Part shown: positions 1 through 45,633 of the stretch, piece after piece
Layout of the letters: each line of letters starts with the position of its first letter
Numbering within the stretch: position 1 is the first letter of the stretch
Assembly: GCA_028876395.1 (NCBI GenBank)
Contig: JAGWRX010000190.1
Coordinates: 1-45,633 of the forward strand
Direction: 5' to 3'
DNA length: 45,633 nt
Source of the DNA: Acidobacteriota bacterium
Lineage (GTDB): Bacteria; Acidobacteriota; Terriglobia; Terriglobales; Acidobacteriaceae
Notes under the pieces: generated by a model
Told to the model about the DNA's origin: nothing
Database searches by the model: none
Seen by the model: the letters and a program-made list of their open reading frames with translations, nothing else
Program-made: the position numbers and the translations under genes

Positions 1-513
1 ACAGCCGGAGGCATCGGCCTGTGGGTACGCGACCTCTTTTTCTCTGCAGCAATCTCCGCGCTGATCATCACCTTTCTCTATCAGCCTGTCCGCGTAGAAG
101 GCACCAGCATGTTGCCACGGCTGGAGGACCACGACCGCTTGTTCATCAACAAGTTTGTCTATCACATCGAGTCAATCCAGCGCGGCGATATCGTGGTGTT
201 CCATTATCCCCGTGACCCGGAGAAGAGTTACATCAAGCGGGTGATCGCGCTCCCCGGCGACCGGCTGTGGATCGACCACGGCAGGGTCTGGCTCAACGGC
301 CAGCTCATGCGCGAGAACTACGTTCCCGTGAAGTATCGCGACAGCCGATCCATGGCGGAAATGGTCGTGCCCGAGGGCGAATATTTCATGATGGGCGATC
401 ACCGGTCGATCTCCTCTGACAGTCGGGAATTTGGCCCGGTCGAGCGGGATCTGATCTACGGGAAAGCGGTCTTTGTCTACTGGCCTGCCAGGGATGCCGG
501 GGTCGTTCGGTAG
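1..513 (+). CDS. lepB: Signal peptidase I (5' end outside window)
   Basis: Membrane-bound serine/lysine protease that removes signal peptides from exported preproteins at the outer face of the inner membrane. The frame is open from base 1, so the N-terminus is missing; 170 residues are visible. They begin in a hydrophobic segment (FFSAAISALIITFLYQP), followed by the box VEGTSMLPRL with the nucleophile Ser at visible residue 36. The general base Lys is at about residue 79 in SYIKRVIALPGD, and the family box GDHRSISSDSREFG comes near the end. All catalytic boxes of the S26 family are present, so the visible part is intact. It ends 73 bp before carA, with which it shares a strand but no obvious function. 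Confidence 0.95.
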   Translation, partial: TAGGIGLWVRDLFFSAAISALIITFLYQPVRVEGTSMLPRLEDHDRLFINKFVYHIESIQRGDIVVFHYPRDPEKSYIKRVIALPGDRLWIDHGRVWLNGQLMRENYVPVKYRDSRSMAEMVVPEGEYFMMGDHRSISSDSREFGPVERDLIYGKAVFVYWPARDAGVVR

Positions 514-550
514 GCCCCGATTTTCAACGCGACCCTTTTGCTGCAAAACC

Positions 551-559
551 TGATAAAAT
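551..559 (+). promoter_or_regulatory. Possible extended -10 promoter for carA
   Basis: TGATAAAAT has the extended -10 form TG-N-TAAAAT and would start transcription about 20 nt before the carA ATG at 587. No convincing -35 hexamer is visible, which is tolerable for an extended -10. Assigned by eye only. Confidence 0.35.
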
Positions 560-586
560 CGATTGAATCCACTCCCCGGAGACGCG

Positions 587-1735
587 ATGCAGGCGATCCT
601 GGCGCTCGAAGACGGGCGCATCTTCCGCGGCCATGGCTATGGCGCACCTGGTGAATGCCAGGGTGAAGTTGTTTTCAATACCTCGCTTACCGGTTACCAG
701 GAAATCGCAACTGATCCTTCCTATGCCGGACAAATCGTCGTTCTCACCAATCCCCAGATCGGTAATTACGGCACCAACCAGGCAGATAACGAGGCAGCCA
801 GGCCGTATATAGAGGGCCTGATCGTCCGCGAGTTCTCGCCTATCAGTTCCAACTGGCGCTCTGAACAGGTAACGGACGAGTACATGGAGCGGTATTCCGT
901 CCCGGTGCTGGCCGAAATCGACACACGCGCCCTGGTTCGCCATCTGCGCACCCACGGGGTGATGCGGGGCGTAATCTCGACGGTCGAAACCAATCCTGAG
1001 GTTCTTGTCCAGAAGGCAAAATCCATCAGGAAGATGGACGGAACCGATCTGGCCCGCGTCGTCTCCACCAAGTCGATGTACGAATTTGACTCAAGCGATC
1101 CCCGCAACCAGTCTGACGATCCCTTGCTGTCCGGTGCGCACTTTCAGGACGAGAACGCGGGGAAGCGCCTGCATGTGGTCGCTTATGACTTCGGCATCAA
1201 ACAGAACATCCTCAGGATGCTCACCCGCGAAGGCTGCCGCATCACTGTGGTTCCGGCGGAGACGACGGCCGAAGACGTGCTCGGCCTGAAGCCGGACGGT
1301 GTTTTCCTCTCGAACGGCCCCGGAGACCCCGAGCCGGTGGACTATGCGGTGCGCGCTATTCGCAAGTTCATGGGCAAGGTGCCAGTCTTCGGCATCTGCC
1401 TTGGCCACCAGCTCACCGGCCTGGCCTTGGGCGGGCGTACCTACAAGCTCAAGTTTGGCCACCATGGCGGCAACCACCCTGTGCGCAACAACGTCACCGG
1501 GAAGGTAGAGATTACGGCGCACAACCACAACTTTGCCGTCGATCCCGACTCGATCAACGCGAATGAGGTGGAGCTGACCCACGTCGACCTGAACGACCAG
1601 ACGCTGGAAGGCCTGCGCCATAAGACGCTGCCCTTGTTCAGCGTGCAGTACCACCCTGAAGCCGCCCCCGGACCGCATGACTCGCACTATCTGTTCCGTG
1701 ACTTCCGTAAGTTGATGGAGGAGTGGAAGGGATGA
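587..1735 (+). CDS. carA: Carbamoyl-phosphate synthase small subunit
   Basis: Glutaminase subunit that hydrolyses glutamine and passes ammonia to CarB for carbamoyl phosphate, the precursor of pyrimidines and arginine. The protein is 382 aa, normal for the family. The N-terminal CPSase small-chain domain begins [13 protein letters not shown] and the class I glutamine amidotransferase domain follows. It carries the nucleophile Cys271 in GICLGHQ and the His/Glu pair in [10 protein letters not shown] near the C-terminus. The ATG at 587 is preferred over an in-frame TTG at 563 because homologues begin here and a GGAGA-like ribosome site precedes it. A hairpin terminator separates it from carB 154 bp downstream. 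Confidence 0.97.
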
Positions 1736-1778
1736 ACAATTTGAACCCAGCAATGAGTGATGGAAAATGTTAGCAAAG

Positions 1779-1802
1779 GCGGGGCATTTGCCCCGCTCTT
1801 TT
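1779..1802 (+). terminator. Intrinsic terminator after carA
   Basis: A 7-bp GC stem (GCGGGGC / GCCCCGC) with loop ATTT is followed by TCTTTT. It lies between carA and carB and may partly uncouple them. Confidence 0.65.
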
Positions 1803-1889
1803 GCGTAAGTGCAAGCAAAACGAGAAAAGCGTGCTTTGAAAGCATGGCGCAAAAACGACTATCAAATCAGAAGTGCAAAGAGCGAATTC

Positions 1890-4800
1890 ATGCCACGCAG
1901 AAATGACATTCAGAAGATCTTGGTGATCGGCTCGGGGCCGATCGTGATTGGCCAGTCGGCGGAGTTTGATTACTCCGGCACGCAGGCCTGCAAGGCTCTT
2001 AAGCAGGAGGGCTATGAGGTGGTGCTGGTGAATTCCAATCCGGCCACCATCATGACTGACCCGGAACTGGCAGACCGCACGTACATCGAGCCACTCACAC
2101 GCGAGTACGTTGAAGAAATCATTCGCATTGAAGCGGATATGCTCGCCCCCGGCTCGGGCAAGTTTGCCCTGCTTCCCACGGTCGGCGGACAGACGGCGCT
2201 CAACCTGGCCGTTGATCTAGCCGATGCCGGAATCCTTGACCGCTACGACGTGGAGCTGATCGGCGCAAAGCTGGAAGCCATCAAGAAGGCCGAAGACAGG
2301 CTGCTCTTCAAGGATGCAATGATTCGCATCGGCCTCGACGTGTCCAAATCCGCGCTGGTGAATAACCTGCGCGACGGCTTGGAATTTGCCAGCAAGCTCG
2401 GCTTTCCGGTGCTCATCCGCCCCAGCTTCACCCTTGGCGGTTCTGGCGGCGGCATCGCCTACAACCGCGAAGAGCTGATGGAAATTCTCGCCCGCGGCCT
2501 GGACCTCTCTCCCGTGCACGAGTGCCTTATCGAAGAGAGTGTTCTGGGCTGGAAAGAGTATGAGCTGGAGGTGATGCGCGACCTCGCGGACAACGTCATC
2601 ATCATCTGCTCCATTGAGAACTTTGACCCCATGGGTGTGCACACCGGTGACTCCATCACCGTAGCTCCGGCGCAGACGCTCACCGACCGCGAGTACCAGA
2701 AGATGCGCGATGCAGCCATTGCCGTGATGCGCGAGATCGGTGTTGAGACCGGCGGCTCCAACGTGCAGTTCGCCGTGAATCCAGCCAACGGCCGCATGAC
2801 CGTCATCGAGATGAATCCGCGCGTTTCGCGCTCCTCTGCGCTGGCATCGAAAGCCACAGGCTTTCCGATTGCGAAGATTGCCGCCAAGCTCGCCGTGGGC
2901 TACACGCTCGATGAAATTCCCAACGACATCACGCGCAAGACGCCCGCCTGCTTTGAGCCCACCATCGACTACGTCGTGGTCAAGATTCCCAAGTGGCAAT
3001 TTGAAAAGTTTCCCGGCGCGGATGACACGCTGGGCCCGCAGATGAAATCGGTGGGCGAAGTGATGGCCATGGGGCGCACCTTCAAAGAAGCCCTGATGAA
3101 AGCCTGGCGCGCGCTGGAGACGGGCAAGAAGACCGGCGCCGAGGTGCTGGAACCACGCCGCCTGACGCAGATGCTCGTTACGCCGCGCCCGGAGCGGCTG
3201 GGATACATCCGCTATGCGTTTGAGCGAGGACTCAGCGTCCGTGAAGTGGCGCGCCTGACGGGCATGGACCCATGGTTCCTGCACCAGATTCGTGAAGTCA
3301 CCATGGCGCAGGTCGGCATTGCAAAGACAACGCCCGACACGATCGACACCGATACGCTCCGCCACCTCAAGCGGCTAGGACTCAGCGACGAGCGCATCGC
3401 CACCGAGTGGAAGCTCGAAGGTCACGCCGGAATCCAGCGGGTGAGGGAACTGCGCGAAGGCAAAGGCATCAGGCCTGTCTTCAAACTGGTGGATACATGC
3501 GCGGCCGAGTTCGAGTCGATGACGCCGTACCTCTACTCGACCTACGACGAAGAAGACGAGGCGCCTCCGACGCAAACGCGGAAGATCATCATCCTAGGCT
3601 CCGGGCCAAACCGCATCGGACAGGGTATCGAGTTTGACTACTGCTGCTGCCATGCGGCCTTCGCGCTCAAGGACGACGGTTATGAGACGATTATGGTCAA
3701 CTGCAATCCTGAGACGGTTTCAACTGACTACGATACCAGCGACCGGCTTTATTTTGAGCCGCTCACGCTTGAGGATGTGCTTGCCGTTTACAATCACGAG
3801 GCGCAATCCGGCGCACAGATCGGCATGATTGTGCAGTTTGGCGGGCAGACTCCGCTGAACCTGGCGCAGCGGCTGCGTGCAGCCGGTGTGCCCATCATTG
3901 GCACGTCACCCGAGTCCATCGATCTCGCCGAGGATCGCAAGCGATTCGGCAAGCTCCTCGAAGAGTTGAAAATTCCGCAGCCCGCAGGCGGCACGGCCAC
4001 CAGCGTGGAAGAAGCGCTGGCTGTTGGTGAACGCATCGGTTATCCCGTGCTGGTGCGGCCGAGCTACGTGCTCGGCGGCAGGGCAATGGTCATCGCATAC
4101 GATGCGGAGGCTGTTGCCCGCTACATGCGCGAGGCGGTCGAGTACTCGCAGGAGCGGCCGGTGCTCGTCGATCACTTCCTTGAAAACGCCGTCGAGGTTG
4201 ATGTAGACGCCCTCTGCGACTCTGATGATGTAATGATCGCCGGCATCATGCAGCACATCGAGGAGGCGGGCATCCACTCCGGAGACTCCTCCTGCGTGCT
4301 GCCTGCCGTGGACATTCGCGAGGAGACGCTGGAGACGCTGCGCACCTACACGCGCAAGCTCGCTCTTGCACTCAAAGTAGTCGGCCTGGTCAACCTCCAG
4401 TTCGCGATCCAGCGTGACGCCGCCGGAAAGGACCATGTTTATGTCATCGAGGTCAACCCTCGCGCATCGCGCACGGTGCCCTATGTCTCGAAGGCGACCG
4501 GCATTCCGCTGGCCAAGATTGCCGCTCGGCTGATGACCGGACGCAAACTGCGTGAGCTGCTCCCAGCCCAGCTCGCATCTGGCGAAGATCTGCAAATCGG
4601 TTCCCACTACTACGTCAAATCGCCCGTCTTCCCGTGGTCGAAGTTTACGGGCGTGGATACGGTTCTTGGGCCGGAGATGAAATCGACCGGCGAAGTGATG
4701 GGCGTGGCAGCCAGCTTTGGCGAGGCCTTTGCCAAGGCGCAGCTTTCGGCGGGCCAGTTGCTGCCCACCAAAGGCACGGTCTTCTTCAGCGTGAATGATC

Positions 4801-5177
4801 ACGACAAGCCGGCCGCCATCGAACTCGCCCGACGCTATGTTCATCTTGGCTTCCACATCGTTGCCACGGAAGGCACGGCTAATGTGCTGGAGTACGCAGG
4901 CCTGGTGGTGGAGCGAGTCTTCAAGGTCAAAGAAGGCCGTCCCAATGTCGTGGACCTGATCAAAGGCGAGCGCATTCAACTCATCATCAACACGCCGCGC
5001 GGCCAGGATACCTTCTTTGACGAGAAGGCCATTCGCCGCGCAGCCGTGCTGGCGCGCGTCCCAACCATTACCACCATTGCCGCTGCCCAGGCTGCGGCAG
5101 AGGGAATTGCGGCGATGCAGGAGCACCACACAACGGTCTATGCATTGCAAAATCTGCACGCGGCCAGCGGAGCATAA
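1890..5177 (+). CDS. carB: Carbamoyl-phosphate synthase large subunit
   Basis: Synthetase subunit that makes carbamoyl phosphate from bicarbonate, two ATP and ammonia tunnelled from CarA. The 1095 residues show the internal duplication of the family. The first ATP-grasp half begins [21 protein letters not shown] and the second restarts at [16 protein letters not shown] near residue 567. A C-terminal MGS-like allosteric domain ([15 protein letters not shown] onward) binds effectors. The ATG at 1890 matches family N-termini; the frame extends back to a GTG at 1809 without conserved sequence. The ribosome site (AAAGAG) is weak. The upstream carA terminator suggests it may also have its own promoter. 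Confidence 0.97.
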
Positions 5178-5231
5178 GCCGGGCTTAACCTTGCTCTGCT
5201 GGCGATGGGCTTGTGGCTCTACAATATAGCC

Positions 5232-6287
5232 ATGCTGATTGAAGGAGTCTTCGCCGCCGTTACCACGCCGTTCTATGCGGATGAGCGTGTCTATTTCCGC
5301 AAGATCGAAGCCAACATTGCGCGCTATTCACGCAGCCTGCTAGCGGGCATGGTGGTACTGGGTTCCACGGGCGAGGCGGTCACACTGAATGACGCAGAAA
5401 CAAGCGACGTGCTGCGCGCAGCGGCGGAAGCAGCAGCTCCTGAAAAAGTTCTGATTGCAGGCGTGGGGCGCGAGAGCTTGAGGTCCACCTGCGAGCTGGC
5501 TGAGACGGCTGCGCGCTTCCAATACGATGCGGTGCTGGTCCGCGCGCCTGCCTACTACTTGAGCCAGATGTCTGCGCAGGCGGTGCTCACCTACTTCCGC
5601 AGTGTGGCGGACCGCTCGCCCTTGCCTGTACTGCTCTACAACATTCCCCGGTGTGTTCCATACGACATCCCGGTGGAATTGGTCGCAGAGCTGGCTCAGC
5701 ACCCAAACATTATCGGCATCAAAGAATCGAGTGGGAGCATTGACAAGATCCGGGCTCTGATCTCTGCCACTCGCACGGCGCCACAGCGGACAGTCACCGT
5801 TACGCCTGTTTTTGAGGCAGTCACGGCGCGCATGTTAAAGCCTGCCGCGGAGAAGAGCACCACGTTTGTTTCGGCTGGCGAACTTGCCGGCGGCACTGCC
5901 GTTGGGACAGCACCGCCCACGGCCCCGCCGAAGATGCGCATCAAGGAAGTTGGCTTTCAGGTGCTCACAGGCTCGATCGCCACAATGCTTGATTCACTCG
6001 ATGCGGGTGCGGCGGGAGCGATTCTCGGCCTTGCCGCTTGCGCCCCTCAGGCCTGTCAGGAAGTCTATATTGCATGGAAGGATCACGACCTGAAGCTGGC
6101 AAAGGAGAAGCAGATGCGGCTGATCGGGCCAAACCAGCGCATCCTGGCAGAGTTGGGGATCGGTGGTGTGAAGTACGCCTGTGACTTCAACGGCTACTTC
6201 GGCGGCCACGCTCGCTTGCCGCTGCTTCCCGTCACTGCTCAGCAGAAAGCAGAGATTGAGGAGCTCCTGGCAGGGATCCGTAACTGA
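5232..6287 (+). CDS. Dihydrodipicolinate synthase family lyase/aldolase with an insertion
   Basis: Class I Schiff-base lyase or aldolase of the DapA/N-acetylneuraminate lyase family. Visible hallmarks are the GSTGEA motif (residues 44-49), the catalytic Tyr136 in LLYNIPR and the Schiff-base Lys164 in IGIKESSG, so an active TIM barrel is likely. At 351 aa it is about 55 residues longer than usual (about 290-300). The extra stretch lies near residues 190-240, between the Lys-bearing helix and FQVLTGS, and is rich in Ala, Thr and Pro. True DapA is possible but so is a 4-hydroxy-2-oxoglutarate or sugar-acid aldolase, so no symbol is given. The ATG at 5232 starts the conserved MLIEGVFAAVTTPF. It follows carB by 54 bp and converges with the antiporter, 16 bp between the stops. 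Confidence 0.85.
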   Translation: MLIEGVFAAVTTPFYADERVYFRKIEANIARYSRSLLAGMVVLGSTGEAVTLNDAETSDVLRAAAEAAAPEKVLIAGVGRESLRSTCELAETAARFQYDAVLVRAPAYYLSQMSAQAVLTYFRSVADRSPLPVLLYNIPRCVPYDIPVELVAELAQHPNIIGIKESSGSIDKIRALISATRTAPQRTVTVTPVFEAVTARMLKPAAEKSTTFVSAGELAGGTAVGTAPPTAPPKMRIKEVGFQVLTGSIATMLDSLDAGAAGAILGLAACAPQACQEVYIAWKDHDLKLAKEKQMRLIGPNQRILAELGIGGVKYACDFNGYFGGHARLPLLPVTAQQKAEIEELLAGIRN

Positions 6288-6303
6288 GCGCGGCGTGCGG
6301 AAA

Positions 6304-7626
6304 TTACAGATCTTCCTTGGCGGAAGCTGCTTTGGAGTCTCCGTATTCTGATTTGCCTGCATCCATCGGCCCTGCTGCTGCGGCACGTGCTTGCTCCTTG
6401 CCGAAGCCTGAAAAAATCATCCCGTAAAATCGGCCGATGTAGGTCCTGTCCTGCAGGAAAATCAAGAGCGAAGTCAGGATGATGCTGAACAGCACTACGG
6501 CGTAGGTGCTGTTCTGGATCAGGTCGCCGCCCAGCATGCCTTGTTGCAGCGGCACTGAGGCCAATACTGCCGCGGCCAGCCCCTTGGGTGCCATCGCGGC
6601 CATTCGGCATGCATCGGTCCGCGCAATTACCTTGTTCACGCCGAATCGCACAATGGGAATGCGCACGATAAAAATGAGCAGCGTTACAGTCAGTCCAAAG
6701 GTGATCCACCACAGGCTCTTGAATTGGATGGATAGCCCAATGTAAACGAAGAAAAACATCTTCAATAGAAAGACAATTTCGGCAAAAAATGTCTTTTCGT
6801 GTTCATTCAATCCAACCGGTTCGAGAGAAGGAAATTTCCTGGAGAGCAGCGCGCCATGCCAGTTCACATTTCCGAGTCCAATTCCAAATACCAGCGCAGC
6901 GATGGCGCCGCTGTAGCCCAGCATTTCCGTTACGCCAAAGATGAGAAATACAAACGCTGCTGTTGTAAACATTCCGTTTTGCAGGGTCCGCATACGGCTT
7001 AGCAGGTTCGACCAGCACACTGCGCCAAGCGCGCCAAGCATGGCTGCAATAAGAAACGATGCGACAAGCTTGCCCGCAACAGGCCCCCAGTGGACGTTGC
7101 CGGCCTGCATGCCGTCAAGCAGCGCGAGGGCAATCACGATGGAAAACACATCGCCGACGGCAGACTCGAGGAAGAGAATCGTTGAGGAATCACGCCTCAT
7201 CTTCAATTGGGCAGAGAGCGGAATCACGACAGCCGGAGAGGTTCCCCCAAGTACCGCGCCCATCACAAGAGAGCGCATCGGTCCAAGGTGAGCAAGCCGC
7301 CATGCTGCTGCTGCCACCACCGCTGCTGTCACTACGAAGTTGAGCGTCGCCAGGATAAACGTCCCGCTCAATGCGCTCCGAAGCGTGCCGATGTGCAGTT
7401 CCGTGCCGCTTTCGAAAAGAATAAAGACCAATGTAATCGTGGTGAAAACGGGCCCCACGCCGCCGAACTGAGCAGGCGTAACGAGATGGCCTACCGGGCC
7501 CAGGAGAAGGCCAATCACAATCAACAGCAGCACATCAGGAACACGAGTTTTTGCGAACATCCCGACAAAGAGATGAGCGCCAAAAACCAGTGCGCCGATG
7601 AATGCAATCACTAAAGCTGAGGTCAT
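6304..7626 (-). CDS. Cation/proton antiporter, monovalent cation:proton antiporter family
   Basis: Polytopic inner-membrane exchanger, probably Na+ or K+ against H+. The 440 residues are hydrophobic throughout, with roughly a dozen membrane segments, and begin directly in a membrane helix at MTSALVIAFIGALVFG. The helix ESAVGDVFSI holds Asp159 where CPA transporters carry the ion-binding carboxylate; the residue before it is Gly rather than the Asn of electroneutral ND-type members. A short hydrophilic tail of about 35 residues follows the last helix, with no TrkA-N/RCK domain. The substrate cannot be read from the sequence. It lies 54 bp downstream of the APC-type permease on the same strand, so the two are probably cotranscribed. 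Confidence 0.88.
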   Translation of the reverse strand: MTSALVIAFIGALVFGAHLFVGMFAKTRVPDVLLLIVIGLLLGPVGHLVTPAQFGGVGPVFTTITLVFILFESGTELHIGTLRSALSGTFILATLNFVVTAAVVAAAAWRLAHLGPMRSLVMGAVLGGTSPAVVIPLSAQLKMRRDSSTILFLESAVGDVFSIVIALALLDGMQAGNVHWGPVAGKLVASFLIAAMLGALGAVCWSNLLSRMRTLQNGMFTTAAFVFLIFGVTEMLGYSGAIAALVFGIGLGNVNWHGALLSRKFPSLEPVGLNEHEKTFFAEIVFLLKMFFFVYIGLSIQFKSLWWITFGLTVTLLIFIVRIPIVRFGVNKVIARTDACRMAAMAPKGLAAAVLASVPLQQGMLGGDLIQNSTYAVVLFSIILTSLLIFLQDRTYIGRFYGMIFSGFGKEQARAAAAGPMDAGKSEYGDSKAASAKEDL

Positions 7627-7680
7627 GCGGGCTTGTCTTACTGTATCGTAAGGGGCCGTCTGCGCAGAGCGTGTCGGGCC

Positions 7681-9744
7681 TCACCCCTGTTGCGGACCAG
7701 TCGCTCCACCATGGGGAGATTCGCTCATGAGAAAAATCTGCGGAAGATCCTGCTCGTGGGTTGCTTCCCAATACTTCACCAGAATCATGTAGAGCATAAG
7801 TCCGGTTTCACCTTCGCCGAGCAGCAGATAATTTAAAGCCTGGCTTGTAAGGTTGCGCCGTGTGAGAGTGACAAAAATGCTGACTGGTCTTGCGATTTCA
7901 CTGATATAGGCAATTGAGTTCGCTATCGCCGCTGCTTGAGACACCTCAATCAAGTAATCATCTCCGTCCCTGTTGAGCCGTACAACCAGCGGAGAGAGAA
8001 ACTCGCTCCTGTTGTCCGCCAGGCTCACGTGAACAAATGCGCATGGTCCAGATACCTGGTAGAACTTCCTGATTTCCGCTGCCTTTCTACGGCGGGTTGC
8101 CGGGTGCAGATCATGGATGGGCACCAGATTAACCTTTCCTCCTGCCACGTTGGGCCACAAAGACTCAGATGCCGCATCGGCAAAAGTGAAGCTTGAAACC
8201 CGCATCTCAGTGGACCGATAGTGGCGGCTTGCAAATCCAAGCACGAGAATCGCCAGGATAAAGATGCTTGCAATAATGGCGCCACTGGGCCGTTCGCGGA
8301 TGTTCTCAAGCAGCGTATAGGCGAAGACAACGGAAACGATGCAAAAGAACACGCATTGGAGCAGTGGGTGCCTGTTTTGATCAGCACCAGATCTTGCCTC
8401 TTGCCAAAACGACAGTGCCACTGCAATGGCGGCAGAGAGCATGAGGGCTAACACTCCTGTTGCGTAGGCGCCGCCCTGTGCTTCCACGCTTGCATGGAAG
8501 ATGAGCGTGACCAGCGTATTTACACCGAAGAAGGCGATCACGAGAGGGCGGCTGAATGCAGCCCATGCCGGGGCCATGCCAAAACGGGGCAGATATCGAG
8601 GCACCAGGTTCAGCAGGCCAGCCATGGCCGAAGCCCCGGCAAACCATAGGATCGCGATGGTCGAGATGTCGTAGATTGTCCCGAAGCCATTACCGAGCAA
8701 CTGATGAGCCAGGTAAGCAAGCGCACGGCCTGCGGCAGGCCCGCCGATACGATAAGCCTGTGGCGGAATCAACAACGTCGATACGGCGCTTGAAAGCATG
8801 AGCAAGACGCTCATAATCAAAGCCGCGGTCGCCAACAGGCGCTGTGTGGCACGAATGCGTCCGGCTGGAACCTTTTGACTGTCATCATCTACTGCGCCCT
8901 GAACCAGCGGCATCACGGAAACGCCGGTTTCAAAGCCGCTCATGCCAAGTGCCAGCTTTGGAAAAATCAACGCGGAGGCGAGCAACAGGGCAGTCCAATC
9001 GCCGCGCGCGGTTACCGCTGCATGCCACCTGCTCCACACTTCCGGGTGATGTACGATCTCTGCAACGCAACGCAACAGTACGACAACGTTCAGCAAAAGA
9101 TACGGAACCGTAACAAGCGTTGCCAGTTGAATGGCCTCGGTGAAACCCTTCAGGAAAACCAGCGCCAGCAGTAGCAGCAGTCCCAGTGTGATGCGCATGT
9201 GCGCATCTCCGAGCAGCGGGTACAGATATGGATTCTCGCTCGCATGCCGCGCGGCATCCGCAGCCGACAAGGTCATGGTGATGACGAAGTCGGTAGCCGC
9301 GAACCCAAGAAGAATCAGGACAAAAATCTTCGATTTCCAGCCGCTCAGCAGGTTCTCAAGCATGGCAATCGAGCCCTGGCCCACATAGGAGTGCCGGGCC
9401 ACTTCCCGATAAATAGGGAGTGCGCCGAGCAACGTAACGGCCACCAGAAAAACGGTAGCAGGAAGAGAAAGAACGCCCGCCGCGAGCAATGCGATTCCGG
9501 GCTGGTAGCCGAGGGTTGAGAAGTAATCTACCCCCGTGAGAGACAGTACCCGGTACCAGGGATATGTTTTTGTCCGCATTCCCTGTTCGTCCATACGCCC
9601 CTCGCCCATGAGCCATCTTGCGATCGCGGACCTGGATTTCGGTGCTGCGCGCATTGACGGTGGCTTAGTCCTTGCTCCGTCCTTGGCGACCTCACTGCGA
9701 ATTGGCGCAGGTTGCACGGGAATAACCTCCGAGAGACAGGTCAT
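7681..9744 (-). CDS. APC-like permease with soluble C-terminal domain
   Basis: Large membrane protein of 687 aa resembling amino-acid/polyamine permeases. After a hydrophilic N-terminus of about 60 residues comes the transporter start (YRVLSLTGVDYFSTLGYQPG), then about a dozen membrane helices. The last is near residue 500 (AIIASIFILAILVLGFASR). A soluble domain of about 180 residues without a hydrophobic segment follows, ending at HGGATGPQQG. Such a tail is unusual for metabolite permeases and may regulate transport, as in KUP or CCC carriers. The substrate is unknown. The start is uncertain: ATG 9744 is used, but TTG 9759 and ATGs at 9654 and 9609 are in frame and none has a strong ribosome site. 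The antiporter follows by 54 bp. Confidence 0.78.
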   Translation of the reverse strand: MTCLSEVIPVQPAPIRSEVAKDGARTKPPSMRAAPKSRSAIARWLMGEGRMDEQGMRTKTYPWYRVLSLTGVDYFSTLGYQPGIALLAAGVLSLPATVFLVAVTLLGALPIYREVARHSYVGQGSIAMLENLLSGWKSKIFVLILLGFAATDFVITMTLSAADAARHASENPYLYPLLGDAHMRITLGLLLLLALVFLKGFTEAIQLATLVTVPYLLLNVVVLLRCVAEIVHHPEVWSRWHAAVTARGDWTALLLASALIFPKLALGMSGFETGVSVMPLVQGAVDDDSQKVPAGRIRATQRLLATAALIMSVLLMLSSAVSTLLIPPQAYRIGGPAAGRALAYLAHQLLGNGFGTIYDISTIAILWFAGASAMAGLLNLVPRYLPRFGMAPAWAAFSRPLVIAFFGVNTLVTLIFHASVEAQGGAYATGVLALMLSAAIAVALSFWQEARSGADQNRHPLLQCVFFCIVSVVFAYTLLENIRERPSGAIIASIFILAILVLGFASRHYRSTEMRVSSFTFADAASESLWPNVAGGKVNLVPIHDLHPATRRRKAAEIRKFYQVSGPCAFVHVSLADNRSEFLSPLVVRLNRDGDDYLIEVSQAAAIANSIAYISEIARPVSIFVTLTRRNLTSQALNYLLLGEGETGLMLYMILVKYWEATHEQDLPQIFLMSESPHGGATGPQQG

Positions 9745-9759
9745 GCTGAGTACCAGCAA

Positions 9760-10334
9760 GACACGGTTGAATCCGTAGACTACAACTGTTCACATCATTG
9801 CCCCAAGCCGAGCTTGGTAGCCTGCATACCTCGACGACAAGGCGAGCGGAGTATTTCGCCTGGACTATTGGTTCCGCCGTTCAACAAAATGAAGTGTATA
9901 CATTGCTTGCAGCTGGGAAAGCGTCCCTTGATGATTCTTTGATGACAGTAGTTTGCAAAGTATCGAAGTTGCGGGGAAGGCCAATGGGCAAGATGATAGG
10001 CGGGGAAGTCAGGATCGAGAAAAGGCGATGACTTCCTGAAAGAGGGCGCCCCGGAGGAGAAGCGATGGTCGGCGGCATCACATGGCGCGATGTGCGTTTC
10101 CCGATATTAATCAACGCATCCGCTGCTGTCTGAGATTCAATATTACGATTCACGTCCAAAGCGACTCCGATTGTTGTGTGGAGCTTCAAATAACATTGAT
10201 TGCTCTTAGGTTCTGGTGCAGTTCGCCGCCAGGCTGCCCGCGATCGAGAGGTCTGCAGTAAATCGGGTGCCGCGCGCGCAGGTAACAATTGTCAAGGCTT
10301 GAACGCGCGTGTTCTCAATATTAGCCCGTACCTC
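9760..10334. other. Long intergenic region upstream of the permease
   Basis: About 575 bp between the permease start and the control region of the exported helical protein. No recognisable protein family appears on either strand. The longest open frame (minus, 9881-10288) has no family resemblance and no ribosome site. One tiny frame, 10065-10133 (+, 22 codons, MVGGITWRDV...), has a good GGAGGAG site 6 nt upstream but no other support. The stretch probably holds the permease promoter and possibly degraded sequence. Confidence 0.4.
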
Positions 10335-10350
10335 GTCCTAACATTTTGAC
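10335..10350. promoter_or_regulatory. Distal 16-bp palindrome, candidate sigma-54 activator site
   Basis: GTCCTAACATTTTGAC fits GTCMAA-N4-TTKGAC with one mismatch. It is the distal member of a pair spaced 22 bp, about 120 bp upstream of the predicted start of the 10501 transcript. The same paired element is found before the rubrerythrin operon. Assigned by eye; binding by the NtrC-type regulator is inferred. Confidence 0.5.
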
Positions 10351-10356
10351 ATCGAA

Positions 10357-10372
10357 GTCAAAAGTCTTTGAC
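10357..10372. promoter_or_regulatory. Proximal 16-bp palindrome, candidate sigma-54 activator site
   Basis: GTCAAAAGTCTTTGAC is a perfect 6+6 inverted repeat with a 4-nt spacer. Its centre lies 84 bp from the -12 GC of the sigma-54 promoter at 10435, a normal distance for an enhancer-type activator site. With the site at 10335 it makes two sites on one face of the helix. Confidence 0.6.
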
Positions 10373-10387
10373 GCAACAGCAAAGCAC

Positions 10388-10412
10388 CTGAAACCACGTT
10401 ATTTGGTTTCAG
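10388..10412. repeat. 9-bp inverted repeat between activator sites and promoter
   Basis: CTGAAACCA / TGGTTTCAG with a 7-nt loop, followed on the plus strand by TGTTTTG. It could be an operator, a weak terminator blocking read-through into the gene, or a DNA-bending site between enhancer and promoter. The sequence does not decide. Confidence 0.5.
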
Positions 10413-10434
10413 TGTTTTGCGCGGTGGAAATTCA

Positions 10435-10450
10435 TGGCGATTGGATTGCT
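10435..10450 (+). promoter_or_regulatory. Sigma-54 (-24/-12) promoter of the exported helical protein gene
   Basis: TGGCGATTGGATTGCT matches the core TGGC-N7-TTGCW exactly, with GG and GC ten bases apart. Transcription would begin near 10461, leaving a leader of about 40 nt that holds the GGAGGA ribosome site of the gene at 10501. An NtrC-family activator is encoded about 0.9 kb away and paired palindromes lie upstream, which supports the call. Confidence 0.72.
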
Positions 10451-10500
10451 GTTACTTGAGCAACTATTGCGAGATAGTGTCGCAGTACCATGGAGGAACC

Positions 10501-11064
10501 ATGAAAGCTCAATCGATTCATCGGATCTTGGTGGGCATCACCGCCCTCGCGTTGGTCTTGCTCATCGGTTCACCCTACGTGTCGGCACAGAAGGCGGATT
10601 CTGATCAGATCTCGAACCTGCTGACTGAAGCCAAGACTCATGCTGTCCAGGCAGAAGATGACAGCGCTACCCTTGAATCATTCACGCGTTCCAATCTCGA
10701 ATGGCGTTCACATGCCATCAAGCTCGAAATGATCAAGACGCATGTCAACGAGATCGGCAAGCTGCTCAAGCAGATGACCGACCTGAGCTCTGAGGGATCG
10801 CCGTGGCAGCAGGAAGCAATCCGGCAGATAGATCCGTTGCTGAGGAGCATGGCCGACAACCTGACTTCTACTATCGAGCACTTGAATGCCAATCAAAGCA
10901 AGGTTCACATGCCGCCCTACCGCGACTACGTGCATGCGAACTTCGAGTTTGCGAGCAGGACAGCCGAAATGATCCGCGACTTTGTTGATTATGACAAGGC
11001 GAAGGCCAGGGCGGATGCTCTCGAACAGAAGCTCGAAATACCTTCAACTGGTCAGAGCGAGTAG
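10501..11064 (+). CDS. Exported all-helical protein of unknown function
   Basis: 187-aa protein with an N-terminal signal peptide: basic MKAQSIHR, a hydrophobic core to about residue 24 and a likely cut after VSA (residue 29). The mature part is predicted helical, rich in Glu, Lys and Leu, lacks Cys, and has amphipathic stretches such as KLEMIKTHVNEIGKLLKQM, suggesting a small helical bundle in the periplasm. I do not recognise the family and see no catalytic or metal motif beyond scattered His and Glu. The start is fixed by GGAGGA ending 3 nt before the ATG. A sigma-54 promoter and paired activator sites precede it, and it converges with the two-component operon at 11353, so a role in the same stress response is inferred. 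Confidence 0.8.
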   Translation: MKAQSIHRILVGITALALVLLIGSPYVSAQKADSDQISNLLTEAKTHAVQAEDDSATLESFTRSNLEWRSHAIKLEMIKTHVNEIGKLLKQMTDLSSEGSPWQQEAIRQIDPLLRSMADNLTSTIEHLNANQSKVHMPPYRDYVHANFEFASRTAEMIRDFVDYDKAKARADALEQKLEIPSTGQSE

Positions 11065-11149
11065 TCGCAATAGAAGTGACTACGGGAACGCCCTCTGACA
11101 ACGATGTGCGTCGGCTGCATGGCGACGAACTCATCCGTCTGCAGTAACG

Positions 11150-11173
11150 GGGAGTGCACCAGGGTGCACTCCC
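11150..11173. terminator. Strong hairpin between convergent genes
   Basis: An 11-bp inverted repeat GGGAGTGCACC / GGTGCACTCCC has only AG at the tip. No T-tract follows on either strand, so it is a terminator-like or 3'-stabilising structure rather than a canonical intrinsic terminator. The rest of 11065-11352 shows no gene. Confidence 0.4.
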
Positions 11174-11352
11174 AATCGTGTCGATGCAGTGTCTCCGCCG
11201 AGAGCTTCGCGAGCGCCAGGGCTAACTGCTGATGTCGCGATGTGCCGGTCTGAGAATGCCTTGCGGAGCTGGAAAGCTGCGGGCATCACCGCACGCCAGT
11301 AGACTGGCACATCCTGACGGGCGTGTGCTCAAAACTATCCGCCGCCACTTAG

Positions 11353-12750
11353 CTATTTATTGTTATTGCCAAGAGCATATTTGGATACCTTGTAACCCAA
11401 ATCGCTGCGCGAAAGGTTCAGGTGCCTGGCTGCCTCAGCCTGCACGCCTCCCGTTGCGACGAGCGCCCGCTCGATCAAAGCAATTTCAATCTGTCCCAGG
11501 ACATCCCGAAGGTCGAGATGCTGTGGCAGGCGTTGTGCAAGCTGTGCGGCGCTCAGGTCTGTTTCCGCCGCAGGTCCGTTCACTGGCGCAGTGTTCAACG
11601 GAAAATCTTCAGGCTGCAACTCGGGTTGCTGTCCCAGAATATGAGCACGTTCCAGCAGGTTGCGCAGCTCTCTGATGTTGCCGGGGAAATGATATTGGCT
11701 CAGTTTGGCGATCGCAGCCTGACTTAGTGGCCGCTGACTCACCTTCATATCCTGGGCGATTCTCGCCGACAGAATGTTACAGAGTCCTGCAATATCTTCG
11801 CGTCGCTCGCGCAAGGGCGGCAGGTGGATGGGCAAGACCGCGAGCCGGTAGTACAAGTCCTCCCGGAACAGCCCTTCCTGCACACGCTCCTTGAGATTGC
11901 GGTGCGTAGCAGCCAGGACCCGCACATCGACGTGCCGTACCTTTGTGGATCCCACGCGCTGAATCTCGCCGTCGGCCAGGAACCTGAGCAATTTTGCCTG
12001 GGCTGCAGGAGACAATTCCGCAACTTCGTCCAGGAAGAGTGTGCCTTCGTGCGCCGCCTCAAACAGCCCGGTCTTCATCTTATCCGCGCCGGTGAAGGAG
12101 CCCCGCTCATGCCCAAACAGCTCGCTCTCAATCAGAGATTCAGCAACCGAGGCGCAGTTGATGGCGACGAATGGCTTGCTCGCTCTCAGGCTGTTCTCAT
12201 GGATGGCTCTGGCAACGAGTTCTTTGCCGGTTCCGGTCTCACCTGTAATCAGAACCGTCGTATCCTTCGGCGCAACGCGGGCAATGGTCTCTCGGATAGC
12301 CCGAATGTTCGCGCACTCTCCAAAAATCTCATCCGGGCCTTTTAGTTTCAGCACCGCCGATTTGAGCACGGCGTTTTCGCGTAACAACGCCGTACGCTCG
12401 CAGGCACGTCTTACCGCTGCCTTTACCGCATCCGGGACAAATGGCTTGGTCAGGAAGTCGAAGGCGCCTTCCCGCATGCTTGCAACTGCAAGCTCCAGCG
12501 TGCCCACAGCAGTAAGGAAAATGACTGAAGCCGTTGGATCGTCCTGCCGGACTGCATGCAGAACGTCGAGTCCGCTGCCGTCGCCCATTTTTTGATCGGT
12601 GATAACAACGTCGAAATCCTCGTTGGCCAGGATGGACTTGGCGTTCAGCACACCCGACGCCTCGACGACTACATGAGAATCCATTTGCAGGTTGGTCGAC
12701 AGGATACGCCGCATGCTCGGTTCATCGTCGACGATCAGCACTTTGCCCAT
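11353..12750 (-). CDS. NtrC-family sigma-54-dependent response regulator
   Basis: 465-aa transcription activator. The receiver (1-120) has the acidic pocket DDE (8-10), phosphoacceptor Asp52 in VVITDQKM and Lys102. The AAA+ domain has Walker A GETGTGKE (170-177), the sigma-54 contact loop GSFTGA (217-222, an Ala-to-Ser variant of GAFTGA) and Walker B GTLFLDE. The C-terminal Fis-type helix-turn-helix lies near 425-458 (VQAEAARHLNLSRSDL). It should couple ATP hydrolysis to open-complex formation on RpoN promoters. It is the last gene of the rubrerythrin/DUF2231/kinase operon, 3 bp after the kinase. Palindrome pairs before this operon and before the gene at 10501 are its likely targets. Confidence 0.93.
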   Translation of the reverse strand: MGKVLIVDDEPSMRRILSTNLQMDSHVVVEASGVLNAKSILANEDFDVVITDQKMGDGSGLDVLHAVRQDDPTASVIFLTAVGTLELAVASMREGAFDFLTKPFVPDAVKAAVRRACERTALLRENAVLKSAVLKLKGPDEIFGECANIRAIRETIARVAPKDTTVLITGETGTGKELVARAIHENSLRASKPFVAINCASVAESLIESELFGHERGSFTGADKMKTGLFEAAHEGTLFLDEVAELSPAAQAKLLRFLADGEIQRVGSTKVRHVDVRVLAATHRNLKERVQEGLFREDLYYRLAVLPIHLPPLRERREDIAGLCNILSARIAQDMKVSQRPLSQAAIAKLSQYHFPGNIRELRNLLERAHILGQQPELQPEDFPLNTAPVNGPAAETDLSAAQLAQRLPQHLDLRDVLGQIEIALIERALVATGGVQAEAARHLNLSRSDLGYKVSKYALGNNNK

Positions 12751-12753
12751 GTG

Positions 12754-14121
12754 CTACTCCTTCTCTTTTCCCTCATGCAGAAGAGCAGAGAGTGTCATGG
12801 AGAAGACGACACGCCCCTCTTGGTTGCAACTGACCCAGAGATCTCCGCCGTGTGCCTGCGCAACGCGGCGCGCGATTGCAAGTCCAAGGCCTGTGCCATT
12901 CGGCTTTGTACTGTAGAATGGTTCAAAAATGTGGGGCAAATCTGAGTCTGGAATGGGCGCGCCGCTGTTCATGATGTTGATCTGCACAAGCGGCCCGGAG
13001 CGAGAGGCATCCAGGGACACCTGACCTGATGCACTGGTTGCCTCAATGCCGTTCAGCACGAGATTCAGGAGCGCCCCTTGTACCTGCGCGGAATCCGCTT
13101 CGATCCGGACCTCCTCCGTCAGGGAAAGAGCTACTGCCACGGATCTGCTTTCGGCGTGGGCCTTGACCACGTCAGCGGTATAAGAAAGCAGGTCACCCAG
13201 GAAGACGGGGCAGCGCTGCGGGGCGGAAGGGCGAGCATAATTAAGAAATTCAGAGGTCAGGCGCGCAAGCCTCTCAGCCTCTTTTGCCGCGATCTGCAAC
13301 ATCTCCTCGCGATCAGCGGGTCCCACGATGGGGTTGGATGCCGTGGCAAGAGAGCTGGAAATCATAGCGACCGGGTTGCGAATCTCGTGAGCGATGTTTC
13401 CGGCAAGCCTGCCAACAGCTGCCAGCTTTTCTTCAACGATGAGCTGTTCCCGAGTAGCCTCCAGCTTAGCCATGTTCTCTGAGAGCCTGGCCTGCTGTCG
13501 CTTAAGCTGAGTCACCAGGAACCACACCAAAAATCCCATCAGGCTGAAAATAACCGAAAGCATTCCGGCTTCAAGGTACTCAGACGCCAGCGGCGGAGGA
13601 TGAACCTGAAAGTAGTGGTGCATCCAGAAGAAGATCACTCCCGTTGCGCCGGCGATCGTAATGGTCGTGGGAACGAGGCCGAAATGATACGCCGCCTGAA
13701 GGATAGGGATGGCCAGCAATACGAAATAAGGAGCATCGTCACGGTCTGTAAGGAAGATGAGTATGATCGCCAGGAGGAATAGTCCCGCGATGGAGAGCGC
13801 CGTTTCAACGCGCAATGTTCCCTCTGTGATTCCACCAGTCTGCCCCTGCAGCCAGATCAACTCCACGACTTTCAGAAAAAAGCTGAAACCAAGGAGCGCG
13901 ATTACCCATCTTGACGGCGTGCCCAACAGGGAGGCAAAGAGCGTATGAAGCAGGAGGAGGATTGCAATTACAAAGAGCGTGAGAACGCAGAAGGCCGTCT
14001 GCTGCTTCTTGAATGACTCCTGCTCCAATAACCTGCGTGAAGGGACATTCACCGTCGTCATGCCGCGCACAGCACCCTTCCCGGAGCCTGTCTCAAACAT
14101 CGCCAGGTCGCGCTTGCTCAA
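12754..14121 (-). CDS. Membrane sensor histidine kinase with six N-terminal helices
   Basis: 455-aa kinase. About six membrane helices fill residues 43-207, in the manner of PilS-type sensors, with very little periplasmic sequence, so the signal is probably sensed within the membrane or through a partner. A short coiled linker leads to the HisKA domain with the phosphorylated His245 in NIAHEIRNPV. The HATPase domain follows, with its N box (NLVLNGIEA) and GTGLGLAIAR. Partner of the NtrC-type regulator 3 bp downstream. A TTG at 14121 is chosen because AAGGA lies 8-9 nt upstream; ATGs at 14100 and 14061 lack this. The DUF2231 gene ends 4 bp before it. Confidence 0.92.
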   Translation of the reverse strand: MSKRDLAMFETGSGKGAVRGMTTVNVPSRRLLEQESFKKQQTAFCVLTLFVIAILLLLHTLFASLLGTPSRWVIALLGFSFFLKVVELIWLQGQTGGITEGTLRVETALSIAGLFLLAIILIFLTDRDDAPYFVLLAIPILQAAYHFGLVPTTITIAGATGVIFFWMHHYFQVHPPPLASEYLEAGMLSVIFSLMGFLVWFLVTQLKRQQARLSENMAKLEATREQLIVEEKLAAVGRLAGNIAHEIRNPVAMISSSLATASNPIVGPADREEMLQIAAKEAERLARLTSEFLNYARPSAPQRCPVFLGDLLSYTADVVKAHAESRSVAVALSLTEEVRIEADSAQVQGALLNLVLNGIEATSASGQVSLDASRSGPLVQINIMNSGAPIPDSDLPHIFEPFYSTKPNGTGLGLAIARRVAQAHGGDLWVSCNQEGRVVFSMTLSALLHEGKEKE

Positions 14122-14125
14122 CTGC

Positions 14126-14686
14126 CTAGTCCTTATTCTCGTTCATCACGGTATCGGCTGCAACGGACCGCGCTTCCGGCTGACTTCGAGCGTCAGGAGG
14201 CAACGCATGTACACCAAACTCATGTACGAGCAGGCCGCCCTTATGCGAGGTGTTCACCAGGAACAAGATCCCGACGGAATACAGCACGAGGAATGCCAGA
14301 GGCAGAACAGTCGAGAAAATGCGTGTTTCCTGCCGGCGCAGAATGCGTGGCAGGAAGAACATGCCCAACAGAATTGCAGAAAGACCCGAAAAGATGAGCC
14401 TGGTTTCCGAGGCCAGGTCCTCGTGGGAAGCCAACACCGAATCGACTGGCCCTCCTCGGTCCGCCAGCTCACCGGCCGCCTTTCCCGTTGACGCGGCGAT
14501 GAACAGACTCGCAGTTCCAAGAAGAAGCACAATTAACGCGGCGATCAGGAAAGGCCTGCCTTTGGGAGGCGTCAGGACCGCGCTGAGTCCAATGAAAAGC
14601 GGGCACAGAAAGAGCAATGCAATCGGAAAGTGGATGATGAGCGGATGCAGAGAGTCCCATGTGGGTATTGGCGGAAGTTCAAACAT
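14126..14686 (-). CDS. DUF2231 membrane protein
   Basis: 186-aa membrane protein with the family opening HPLIIHFPIALLF (about residues 14-26) and four hydrophobic segments. His residues occur in the first helix (HPLIIH), in the central loop (ASHEDLA) and in NTSHKGGLLVHEFGV near the C-terminus. Such paired His in a four-helix membrane protein would suit haem or metal binding, but that is inference; the family has no established function that I know of. The ATG at 14686 is chosen over frames reaching 14755 because AGGAGG lies 7 nt upstream. It sits between rubrerythrin and the kinase and could be the redox or metal sensor feeding the kinase. Confidence 0.85.
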   Translation of the reverse strand: MFELPPIPTWDSLHPLIIHFPIALLFLCPLFIGLSAVLTPPKGRPFLIAALIVLLLGTASLFIAASTGKAAGELADRGGPVDSVLASHEDLASETRLIFSGLSAILLGMFFLPRILRRQETRIFSTVLPLAFLVLYSVGILFLVNTSHKGGLLVHEFGVHALPPDARSQPEARSVAADTVMNENKD

Positions 14687-14751
14687 GTGGCGCCTCCTGA
14701 CTGCGAGAACTAAGGTCCGCCGCCCAAGCTGCCGGCGGACCTGTGTCTGAG

Positions 14752-15384
14752 TCACGCGACCTTTTCAAATTTTCCCTTGGGCGTGAAGCACGATGGGCAT
14801 TTCTCCTGGGGCAGGGTGCGAGCCGTAAAGCCGCAGGTCGGGCAGACATAAAATGCCTCGCTCTTGCTGCCCTTCAGCTGATCAAGCGAGTTCAGGGCCT
14901 CTGTGTACAGTTTCGCGTGCTCCGCCTCGGCGGTCTTTGCGAAGTTGAGACTCTTCACTGCATCCCGGTTCCTGTCGAGCTTCGCCTTCCGCAGGAAGTC
15001 CGGATACATGACGTCGCGCTCGTAGGTCTCTCCCTTGATCGCAGCCTGCAAGTTTTCCCGCGTTGATTTCACGTCAGGGGCGTCGATCTTTGCTTGCGGA
15101 ACGGCACCCATTGTCTTGATGACTGCGGCATGGTTGGAGGCATGAATTTCTTCCGCCCGAGCCGCCGCTCTGAACATGCTCGCGACCTGACCATAGCCTT
15201 CTGCATCGGCTTTGTTGGCAAAAGCAAGGTAGCGGGCATGGGCATTGCTCTCGCCGTTGAACGCTGCCTGCATGTTGTCGAGAGTAGTGGGTGCCGCCAT
15301 AGCCACTCGGGGGGATACAAGAATTGCCAGGAGGGCGAGCGCGGCCACTGACGTGCCAGCGAATAGGGATTTGATGGGAATCAT
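14752..15384 (-). CDS. Exported rubrerythrin
   Basis: 210-aa di-iron protein expected to reduce peroxide. A signal peptide (MIPIKSLFAG, hydrophobic core, AMA cut near residue 30) is followed by a ferritin-like four-helix domain. Candidate iron ligands are Glu45, the EEIH group at 78-81, Glu119 and the EAEH group at 153-156. A C-terminal rubredoxin-like knuckle has Cys181, Cys184, Cys196 and Cys199. Rubrerythrins are normally cytoplasmic, so the signal peptide is notable. The ATG at 15384 is preferred over 15399 because AAAGGA precedes it at good spacing. It is the first gene of the operon with DUF2231, kinase and sigma-54 activator, the next gene starting 65 bp on. Confidence 0.9.
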   Translation of the reverse strand: MIPIKSLFAGTSVAALALLAILVSPRVAMAAPTTLDNMQAAFNGESNAHARYLAFANKADAEGYGQVASMFRAAARAEEIHASNHAAVIKTMGAVPQAKIDAPDVKSTRENLQAAIKGETYERDVMYPDFLRKAKLDRNRDAVKSLNFAKTAEAEHAKLYTEALNSLDQLKGSKSEAFYVCPTCGFTARTLPQEKCPSCFTPKGKFEKVA

Positions 15385-15440
15385 TTCGTTTCCTTTCATG
15401 CACGGCCTTAACTTTGGAAACCGCGCTTCTGCACGAATTG

Positions 15441-15457
15441 GTGCATGTAGCCATCCA
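15441..15457 (-). promoter_or_regulatory. Weak candidate sigma-54 promoter of the rubrerythrin operon
   Basis: On the minus strand TGGATGGCTACATGCA keeps GG and GC ten bases apart, with T before GG, TGC at -12 and A after it, but departs from consensus at the bases after GG. The start would be near 15431, giving a 47-nt leader. Its main support is the pair of palindromes at 15531-15567, at nearly the same distance as in the stronger 10435 promoter. Confidence 0.35.
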
Positions 15458-15530
15458 CTCTCGAAATGATTGTAAGATGCTGTGAATGAACGGGTAAAAT
15501 CAGATCCCAATCGAGAGCCGGCGGATAATT

Positions 15531-15546
15531 GTCCAAATCGTTCAAC
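15531..15546. promoter_or_regulatory. Proximal 16-bp palindrome before rubrerythrin
   Basis: GTCCAAATCGTTCAAC fits GTCMAA-N4-TTKGAC with two mismatches. Its centre is 95 bp from the -12 GC of the candidate promoter, 11 bp (one helical turn) more than in the 10501 control region. Candidate autoregulatory site of the NtrC-type regulator. Confidence 0.45.
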
Positions 15547-15551
15547 AAAGT

Positions 15552-15567
15552 GTCAAAAAAATTGGAC
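15552..15567. promoter_or_regulatory. Distal 16-bp palindrome before rubrerythrin
   Basis: GTCAAAAAAATTGGAC fits GTCMAA-N4-TTKGAC fully and begins 21 bp from its partner at 15531. The same element in the same paired arrangement occurs at 10335-10372. Confidence 0.5.
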
Positions 15568-16039
15568 ACCGCGGATGAGGTTGCCAGATATAGCGTCTAT
15601 CACGGACTGGCCAGCGCGTTCATGTCGTCACTTAGGACATGCAACGGCTATCGGGTCGAGAGGCAATGCGCAAGGAGGGAAGTCTCTGACCTGCGCGTCG
15701 GCCTGCACCGAACCGATCCGGAGTCAGGACGCAATCCGCGCTCAACGAACAACCTGAAACGGGTTGGGATGATCGTCGCGAGCAAACGCACGCACCGGTT
15801 CGTTGCCAGGTCAGCTAGCTGTCGACTTTTCTCACATTAATTGGATAGAGCGGCTAAGACGCTTGAGGAGAAGTTGGACAGCCGCCAGGACAAATTCGTG
15901 GACAGAGACAAGGGACTTGCAGTGCTGCGTCACGTCCGATAACATATATTCTGTATAGTAAAAACGTGGGTAACTGCTTTGAAGAGAACTACGTAAGCTG
16001 TTCTCCTGGAAGAGGTTCCCTGCAATCTATTGCGCTTCC
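15568..16039. other. Gene-poor region
   Basis: About 470 bp with no supported gene. Open frames present (for example 15529-15840 plus) resemble no family and lack ribosome sites. A 33-codon charged frame starts at a TTG near 15840, also unsupported. A 6-bp hairpin GAGAAC / GTTCTC at 15984-16005 lies beyond the DUF151 stop and could end the minus-strand miaB operon. AT-rich promoter-like sequence occurs near 15942-15960 without a gene to serve. Confidence 0.4.
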
Positions 16040-16528
16040 CTACATCTTGTACCGGCCTAGATCCTCGTCATTCAATCCTTCGAGCCAGCCACGCAGCTGC
16101 TCTGCGGTGGGTCCTTCGGGCGGCCCTGACGTGTTGAGCTTGGCCGATTGCATGACTTGTTCCGCGACGTAGATCGGACAATCCGCTCGTAACGCCAATG
16201 CGATCGCGTCCGAAGGCCGCGCATCCACTACGAGCGGCTCATCTCCCTGACGAATCCACAAGGCTGCGAGAAATGTATCGTCCCTAAGCTCTGTAATGAC
16301 AACGCGTTCCAGCTCTCCATTCATATAATGGATGAGATTTTTGGTCAAGTCGTGTGTCATCGGTCGCGGAGCGGTGGCCTTCTCGATCTCGATGGCGATG
16401 GCGTTCGCCTCAAAGATGCCAACCCATATGGGCATCACGGCATCCGAGGCTACGTCTTTGAGGACAACGATGGGCATGTTGGTTGCGGGGTCCATCATTA
16501 AACCGCGTATTCTCACCTCGATATCCAT
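16040..16528 (-). CDS. Bifunctional nuclease family protein (DUF151)
   Basis: 162-aa soluble protein beginning MDIEVRIRGLMMDPATNMP, with the family signatures LPIWVG-like MPIWVGIFEANAIA and DARPSDAIALALR. Members are described as acting as RNase/DNase in plants; the bacterial role is unclear. A short C-terminal extension follows (PPEGPTAEQLRGWLEGL). The ATG at 16528 is fixed by AAGGAGG about 8 nt upstream; longer frames to 16570 overlap miaB. It follows miaB by 25 bp and is surely cotranscribed with it, a pairing consistent with an RNA-related role. Confidence 0.88.
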   Translation of the reverse strand: MDIEVRIRGLMMDPATNMPIVVLKDVASDAVMPIWVGIFEANAIAIEIEKATAPRPMTHDLTKNLIHYMNGELERVVITELRDDTFLAALWIRQGDEPLVVDARPSDAIALALRADCPIYVAEQVMQSAKLNTSGPPEGPTAEQLRGWLEGLNDEDLGRYKM

Positions 16529-16553
16529 GTTTCTTCCTCCTTTGCCACCCTGC

Positions 16554-17873
16554 TTAGACGGCTTCACCAACCAGACTGTTGGGGAACGCGCCTGTAATCC
16601 TCACTTGCGCGTAGCTGCCGGGAGCTGGGGCGATGGGCTGAGCGCAGGTAAAGTTCACCGGTTTGTTCTGACTGCTTCGCCCGGCTACTTGTCCCCGGGC
16701 AGGGTTCATTCCCTCAACCATTACTTCAATGATCTGCCCCAGGTGCTTCGAGTAATTAACCCTTTGAATCTCTCTCTGCCGGTCAAGGAGCACTTGGAGC
16801 CGGTGTGACTTCTCGGCTTCCGAAATGGAGTCAATCATTGTCAGCGCAGGCGTATTGGGCCGGGCTGAGTACTTGAATCCAAAAACGCAATCGTACTCGA
16901 CCTCTGCCAGAAGGTCCATAGTCTCAATGAAATCGTCCGGCGTCTCCCCTGGAAACCCCACAATGATGTCAGTCGAGAGCGAGATCGGTCGCCTGGCCGC
17001 CTTGATCCAACTGATGCGCTCCAGATACCACTCGCGCGTGTATTCCCTTGCCATGAGTTTGAGTACGCGCGATGACCCAGACTGTACCGGCAGATGGACG
17101 TGATCGCAGAGCGTGGGAACGGCGTCGATGGCCTCGACGATGTCGCGGGTGAAGTCGCGGGGGTGGCTGGTGGTAAAGCGGACGCGACGGATGCCCGGCA
17201 CCTGTCCCACGCTTGCCAGCAGCTCGGCAAAGCTCGACTTCCCTTCCGCATCGCGATAGCTGTTCACGTTCTGGCCGAGCAACTGAATCTCGGTATAACC
17301 CATATCCGCGATGCGGCGCGCCTCGGCCAGCACAGAAGATGAACTCCGGCTGCGCTCCTTGCCGCGCGTGTACGGGACCACGCAGTAGGAGCAGAACTTG
17401 TCGCAGCCTTCGATGATCGTGATGTATCCGCGGTAGGGGTTCTGGCGGGCGGTAAACTCCGTCTCAAAAGTCTCGTCGGTCTGCCGGTCGTCCAGGCCGG
17501 TAATGCGCGTTTCGCCTGATTCCAGCCGCGCCAGCATCTCCGGCAGCTTGCGATAGGAGGCGGAGCCGGAAACCAGGGAGACATAGGGCGCGCGCTCGAA
17601 GATCTTCCCGCCCTCCTGCTGTGCCACGCAGCCCAGCACGCCGAACCGCTTGCCCGCCTTGTGCAGCTTCTTGTAGTCGTTGAGGCGGTTGAAGACCTTC
17701 TGCTCTGCTTTGTCGCGGATGGAGCATGTGTTGTACAGGATCAGGCCTGCATCTTCTTCCGACTCGACCTGGCGGTAACCCTGCTGCTGGAGTGTGCCAA
17801 TCACCTTTTCAGAGTCATGGGCATTCATCTGGCAGCCGAAGGTCTCGAGGTAGAAGGTTTTTTCGGTTGCCAT
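16554..17873 (-). CDS. miaB: tRNA-2-methylthio-N6-isopentenyladenosine37 synthase MiaB
   Basis: Radical-SAM methylthiotransferase that adds the ms2 group to i6A37 of tRNAs reading UNN codons. The 439 residues show the three domains in order. The UPF0004 domain has cluster ligands Cys14 (TFGCQMN), Cys50 (NTCSIRD) and Cys82 (GCVAQQ). The radical-SAM core has Cys157, Cys161 and Cys164 (EGCDKFCSYC). A C-terminal TRAM domain starts near residue 370. The start MATEKTFYLETFGCQ at 17873 fits the family; upstream in-frame codons add no conserved sequence. It overlaps nothing and is followed 25 bp later by the DUF151 gene. Confidence 0.95.
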   Translation of the reverse strand: MATEKTFYLETFGCQMNAHDSEKVIGTLQQQGYRQVESEEDAGLILYNTCSIRDKAEQKVFNRLNDYKKLHKAGKRFGVLGCVAQQEGGKIFERAPYVSLVSGSASYRKLPEMLARLESGETRITGLDDRQTDETFETEFTARQNPYRGYITIIEGCDKFCSYCVVPYTRGKERSRSSSSVLAEARRIADMGYTEIQLLGQNVNSYRDAEGKSSFAELLASVGQVPGIRRVRFTTSHPRDFTRDIVEAIDAVPTLCDHVHLPVQSGSSRVLKLMAREYTREWYLERISWIKAARRPISLSTDIIVGFPGETPDDFIETMDLLAEVEYDCVFGFKYSARPNTPALTMIDSISEAEKSHRLQVLLDRQREIQRVNYSKHLGQIIEVMVEGMNPARGQVAGRSSQNKPVNFTCAQPIAPAPGSYAQVRITGAFPNSLVGEAV

Positions 17874-17964
17874 AGCAATTTTGAGTATATCGTGGCGCAA
17901 ATTGAATCGGAACCCCCGATTGCCACTCTGCATAACAGTCACTGCGAAGAATTCGTCAGTCCCA

Positions 17965-18004
17965 TATAATCTCCGATTGGAACAGGGGATATGTTCCCTG
18001 TCCC
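17965..18004 (+). promoter_or_regulatory. TATAAT box with adjacent palindrome before the methyltransferase
   Basis: TATAAT at 17965-17970 would start transcription near 17977. Directly downstream are overlapping inverted repeats, GGAACA / TGTTCC (17979-17997) and ACAGGG / CCCTGT (17982-18001), placed like an operator. No clear -35. The GGAACAGGG-type motif recurs near 42856. Confidence 0.35.
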
Positions 18005-18043
18005 GGCTGGGTTGCCTGTGCATCCCGGCCTGAGGAGCAAGCT

Positions 18044-18676
18044 ATGCAGATTCATGAAGAAGCGCCGGACGCAAAGGCGCATTGGGATGGGGTTTACGGT
18101 CGGGTCGCGCATGATGCAGTGAGCTGGTATCGGCCACACCTTGAGACCTCGCTGCGGCTGATCCAGAGCGCGGCAGGTACGGACGCATCCATTATCGACG
18201 TAGGCGGCGGTCACTCGACCCTGGTGGACGATCTCATCCATAACGGCTACCGGAATGTCACGGTGCTGGACGTCTCCGATGTCGCTCTAGGCCGGAGCCG
18301 GCAGCGTCTCGGGCAGGCGGCGGAACGGGTGACCTGGCTGGAGGGCAATATCCTCACGGCTTCCCTGCCGCAAGCAGCCTACGATGTGTGGCACGATCGC
18401 GCAGTCTTCCACTTCCTGCGAGATCCGCAACAGCGCATAGACTATGGACGGCAAGCGCAGCGCGCACTGCGGCCAGGCGGACATCTCATCATGGCGACCT
18501 TTGGCCCGCAAGGGCCGATGAAGTGCAGCGGACTGGAGGTCTGCCGATACGACGCCACCTCGCTGGGCGCGATTTTTGGCCCTCGGTTTCAGTTGGTCGA
18601 GAGCCTGATCGAGATGCACCAGACGCCCTCCGGAGGACAACAGCAATTTCTTTATTGCCACTTCCAATTTGCCTGA
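18044..18676 (+). CDS. Class I SAM-dependent methyltransferase
   Basis: 210-aa soluble methyltransferase. The SAM-binding motif I is IIDVGGGHSTLVDDL (about residues 49-63), the acidic motif II is VTVLDVSDVAL, and motif III/post-I appears around LRPGGHLIMATFGPQ. The N-terminus AHWDGVYGRVAHDAVSWYRPH resembles small-molecule methyltransferases of the thiopurine or UbiE-like kind. The later GPMKCSGLEVCRYD carries two Cys. The substrate cannot be predicted. An AGGAGC ribosome site lies 6 nt before the ATG. It is divergent from miaB and convergent with the cytochrome gene, 22 bp between stops. Confidence 0.85.
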   Translation: MQIHEEAPDAKAHWDGVYGRVAHDAVSWYRPHLETSLRLIQSAAGTDASIIDVGGGHSTLVDDLIHNGYRNVTVLDVSDVALGRSRQRLGQAAERVTWLEGNILTASLPQAAYDVWHDRAVFHFLRDPQQRIDYGRQAQRALRPGGHLIMATFGPQGPMKCSGLEVCRYDATSLGAIFGPRFQLVESLIEMHQTPSGGQQQFLYCHFQFA

Positions 18677-18698
18677 GAGCGCCGCGCGAAGGCCAACC

Positions 18699-19076
18699 TC
18701 AGCGCAGACCGGTGTGCAGGTAAGCCAGCAGCGCCGCCATCTGCTCGTCGTTGAAGCGCCCGGCAAACGACGGCATCATCCCCTTGCCCGAGAGCACCAC
18801 ACGGCGCACCCCTTCGTCCGTAGCAGGAGCGCCGCTGGGCAGCGTACGGCCGGCAAAGACCTCATGCAGGTTTGGCGGCACCTTTTTGAGTGCCAGGTCG
18901 TTGTCTTCGTGGCAGTGCGCGCAGCGACCCAGGTAGAGATGCTTCCCCGCCGCCTCCTGATCGGTGAGGGCGGGCACGGAGCGGCAGCCGGCGAGCCAGC
19001 CGATGCACGCTGCCAGCGTGACAAGGGATAGCGCCCACGCGAACTGACGCCTGATCTGTGGCGACTCGTCAGGCAT
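18699..19076 (-). CDS. Lipoprotein c-type cytochrome, single haem
   Basis: 125-aa cytochrome c. The N-terminal hydrophobic segment ends in a lipobox (LAGC, Cys31), so it is probably lipid-anchored on the periplasmic side. The haem motif is CAHCH (Cys52, Cys55, His56), with a likely axial Met in GKGMMPSF and the usual C-terminal helix ([14 protein letters not shown]). Its start overlaps the end of the superoxide dismutase gene by 8 bp, so the two are translationally coupled. A joint role handling electrons or superoxide outside the cytoplasm is inferred from that coupling. Confidence 0.9.
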
Positions 19077-19800
19077 TCGCCTTCCGGGCGAACTGGCCGC
19101 TCACATAATCCCAGTTGAGCACCTGGAAAAACGCCTTCAGATAATCGGCGCGGCGGTTCTGGTACTTCAGATAGTAGGCGTGTTCCCACACATCTACGCC
19201 CAGCACCGGTGTGTGACCCAGGGTGAGCGGGCTGTCCTGGTTCGGTGAAGTTTCGATCGCCACGGTCCCATCTGGCAGTTTGACCAGCCAGGCCCAGCCG
19301 CTGCCGAAGACGCTCATGGCCGCGGCAGTCAGCTTGCCCTGAAAGGCATCGAGCGAACCGAACTTTACATCGATGGCCTTGGCCAACTCGCCCTTCGGCG
19401 CCGCGCCGCCCTTGCCCAGCGTTGGCCACCAGAAGGAGTGGTTCGCATGCCCCCCGCCGTTGTTGCGGACGGCGGTTCGGATGCCCTCCGGCAACGCGCC
19501 CAGGTTCGAAATCAGATTATCAACAGTCTTCCCCGCCAGCTCAGGGTGACCGGCAACGGCAGCATTCAGGTTGTTCACGTAGGCCTGGTGGTGTTTGTCG
19601 TGGTGCAGGTGCATGGTTTCAGCGTCGAAGCTGGGCTCCAGAGCGTCGTAGGAGTACGGCAGAGGAGGCAGCGTGAACGGTCCAGCGGGTGGTGCGGTCG
19701 CGGCCGCCTGACCCGAACCTTCGCCGCGCAGGGCTTCAGTCAACAGCAACGCGCTTGCCACACCGCCAATGCTCTTCATTGCAGTTCGCCTGTCCATCAT
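19069..19800 (-). CDS. sodA: Superoxide dismutase (Fe/Mn family), predicted exported by Tat
   Basis: 243-aa dismutase converting superoxide to peroxide and oxygen. Metal ligands by alignment with known family positions are His66 (LHHDKHH), His121 (GHANHSFWW), Asp203 and His207 ([10 protein letters not shown]). Gln188 in the NQDSPL segment favours the Mn type, though a cambialistic enzyme is possible. A leader precedes the domain: [13 protein letters not shown] followed by a hydrophobic stretch resembles a twin-arginine signal. The ATG at 19800 has GGAGG about 10 nt upstream; 19797 is an adjacent alternative. The next gene, a lipoprotein cytochrome c, overlaps its stop. Confidence 0.93.
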
Positions 19801-19872
19801 GGTTCCGGTACCTCCATGTCTTCGATGCGCAACGGCACAGAAAGTCTGCGTGGATGCGGATGAGTGCATCAA

Positions 19873-19878
19873 ATTATA
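19873..19878 (-). promoter_or_regulatory. Candidate -10 box for the superoxide dismutase operon
   Basis: Minus-strand TATAAT lies 73 bp before the start codon in the 140-bp divergent region with the thioesterase gene. A TTGGTC 19 bp upstream is a weak -35. No further operator is evident. Confidence 0.35.
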
Positions 19879-19942
19879 GTGATTCGAGCAGCGGGACGAC
19901 CAATCGAGTCCATCTGGCAACTGCGTTCAGTATCCTGAAACC

Positions 19943-20437
19943 ATGACGGCAAGCGACGAAAAACTGACGCCCCTGGCCCACGCGGCCCAGAACCGCTGTT
20001 TCGGCTGTGGCCCCGCCAACCCCGGTGGGCTGCACCTCGAATTCCTGCTTGCCGCGGACGGCACGGTGGTTTGCCCGGCTACGATTCCGGCCGAATTCGA
20101 AGGGCACCCCGGCTACCTGCATGGCGGCATTATTGCCACCCTGCTGGATGAAACCATGAGCAAGGCGGTGCGCGCTCGCGGCTTGACCGCCATGACCCGC
20201 CACATGGAAGTTGACTACCGGCGTCCGGTCCCCAGCGGAGTGCCCGTTCGCATGGAGGGCCGTGTAGTTCGCGACGAAGGTCGCAAGCACTGGGCGGAGG
20301 CCTGGATTCTCGACGCGGAAGGAGTCGCCCTGGCACATGGCAAGGGGCTGTTCGTTGAGGTCCGGCCCCGTAGCGCAGGCGGAAGTGAAGAGCAAGGCAC
20401 ACCGCGGCAAGCGCTGCATGCGCGCTCGCCGCGGTAG
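19943..20437 (+). CDS. PaaI-type hotdog thioesterase
   Basis: 164-aa protein of the hotdog acyl-CoA thioesterase superfamily. It has the frequent N-terminal signature CFGCGPANPGGL (about residues 19-30), the core motif GYLHGGIIATLLDETM with the active-site HGG and acidic residue, and the strand TRHMEVDYRRPVP. The physiological acyl-CoA is unknown. The last 25 residues are hydrophilic and probably disordered. The ribosome site is weak (CTGAAACC). It is divergent from superoxide dismutase and convergent with flgE, 26 bp between stops. Confidence 0.85.
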   Translation: MTASDEKLTPLAHAAQNRCFGCGPANPGGLHLEFLLAADGTVVCPATIPAEFEGHPGYLHGGIIATLLDETMSKAVRARGLTAMTRHMEVDYRRPVPSGVPVRMEGRVVRDEGRKHWAEAWILDAEGVALAHGKGLFVEVRPRSAGGSEEQGTPRQALHARSPR

Positions 20438-20463
20438 CTTTTCCCCGCCTGGATTCAATCGGC

Positions 20464-21741
20464 TCAGTGGATCATGTTGATCGTTTCCTGCGTCACTGTG
20501 TCGAACGTAGTTATGGTTTTGGAATTCGCCTCAAATGCACGCTGCGCGATAATCAGGTTGGAGAACTCGGACGAGATGTTGACGTTTGACTCCTCCAGCG
20601 CTCCGTCCTGCAGCGTCCCCAGGCCGGCTGTTCCTGAGGTGCTGATGGATGCAGCGCCGCTGGCCATCGTGGTCGCGTAGTCGCCGCCTCCCAGCATCCG
20701 CATCCCCTGTACATTGGTCACATTGGCAAGCGCCAATTGCCCCACGGCCAGTTGCTGCCCGTTGGAGAAGGTCGCGGAAACAGTCCCGTCCGAGCTGATC
20801 GTGAAGCTCTGATACTGGCCGCTGTCGTAGCCATTCTGCGTGGTCGCGCTCGTCGCGGACGTGGCATCCACCTGGCTGATCGTGGGTGTTCCGCTCGTGC
20901 CCAGAAGGTTCCATTGCATATTCAGATTGGCGGAGCCGTCGGCCAATCCCGTAAAGCTGAGCGGAATGGAAGAGATGTCGCCCGGCGCGGTTCCCACCGG
21001 GGTCGCCGCTCCGCCGGTCGGTGTTATCGTGCTCAGGTTGCCACTGGAGTCAAAATTCATGGTTCCGGTCACGGGCGTCGAGATGCCCGAAGTGAAATCC
21101 GCAGCCGGCAACGCAACCGAGTAGCTCCACGTGTTCGTGCCCGTCTTGGTGTAGGTCACCGTCGCCACATGGCTCACGCCCAGCGAGTCATAGATCGTGA
21201 TCTGCGCAGGAAAAGTCGTGCCCGTTGCCGATGTGGCGTTCAGGTTTGCGGTCATGTTCATGGTCGTGGTGGCCTTAGGCGGTTCCACCTGGCCCACGGG
21301 AATGCTTATCTGCGTGAGTGGCGAGTTGGTATTGACCACGCCGTTGACCGCCGGGTAGCCCATCACGCCCAGCCCATTCTGAGTGATCAGGTTGCCGCTG
21401 GAATCAAGCGAGAAGTTGCCGGCGCGCGTGTACTCGTTCACGCCGTTGTTATTCACCACAAAAAAGCCATTGCCGTCCAGCGCCACATCGGTGGCTGTGC
21501 CGGTGGCGTTGATGGAGCCTTGCGTGAAGTTGGTCGCAATCGCAGCCACCTGAGTGCCTGCGCCAACCTGAATCGGGTCACCCGAGCCGGCTGCGCCAAT
21601 CTGCTGATAGAACAGGTCAGAGAAATTCGCGGTCTGTCCCTTGAATGCAGTCGTGTTCATGTTCGACAGATTGTTGGCAATGGTGTTCAGGGCCGTCGAA
21701 TCGGATTCCAGGCCGGTGAGCGGAATAAAGAAGCTAGCCAT
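20464..21741 (-). CDS. flgE: Flagellar hook protein FlgE
   Basis: Structural subunit of the flagellar hook, exported by the flagellar type III apparatus. The 425 residues have the N-terminal rod/hook signature (TGLESDSTALNTIANNLSNMNTTAFKG, given here in outline as residues 9-34), a Ser/Thr/Gly-rich surface-exposed middle and the conserved C-terminal amphipathic helix ending SKTITTFDTVTQETINMI. Hook length is normal. GAGGAG lies 8 nt before the ATG. It is the last gene of the flagellar cluster in this window, 96 bp after flgD, and faces the thioesterase gene. Confidence 0.95.
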   Translation of the reverse strand: MASFFIPLTGLESDSTALNTIANNLSNMNTTAFKGQTANFSDLFYQQIGAAGSGDPIQVGAGTQVAAIATNFTQGSINATGTATDVALDGNGFFVVNNNGVNEYTRAGNFSLDSSGNLITQNGLGVMGYPAVNGVVNTNSPLTQISIPVGQVEPPKATTTMNMTANLNATSATGTTFPAQITIYDSLGVSHVATVTYTKTGTNTWSYSVALPAADFTSGISTPVTGTMNFDSSGNLSTITPTGGAATPVGTAPGDISSIPLSFTGLADGSANLNMQWNLLGTSGTPTISQVDATSATSATTQNGYDSGQYQSFTISSDGTVSATFSNGQQLAVGQLALANVTNVQGMRMLGGGDYATTMASGAASISTSGTAGLGTLQDGALEESNVNISSEFSNLIIAQRAFEANSKTITTFDTVTQETINMIH

Positions 21742-21837
21742 CGTGGTTCTCCTCTTGGTGTCTCCAAACGTTGGGGCGGGCCGATGCGGCCGGTTGTTGA
21801 GAGCAACCTGGCGGGCGACCGCAGGCTGCCGGTTGGT

Positions 21838-22374
21838 CTAAGCAGTGCCGGCTGTACCACCCAGTGACCGGGCCACGCGCTCTGCGGCAGGATTAGCTTC
21901 AGGGACGCTGAGATTTCCGGGTGCAAACCGGGCAGCCGGGCCATGCGATAGAATCCCGGACAACCCCGGTGGCGCTGAGGAGCCTTCTGCAGCGCCACGT
22001 GCCTGGGGAGCCGCTCCCATGCCGCTCACGTTCTCAGCGGAAGCGCCCGTGCCCTGACTCACGCCGCCACTCGCTGTGGTTCCGCTGCCTGAACCCGCCG
22101 CGGTGGAAAGTGTCTGGTTAATGGAAATCAACTGCTCCAGGCTGTTTACGTTGACAAGCTGGTTGATGTATTCGTTTGGATCGGTGTTTGCCGTCGGATC
22201 CTGATTCTGCATCTCCGTCACCAGCAGCGTGAGAAAGTCGTTGGCCGAGATGGTTGCCGCATTTGTGCTGGAACTGCTGCCTGTATTGCTGGTTGAGCTG
22301 CTCATGGGCGAAGCGCCCTTCAGTGCATGCGCTGCCGATGGTGGATGACTCCACAGCCCTGTTATCGCCGTCAT
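21838..22374 (-). CDS. flgD: Flagellar hook capping protein FlgD
   Basis: Scaffold protein that caps the growing hook. The conserved part is residues 40-90 (ANDFLTLLVTEMQNQDP, then EYINQLVNVNSLEQL). After it comes an Ala/Gly/Ser-rich tail of about 85 residues with no sign of the usual C-terminal beta-domain. At 178 aa it is short compared with the usual 220 or so. AAGGAGG lies 5 nt before the ATG. It is between fliK and flgE, the usual neighbours of a hook operon. Confidence 0.88.
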   Translation of the reverse strand: MTAITGLWSHPPSAAHALKGASPMSSSTSNTGSSSSTNAATISANDFLTLLVTEMQNQDPTANTDPNEYINQLVNVNSLEQLISINQTLSTAAGSGSGTTASGGVSQGTGASAENVSGMGAAPQARGAAEGSSAPPGLSGILSHGPAARFAPGNLSVPEANPAAERVARSLGGTAGTA

Positions 22375-22455
22375 TTCCCCTCCTTGTTCAGCCTTCGCTT
22401 CAATCCCTTATGCGCCGATGCTTCTGACGTCCGGCAATCTATCTATTCCTCGTCC

Positions 22456-24234
22456 TCAGGCCATCACTGAGATATAAGCGCCCCCCGGCATGGTTCCCGC
22501 TGACGGCGCATCTGTTCGGCCCGCGGTCATTGCGCCATGGGACTGGCTTGCCGGCACAGCTGCGGATGCGCTGGAACGCGCGTCCGCCTCCTGTCCGGAA
22601 TGCCCACCCTGCCCCGCATTCTGCCCGGCGTCCTGGCCCATTCCCTGCCCGGCCCACTGGCTCTCCTGTGCTGCCAGCGTCAGTGTTGCCACCGGCGTGT
22701 GACGCTCCGCCAGATGTGCGTTCAATCCCGCGAGGTGCGTGCCGAGAGACTGCGCCGCATCTGCAGAACCCGGGACAAGCGCCGCATGAATCCCATTCGC
22801 GTCGGTCTGCGCGCGTACCGCCACCCAGCCAAGCGCAGGATCCTTGAAGCCCGCTTCCGCATGATGTGGGCTGGCATGAATCCACGTGGGCGCACTCGTG
22901 CTGACGGCCGCATCGAGCGACGCAAAGGTCTCGCGGACGGCCGAAGGATCCGCAGTGGCAGAGGGCGAGCTTGCATTGGTTTCTCCGCGCTCCTTTGCGT
23001 CGCCTGCAAAGTTCGTTGCTGAAGCATCGCGGGCCGCCATCGTTGCCGGTTGCATCTGCGCAACAACGCTTGCCTGGCTTGCAACAGGATGCGCCGCTTG
23101 CGCGGCCTGCATATGAAGCGCATTCGCGCTCCAATGAGATTCCGCTGATTTGGCCGTAACGCCCCTGGCGCCGGGTGCTGCCTTTCCGTCGGTCTCCACC
23201 GGAACCGAGATGCCTGAAGCTTCGCGGTGCGGATTTGGAGGCACAATGCCGGAAGCTGGGTGATCGGCTGTTTGTCCTCGCAGAGCTTGCGCCGCGACAA
23301 CGCTGTCCGCCGGTGCGGGCGCATGATAAGAGGCCTGCGATGCCCCCATTGAAGTTCCCGCTTGTACGCTGGACTCTTCGGTTGGTTCCTTGCCTGCGCT
23401 GATCGCCTGCGCTTCAGGACCGATGGACGGTGCTTCAATTGCCTGATCGAACGCAGGATCGGGAGCGCGCTTCGTCTGCGCTGGCGCGCTATTCGTGGCG
23501 GTCGGTGCTGGGACACTTCTCGTGCCGGTCAAAGTGGCCATCTCGGTTTGAATTGAGAAAGCGTGTAAACCCGGACGCGAAGAATGAATCGCGGACCTCA
23601 CCGTCAGCTCTGTGGCGCTTTGGGCCGGCGGGTGCACAGGATGTGCAGGCACGGGCACGATAATGTCCATGAGTGGCGACAGCTGGGCAGCCGTCGCTTC
23701 CGCAGGCTTCGCAGGATGCGGCTCTCGTTTTGCATGCATCCGCACATGCGCTGTCTGCGCATCCCTGGTGGATGCCGTGGTGCCTGCCTTCAGCGCATTG
23801 ATTATGGGCTGGCCGGGCGCTTGCGCCGGGGCCCTCTCCGGCCTGACAGCAGGCTGCGCATCGGCGCTGAGCGGGTGTGTCGAATCTGTTCTTGCGGTGA
23901 CTTGGCTCTCAGCCTGCTGCGGCCTAACCGTCGGCGGCAGGTTGGTGTCGTTCCTGGGCGCGCCGGCAACACTCGCTCTGCGCTGCGCCTGGGCTCCGTC
24001 AGTCGATGCGGGCTCCGCCTTGGCACTTGCCTCAGCGCCGTCTTCAGGTATGCCTGCAGCGGCCAGAATCGACCGCCAGCTCGAACCGAATCCCTGCGCT
24101 GCTCCCTGCGATGACTGCGGCATGCCTGTCGTCGATCTGGCGCCGCGGCCGAGACCACGCATCACGCCGGATGTTGTCCCTGCCACGGCGCCCGGTCCTG
24201 CGGATGCGAACTTGGTCACTGCGGAGGCAGTCAT
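22456..24234 (-). CDS. fliK: Flagellar hook-length control protein FliK
   Basis: 592-aa protein that measures hook length and switches export specificity. Most of it is low-complexity Ala/Pro/Gln/Ser sequence, as is usual for FliK. The identifying part is near the C-terminus, from LGWVAVRAQTDANGIHAALV through HLAERHTPVATLTLAAQ, then a Gly/Gln-rich tail. The ATG at 24234 has no ribosome site, but the predicted sigma-54 start falls about 2 nt upstream, so the message may be leaderless; ATG 24162 is an alternative. Identification rests on position between fliJ and flgD plus the C-terminal domain. Confidence 0.8.
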   Translation of the reverse strand: MTASAVTKFASAGPGAVAGTTSGVMRGLGRGARSTTGMPQSSQGAAQGFGSSWRSILAAAGIPEDGAEASAKAEPASTDGAQAQRRASVAGAPRNDTNLPPTVRPQQAESQVTARTDSTHPLSADAQPAVRPERAPAQAPGQPIINALKAGTTASTRDAQTAHVRMHAKREPHPAKPAEATAAQLSPLMDIIVPVPAHPVHPPAQSATELTVRSAIHSSRPGLHAFSIQTEMATLTGTRSVPAPTATNSAPAQTKRAPDPAFDQAIEAPSIGPEAQAISAGKEPTEESSVQAGTSMGASQASYHAPAPADSVVAAQALRGQTADHPASGIVPPNPHREASGISVPVETDGKAAPGARGVTAKSAESHWSANALHMQAAQAAHPVASQASVVAQMQPATMAARDASATNFAGDAKERGETNASSPSATADPSAVRETFASLDAAVSTSAPTWIHASPHHAEAGFKDPALGWVAVRAQTDANGIHAALVPGSADAAQSLGTHLAGLNAHLAERHTPVATLTLAAQESQWAGQGMGQDAGQNAGQGGHSGQEADARSSASAAVPASQSHGAMTAGRTDAPSAGTMPGGAYISVMA

Positions 24235-24246
24235 GCGACGAGTTAA

Positions 24247-24262
24247 TGCAGATGGCGTGCCA
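24247..24262 (-). promoter_or_regulatory. Sigma-54 (-24/-12) promoter before fliK
   Basis: On the minus strand TGGCACGCCATCTGCA matches TGGCACG-N4-TTGCA with a single change (CTGCA for TTGCA). It lies in the 121-bp gap between fliJ and fliK. The predicted start, near 24236, is almost at the fliK ATG. A sigma-54 activator is encoded in the same cluster. Confidence 0.72.
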
Positions 24263-24355
24263 AAGGTTGCGAAAGCGGATTAGAGGATTGTCACGAATGG
24301 GCCCGGCGGTGCCCGAATTCAAAAGGCCGACCCGAATGTGCAACAGCACAATCTC

Positions 24356-24883
24356 TCAATCGTCTGCGGGAGCAGATTCATCTCCGCGGTCGGCGGGTAG
24401 CGATCGGCCGGACGCGCGCTCCGCATCCACATTTGGCCTTGCCTTGCTTTCCGCCGGAAACGAACGCGAGCGGTGCCAGTCATCCAGTGCCTGTTGCCCG
24501 CGGCGCTTCGCTTCGATTGCATCCGTCGCCTCTCTCGTCTCGATCAGAGTTTCAGCCTGGAGACGCTCCACACGCCGTATGAGAAAACTCTGCCGCAGCC
24601 TCTCCGCTTCCTGTTCCGCGGCGTTTCTTCTCTCTTCGAGCGCAGCGCCCAGCCTCAATGCAGCGCGCGACTCTTCCAGGCCCGCAAGCCTGTCGGGCAG
24701 CTCGCCGCTCTGTGCGCTGAATGACACCAACTGCCGGCCCTGCCGGTCGCGCCCGGCCGTCTCCGTAAGAGCCTGCTCCAGGCTGCTCAGCTCTCCGACC
24801 GCAGATTCGAGAGCGAGTCTGCTTTGTTCCTCTTCCAGTTCGCGGATACGAAGCAGGCGGCGTAACGCTGGCGAAACGGGCAT
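24356..24883 (-). CDS. fliJ: FliJ-like flagellar export chaperone
   Basis: 175-aa, highly charged coiled-coil protein, starting MPVSPALRRLLRIRELEEEQ, with heptad-like Leu/Ala spacing to about residue 140 and a disordered acidic tail. FliJ proteins assist the FliI ATPase and recycle chaperones in the flagellar export apparatus. Sequence conservation in the family is low, so the call depends on length, coiled coil and position 3 bp after fliI. A gap of 121 bp with a sigma-54 promoter separates it from fliK. Confidence 0.8.
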   Translation of the reverse strand: MPVSPALRRLLRIRELEEEQSRLALESAVGELSSLEQALTETAGRDRQGRQLVSFSAQSGELPDRLAGLEESRAALRLGAALEERRNAAEQEAERLRQSFLIRRVERLQAETLIETREATDAIEAKRRGQQALDDWHRSRSFPAESKARPNVDAERASGRSLPADRGDESAPADD

Positions 24884-24886
24884 CGC

Positions 24887-26200
24887 TCAAACCTCCGCCG
24901 ACAAAGCCGCCAGCCGATTGCGGCAGTCTGCCAGCGTGAGGCGTTCGCCGGCATCCTGCGTCAGAAAGGCGCGCATTGAGCCGCGCGCCCGCAATGCCCG
25001 GTCCAGATCCGGGTCGGCGCCGGGCTTGTAGGCGCCGATGCGCACCAGATCCTCCGAGCGCGCGTAGACGGCCATCAGCCTGCGCAGCAACGCTGCCTGT
25101 TCACGGTGCTGCGGGTCGGTGACGGCTGGCATCAGACGACTGATCGAGTCCAGCACCTGCACCGGCGGATACCAGCCTTCGGCAGCCAGAGCGCGGGAGA
25201 GCACCACGTGCCCGTCAAGAAGCGAGCGCACTGCATCCACCAGAGGGTCCTGCTGGTCGTCTCCCTCCATCAGCACGGTGTAGAAGGCAGTAATCGAGCC
25301 CATCTTGAACTGCCCTGTCCGCTCAACAAGCCGTGCCAGGCGGGTGAAAACCGAAGGCGTGTAGCCTTTGGCCGTGGGCGGTTCTCCGGCGGCCAGGCCA
25401 ATCTCCCGCGCGGCCATGGCAAAACGCGTCAACGAGTCCAGCACCAGCAGCACATGCTTCCCTTCCGCGGCAAAGTACTCGGCAACCGTGGTGGCCGCGA
25501 GCGCGGCCCGCATGCGCATCAGCGGCGACTGGTCAGAGGTTGAAACCAGCACCACCGAGCGCGCGCGGCCTTCCACGCCAAGCGAATCCTCAAGAAATTC
25601 GCCCACTTCGCGGCCGCGTTCTCCCACCAGCCCGACAACGGTCACATCGGCTTCCGTGTTGCGTGTCATCATGCCGATCAGTGTGCTCTTGCCCACACCC
25701 GAACCGCCGAAGATACCCACGCGCTGCCCGCGGCCCACGGTCAGAAGCCCGTCCAGCGCGCGGATGCCAGTACCCAGGGGCGTGCGAATGGGCACGCGGT
25801 CCAGCGGCGAGCGCACGGCTCCGTCCAGCTGCATCGCGTGCGCCAGAGCCGTGGGCCGGCCTCCATCGATTGGCTGGCCCGCGGCATTCAGCACCCTGCC
25901 CATCAGCGCCGGGCCCACCTCGATCTCCGGGTGCAATCCCAGCGCGGCAACCGCGTCTCCATAGCGAATGCCTTCCGTAGTTTCAAGAGGCATCGAAAGA
26001 ACGTTCGAACCGCGAAAGCCAATCACCTCCGCCATGTGTGCATTCCCAAAACGATCCAGAATCTCGCAGCACTCGCCGACGGAAGCCAGAGGCCCGGTCG
26101 ATTCGATGGTCTGCCCGACGGATTCGATGACCTGTCCCCGCCAGCGCCACGGCTGTGTGCGCTGCAACCGCGCGCGATAGCGGCCCAGAAGGGGCGTCAA
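24887..26200 (-). CDS. fliI: Flagellar export ATPase FliI
   Basis: 437-aa hexameric ATPase energising flagellar protein export, homologous to F1-beta. Walker A is GGSGVGKST (165-173, Lys171) and Walker B is KHVLLVLDSLTR. The signatures GLVGERGREVGEF and the arginine-containing C-terminal region are present. An F1-like N-terminal barrel precedes them. Its ATG overlaps the fliH stop by 4 bp (26197-26200), indicating translational coupling. Confidence 0.95.
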   Translation of the reverse strand: MTPLLGRYRARLQRTQPWRWRGQVIESVGQTIESTGPLASVGECCEILDRFGNAHMAEVIGFRGSNVLSMPLETTEGIRYGDAVAALGLHPEIEVGPALMGRVLNAAGQPIDGGRPTALAHAMQLDGAVRSPLDRVPIRTPLGTGIRALDGLLTVGRGQRVGIFGGSGVGKSTLIGMMTRNTEADVTVVGLVGERGREVGEFLEDSLGVEGRARSVVLVSTSDQSPLMRMRAALAATTVAEYFAAEGKHVLLVLDSLTRFAMAAREIGLAAGEPPTAKGYTPSVFTRLARLVERTGQFKMGSITAFYTVLMEGDDQQDPLVDAVRSLLDGHVVLSRALAAEGWYPPVQVLDSISRLMPAVTDPQHREQAALLRRLMAVYARSEDLVRIGAYKPGADPDLDRALRARGSMRAFLTQDAGERLTLADCRNRLAALSAEV

Positions 26201-27012
26201 GAATGTGCCTCCTGCGCGCCCTGCGCGGTTGCGGCTGGCACCGCGCTGCGCCTGCCCGCGCGATCGAAGAATCCACGCTCAATCTCGCCCAGCTGCGCGC
26301 GCACCCCCAGGTCCACGGACCCGAGTTCCGTTTCGATCATGCAATCGCCCAGTCGCATGCCCTCTCCGGCCAGGACCGTGGGTTTCAAGGCCAGGTTCGG
26401 CACATGCGCAATGGCTTCTGTCCACAAATCCAGCTCCGCGGCAGGAACGCGAAGACGCACCTCGGTCGAGTGGGACAGTTGCCCCAGCGCCACGCGCACT
26501 GCCCCGGTCAGAAGCAGCGGGTCCATCTGCGCTTCGCGACGAAGAATCCGCGCGGCAACAGCCAGCGCCAGTTCCACCACCTCGTGCTCCACCGCATGAA
26601 AGTAGCGTTCGCGCTCCTTGGCAAATCCGTTGATCCAGTCGGCCAATTCACCGGCACGCCGCATCTCCGCCGCTGCATGCGCTCCAGCCTGTGCCTCTCG
26701 CTCGGCCTGGCGGCCTTCCAGAATGCCCCGATCGCGTCCGGCCTCGAAGCCTCGCTGCGCTTCTTCGGCCAGCTTGCGTTCAAACTCGGCAAGCATACGT
26801 TCGTCATCGGCCGCCGTAGACAATGAAGACTGCAGCGGCATTCCGCTTGCTGCCTGCTGTCCGGTCTCGGCGAAACCCTCCCATGTCGGCGAAGGAGGTT
26901 CCGGCCCGGCTGGATACTCAAAGACTTCTACGACTGTTTCGTATTGCCCACGCATTTCTGAGGAATTCTCCCGGCCTTCGAGCCGTGTTGTCTGTCGTGT
27001 TCTCGCGCACAT
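26197..27012 (-). CDS. fliH: Flagellar assembly protein FliH
   Basis: 271-aa regulator of FliI. Residues 75-150 form a charged helical stretch (EFERKLAEEAQRGFEAGRD) like the stalk region, and the C-terminal domain (ELALAVAARILRREAQMDPLL onward to GDCMIETELGSVDLGVRAQL) is the conserved FliH/HrpE/V-ATPase-E-like part. The start is uncertain: ATG 27012 lies 3 bp after the fliG stop and suits coupling, but ATG 26955 is in frame and begins just before the plausible EFEYPAG segment. Overlaps fliI by 4 bp. Confidence 0.87.
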   Translation of the reverse strand: MCARTRQTTRLEGRENSSEMRGQYETVVEVFEYPAGPEPPSPTWEGFAETGQQAASGMPLQSSLSTAADDERMLAEFERKLAEEAQRGFEAGRDRGILEGRQAEREAQAGAHAAAEMRRAGELADWINGFAKERERYFHAVEHEVVELALAVAARILRREAQMDPLLLTGAVRVALGQLSHSTEVRLRVPAAELDLWTEAIAHVPNLALKPTVLAGEGMRLGDCMIETELGSVDLGVRAQLGEIERGFFDRAGRRSAVPAATAQGAQEAHS

Positions 27013-27014
27013 CC

Positions 27015-28067
27015 TCAGGCCAGCATCTCGTCGCCGGTTTCCAGCTTGAGCACGACTTTGCCTTCCGCCTCGAGCCGCCTCGCCAGATTGAGGATCTCCT
27101 GTTGCGCCTGCGCCACTTCGCGCGAGCGCACCGGGCCCAGCACTTCCATGTCTTCCTTCAGCATCTCCACGGCGCGCGAACTCATGGACTTGAAGATTTG
27201 CGCGCGCAGTTCTTCGTTGGCGCCGCGCAGCGCCATGGCCAGTTGCCGCTTGTCCACGCCGGAGACGATCTCGCGAATGGTCGCCGGAGGCACCGTCACC
27301 AGGTCCTCAAAAGTGAACATCAGGTTGCGGATGCCAATAGCGAGATCGGGCTGGCCGTCCTCAATCTGTTCCAGAATCTTCTTCGACTCTTCGGCGTCGA
27401 GCCGGTTGAGCAAATCCGCCACCGCCTTGAAGCCCGAATAGCTCTTCCGCGCTGTGTCACCCATGTTTTCCAGGCGCCGGTGCAGAATGTGTGCCACCTT
27501 CTGCGCCATCTCCGGCGAGAACTGCCGCATCTCCGCCAGCCGCTGCACCGAAACAACCTTGTGCTCTTCGCTCAGGTTTGACAGCACCAGCGATGCCCGC
27601 TTTGGGTCAAGATGAGCCAGCACAAGCGCGATGGTCTGGGGGTGCTCGGAATCAAGCAGCTTTCCCAACTGCTGCGGGTCGGTGCGCTGCAGCTTGGCCA
27701 GATTTCCCTGCGCCTCCTCCTGCGAGCGGCGCACCAGCATCAGCAGATCGTTGGCGCGCTCTCTGCCGAATGTCTCCACCAGCAAACGGCTGGCGTAGTC
27801 CAGCCCCCCATGAACCATGAAGTTCTGCGTCTCCAGCAGCTCCCAGAATTCCTGCATGATCTGCGCGGAAAGCTCCGGCGTGATGCCGCGCAACTCGGCC
27901 AGTTCCTCGGTGAGTCGCTGCACGTCCGCTTCCGGTAGGTCGCGCAGGATTTCCTTGGCCAGGTCCTCACCCACGGCAACCAGCAGTACGGCGGCCTTGC
28001 GCACTCCGCTCATGCCCACCGACGAGCGCCGCTTCCCTATTCCGACTTCGTCTTTCTGTTCCGCCAA
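27015..28067 (-). CDS. fliG: Flagellar motor switch protein FliG
   Basis: 350-aa rotor protein that joins the MS ring to the switch complex and interacts with the stator. N-, middle and C-terminal domains are all visible: GVRKAAVLLVAVGED near residue 21, the EHPQTIALVLAHL motif (about 162-174), and the charged torque helix region DKRQLAMALRGANEELRAQ near 293. The length is normal. An N-terminal extension of about 19 charged residues precedes the first conserved helix. The gene begins 66 bp after fliF. Confidence 0.96.
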   Translation of the reverse strand: MAEQKDEVGIGKRRSSVGMSGVRKAAVLLVAVGEDLAKEILRDLPEADVQRLTEELAELRGITPELSAQIMQEFWELLETQNFMVHGGLDYASRLLVETFGRERANDLLMLVRRSQEEAQGNLAKLQRTDPQQLGKLLDSEHPQTIALVLAHLDPKRASLVLSNLSEEHKVVSVQRLAEMRQFSPEMAQKVAHILHRRLENMGDTARKSYSGFKAVADLLNRLDAEESKKILEQIEDGQPDLAIGIRNLMFTFEDLVTVPPATIREIVSGVDKRQLAMALRGANEELRAQIFKSMSSRAVEMLKEDMEVLGPVRSREVAQAQQEILNLARRLEAEGKVVLKLETGDEMLA

Positions 28068-28133
28068 GGTTCCAACCCTTTCGTCGAGTGCCCAGGTCTT
28101 ACTCTGCGGTCTGCCGTCCCGTTTCCCGCTTCC

Positions 28134-29801
28134 TTACTCGGAATGAATCCAGCTCTGCAAAAGGCGCGAGCTCTGTGCCGGCTCGCGCCGCAGATGGCCT
28201 GTTACCTGTTCGTATATCTCCTGCGCTCGCAGCCGCTCGGGGTCGGGTGGAGGAGGCTCAGAAGGGCTGAACACAGGAGGCGCAGCCTGTTGCCCGGGCA
28301 ACTCCCGCGCCGGTCTTTTCCCTGCATCGGCGGCTCCTTCCGCCAGCGCCGTTCGCGCCATGCGGAGCGCCGGGCGCACACCAAGAGCCAGCACCACGAG
28401 CAGTCCGAGCAGCAGCGCAATGTACTTGACCAGCACCGGCGAGCTCTCGGCCGTGTTCAGCAACTGGCCCGGCACCGACATCGGCTGCTTCGAACGGTTT
28501 TCGTCGAACGCGATATCCTCGACCGTCAGCATGTCGCCCCGCGATGCATCGAACCCCACGGAGGCCTGCGCCAGAGCCGTCAGATTGCGCAGCTCATTGG
28601 CCGGCCAGGGCTGCCACTGTGCCGCTGCGCCGCGTGACGCCGGCCGCATCAGCCGGTCGTTCACCACGATGGCTGCTGTCATCCGCCGCACCCGTCCGGG
28701 ATTCTCGACCAGATGACGCACCGTTTTTGATACGCCATACGTTCCCGACTCGCTGCTGGAGGTCTGCGGCGGCGTGGTTAGCCTGGGATACACAGGCAGA
28801 GCCTGGGTGTTGGGCGCGTTGGATGCAGCCCCGGGCACTCCTGCCGCCACCGGCTGGCCGCCGCTCGTCTGCTGCGTGCGCTGCATGGACAAGGTGGCCG
28901 TCTGCGCCGGATCGTAGCTCTCCCGCGTTTCCTCTGTGGCGTCGGGATCGTAATCGAGCGTGACCGATGCGCGCACGTTGCCTGGACCGGTCACCGGCTC
29001 CAGTGTCGAAATAAGCTTTTCCTCAAGCGCCTGCTCTGCGCTCAGGCGCAAGGCATCGGGTGTCTTGGGCCCCAGAGGCAGATGGCCGGCTGCATCCACC
29101 AGCACCACGCGATCCGGCGAAAGTCCGTCCACAGCGGATGCCACCAGATTCCTGATCGCCTCCGTTTCGCCGTCAGCCAGAGAGCGGTGGCGCAGCTTCA
29201 GGACCACGGAAGCCTTGGCGGGGCGTTCTTCTTCGCGAAACAGCGAGTCATGCGGCATCACCAGATGCACGCGCGCCGATTCGACATCGGCCAGCGTTCC
29301 CACCGTATGCTCCAGTTCGCCTTCCAGCGCACGCTGGTAGTTCACGCGCTCGTCAAACTCGGAACCGACCCAGTTGGGCTTGTCGAACAGCTCAAAGCCC
29401 AGGCGCCCGCTTTTGACTCCGCCTTTGGCTGCCGTTGCAAGACGAGCCTTGTCCAATTGCGGAGCGGGAACCCGAATGGCAGTTCCATTTGCATCCACTT
29501 CAAATGGGATCTGCGCCTGCGTCAGGGTCAGGCCGGTCTGCCGCGCGTCGTCCGGATCAAGGCCCGCGTAGAGCGTGCGCCAGTCTGTGCGCAGACCATA
29601 CCACAGGATTCCACCTACCAGCGCGCCCAGCAGTGCCGCGGCAGCCAGTGACCAGCCGCGCTGCGCACTGGGTATCGAGGCCCATTGCACCCGGGCCCGC
29701 GTCCACATGGCATGCAGCCCTGCGGCCAGTTGCTGCCCTTGTCCGCCCGCGGCCGGCGGGCTCTTCTCCATCTGTGTCCCTGTTGTGGCCATGGTCCCCA
29801 T
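28134..29801 (-). CDS. fliF: Flagellar MS-ring protein FliF
   Basis: 555-aa inner-membrane ring protein. The first membrane helix is at about residues 49-70 (WSLAAAALLGALVGGILWYG). The conserved periplasmic YscJ/FliF domain follows (YAGLDPDDARQTGLTL, then FELFDKPNWVGSEFDERVNYQRALEGEL in outline). A less conserved periplasmic part leads to a second membrane helix (SSPVLVKYIALLLGLLVVLA) and a cytoplasmic tail that binds FliG. ATG 29801 is used; 29792 is also possible. It starts 15 bp after fliE. Confidence 0.95.
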   Translation of the reverse strand: MGTMATTGTQMEKSPPAAGGQGQQLAAGLHAMWTRARVQWASIPSAQRGWSLAAAALLGALVGGILWYGLRTDWRTLYAGLDPDDARQTGLTLTQAQIPFEVDANGTAIRVPAPQLDKARLATAAKGGVKSGRLGFELFDKPNWVGSEFDERVNYQRALEGELEHTVGTLADVESARVHLVMPHDSLFREEERPAKASVVLKLRHRSLADGETEAIRNLVASAVDGLSPDRVVLVDAAGHLPLGPKTPDALRLSAEQALEEKLISTLEPVTGPGNVRASVTLDYDPDATEETRESYDPAQTATLSMQRTQQTSGGQPVAAGVPGAASNAPNTQALPVYPRLTTPPQTSSSESGTYGVSKTVRHLVENPGRVRRMTAAIVVNDRLMRPASRGAAAQWQPWPANELRNLTALAQASVGFDASRGDMLTVEDIAFDENRSKQPMSVPGQLLNTAESSPVLVKYIALLLGLLVVLALGVRPALRMARTALAEGAADAGKRPARELPGQQAAPPVFSPSEPPPPDPERLRAQEIYEQVTGHLRREPAQSSRLLQSWIHSE

Positions 29802-29816
29802 TCCCTGCCGCTTCGC

Positions 29817-30140
29817 TTAGAACTGCATCCCCATCACCTGCTGGTAGGCCTGCACCGCCTTGTTGCGCACCGCAAGCGCGAGCTCGAAGGCCATGTCCGC
29901 CTTCTGCGTGGCGATCATCGCCTGATGCACATCCACGCCCGAGCCGGTCATCAGCCCGTCTACCGTGTCACGTGCCCGGCTCTCCAGCGCATTCACCTGC
30001 CCCACCGCATCCGCCAGCAGATTGCTGAAGGGCGTGGACTCCGGGTTGTTGCCGCCCGCTTGCATCAGCTTGAGCGCGCTGCCTGCGAATCCAGGCGACG
30101 ATGCGCTGATGCCTGCAACTGCGTTCATTCCGGTCTGCAT
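29817..30140 (-). CDS. fliE: Flagellar hook-basal body protein FliE
   Basis: 107-aa junction protein between MS ring and rod. The conserved C-terminal half reads FSNLLADAVGQVN, then DVHQAMIATQKADMAFELA and the terminal VRNKAVQAYQQVMGMQ. The ATG at 30140 is chosen because AAGGAGGG lies 6 nt upstream; a longer frame would overlap flgC. It is 49 bp after flgC and 15 bp before fliF. Confidence 0.93.
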   Translation of the reverse strand: MQTGMNAVAGISASSPGFAGSALKLMQAGGNNPESTPFSNLLADAVGQVNALESRARDTVDGLMTGSGVDVHQAMIATQKADMAFELALAVRNKAVQAYQQVMGMQF

Positions 30141-30189
30141 CGTTTCCCTCCTTGATTGAGCAATTCCTCGTCGTCGGCTGCTGCCCCGA

Positions 30190-30684
30190 TCACGCCTTTG
30201 CAATCTCCAGCGCCGATGTGATCATGCTCTTCTCCGCCTGAACTGCCGACCCGTTCAGGCCGTAGGCGCGCGTGGCGCCCATCAGGTCCACCATCTCCGT
30301 CAGGGGATTGATGTCTGGATAGGACACATATCCGTCGGGCCCCGCGTCAGGGTGCCCGGGGTCATAGCGCTTGAGCGCAGGCGCAGGATCCTCTACAACC
30401 TGCGCGATGTGCACGCCCGGCGCAACGCCGCCTGTGGCCAGATTCTGCAACGGTAGCGACGCCGCCTCCGGCGCGGGTGCAAACTCCGAGGCGTCGCCCA
30501 GGGCATTCAAAAAGCCGCCGTCGCCCTGATTGGCGGCAAAGACCACCATTTGCCGGTGATATGGCCCACCCGTGGCGGTGCGCGTGGTTTCTGCATTCGC
30601 CATGTTGGCTGCAACCACCTCGGCGCGCATCCGCTCGGCCTGCATCGCCGAGCCTGAAGTCTCCATCAATCCAAAGAGATTCAT
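30190..30684 (-). CDS. flgC: Flagellar basal-body rod protein FlgC
   Basis: 164-aa proximal rod subunit. The N-terminus MNLFGLMETSGSAMQAERMRAEVVAANMANAET, in outline residues 1-33, matches the rod family. The C-terminal signature VSYPDINPLTEMVDLMGATRAY is clear, with the final amphipathic helix after it. ATG 30684 has AAAGG about 11 nt upstream and matches the family; the frame continues upstream into flgB without conserved sequence. Second gene of the basal-body run, 46 bp after flgB. Confidence 0.94.
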   Translation of the reverse strand: MNLFGLMETSGSAMQAERMRAEVVAANMANAETTRTATGGPYHRQMVVFAANQGDGGFLNALGDASEFAPAPEAASLPLQNLATGGVAPGVHIAQVVEDPAPALKRYDPGHPDAGPDGYVSYPDINPLTEMVDLMGATRAYGLNGSAVQAEKSMITSALEIAKA

Positions 30685-30730
30685 TGCTGATGTACCTTTC
30701 CGTCCGCCGTTCCGTTCTTCCACTGCGGCG

Positions 30731-31096
30731 TTACTTGTCCGCGTGAATGGCGTCATTGATGCGTTGATACTCCTGTCGCAGCAGGGCGACGCCGGTCCTG
30801 TATTTCAGTTGCGCTTCAGCCAGGTTCAGGCTTTCTCTGTCCATGGAGACGTTGTTCCCGTCGGGCCGCGCAATCAGCCCATCGACCGCCTTCACCTGCA
30901 CCGGCGGCGTTCCGCGCCCCCGGTTCACTCCGTCGAGCGCCTCGCGCATCTCCGCCTCGAAATCTATGCCCAGTGCCTGGTAGCCGGGCGTGTCAATGTT
31001 GGCCATGTTGGCCGCCGTCAGCTTGGCCTCGCTCGATGCCAGGTCCATGTAACGCGCAATCTGGTCGCTCAGCCGTGTCTCGACCTGAAGGTTCAT
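30731..31096 (-). CDS. flgB: Flagellar basal-body rod protein FlgB
   Basis: 121-aa proximal rod subunit with the rod signature AANMANIDTPGYQA (residues 28-41) and the C-terminal helix region AEAQLKYRTGVALLRQEYQRINDAI. The length is a little short of the usual 130 or so but nothing conserved is missing. AGGAGG precedes the ATG by about 8 nt. It is the first structural gene after the DNA-binding-domain-less sigma-54 activator, 59 bp downstream of it. Confidence 0.94.
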   Translation of the reverse strand: MNLQVETRLSDQIARYMDLASSEAKLTAANMANIDTPGYQALGIDFEAEMREALDGVNRGRGTPPVQVKAVDGLIARPDGNNVSMDRESLNLAEAQLKYRTGVALLRQEYQRINDAIHADK

Positions 31097-31155
31097 GGCA
31101 ATTTCCTCCTCTGTGTCTTCGCGCAGGTTTCCGTTCCATCGCGTATTCGGCGGGT

Positions 31156-32457
31156 TCAGTTCACCGTCAGACCAAAATCGATATCCTGTGATGTCAGTAC
31201 GGGCGCATCGCCGGCCAGGATCGCAGCCCGTTCCAGCACATGCTCGAGCTCGCGCACGTTGCCCGGCCAGGGATGCGCTGCCAGCTTGGCCAGTGCCGCC
31301 GCGTCGATCCGCTTCACCGGGGCATCGCGGCCCATGCGTTCCAGAAAGTGATGCACCAGCAGCGGCAGATCGTCGGCGTGCTCGGCCAGCGCCGGGGTGC
31401 GAATGAGGAAGACGGCCAGCCGATAGTAAAGATCGGCGCGGAATGTCCCCGTCTGGGTGTGCTGCGCCAGCGGCCGGTGCGTTGCGGCTACAATCCGCAC
31501 ATCCACCTTCAACGTCTCGTTGTCGCCCACCCGCTGCAGCTCGCCGCTCTCCACGAAACGCAGCAGCTTGGACTGCAGCGCCAGCGGCATTTCGCCAATC
31601 TCATCCAGAAACAGCGTCCCGCCATTGGCAGCCTCAATGCGCCCTACGCGACCCTGCACCGCGCCGGTAAAAGCTCCGCGCGTGTGGCCGAACAGCTCGG
31701 CTTCGAGCAGCGCCTCGGGAATTGCAGCGCAGTTGATGGCTACAAATGGCTTGCGGCTGCGCAGAGAGAGGCGATGCAATGCTTCAGCTACAAGCTCCTT
31801 GCCTGATCCAGTCGGACCCTCAACCAGCACGGGAGTCGAGCGCGGCGCCACGAGACGGATGCGGCGGCTGACCTCCAGCATGCAGGGCGCATCGCCCACC
31901 AGCTCCGGAAGGCGCTCGTTCGCCGTGTTCGCTTTGCCGCCGCCGGAATGTTCTCCGGCCGGCGTCGCGGCAGCAGGCTTCTCCAGCGTCTGCGCAGAAT
32001 GCGATGAATCTGAAATTACCTCAATGTGCCCATGCCGGGTCACGCCGCCATCCTCCGGCAGCACGGGAGCGGAATTCCAGGCGGCGGTATCGCTGTCCTG
32101 GCTGCGGCGAAGGGCATAGAGCAGCTCCTGGCGATGTGGTCCGCGCGGGCTTTCATGAGCGGCCGTTCCGTCGGCGCTGAGCAGGTCCACATCAGGAAAA
32201 GACGTCCTGAAATCCCTCAGAAACTCGCCATGATCGAGATCGGGAAGCCAGGAATCGACGATGACCGCTGCAGGGGCCGCGGCAGACGCTTCAGCCCAGA
32301 CTGCCGCGCCGCCTTCGGCCTCGCGAACCTGCCAGCGCAGGCCGGTGAGAATCTCGTTGATCCGCTGGCGGAAGCTGCGATCGGCGCTGACCACCAGCGC
32401 GGTGCGTGACCGCATGCGCGGGGTTGCGGGAAGAACTGGACCCGGAAAGGCTTGCAT
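31156..32457 (-). CDS. Sigma-54 activator lacking a DNA-binding domain (FlgR-like)
   Basis: 433-aa flagellar sigma-54 activator. The N-terminal receiver-like domain (18-120) is atypical, with VVSADRS instead of an acidic pair but a possible phosphoacceptor Asp68 in VIVDSWLPD. A Ser/Ala/Gly-rich linker follows to about residue 180. The AAA+ domain has Walker A GPTGSGKE (214-221), the canonical GAFTGA (261-266), Walker B TLFLDE and the lid motif WPGNVREL. It stops 13 residues after LTSQDID, so the Fis-type helix-turn-helix is absent. The usual LRERxxDI is altered to ALAEHADDL. ATG 32457 follows AAGGAGAA. H. pylori FlgR is a known activator of this DNA-binding-free design. Confidence 0.88.
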   Translation of the reverse strand: MQAFPGPVLPATPRMRSRTALVVSADRSFRQRINEILTGLRWQVREAEGGAAVWAEASAAAPAAVIVDSWLPDLDHGEFLRDFRTSFPDVDLLSADGTAAHESPRGPHRQELLYALRRSQDSDTAAWNSAPVLPEDGGVTRHGHIEVISDSSHSAQTLEKPAAATPAGEHSGGGKANTANERLPELVGDAPCMLEVSRRIRLVAPRSTPVLVEGPTGSGKELVAEALHRLSLRSRKPFVAINCAAIPEALLEAELFGHTRGAFTGAVQGRVGRIEAANGGTLFLDEIGEMPLALQSKLLRFVESGELQRVGDNETLKVDVRIVAATHRPLAQHTQTGTFRADLYYRLAVFLIRTPALAEHADDLPLLVHHFLERMGRDAPVKRIDAAALAKLAAHPWPGNVRELEHVLERAAILAGDAPVLTSQDIDFGLTVN

Positions 32458-32501
32458 AGCAATTCTCCTTCGATTCGGGCGATGCGCATCGTGCGGCGCG
32501 T

Positions 32502-33254
32502 TCACTGCGCTTCAACAACTGAACTGACGGATTGCTTTGCGACGGTCGCTGCGGCATGGGCTGGGTCCATTGGCGCCAACAGCGTCCCTTCAGCCGGAAC
32601 CATGTAGCCCTGGCCACGTACTGTCCGGATCAGTCGTCCCGGAGGTGGATCCTTGAGTTTGCGGCGCAGGTAATTCACATACACGTCCACGATGTTGGTG
32701 GTCTGTGCCGGTTCCATGTTCCAGACCGAATCCAGCAGTTCGACCCGCGAGACGCAGTGGCCGCGGTTGAGCATCAGGTGCTCCAGAAGTGCAAACTCCT
32801 TGTTGGTAAACTCGATGTGTTCGCCAGCGCGAATAGCCGCGTGGTCCAACCGGTTCAACTCCAGCTCGCCGGCGCGCAACAGCAGGCGGGCTTCGCGCTT
32901 GCGCCGCAGGAGCGCGCGGCAGCGGGCGCGCAGTTCATACAGGCTGAAAGGCTTCACCATCAGGTCATCGGCTCCGCGGTCCAGGCAGCGCACCCGGGTC
33001 TCCACCTCCTGCCGCCCAGTCAGCACCAGCACGGGCAGATCGGCGTCCATGACGCGCAGCTCGTCGAGCACCTGCTCCCCATCCTTGATCGGCATATTCA
33101 GATCGAGAATCGTCAGGTCAGGCATCTCCTCGCGAAAAGCCTCAACCGCGGCGGCACCGTCATGCGCCAGGCGGACGCGATGCCCATCGGCCTCCAGCCC
33201 GCGGCTCAGGAACAGGCCCAGCGCCTTGTCGTCTTCGGCAATCAGCAATCTCAT
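32502..33254 (-). CDS. OmpR/PhoB-type response regulator heading the flagellar cluster
   Basis: 250-aa regulator. The receiver has the acidic residues EDD (7-9), phosphoacceptor Asp51 in LTILDLNMP, and the switch Thr and Lys in VLVLTGR and MVKPFSLYEL. The C-terminal winged-helix domain (about 125-225) shows the family pattern LTNKEFALLEHLM-like FTNKEFALLEHLM, VDVYVNYLRRKL and IRTVRGQGYM. No kinase is adjacent. It is the first gene of the minus-strand run, 44 bp before the sigma-54 activator, so it probably controls flagellar expression. GAAAGG precedes the ATG at 33254; an upstream ATG at 33269 is also in frame. An Ala-rich tail follows the wing. Confidence 0.92.
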   Translation of the reverse strand: MRLLIAEDDKALGLFLSRGLEADGHRVRLAHDGAAAVEAFREEMPDLTILDLNMPIKDGEQVLDELRVMDADLPVLVLTGRQEVETRVRCLDRGADDLMVKPFSLYELRARCRALLRRKREARLLLRAGELELNRLDHAAIRAGEHIEFTNKEFALLEHLMLNRGHCVSRVELLDSVWNMEPAQTTNIVDVYVNYLRRKLKDPPPGRLIRTVRGQGYMVPAEGTLLAPMDPAHAAATVAKQSVSSVVEAQ

Positions 33255-33317
33255 GGCAGCCTTTCTCATGCGGCGGAATCCGCGGATTGAACGCTCCGCT
33301 GCCAACCCCGCCCGCCG

Positions 33318-33333
33318 CGTTAACGTGCGCTAA
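33318..33333 (-). promoter_or_regulatory. Direct repeat upstream of the OmpR-type regulator
   Basis: On the minus strand TTAGCGCACGTTAACG contains TTAGCG and TTAACG with a 10-bp period. OmpR/PhoB-type regulators commonly bind direct repeats of 10-11 bp period, so this could be an autoregulatory site 65-80 bp before the start codon. By eye only. The remainder of 33255-33538 holds no supported gene; a 49-codon frame at 33416-33565 would overlap the lexA promoter and is doubtful. Confidence 0.3.
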
Positions 33334-33538
33334 CCTGCGGCTCCACTCCACCTTGCTTCGCGCAGGCGAGGAACTCAAGACACATGAGAGAAAAGAAAGG
33401 AGGGTGATTCCGGGAATGGAATTGCTCATGAGAAAGTTTCAAAACGGAGATGGCGGCCGCCCACCCCCGCTCTGGACCGGGCTGTCCGGCGGAATCTTCC
33501 AAAGCAACGGCGGAAGGAAGAAAATACGAAAAAGGCTG

Positions 33539-33566
33539 TTGCATTTCGCTTTTTATTCGCTATAAT
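33539..33566 (+). promoter_or_regulatory. lexA: lexA promoter with direct-repeat operator candidate
   Basis: TTGCAT (33539-33544) and a perfect TATAAT (33561-33566) are 16 bp apart. The -10 ends 6 bp before the ATG, so transcription should start on or next to it. TTCGCT is directly repeated with an 11-bp period (33545-33550 and 33556-33561) between the two boxes, which may be the LexA operator. Confidence 0.6.
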
Positions 33567-33572
33567 GCGCCC

Positions 33573-34178
33573 ATGGCTGTCACACGAAGGCAAAAAGAGG
33601 TTCTCGATTTCCTTGAGTCGTTTGTCGCACGCAATGGCTATTCCCCTTCTTTTGAGGAGATTGCGCGCGGCATGGGGCTGAAGAGCCTGGCCACTGTCCA
33701 CAAGCACATCACCAACCTTGAGCGGAAGGGGATGCTGGACCGTGTCCATAACCGCAGCCGCTCAATCGATGTGCTGCCGCCAGGCGCGCGCTCGCGCACC
33801 AGCGACCGGCTTCCGCTCGCCGGACGCATTGCCGCAGGACTGCCCGTGGAGACGACCGAGGTGCCGGAGAGCATTTCCCTGCATGACGTAGTCGGCAACC
33901 GCGACGTATTTGCTCTCGAGGTGCGGGGCGACTCCATGCGCGACGAGCACATCATCAATGGCGATTATGTGCTGGTGGAGCGCACGCGCACCGCCCGACA
34001 GGGAGAGATCGTGGTGGCGCTGGTGCATGGCGCTGAAACCACCCTGAAGCGCTTTTATTCTGAAGGCCAGTTGGTCCGGCTGCAGCCCGCCAACGTTGAG
34101 ATGGAGCCCATCTATGTCCCGGCCGCGCAGGTGGCGATCCAGGGCCGTGTGCTTGGCGTACTGCGCAAGTACCGCTAA
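33573..34178 (+). CDS. lexA: SOS repressor LexA
   Basis: 201-aa repressor that undergoes RecA-stimulated self-cleavage. The N-terminal winged helix-turn-helix starts MAVTRRQKEVLDFLESF and contains GYSPSFEEIARGMG with the recognition part SLATVHKHITNLE. Cleavage would occur at Ala88-Gly89 (GRIAAGLP), and the catalytic pair is Ser121 (RGDSM) and Lys159 (TTLKRF) in the S24 domain. The ATG at 33573 has no ribosome site; the -10 box ends 6 bp before it, implying a leaderless message. It diverges from the flagellar cluster and converges with trxA through a shared hairpin. Confidence 0.96.
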   Translation: MAVTRRQKEVLDFLESFVARNGYSPSFEEIARGMGLKSLATVHKHITNLERKGMLDRVHNRSRSIDVLPPGARSRTSDRLPLAGRIAAGLPVETTEVPESISLHDVVGNRDVFALEVRGDSMRDEHIINGDYVLVERTRTARQGEIVVALVHGAETTLKRFYSEGQLVRLQPANVEMEPIYVPAAQVAIQGRVLGVLRKYR

Positions 34179-34196
34179 GCCCCTGCCCCGAAATGC

Positions 34197-34228
34197 AGAA
34201 GGGCCCGGCAGACTTGCCGGGCCCTTCT
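34197..34228. terminator. Bidirectional terminator between lexA and trxA
   Basis: A perfect 14-bp stem, AGAAGGGCCCGGCA / TGCCGGGCCCTTCT, with loop GACT lies between the two convergent stops. T-rich sequence is modest on both sides. Confidence 0.8.
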
Positions 34229-34257
34229 CCTCTCTGCACTTGCTTTCGCACTGATCC

Positions 34258-34590
34258 TTACGTCAGCAGGCGCTGAACCTTCTCCTCGATCACATTCTGG
34301 GGCGCATAGCCCACTATCTGATCCGCCACCTTGCCTCCCTTGAAGAACAGAAGCGTGGGAATTCCGCGAATGCCATAGCGCGAAGGCGTAGCGCCGTTCT
34401 CATCCACGTTCACTTTGGCAACCTTCAGCTTGCCGGCGTAGGCTGTCGCCACGCCATCCACGATGGGGGCAATTGCCTTGCACGGGCCGCACCAGACCGC
34501 CCAGAAATCCACCAGAACCGGCTGCTCGCTGCGCAGCACTTCCTGGTCAAACGTTGCATCGCTCACTTCAAGAACTCCCAATCCAGCCAT
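34258..34590 (-). CDS. trxA: Thioredoxin
   Basis: 110-aa cytoplasmic dithiol oxidoreductase with the active site WCGPC (Trp33-Cys37). The conserved cis-Pro segment GIPTLLFFKGG lies near residue 77 and the buried Asp is in VLVDFWA. The length is normal and there is no signal peptide. GGGAGG lies about 5 nt before the ATG. It stands alone on the minus strand after a 400-bp gap from thrB. Confidence 0.96.
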   Translation of the reverse strand: MAGLGVLEVSDATFDQEVLRSEQPVLVDFWAVWCGPCKAIAPIVDGVATAYAGKLKVAKVNVDENGATPSRYGIRGIPTLLFFKGGKVADQIVGYAPQNVIEEKVQRLLT

Positions 34591-34990
34591 GTTCCTCCCT
34601 TGCGTCGCTTGCCTCTTTCGAGTGTATCGGCAACCGTCATTCTATCGGATGCTCCCCCTGTGCAAAAGGTCGCAATGCCAGGCCTTGTGTCCGGCATGAG
34701 AGATCGATTGGCAGGTAGGATGAAGGGTTTCGCAGGCAAATTAAAAGCGCCCGGATCCAGAAAGGACCTCGGGCGCTAGAGCAGCCCTCCCCCAGAACTG
34801 CCCACCGTGCGAATGTAGGTGTTCTGGTGCACTTTAGCAAGCAAACTTAGGTAACGGTTACGAACAAAACAGGCGGGTGACTACCCAGAGGGTTAACATC
34901 GCACAACTTGCTTGTTACGCTTAAGTTAACAGCGCCGCTTCGTCCGGATTGCGTCGATCCGAACGGGATTGTGCGCGACGGGGGCCCGCT
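34591..34990. other. Intergenic region with several inverted repeats
   Basis: No protein gene is supported in these 400 bp. In addition to the terminator at 34739, CCAGAAC / GTTCTGG encloses a 22-nt interval near 34793-34828, and CAAGCAA / TTGCTTG is spread over about 34838-34917. GTTAAC occurs twice near 34892-34929. The stretch must hold the trxA promoter and could encode a structured small RNA. I find no signature of 6S, SRP, tmRNA or RNase P RNA. Confidence 0.35.
34739..34777 (-). terminator. Intrinsic terminator on the minus strand downstream of thrB
   Basis: AGCGCCCG / CGGGCGCT stem, extended by partial pairing inside, is followed on the minus strand by TTTTAATTT. It lies 214 bp beyond the thrB stop, so it ends either a long thrB 3' region or a separate small transcript. 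Confidence 0.6.
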
Positions 34991-35905
34991 CTAAGCCGGC
35001 TGGATGTAGGGTCTTGTCCCGGCCACTTCAAAGCGGCAAACCTGGATCTCTGCCTCTGGTAAATCATTGATAGCGCTTCGGATTAAGGCCAAGGCGGGCG
35101 CGATGCTCTTTTCTCCCCCCACGATGACCAGCACGGCAGGCCCAGCGCCGCTGAGAGCAGCTCCAAGAATGCCCTCCCTGCCCGCAAGCGGCAGCAATGG
35201 CGGCAGCAAGGGGCAGATGGGAGCGCGGTACGGCTGGTGGAGGCGGTCTTTCATCGCCAGGCGAAGCAAATCGCCCCGACCCTGCGCGAAGGCCAGACCC
35301 AGAAGTGACACCGCCTGAATGTTCATCACAGCATCCGAGCGCGAGTAACTGTCGGGCAACACGGCGCGGGCTTTGCTGGTGGCCAGCGGGTCGGCGGGAA
35401 GAACGAGAATGGCGCGCCATTCCGGCGGCGGAACAACGCGCGCATAGTGAACGGTTCGCCCTTCATTGGCAGCCGTGACAAACCCACCCACCCAGCACGC
35501 GGCGGCGTTGTCTGGATGCCCTTCGAGAGCGCATGCCTCTTCGAGAATCTGTTCGGCGGTCCAGCCAAGCTGGCCAAAATGCACCGCCATGGCAACCGCG
35601 GCCAGTCTGCCCGCCGCCGACGAGCCGCAGCCCATGCCCAGCGGAATTCCGTTGACCATGCGAATTGCCAGCGGAGTCACCGGCCTGTTGTTCTCTTCAA
35701 GCAGCCGCTTGTAGATGTCCAGGATGAGATTATTCTCAATTCGCGCGCAACGCTCGGCATCGCGGCCGGTGGCGTTGATTTGGAACTCGGCGGCCTCCTG
35801 AGCCTCAATCTCAAGAAAGAAATCGAGCGCCACGGCAGCGGCGTCAAAGCCGGGCCCCAGATTGGCTGACGTGGCGGGCAGCCGAAGACGCAAAGGAGCA
35901 CTCAT
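34991..35905 (-). CDS. thrB: Homoserine kinase
   Basis: GHMP-family kinase that phosphorylates L-homoserine for threonine synthesis. The 304 residues begin MSAPLRLRLPATSANLGPGFD, the family opening, and contain the ATP loop GIPLGMGCGSSAAGRL near residue 90 and the C-terminal motif GAALSGAGPAVLVIV. The start codon overlaps the thrC stop by 4 bp (35902-35905), so the genes are coupled and act in consecutive steps. No homoserine dehydrogenase gene is in the window. Confidence 0.96.
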   Translation of the reverse strand: MSAPLRLRLPATSANLGPGFDAAAVALDFFLEIEAQEAAEFQINATGRDAERCARIENNLILDIYKRLLEENNRPVTPLAIRMVNGIPLGMGCGSSAAGRLAAVAMAVHFGQLGWTAEQILEEACALEGHPDNAAACWVGGFVTAANEGRTVHYARVVPPPEWRAILVLPADPLATSKARAVLPDSYSRSDAVMNIQAVSLLGLAFAQGRGDLLRLAMKDRLHQPYRAPICPLLPPLLPLAGREGILGAALSGAGPAVLVIVGGEKSIAPALALIRSAINDLPEAEIQVCRFEVAGTRPYIQPA

Positions 35906-37257
35906 CCGACGCTGCCCTTCAGCGCGGCCAGCACTGCCGCCGGGGTGGCGCCCACGGCGATGGCATTACGCCGCAACGCGTGGATCTCCGCCTCGTGACC
36001 GGCGGTCTCCTGCTCTTTCAACAGCGTTCCCCGATGAAAATCGATGGTGTAATCGGCATCCTTGAGCGTGTGGCCGGTCAGCAGCAGCACTACAGTCTCG
36101 CTTGCAGCCACCCTTCCATCAGCCCGCAGTTTTTTCAATCCAGCGAGCGTGACGGCAGAGGCCGGTTCGCATCCCAGTCCTTCAGCGCCCAGTTCCGCCT
36201 TGGCAATGGCGATCTCGGTTTCGGTGACATCGAGGCACCAGCCGCCCGTGTTCTGTATGACCCGCGCAGCCTTGCGCCACGACGCCGGATTGCCGATGCG
36301 AATTGCCGTAGCGCGGGTGTGCGCCTCCACCGGCTCCATTGCAGCACCCTTGCTTGTGGCAAAGCTGCGCACCAGCGGATTGGCTCCCTCAGCCTGAATG
36401 ACAGAAATGCGGGGCATCCGAGCGACAAGGCCCAGTTCGTGCAGTTCGCGGAATCCCTTGCCCAGCGCGGAACTGTTGGCCAGGTTGCCGCCGGGCACAA
36501 TCAGATGGTCGGGCACGGCCCAGTCAAAGGCTTCGGCAATCTCAAATGCCGGCGTCTTTTGTCCTTCCAGGCGATACGGGTTCACGGAGTTGAGCAGATA
36601 GATGGGCGCTTCGCGGACAATCTCGGTGAGCACGCGCACGCAGCCGTCAAAGTCGGTCTTCAACTGGCATGTAACCGCGCCGTAGTCCATGGCCTGCGAC
36701 AGTTTGCCCCAGGCGATTTTGCCTTCGGGAATCAGCACCAGGCTGCGCAGTCCGGCGCGCGCCGCATAGGCGGCCATGGCGGCGGACGTGTTGCCCGTGG
36801 AAGCGCACGCAACCCACTCGAAGCCCCGCTCGCGGGCCACGCTCAACGCTGCGGTCATGCCCGTGTCTTTGAACGAGCCGGTCGGATTCATCCCCTGATG
36901 CTTGGCGAAAAGCTGGTCCATGCCCAGGGCTTTTGCGGCGCGAATCAGCGGATAAAGCGGCGTGTTCCCCTCGCGCAGGGTTACGGCGCTGCCAAAGCTG
37001 TCCAGAATCGGCAGAAGCTCGCGGAATCGCCAGACGCCGGACTGGTCAAGCGTTTCCAGTGAGCTGCGGCGCTCGCGCCAGAGCCATTTGAGAGCGCCGG
37101 GGTTTGGTCTGTCATGGCCGCGGCGCTGGCTCCAGCCCACGTATTCCACTTCAAATAGATCGCCGCACCGGGCGCACCGAAAATCGGGCCGGGCGTCGGA
37201 GCCGGAGATGAGTTCTCCGCAGCCGAAACAGCGTAACTGGTGCAGATTGTCGTTCAT
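35902..37257 (-). CDS. thrC: Threonine synthase
   Basis: PLP enzyme converting O-phosphohomoserine to threonine. The 451 residues start with a zinc-ribbon-like element (Cys10, Cys13, Cys28, Cys31), then the fold-type II PLP domain. The Schiff-base Lys130 is in NPTGSFKDTGM, and the phosphate-binding and Gly-rich segments CASTGNTSAAMAAYA and VPGGNLANSSALGKGF are clear. About 60 extra residues at the C-terminus (FHRGTLLKEQE onward) are helical. The start is plausible, with the Zn site immediately after it. It precedes thrB with a 4-bp overlap and follows murB by 60 bp. Confidence 0.95.
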   Translation of the reverse strand: MNDNLHQLRCFGCGELISGSDARPDFRCARCGDLFEVEYVGWSQRRGHDRPNPGALKWLWRERRSSLETLDQSGVWRFRELLPILDSFGSAVTLREGNTPLYPLIRAAKALGMDQLFAKHQGMNPTGSFKDTGMTAALSVARERGFEWVACASTGNTSAAMAAYAARAGLRSLVLIPEGKIAWGKLSQAMDYGAVTCQLKTDFDGCVRVLTEIVREAPIYLLNSVNPYRLEGQKTPAFEIAEAFDWAVPDHLIVPGGNLANSSALGKGFRELHELGLVARMPRISVIQAEGANPLVRSFATSKGAAMEPVEAHTRATAIRIGNPASWRKAARVIQNTGGWCLDVTETEIAIAKAELGAEGLGCEPASAVTLAGLKKLRADGRVAASETVVLLLTGHTLKDADYTIDFHRGTLLKEQETAGHEAEIHALRRNAIAVGATPAAVLAALKGSVG

Positions 37258-37317
37258 GCCTGATGTTAGGTTATCAGCCTGTTGCGGCTTTTGCCGCGGG
37301 CCGATTTACACGCGGTT

Positions 37318-38376
37318 CTAAAAGCCGACCATCACCGGCTCCATATCCAGCCGAATGCCGAAACGCGTCTCGACGGCGTCCGCGATCCGGGCGGCGAGAG
37401 CGAGAATCTCCGCCGCTGTGGCGCCGCCGCGATTGATGAGCGCGAGCGTGTGCCTTGATGAAACCCCGGCAGCGCCCAGTGCATAGCCTTTCGCGAATCC
37501 GGCCTGCTCGATGAGCCACGCAGCCGGTATTTTCACGCGCCCTGCATTTTCAGGCTCCGGCCCTGCGGGAAAGCGCGGCGGCTCGTGGCCGATGGCGGCC
37601 GCAATCTGGCGTACCTGCTCTTCGGTCGCCATGGGATTCTTGAAGAAGCTGCCCGCGCTGCGGCAATCCGCATCGCCCTCGACCAGCAGCATTCCCTTGG
37701 ATTGACGCACGCGCCTGACAGCAGCCGCAACCTCAATGAGATTGACATCGGAGCCCGCCGGGAATGCGCGCTGCAGATCGGCATAGCGCAGAGTGGGTGT
37801 GCCGCCCGGCTTGAGCCGGTAGTCCACGCGGGTCACGACGTAGCGCCCGCGATCGGTGGAGTTGAAGCGGCTGCGGCGATACCCAAAACCGCACTCTGCC
37901 GCGGTGAACTCAACGAACCTGTGCTCCATCAGGTCGTAGGCTCTCACCTGCTCAATGGTCGAGGCGACCTCCTGCCCGTACGCGCCGACGTTCTGCACCG
38001 GAGTGCCGCCCACTGTGCCAGGAATTCCCGCAAGGCACTCGATGCCGGCGCAGTTGTCCGCGACGGCAAGCTCGACAAAGCCGTCCCAATCTTCGCCCGC
38101 CGCGGCCTGGTAGATGACCTGCCCCGACTGATCCTGTGCCTCGGTTCGCGCGATACCGCGCAGGCCTACCTGCACCACGAGGCCGTCAAATCCTACATCG
38201 GCAATCAGCAGGTTGCTGCCGCCGCCCAGCACGAATAACGGCTGTGCGTGCCCACCTGCCCATGCAGCCGCTTCGGCGATCGCCTCTTCGCTTGCGGCCT
38301 TCACAAACCACCGCGCAGGGCCTCCAATGCCCAGAGTTGTGAAGGGAGCCAGCAGCCTGTTTTCTTCGAGGAGCAT
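37318..38376 (-). CDS. murB: UDP-N-acetylenolpyruvoylglucosamine reductase
   Basis: FAD-dependent reductase that makes UDP-MurNAc for peptidoglycan. The 352-aa protein has the FAD-binding opening LLAPFTTLGIGGPARWFV and LFVLGGGSNLLIADVGFDG. The substrate segment GIPGTVGGTPVQNVGAYGQE and the catalytic Ser in CRSAGSFFKNP are also present. The ATG at 38376 (MLLEENRLLAPF) fits the family; the frame reaches 38448, but that part overlaps the divergent bacilliredoxin gene. The ribosome site is weak. It is divergent from brxB and 60 bp before thrC on the same strand. Confidence 0.95.
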   Translation of the reverse strand: MLLEENRLLAPFTTLGIGGPARWFVKAASEEAIAEAAAWAGGHAQPLFVLGGGSNLLIADVGFDGLVVQVGLRGIARTEAQDQSGQVIYQAAAGEDWDGFVELAVADNCAGIECLAGIPGTVGGTPVQNVGAYGQEVASTIEQVRAYDLMEHRFVEFTAAECGFGYRRSRFNSTDRGRYVVTRVDYRLKPGGTPTLRYADLQRAFPAGSDVNLIEVAAAVRRVRQSKGMLLVEGDADCRSAGSFFKNPMATEEQVRQIAAAIGHEPPRFPAGPEPENAGRVKIPAAWLIEQAGFAKGYALGAAGVSSRHTLALINRGGATAAEILALAARIADAVETRFGIRLDMEPVMVGF

Positions 38377-38447
38377 CCGGTCAAGGCTACACCACCGCCA
38401 TTTGACGGTAAAATGGTTCCAGGCAACTTTCCCTGCCGGAGGCGACA

Positions 38448-38876
38448 ATGTACCCAGAATTGATGGTGATTCCCATGCGCGAGGAACTGGTGCGCGCCGG
38501 AATCAACGAAACCCGCACCGCCGAAGACGTAGACGCCGCGCTTGCCCAGCCGGGCACAACGCTGCTGGTGGTCAACTCGATCTGCGGCTGCGCCGCGGGC
38601 AAGATGCGCCCCGGAGTACGCCTGGCGCTGGCCAACTCGGCCAGCCAGCCCGACAACAAGATCACGGTCTTTGCGGGGCAGGACCGCGAGGCCACGGAGC
38701 GCGCGCGCAGCTACTTTGAGGGCAATCCGCCCACTTCGCCTGCCATCGCCATTCTGCGCGACGGCAAACTGGTCTACCTGATGCAGCGATATGTGATCGA
38801 GCAGGCCACCGCGCAGCAGATTGCCGGAGAACTGGTCCGCGCGTTCGACGAATTCTGCGCCAAGGCCAGCGCGTAA
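38448..38876 (+). CDS. brxB: Bacilliredoxin, BrxA/BrxB (YphP/YqiW) family
   Basis: 142-aa thioredoxin-fold protein with the family CGC active site (Cys46-Gly47-Cys48 in NSICGCAAG) and the conserved start MYPELMVIPMREELV. In Firmicutes these proteins reduce bacillithiol mixed disulfides; whether this organism makes bacillithiol is not shown here. GGAGG lies 6 nt before the ATG. Symbol given by family resemblance; BrxA is equally possible. It is divergent from murB with a 71-bp shared control region. Confidence 0.87.
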   Translation: MYPELMVIPMREELVRAGINETRTAEDVDAALAQPGTTLLVVNSICGCAAGKMRPGVRLALANSASQPDNKITVFAGQDREATERARSYFEGNPPTSPAIAILRDGKLVYLMQRYVIEQATAQQIAGELVRAFDEFCAKASA

Positions 38877-38911
38877 GCCTGTCTGCCCGACAAGCACGAT
38901 GCAAACAGAAT

Positions 38912-38941
38912 GGCCTCCCAAAGGGGAGGCCGTTCTTATTT
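38912..38941. terminator. Terminator after the bacilliredoxin gene
   Basis: GGCCTCCC / GGGAGGCC stem with loop AAAG, followed on the plus strand by GTTCTTATTT. It sits between convergent stops and may serve both strands. Confidence 0.75.
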
Positions 38942-38961
38942 GCTGCCGGCAACCCTTGCGC

Positions 38962-40494
38962 TCAGTCCGCTTCTTTGGCTGTCGGTAGCGCCTGTACCTT
39001 GCTGTGCCTGATCGAGTAGGCGAAGTAAACCACCAGTCCGATCAGCAGCCAGCCAATCATCACTGCCCAGGTAATCATGGCGAGCCGCGTCATCAGGTAG
39101 AGCGCACTCACCATTCCGAGAATGGGCACCAGCGGAACCAGTGGCGTTTTGAACGGCCGCTCCATCTTCGGGTGACGGACGCGCAGCACCCACACCCCTG
39201 CGCAGACGATGGTGAATGCGAGCAAAGTTCCGATGTTGACCAGCTGCGAGAGATTTTCAATGGGAAGAAATGCAGGCATGATGGCGGCAAACGCGCCAAA
39301 GACAATGGTTGTGATCCACGGCGTGCGGAACCGGGGATGAATCGCTGAAGCCCACTTCGGCAGCAGCCCATCGCGCGACATGGAAAAGAAGACACGCGTC
39401 TGGCCAAGCAGCATGACCAGCATGACCGTTGCCAGCCCGAAGACAGCGCCGATTTTGACCAGCATCGAGCCCCAGGTCACGCCGGTTTCATCGATGGCCA
39501 GCGCGACGGGCGCGGCTACGTTGAGCGTCTTATAGCTGACCAGGCCCGTGAGCACGAGCGAGACGAGGATGTAGAGAATGGTGCAGATAACGAGTGAGCC
39601 AAGAATTCCGATCGGCATGTCGCGCTGCGGATTCTTGGCCTCCTGGGCAGCGGTGGAAACGGCATCGAATCCGATATAGGCAAAGAAGATGGATGCCGCG
39701 GCTGTGGGAATGCCGCCCCAGCCGAAGTTGCCGTGACCGTCGGCCGGCGGAATGAAAGGATGCCAGTTCATGCTCGCCACGGCGGGATGATGGATGAGGA
39801 AGTAGCCTCCCACCAGCAGAAAGATGCCGACAATGCCAAGCTTCACGATGACGATGGCCGAATTGAAATTCGCCGATTCCTTGATGCCAATGACCAGAAT
39901 GGCTGTGATGACCATGACGATCAGGAAAGCAATCAGATTGAATGAGCCCGTGGCGTGGGGCAGTCCGGCGCTGCTCACACCCGGCGGCAGAGACATGAGC
40001 GGCAGCCATTGCTGCTGATAAAAGACCAGCCGCGTTCCGGTGGTGGCAGTAAGTTGCGGAGGAATGTAAATGTGCAATTGCTGCAGGAGGCTGTTGAAGT
40101 AGCCCGCCCATCCTGACGCCACAGTCGCCGCGCCAAATGCGTACTCAAGGCAGAGATCCCAGCCGATAATCCAGGCCACCAGCTCGCCCAGGGTGGCGTA
40201 GCCGTAGGTGTATGCCGAGCCGGCAATGGGAATGATTGAGGCGAACTCCGCATAGCAGAGACCGGCGAAGGCACAGGTCAAACCGGCGAGCACGAAACTC
40301 AAGGCTACGGCGGGCCCGGCGTGCAGAGCCGCGGCCTGACCGGTGAGCACAAAGATTCCCGCGCCGATCACGGCTCCGATGCCAAGCGTGATCAGATTCA
40401 ACGCCCCGAGAGAGCGCTTGAGCGTGTGTTCGCCTTCTTCGCTCGACTCCTGCGAAAGCAGCGACATGGGTTTGATACGAAGCAGCCTGGACAT
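38962..40494 (-). CDS. APC-family amino acid permease (cationic amino acid transporter-like)
   Basis: 510-aa inner-membrane transporter with about 12-14 hydrophobic helices. The first transport helix has the APC signature LGIGAVIGAGIFVLTGQAA (residues 36-54, unwound helix 1), and the following helices CYAEFASIIPIAGSAYTY fit CAT/YfnA-type permeases. A longer loop between residues 150 and 170 (GTRLVFYQQQWLP region) is uncommon. Substrate is probably an amino acid but cannot be specified. ATG 40494 is used, with GGAGG about 13 nt upstream; ATG 40467 is in frame. It follows a second APC permease by 18 bp. Confidence 0.88.
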   Translation of the reverse strand: MSRLLRIKPMSLLSQESSEEGEHTLKRSLGALNLITLGIGAVIGAGIFVLTGQAAALHAGPAVALSFVLAGLTCAFAGLCYAEFASIIPIAGSAYTYGYATLGELVAWIIGWDLCLEYAFGAATVASGWAGYFNSLLQQLHIYIPPQLTATTGTRLVFYQQQWLPLMSLPPGVSSAGLPHATGSFNLIAFLIVMVITAILVIGIKESANFNSAIVIVKLGIVGIFLLVGGYFLIHHPAVASMNWHPFIPPADGHGNFGWGGIPTAAASIFFAYIGFDAVSTAAQEAKNPQRDMPIGILGSLVICTILYILVSLVLTGLVSYKTLNVAAPVALAIDETGVTWGSMLVKIGAVFGLATVMLVMLLGQTRVFFSMSRDGLLPKWASAIHPRFRTPWITTIVFGAFAAIMPAFLPIENLSQLVNIGTLLAFTIVCAGVWVLRVRHPKMERPFKTPLVPLVPILGMVSALYLMTRLAMITWAVMIGWLLIGLVVYFAYSIRHSKVQALPTAKEAD

Positions 40495-40512
40495 GGACGA
40501 GGAACTTCCTCC

Positions 40513-42093
40513 TCAACGGTTGAGACCGGAAATTGAAGCCGTTGGCCGCGCTGAGCGCCGCGACCAGAAGAGATACACGGGAATGCCCAGCAGGACAAGC
40601 ACCAGGCCCGGCCACGTGTATTGGGGCTTGTATCGCAATAATACGACACAGATCCACGTGGCCATCACGATGTAGAGCGCGGGCAGCACAGGATAGCCCA
40701 GCGCCTTGTAGGGCCGCGGCGCATCAGGCCGCGTGGCGCGCAGCACGAACAGGCCCAGGATCGTGAGGATATAAAACACGAGCACAGCGAAGATGATGTA
40801 GTCCAGCAACTGGCTGTAAGATCCTGAGAGGCACAGCAGCGTGGCCCAGCAGGCCTGCACAAACAAGCCGGCAGCCGGCGTCTTATAGCGCGGATGCAGT
40901 TTGCCGACGGACTTGAAGAACAGTCCGTCCCGGCTCATGGCGTAGTACACGCGCGCCCCGGCCAGCGAAAGGCCGTTGGCGCAGCCAAACGTAGAGATGA
41001 GGATGGCCGCGGCCATCAGCTGCGCACCGCCCGAGTGGAAAATCTGCTCCAGCACTGCCGTCGCTACGCGATCCTCAGTCGCGTATTGCACGCCGCGCGC
41101 AAGGGCCGTGGCGCCATGCGGATCGCCGTGCATGGGCAGCACAAGCAGGTAGCCCAGTGAAACCAGAAAGTAGACAGTGAGTACAAAGCCCGCGCCGAGG
41201 ATGAGCGAGAGCGGCAGGTTGCGTCGTGGATTCTTCACCTCGCCCGCTGTGAACGTGATGTTGTTCCAGGAATCGGCAGAGAACAGCGAACCCACCTGCA
41301 CCACGGCCAGAATCACCAGCAGGTTTACCAACACGGTCGGGCCGCCGATGCCCACCTGCACCGGGTGCAATGAACTCCAGCCGGCATTCTTCCAGAACTG
41401 GCTCAGACCCTTGCCGAAGTTCGCGTTCCATTCCGTCGCATTGGAACCCACGGTGAAAGTAAGCAGCACCAGCGCCGCCAGAGACAGCGCCTTGGCCGTT
41501 GTGAAGATGTTCTGGATGAGCGCGCCCAGCCGCACGCCAAAAACATTCACAATCGCCAGCAGAATTACGACGGCGATGCCGGTCAGGTTGGCCGTATTGA
41601 CGCCAATCTCCATGTTGCCCAGCACCATGGGCCCCACCCTGAGCGCGGGCACATGCGCGATGTGCCACAGCCAGTGCGACGTGGAGATAGCAGGGAAAAA
41701 AACGCCGAGAAATTTGGCAAAGGCCACGCAGACGGCGGCGATGGTGCCGGTTTGAATCACCAGGAAGAACGTCCAGCCGTAGAGAAATCCCCAGAGTGGC
41801 CCCAGTGACTCGCGCAGGTAGACATACTGGCCGCCGGCTCTGGGCATCATGGCCGCCAGCTCGCCATAGCTCAACGCACCGATCATCGTCATGACGGCAG
41901 TGACCACCCAGGCCGCCAGCAGGAGCGCGGGCGAGTCGGTGCCGCGCGCAATATCCGCATCCACAAGGAAAATGCCGGACCCGATCATGGACCCGGCAAC
42001 AATGGCCATCGAGCTGAACAGGCCGAGAGTCTGCGCCAGCCCCGGCGCTTCGGCTGCAAATTCTGGGTCAGGAGTGAGGTTTGAGGTCGTCAC
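40513..42093 (-). CDS. APC-family amino acid permease (LAT/SteT-like)
   Basis: 526-aa transporter with about 12 membrane helices. Helix 1 has the signature MAIVAGSMIGSGIFLVDADIA and helix 3 the motif YGELAAMMPRAGGQYVYLRES typical of amino acid exchangers of the LAT/SteT group. It differs clearly from the permease downstream of it, so they are not recent duplicates. The start is a GTG at 42093 and lacks a good ribosome site, so the first residues are uncertain. The gene begins 81 bp after thiE and 18 bp before the second permease; the two are one operon. Confidence 0.88.
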   Translation of the reverse strand: MTTSNLTPDPEFAAEAPGLAQTLGLFSSMAIVAGSMIGSGIFLVDADIARGTDSPALLLAAWVVTAVMTMIGALSYGELAAMMPRAGGQYVYLRESLGPLWGFLYGWTFFLVIQTGTIAAVCVAFAKFLGVFFPAISTSHWLWHIAHVPALRVGPMVLGNMEIGVNTANLTGIAVVILLAIVNVFGVRLGALIQNIFTTAKALSLAALVLLTFTVGSNATEWNANFGKGLSQFWKNAGWSSLHPVQVGIGGPTVLVNLLVILAVVQVGSLFSADSWNNITFTAGEVKNPRRNLPLSLILGAGFVLTVYFLVSLGYLLVLPMHGDPHGATALARGVQYATEDRVATAVLEQIFHSGGAQLMAAAILISTFGCANGLSLAGARVYYAMSRDGLFFKSVGKLHPRYKTPAAGLFVQACWATLLCLSGSYSQLLDYIIFAVLVFYILTILGLFVLRATRPDAPRPYKALGYPVLPALYIVMATWICVVLLRYKPQYTWPGLVLVLLGIPVYLFWSRRSARPTASISGLNR

Positions 42094-42174
42094 CTTGCTT
42101 GGTTTTACTCGAAATGGCTAAGAGTTGTCTTCCCTTTTCGCGCGGCAGTTTGGTCCAGCGCAGTTTCCCTGTTC

Positions 42175-42816
42175 TCAATGCAACTGCTGAAGCCAGCGGC
42201 GGAACTCGGCCGCGGGATCGGAGGCGTGAAAGATGGCTGCCGAGACAGCTACGACGCTGGCTCCGGCCTCAAGAACCGCCGGAGCCGTGGCCAGGGTGAT
42301 GCCTGCGGCGGCCACCAGCACGGCATCCGGTCCCGCCTGTTCGCGCAGCCGCCGGACGCCGTCCGGCCCGATGGGCGGCTTGGCCGTCTGCTTGGTCGTG
42401 GTGGGGTAAACAGGGCCTATGGCCAGATAGTCCACCGGTTCTGAAAGAATGCCGGGCAGGAGCGTATCGCTGCCGCCGAAGGTGCCTACGATGCGGCCCG
42501 GGCCAAGCAGGCGGCGCGCCTCGGCGGGCGGCAGATCGCCGGCATCGACGTGGACGCCGTCGAAGCCGGCAGCCTCAACCAGAGCGCTTCGGTCGTCGAG
42601 AATGAGCGTGATCTGTCCTGCTGGCAATGCGGCGCGCAAGGCTGCGGCATCGGCCAGCAGTTCGGCGTCGGAACCGGTCTTGTTGCGGTACTCAAGCAGT
42701 GTGACGCCAGACTCGGCAAGCGCACTGCCCAGCCGGTGCAGGAACTCGGCTCGGCCCGTCGCGGGAATCGTGGATGAATCAAGGATGGGATAAATGAGCG
42801 GAAAAGAAAAAGGCAT
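42175..42816 (-). CDS. thiE: Thiamine-phosphate synthase
   Basis: 213-aa TIM-barrel enzyme joining HMP-PP and the thiazole phosphate in thiamine synthesis. Visible motifs are LLEYRNKTGSD (the usual QLR replaced by EYR), LILDDRSALVEAAGFDGVHVD and DYLAIGPVYPTTTKQ, and the phosphate-binding VLVAAAGITL with late Gly residues. The divergence from the QLR motif and the acidic substitution make exact substrate use a little less certain; a ThiE-like protein of related function is possible. No ribosome site before the ATG. No thiamine riboswitch was seen upstream. It stands between the DinB-family gene and two permeases. Confidence 0.8.
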   Translation of the reverse strand: MPFSFPLIYPILDSSTIPATGRAEFLHRLGSALAESGVTLLEYRNKTGSDAELLADAAALRAALPAGQITLILDDRSALVEAAGFDGVHVDAGDLPPAEARRLLGPGRIVGTFGGSDTLLPGILSEPVDYLAIGPVYPTTTKQTAKPPIGPDGVRRLREQAGPDAVLVAAAGITLATAPAVLEAGASVVAVSAAIFHASDPAAEFRRWLQQLH

Positions 42817-42847
42817 GTAATCAGGTTAAAAGGAAAGGCTGCCTGTT

Positions 42848-42892
42848 GTCAGGGTCAGGGAACAAGGCACAGCCCCTGTTCCCTGCTCCCTG
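42848..42892. repeat. Short 7-bp tandem units in a hairpin
   Basis: CCCTGTT, CCCTGCT and CCCTGTC lie head to tail (about 42874-42894). Opposed AGGGTC/AGGGAAC units lie just before them, giving CAGGGAACA / TGTTCCCTG as a 9-bp stem (42856-42864 with 42877-42885). A related motif occurs near 17979-18004. Possibly a dispersed intergenic repeat of this genome or the terminator-like end of the DinB region. Confidence 0.5.
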
Positions 42893-42898
42893 TCGCTC

Positions 42899-43402
42899 CT
42901 ACATCTCGTCTGCCGAGGGTCCATACGAACCAGGCACCTTTCCGCCCACCATCCGCACATAGACGCCCAGTTGCGCCCGATGATGCACCAGGTGGTTCAT
43001 CACCATGTCACGAAAGACCTGGTAGCGCGGCTGGTCAATCCACTTTTGTCCGCCGAAGATAAACTGCCAGTGCTCATCCCACTTCTGCTGCGGTACCGCG
43101 GCCAGCGCCGCGCGAACCCCGGCCAGTTCCCGGTCAAACTTCTCCAGCAGCGCCGCCTTGCTCTCCGGCACATATTGCTCCCACTTGTGGTCGGCCGGAA
43201 ACTCGAGCTTGTCCTTTGTCAGCGTGTGAAGCGCCCAATCGCCAGTCATATCGGTGATGTGCCCCGCCAGATTGCCCAAGGGCATGGATTTGGGATGCGG
43301 TTTGAATGCGAAGTCCGCATCGGCCGGAATGGCCTCAAGAAGCTTGCGTGTTTTGGCTGCCTCCCGATCGAATTCGGCGAGGAGTTCGTTTTGAATGTCC
43401 AT
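42899..43402 (-). CDS. DinB-family (DUF664-like) putative metal-binding protein
   Basis: 167-aa four-helix-bundle protein of the DinB/YfiT superfamily. The usual metal-ligand histidines appear as GHITDM near residue 56 and NHLVHHRAQLGVY near 140. Members include thiol-dependent transferases and proteins of unknown role; nothing here selects among them. The ATG at 43402 is fixed by GGAGG 8 nt upstream. It is between the quinoprotein and thiE genes, without an evident shared pathway. Confidence 0.85.
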   Translation of the reverse strand: MDIQNELLAEFDREAAKTRKLLEAIPADADFAFKPHPKSMPLGNLAGHITDMTGDWALHTLTKDKLEFPADHKWEQYVPESKAALLEKFDRELAGVRAALAAVPQQKWDEHWQFIFGGQKWIDQPRYQVFRDMVMNHLVHHRAQLGVYVRMVGGKVPGSYGPSADEM

Positions 43403-43457
43403 ACGTTCAACCTCCAGATTGCCCAGCAAGCATAGCCGATTTTGCGGTGGAAAAGGC

Positions 43458-43484
43458 GAAGAAAGGGCGATAAATTTTTCGCCC
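43458..43484 (-). terminator. Intrinsic terminator of the quinoprotein gene
   Basis: GGGCGA / TCGCCC stem with an AT-rich loop, followed on the minus strand by CTTTCTT. It lies directly after the quinoprotein stop at 43493. Confidence 0.6.
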
Positions 43485-43492
43485 GTTTGTCG

Positions 43493-45633
43493 TCACCGCG
43501 ACAACGCGAAGGCGACGTAGGCTCCTCCCACAGGTCCCTTCGGGTCGCGGCCGCCGCTCGCGGCAATCACGACGTACTGCCGTCCATCGACGATGTAGGT
43601 GGACGGAGTGGCCACACCGGCAAAGGGCAGTTCCGCCTGCCAGAGCAGCTTGCCGGTGGAGCTGTCGAAGGCGCGGAACTGCCGGTCATAGACGGTGGCT
43701 CCGATGAACAGGACACCGCCCGCCGTCACAATTGGCCCGCCGTAGTTTTCAGTGCCGGTGTTCTTCATGCCCTGTCGTGCCAGGTCGGGGTACTCGCCCA
43801 GTGGTATCTGCCACAGGTACTGGCCGGTCTTGAGGTCGATGGCGCTCAGGGTTCCCCACGGCGGCGCGATGGCCGGATAGCCATCCGGATCAAGGAACTT
43901 GCGGTAGCCGGTGAAGGTGTACTTGTCCTGCTCTTCTGTGGATGCTCCGCTCATAGCTGCAGACCCGACTCCCAGATAGTGAAGGAGCGCTTTCAACTGC
44001 GGTCCCGCCAGGTCGGGCATGGCGGGCATGGTTCCTTTGCCCTTGTGGATGATGGCCGTTGTCTGTGCTGCGGAGAGGCGGCTGCCGAGTCCGATCAGCA
44101 TGGGGAACGCAGGCGGCCTGCCTTGCTGATGGTCGCCATGGCAGACAGCGCAACGGTCGCTATAAGCTGCTTTGCCAGCGGGGTCGGCGGACTGATGCGA
44201 AGCTGCGAGGGGCGCAGAGGCCATTTCCTTTGGGGCGCCAGAGGAGGTTCCAGTGCGCAGGTAGTCAAGAAGCGCAGCGAGGCCGGCCGCGTCGATGTTG
44301 GGAAACGAAGGCATTCTCCCCATGCCGTGCCGGATTGCCCCGGTGATTTTTGCCTCCGGCAGGCGCTTGTTGATATCGACGAGCGATGGAAACGCAGGCG
44401 GCGATCCAGCACGGTCTACACCGTGGCAAACGGCGCACTGGCTGCGATAAAGCTGCTCGCCGGGAGTGCCGGTGTGCAACGCAGGCACCAGGCCGCCGGT
44501 CCAGGCCATCTCGGTGGCGTTCACGTAGAGCACGTTGGTGGTTGGGTCGATGGCCGGGCCGCCCCACTCCGCGCCGCCGTCAAAGCCGGGAAAGACGACA
44601 GTCTGCTTGCCCACGGCGAGCGGAACAAACTGCCCGTCGCTGTGGAACTCGCTGAAGGCCTTGACGGCCCAGGCATGCGCCTCCGGCGTGCGCGTCGTTA
44701 GCATGTCTGCCGTGAGGCGCTGGCGCGCAAAGGGCGCGGGCAAGTCGGGGACGGGCTGCGTGGGGGACGTTACTTCTCCGGGAACGGTGCTGGGTGGGAA
44801 CGGATGCTCGTGAATGGGAAACAGTGGCTGTCCCGTGAGGCGGTTGAAGACCCAGAGGTAGCCCTGCTTGGTGGTCTGCGCAAGAGCGTCGATGCGCTGG
44901 CCGTCGCGCTGCATGGTGAAGAGCGCGGGCGGTGAGGGGAAATCGCGGTCCCAGATGTCGTGATGCACGCCCTGAAAATGCCAGAGACGTTTACCGGTAT
45001 TCGCGTCGAGAGCGAGCAGCGTATTGGCGAAGAGATCGTTGCCGGTGCGGTCGCCGCCGTAGAAATCAGAGACAGCGGAGCCGGTGGGCACGTAGACGAT
45101 GCCGCGCTGCGCGTCGAGGGCCTGGCCGGCCCAGTTGTTGGCCGCGCCGGCGGTCTTCCAGGCATCGGGCGGCCAGGTGTTGTAGCCGGGTTCGCCGGGG
45201 CGCGGAATGGTGCGGAAGCGCCAGCGCAGCACGCCGGTGCGGACGTCGTAGGCGCGAATGTCGCCGGGCGGCGCGGGATGCGTCTCCGGGTCGCGGCCAC
45301 CGACGATGATGAGGTCTTTGTAGATGATTCCCGGGGTGGTGAGCACGGTGGACTGCGCTTTGTAGTCGCCGCGCAGATTCTTGCGCAGGTCGATGCGGCC
45401 GCCGGCGCCGAAGGTCTGGATGGGACGGCCTGTCTCCGCGTCGAGGCAGTAGAGGTAGTTCATGATGCCGGCGAAGATGCGCGGGCGCTTGCCGGCATCT
45501 TCAGAATCGGGCCAATAGGCCACGCCGCGCGCGGGCTGGCGGGCTTCAATGCCGGTGTCGAATTTCCACTTGAGCTGGCCGGTGGCGGCGTCGAGGGCGA
45601 TGACCTTCTGCGACGTGGTGTAGGCGTAGAGCG
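43493..45633 (-). CDS. PQQ-dependent dehydrogenase with two internal cytochrome c domains (5' end outside window)
   Basis: 712 residues are visible and the frame is open to the window end, so start, signal peptide and first blade are missing. Repeated quinoprotein motifs (IALDAATGQLKW, LDANTGKRLWHFQ, IDLKTGQYLWQIP, FDSSTGKLLWQ) build a beta-propeller that would bind PQQ and oxidise a sugar or alcohol in the periplasm. In its middle are two CAVCH haem motifs (codons at 44423-44437 and 44138-44152), each in a cytochrome c-like domain of about 90 residues. They are alike (PPAFP, MPSFP versus MPAMP), suggesting duplication. The propeller resumes afterwards (YTFTGYRKFLDPDGYPA) and ends at VAFALSR. 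The substrate is unknown. Confidence 0.92.
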   Translation of the reverse strand, partial: LYAYTTSQKVIALDAATGQLKWKFDTGIEARQPARGVAYWPDSEDAGKRPRIFAGIMNYLYCLDAETGRPIQTFGAGGRIDLRKNLRGDYKAQSTVLTTPGIIYKDLIIVGGRDPETHPAPPGDIRAYDVRTGVLRWRFRTIPRPGEPGYNTWPPDAWKTAGAANNWAGQALDAQRGIVYVPTGSAVSDFYGGDRTGNDLFANTLLALDANTGKRLWHFQGVHHDIWDRDFPSPPALFTMQRDGQRIDALAQTTKQGYLWVFNRLTGQPLFPIHEHPFPPSTVPGEVTSPTQPVPDLPAPFARQRLTADMLTTRTPEAHAWAVKAFSEFHSDGQFVPLAVGKQTVVFPGFDGGAEWGGPAIDPTTNVLYVNATEMAWTGGLVPALHTGTPGEQLYRSQCAVCHGVDRAGSPPAFPSLVDINKRLPEAKITGAIRHGMGRMPSFPNIDAAGLAALLDYLRTGTSSGAPKEMASAPLAASHQSADPAGKAAYSDRCAVCHGDHQQGRPPAFPMLIGLGSRLSAAQTTAIIHKGKGTMPAMPDLAGPQLKALLHYLGVGSAAMSGASTEEQDKYTFTGYRKFLDPDGYPAIAPPWGTLSAIDLKTGQYLWQIPLGEYPDLARQGMKNTGTENYGGPIVTAGGVLFIGATVYDRQFRAFDSSTGKLLWQAELPFAGVATPSTYIVDGRQYVVIAASGGRDPKGPVGGAYVAFALSR

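Follow-up and report, generated by a model that had tools for sequence, protein, structure and literature searches.

The leaderless mRNAs of Campylobacter jejuni follow sigma-70 boxes (available sections of PMC3847290), and in three acidobacteria 9.7-19.4% of genes have been predicted to be leaderless from TANNNT-like boxes, in an in-silico survey that finds only genes with such boxes and names single leaderless genes with other sigma factors, for example whiH (available sections of PMC3160421). As far as those sections go, surveys resting mainly on sigma-70 -10 boxes (PMC3847290, PMC3160421) would miss a sigma-54 promoter at a fixed distance from the start codon. Leaderless and sigma-54 starts are both treated in PMC3616915, PMC5243855, PMC4287350, and PMC12403871; the available sections of these papers describe no leaderless flagellar gene expressed from a sigma-54 promoter, although their tables may hold single cases. 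None of the papers found for Acidobacteria, flagella, and sigma54 treats such a device at fliK, to judge by its title.

Both in Vibrio and in Helicobacter, fliK itself belongs to the RpoN-dependent class. The fliK gene of an Acidobacteriota bacterium, analyzed here in a 45,633-nucleotide stretch of DNA (contig JAGWRX010000190.1, hereafter the window), compares with the closest described systems as follows: i) like the leaderless mRNAs that follow a sigma-70 -10 box, it has a start codon at or near the predicted +1, no Shine-Dalgarno sequence, and a box at a fixed short distance (PMC3847290 and PMC3160421, in the sections available), but unlike those of C. jejuni its box is a sigma-54 -24/-12 element; ii) like the middle flagellar genes of Helicobacter, Campylobacter, and Vibrio, which combine sigma-54 with a dedicated flagellar activator (available sections of PMC9696931), it has both a sigma-54 site and a candidate activator in the cluster, but here the site recurs widely only at fliK and the message is predicted to be near-leaderless; and iii) like H. 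pylori FlgR, which the same sections describe as an NtrC-type, enhancer-independent protein without a C-terminal DNA-binding domain, the activator here lacks a DNA-binding domain, but unlike FlgR it adjoins an OmpR-type regulator, and an element upstream of the promoter is conserved, at fliK alone in the loci scanned. A sigma-54 promoter at a selected distance from the start codon would tie strict control by an RpoN activator to leaderless translation, a simple device by which the Acidobacteriaceae could time the hook-length ruler.

A sigma-54 site in the gap before fliK

The closest named records to the window are Acidobacteriaceae, Terracidiphilus sp. MAGs included. Pfam matches, together with a weak NCBIfam match for fliJ and, for fliK, a weak Pfam match backed by synteny, give the gene order fliF, fliG, fliH, fliI, fliJ, gap, fliK, flgD, flgE. 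By ORF ends the gap spans 24235-24355 (121 bp); it is the largest of the cluster, rather than the only sizeable one as the original prediction held, since ORF coordinates also leave 81 bp between fliK and flgD and 96 bp between flgD and flgE. The minus-strand letters TGGCACGCCATCTGCA at 24262-24247 do lie one base off TGGCACG-N4-TTGCA, and contain GG-N10-GC at -24/-12 in a TGGCAC/TGC context, as expected of a sigma-54-dependent promoter; the genome encodes an RpoN (Sigma54_DBD, 191.8 bits). With the -12 C at 24248, the usual geometry of sigma-54 promoters predicts a start at 24236 and hence a leader of 2 bases before the fliK ATG at 24234-24232, just as had been proposed (Table 1).

Table 1. 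Features of the fliK region and of the linked regulators, in window coordinates
Feature	Position	Strand	Basis and remarks
Sigma-54 (-24/-12) promoter core, TGGCACG-N4-CTGCA	24247..24262	minus	letters TGGCACGCCATCTGCA; congener alignment
Predicted transcription start (+1)	24236	minus	12 bases past the -12 C (24248); from sigma-54 geometry
Spacer, -12 element to ATG	24235..24246	minus	length kept at 11-13, letters mostly not; without Shine-Dalgarno core
Conserved upstream element, CCCATTCGTGACAATCCTCTAATCC	24277..24301	minus	about -65 to -41; 25 bp; TGAC/TAAY half-sites 11 bp apart
fliK, 592 aa, start ATG 24234	22456..24234	minus	Pfam Flg_hook E 0.00095 (under cut-off); flanked by fliJ and flgD; codon periodicity begins at codon 2
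fliJ, upstream neighbor	24356..24883	minus	NCBIfam TIGR02473 E 0.00029, below cut-off; synteny
flgD, downstream, possibly same transcript as fliK	21838..22374	minus	Pfam FlgD
flgE, downstream, possibly same transcript as fliK	20464..21741	minus	Pfam FlgE_D2
Sigma-54 activator, candidate for fliK	31156..32505	minus	GAFTGA, AAA+; ends after lid
OmpR/PhoB-type response regulator	32502..33305	minus	Response_reg + Trans_reg_C; adjoins activator

A sequence of the window's composition should contain 0.64 one-mismatch matches to the consensus, and 53 of 100 shuffles have at least one, so the motif by itself proves nothing; the narrower TGGCACGN5TGCA, a pattern picked post hoc with the site already known, is expected 0.09 times and is present in 8 of 100 shuffles. 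Two points also count against our preferred explanation: TGGCACN6TGCW is not enriched genome-wide (16 occurrences versus 16 for the reversed control), and our scoring weights derive from a general consensus. What rules out chance is the conservation of the promoter site across congener loci.

Conservation and fixed spacing among congeners

A FliI search of 99 relatives led to 63 genomes from which loci were taken, including 46 congener loci with fliJ (the window among them); 45 remained after omission of one whose contig stops short of the promoter (L092). The site in each gap was the best-scoring one from -10 to +260 of the fliJ stop, except in L072, where we took the fliK-proximal site by hand because a higher-scoring one lies further down. 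Best scores reach at least 12 bits in 40 of the 45 gaps and 6.4-10.9 in the other 5; TGG and the -12 TG are present in every locus, the -12 C in 44, and the two T's ahead of TGG in 38 and 40. Part of this core conservation reflects selection of sites on score, which favors those very letters; this and the 5 low-scoring gaps count against our preferred explanation.

Spacing, by contrast with the site, was no selection criterion. A long frame, of 150 codons or running on to the contig end, starts 27-29 bases past the first T of the site in 44 of the 45 congener loci: at 28 in 38 loci (37 ATG, 1 GTG), at 29 in 5 (4 ATG, 1 GTG), and at 27 in one (ATG). Meanwhile the distance from fliJ to the site ranges from 28 to 221 bases, and the 12 bases between site and ATG are highly variable, the last two excepted; a constant length despite drifting letters is what selection on the distance between transcription start and AUG would be expected to produce. 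The base at the predicted +1 offset is a purine in 38 of the 45 loci (31 G, 7 A). Promoter conservation before fliK in relatives had been proposed as a check, and with site and start so placed in 44 of 45 loci the case for a sigma-54 promoter of fliK's own gains sequence support.

The sole exception to the spacing rule, L063, does have an ATG at 28, which opens a frame of at least 56 codons (by eye) that stops short of the FliK match and was left out of the 44; in this single-contig genome (5950-6170, minus strand) the frame from the conserved ATG misses the C-terminal FliK match. In the nearest relative (L072, 92-93% FliI identity; 6181-6166, minus strand) the -12 region reads TGTA rather than TGCA, with the upstream element, the spacing, and the ATG all kept. 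Both departures count against our preferred explanation.

The arrangement appears peculiar to fliK. Among the matches listed in a pattern search of the 99 genomes, 15 lie at fliK with offsets of 28 (13 matches), 29, and 31, and a spacing of 27-29 is unenriched at the other sites listed (13 of 135, versus 13.5 expected if even); we therefore rejected a general habit of near-leaderless sigma-54 genes, since no spacing peak appears beyond fliK among these matches. Scores of at least 15 in the 45 loci (739,735 bases, both strands) mark the fliK promoter in 34 loci and 20 places elsewhere, 3 of them inside fliG; no other cluster position reaches that score in more than 4 of the 45. Sigma-54 control of flagellin was also tried and rejected: an AAGGAG-like stretch precedes the start in 7 of 19 flagellin loci, with no site scoring 12 or more (best 11.3), and the remaining 12 were uninformative because their strand is opposite to that assumed.

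The fliK start codon

A Shine-Dalgarno core (GGAG, GAGG, or AGGA at -16 to -4) precedes only 1 of 44 congener fliK starts, so that the lack of a ribosome site first noticed in the window, and expected of a leaderless mRNA, is general among congeners. For orthologues whose match begins at residue 1 or 2, the same core precedes 39/39 flgE, 13/15 flgD, 19/26 fliG, 21/27 fliI, and 16/23 fliJ starts; the median anti-Shine-Dalgarno pairing energy is -1.6 kcal/mol for fliK versus -6.6 to -10.2 kcal/mol for the other genes, a range that leaves out a single fliF start without a core. The fliK start codon is ATG in 42 of the 44 loci and GTG in 2, consistent with the AUG preference of leaderless messages.

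FliK evolves very fast (window 22456-24234; 42% identity to the nearest relative, versus 92-93% for FliI); its N-terminus here is MTASAVTKFA, and the usual congener form is M-T-V/A-A-x-x-I-E-I-G. Counted from 24234, codons 2-10 differ pairwise by 0.45, 0.51, and 0.65 at positions 1, 2, and 3 (permutation p = 0.00075), and by codons 17-25 this periodicity is gone (0.67, 0.70, 0.70). Such coding constraint makes 24234 the likely start and 24162 not: the conserved codons lie upstream of ATG 24162, which the original prediction had offered as an alternative start and which we regard as very unlikely. The other half of that proposal, a leaderless or near-leaderless message translated from ATG 24234, is supported at the sequence level by the fixed spacing, the missing Shine-Dalgarno core, and coding from 24234.

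A conserved element upstream of the promoter

Anchored alignment reveals a conserved element ahead of the sigma-54 site with the consensus CCCATTC(C/G)TGACAAT-N-(C/T)TCTAACCC, whose CTCTAACCC part, sought only 16-27 bases from TGG, starts 23 or 24 bases ahead of TGG in 44 of the 45 loci and 22 bases ahead in the remaining one. Searched with a matrix for the element, both strands of the 739,735 bases give scores of at least 14 at fliK, in 41 of the 45 loci, and at no other place; having been built from the same sites, the matrix matches fliK by construction, and absence elsewhere is the test. The four loci it misses (L059, L080, L090, L093) count against our preferred explanation. Half-sites spaced about 11 bp apart resemble those of OmpR-type regulators, and the OmpR-type regulator of the cluster is a candidate to bind the element.

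Several other readings of the element were rejected. As part of a wider regulon or a general flagellar signal, the element and site together are no commoner than a reversed control in 60 genomes; no sigma-70-type promoter was found at 19000-24900; a sigma-28 reading was dismissed by eye; and fliJ coding fails as an explanation, the element being kept where fliJ ends about 60 bases earlier. In some loci its TGA or TAA is the fliJ stop (by eye).

Activator, regulators, and transcription of the cluster

The candidate activator of fliK has the AAA+ domain and GAFTGA motif of sigma-54 activators, and a profile search of the window proteins found in it no HTH_8 match and no DNA-binding domain. Its congener counterparts end 172-182 residues past the start of GAFTGA in 33 of 35 loci with a match, the other 2 being unreadable; a short end and no Fis-type HTH are the marks of a FlgR-like activator. 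Regulator and activator form a pair (31156-33305, minus strand) with a 4-base overlap, upstream of flgB. Of 20 further genomes in the family, 18 have such a pair no more than about 10 kb from fliI; at the thresholds used, 6 genomes outside the class showed no linked pair. Elsewhere in the window (11353-14121, minus strand), a histidine kinase and a complete NtrC-type activator with HTH constitute another candidate sigma-54 partner.

No terminator-like site turned up on the minus strand in a simple scan of 19000-24900. Transcripts begun upstream of fliJ may therefore continue into fliK and give a leadered read-through message there, a point we count against our preferred explanation. That fliK, flgD, and flgE form a separate RpoN-dependent transcription class, as originally predicted, is plausible but unproven.

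Range across relatives

A census by one rule took in 210 loci, of which 39 were marked duplicate and 5 were too short; the duplicate test missed L262 (= L253) and L266 (= L258), and L265 resembles L255, none of these falling within the 75 loci that combine a strong site with a start at 25-31, all of which differ in sequence around the site. The 75 comprise 43 of 46 congener loci, 10 of 24 from second flagellar systems or other families of the class, 19 of 40 named loci (duplicates and short loci removed), and 3 of 20 from a family sample that overlaps the named set by 2 or 3 genomes. For 13 of these 20 loci, the site is followed by a start at 32-79. In Edaphobacter lichenicola (L252, L253) and Granulicella sp. 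L60 (L259), too, CTAAT and the site are kept while the start has moved to 51-52, and Granulicella sp. S190 (L255) keeps CTAAT and a site (by eye). In Occallatibacter savannae AB23 (L256), a cultured soil relative, the start is at 28. We found no strong site in an Edaphobacter MAG (L250), two Granulicella MAGs (L249, L254), L233, and other named loci, and this lack in several Edaphobacter, Granulicella, and other named loci counts against our preferred explanation. Elsewhere in the phylum 1 of 39 loci has a strong site, none combines a strong site with a near start, and one with a weak site has a near start.

Mapped on a 106-row FliI tree, the near-leaderless state requires 9 changes versus 29.8 in shuffles, and is found in 56 rows of one 59-row clade and in 7 of 8 rows of the second-system clade. 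This tree was built quickly, and 39 of its 103 inner branches were drawn open; its labels treat L072 as lacking a site on account of TGTA, and a by-eye reassignment of L222 and L255 applies to the tree alone. Within the same genus, a second and divergent flagellar system likewise shows a start 27-28 bases past a sigma-54 site (L034, L035, L038, L040, L041, L042, L044); 6 of these 7 starts are GTG, which is unusual for leaderless genes and counts against the AUG preference, and in L040 and L041 an in-frame ATG follows at 39. By sequence comparison, then, most congeners keep the promoter-start unit together with its upstream element, and near-leaderless spacing is seen again in the second flagellar system.

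Mechanism and alternative explanations

We consider it highly probable that the site is a real RpoN promoter giving rise to a near-leaderless fliK message, and that the activator is probably the cluster's own, without a DNA-binding domain. RNA polymerase carrying RpoN would start at about 24236 and produce an mRNA beginning 5'-GC-AUG, with a leader of about two bases (0-3); the HTH-less activator (31156-32505) would open this polymerase at fliK, and the upstream element would recruit a second regulator. With so short a leader and no Shine-Dalgarno sequence, ribosomes would have to use the leaderless route at ATG 24234, and if selection holds the distance from promoter to ATG, promoter and start codon would constitute one unit. 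A further step, which we put forward tentatively and are inclined to doubt, is a translation gate: read-through from fliJ, lacking a Shine-Dalgarno sequence, might yield little FliK, and only the near-leaderless message made by RpoN might be translated. Were this so, the hook-length ruler would be made only once the sigma-54 checkpoint opens, and ribosome choice would add a second layer of control.

The foremost alternative, unlikely though deserving consideration, accepts the sigma-54 promoter but has transcription start 10-20 bases further up, or fliK read mainly off a long fliJ message, in either case as a leadered mRNA without a Shine-Dalgarno sequence. Leadered genes of this kind are translated in many bacteria, and the minus strand lacks a terminator-like site from fliJ to fliK; against it stand the fixed length from promoter to ATG despite drifting letters, which it would not explain, and the SD-like sequence that several relatives with a more distant start appear to show (by eye). 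Much less probable is a sigma-54 match that is fortuitous or vestigial, the conserved block serving some other factor, as its binding site or as an RNA feature. The one-mismatch matches in 53 of 100 shuffled windows and the loss of the -12 C in the nearest relative (L072) speak for this view, but GG and GC are rightly spaced in 44 of 45 loci with T's ahead of TGG (38 and 40 of 45), and in 7 of the 8 rows that form the second-system clade a similar site precedes fliK of that divergent flagellar system. Hardly credible, finally, is translation of FliK from ATG 24162 on a leadered message: such a start would account for the lack of a ribosome site at 24234 and for the weak coding periodicity past codon 16, but codons 2-10 from 24234 are under coding constraint, the start codon ahead of them persists in 44 of 45 loci, and further start codons are differently placed among relatives.

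A gene downstream of flgE

Immediately after flgE, window 19874-20458 (minus strand) encodes a 194-aa protein without a Pfam or NCBIfam match at 0.001. The protein occurs in many congener clusters at 30-57% identity, and its frame overlaps that of a superoxide dismutase (19069-19920).
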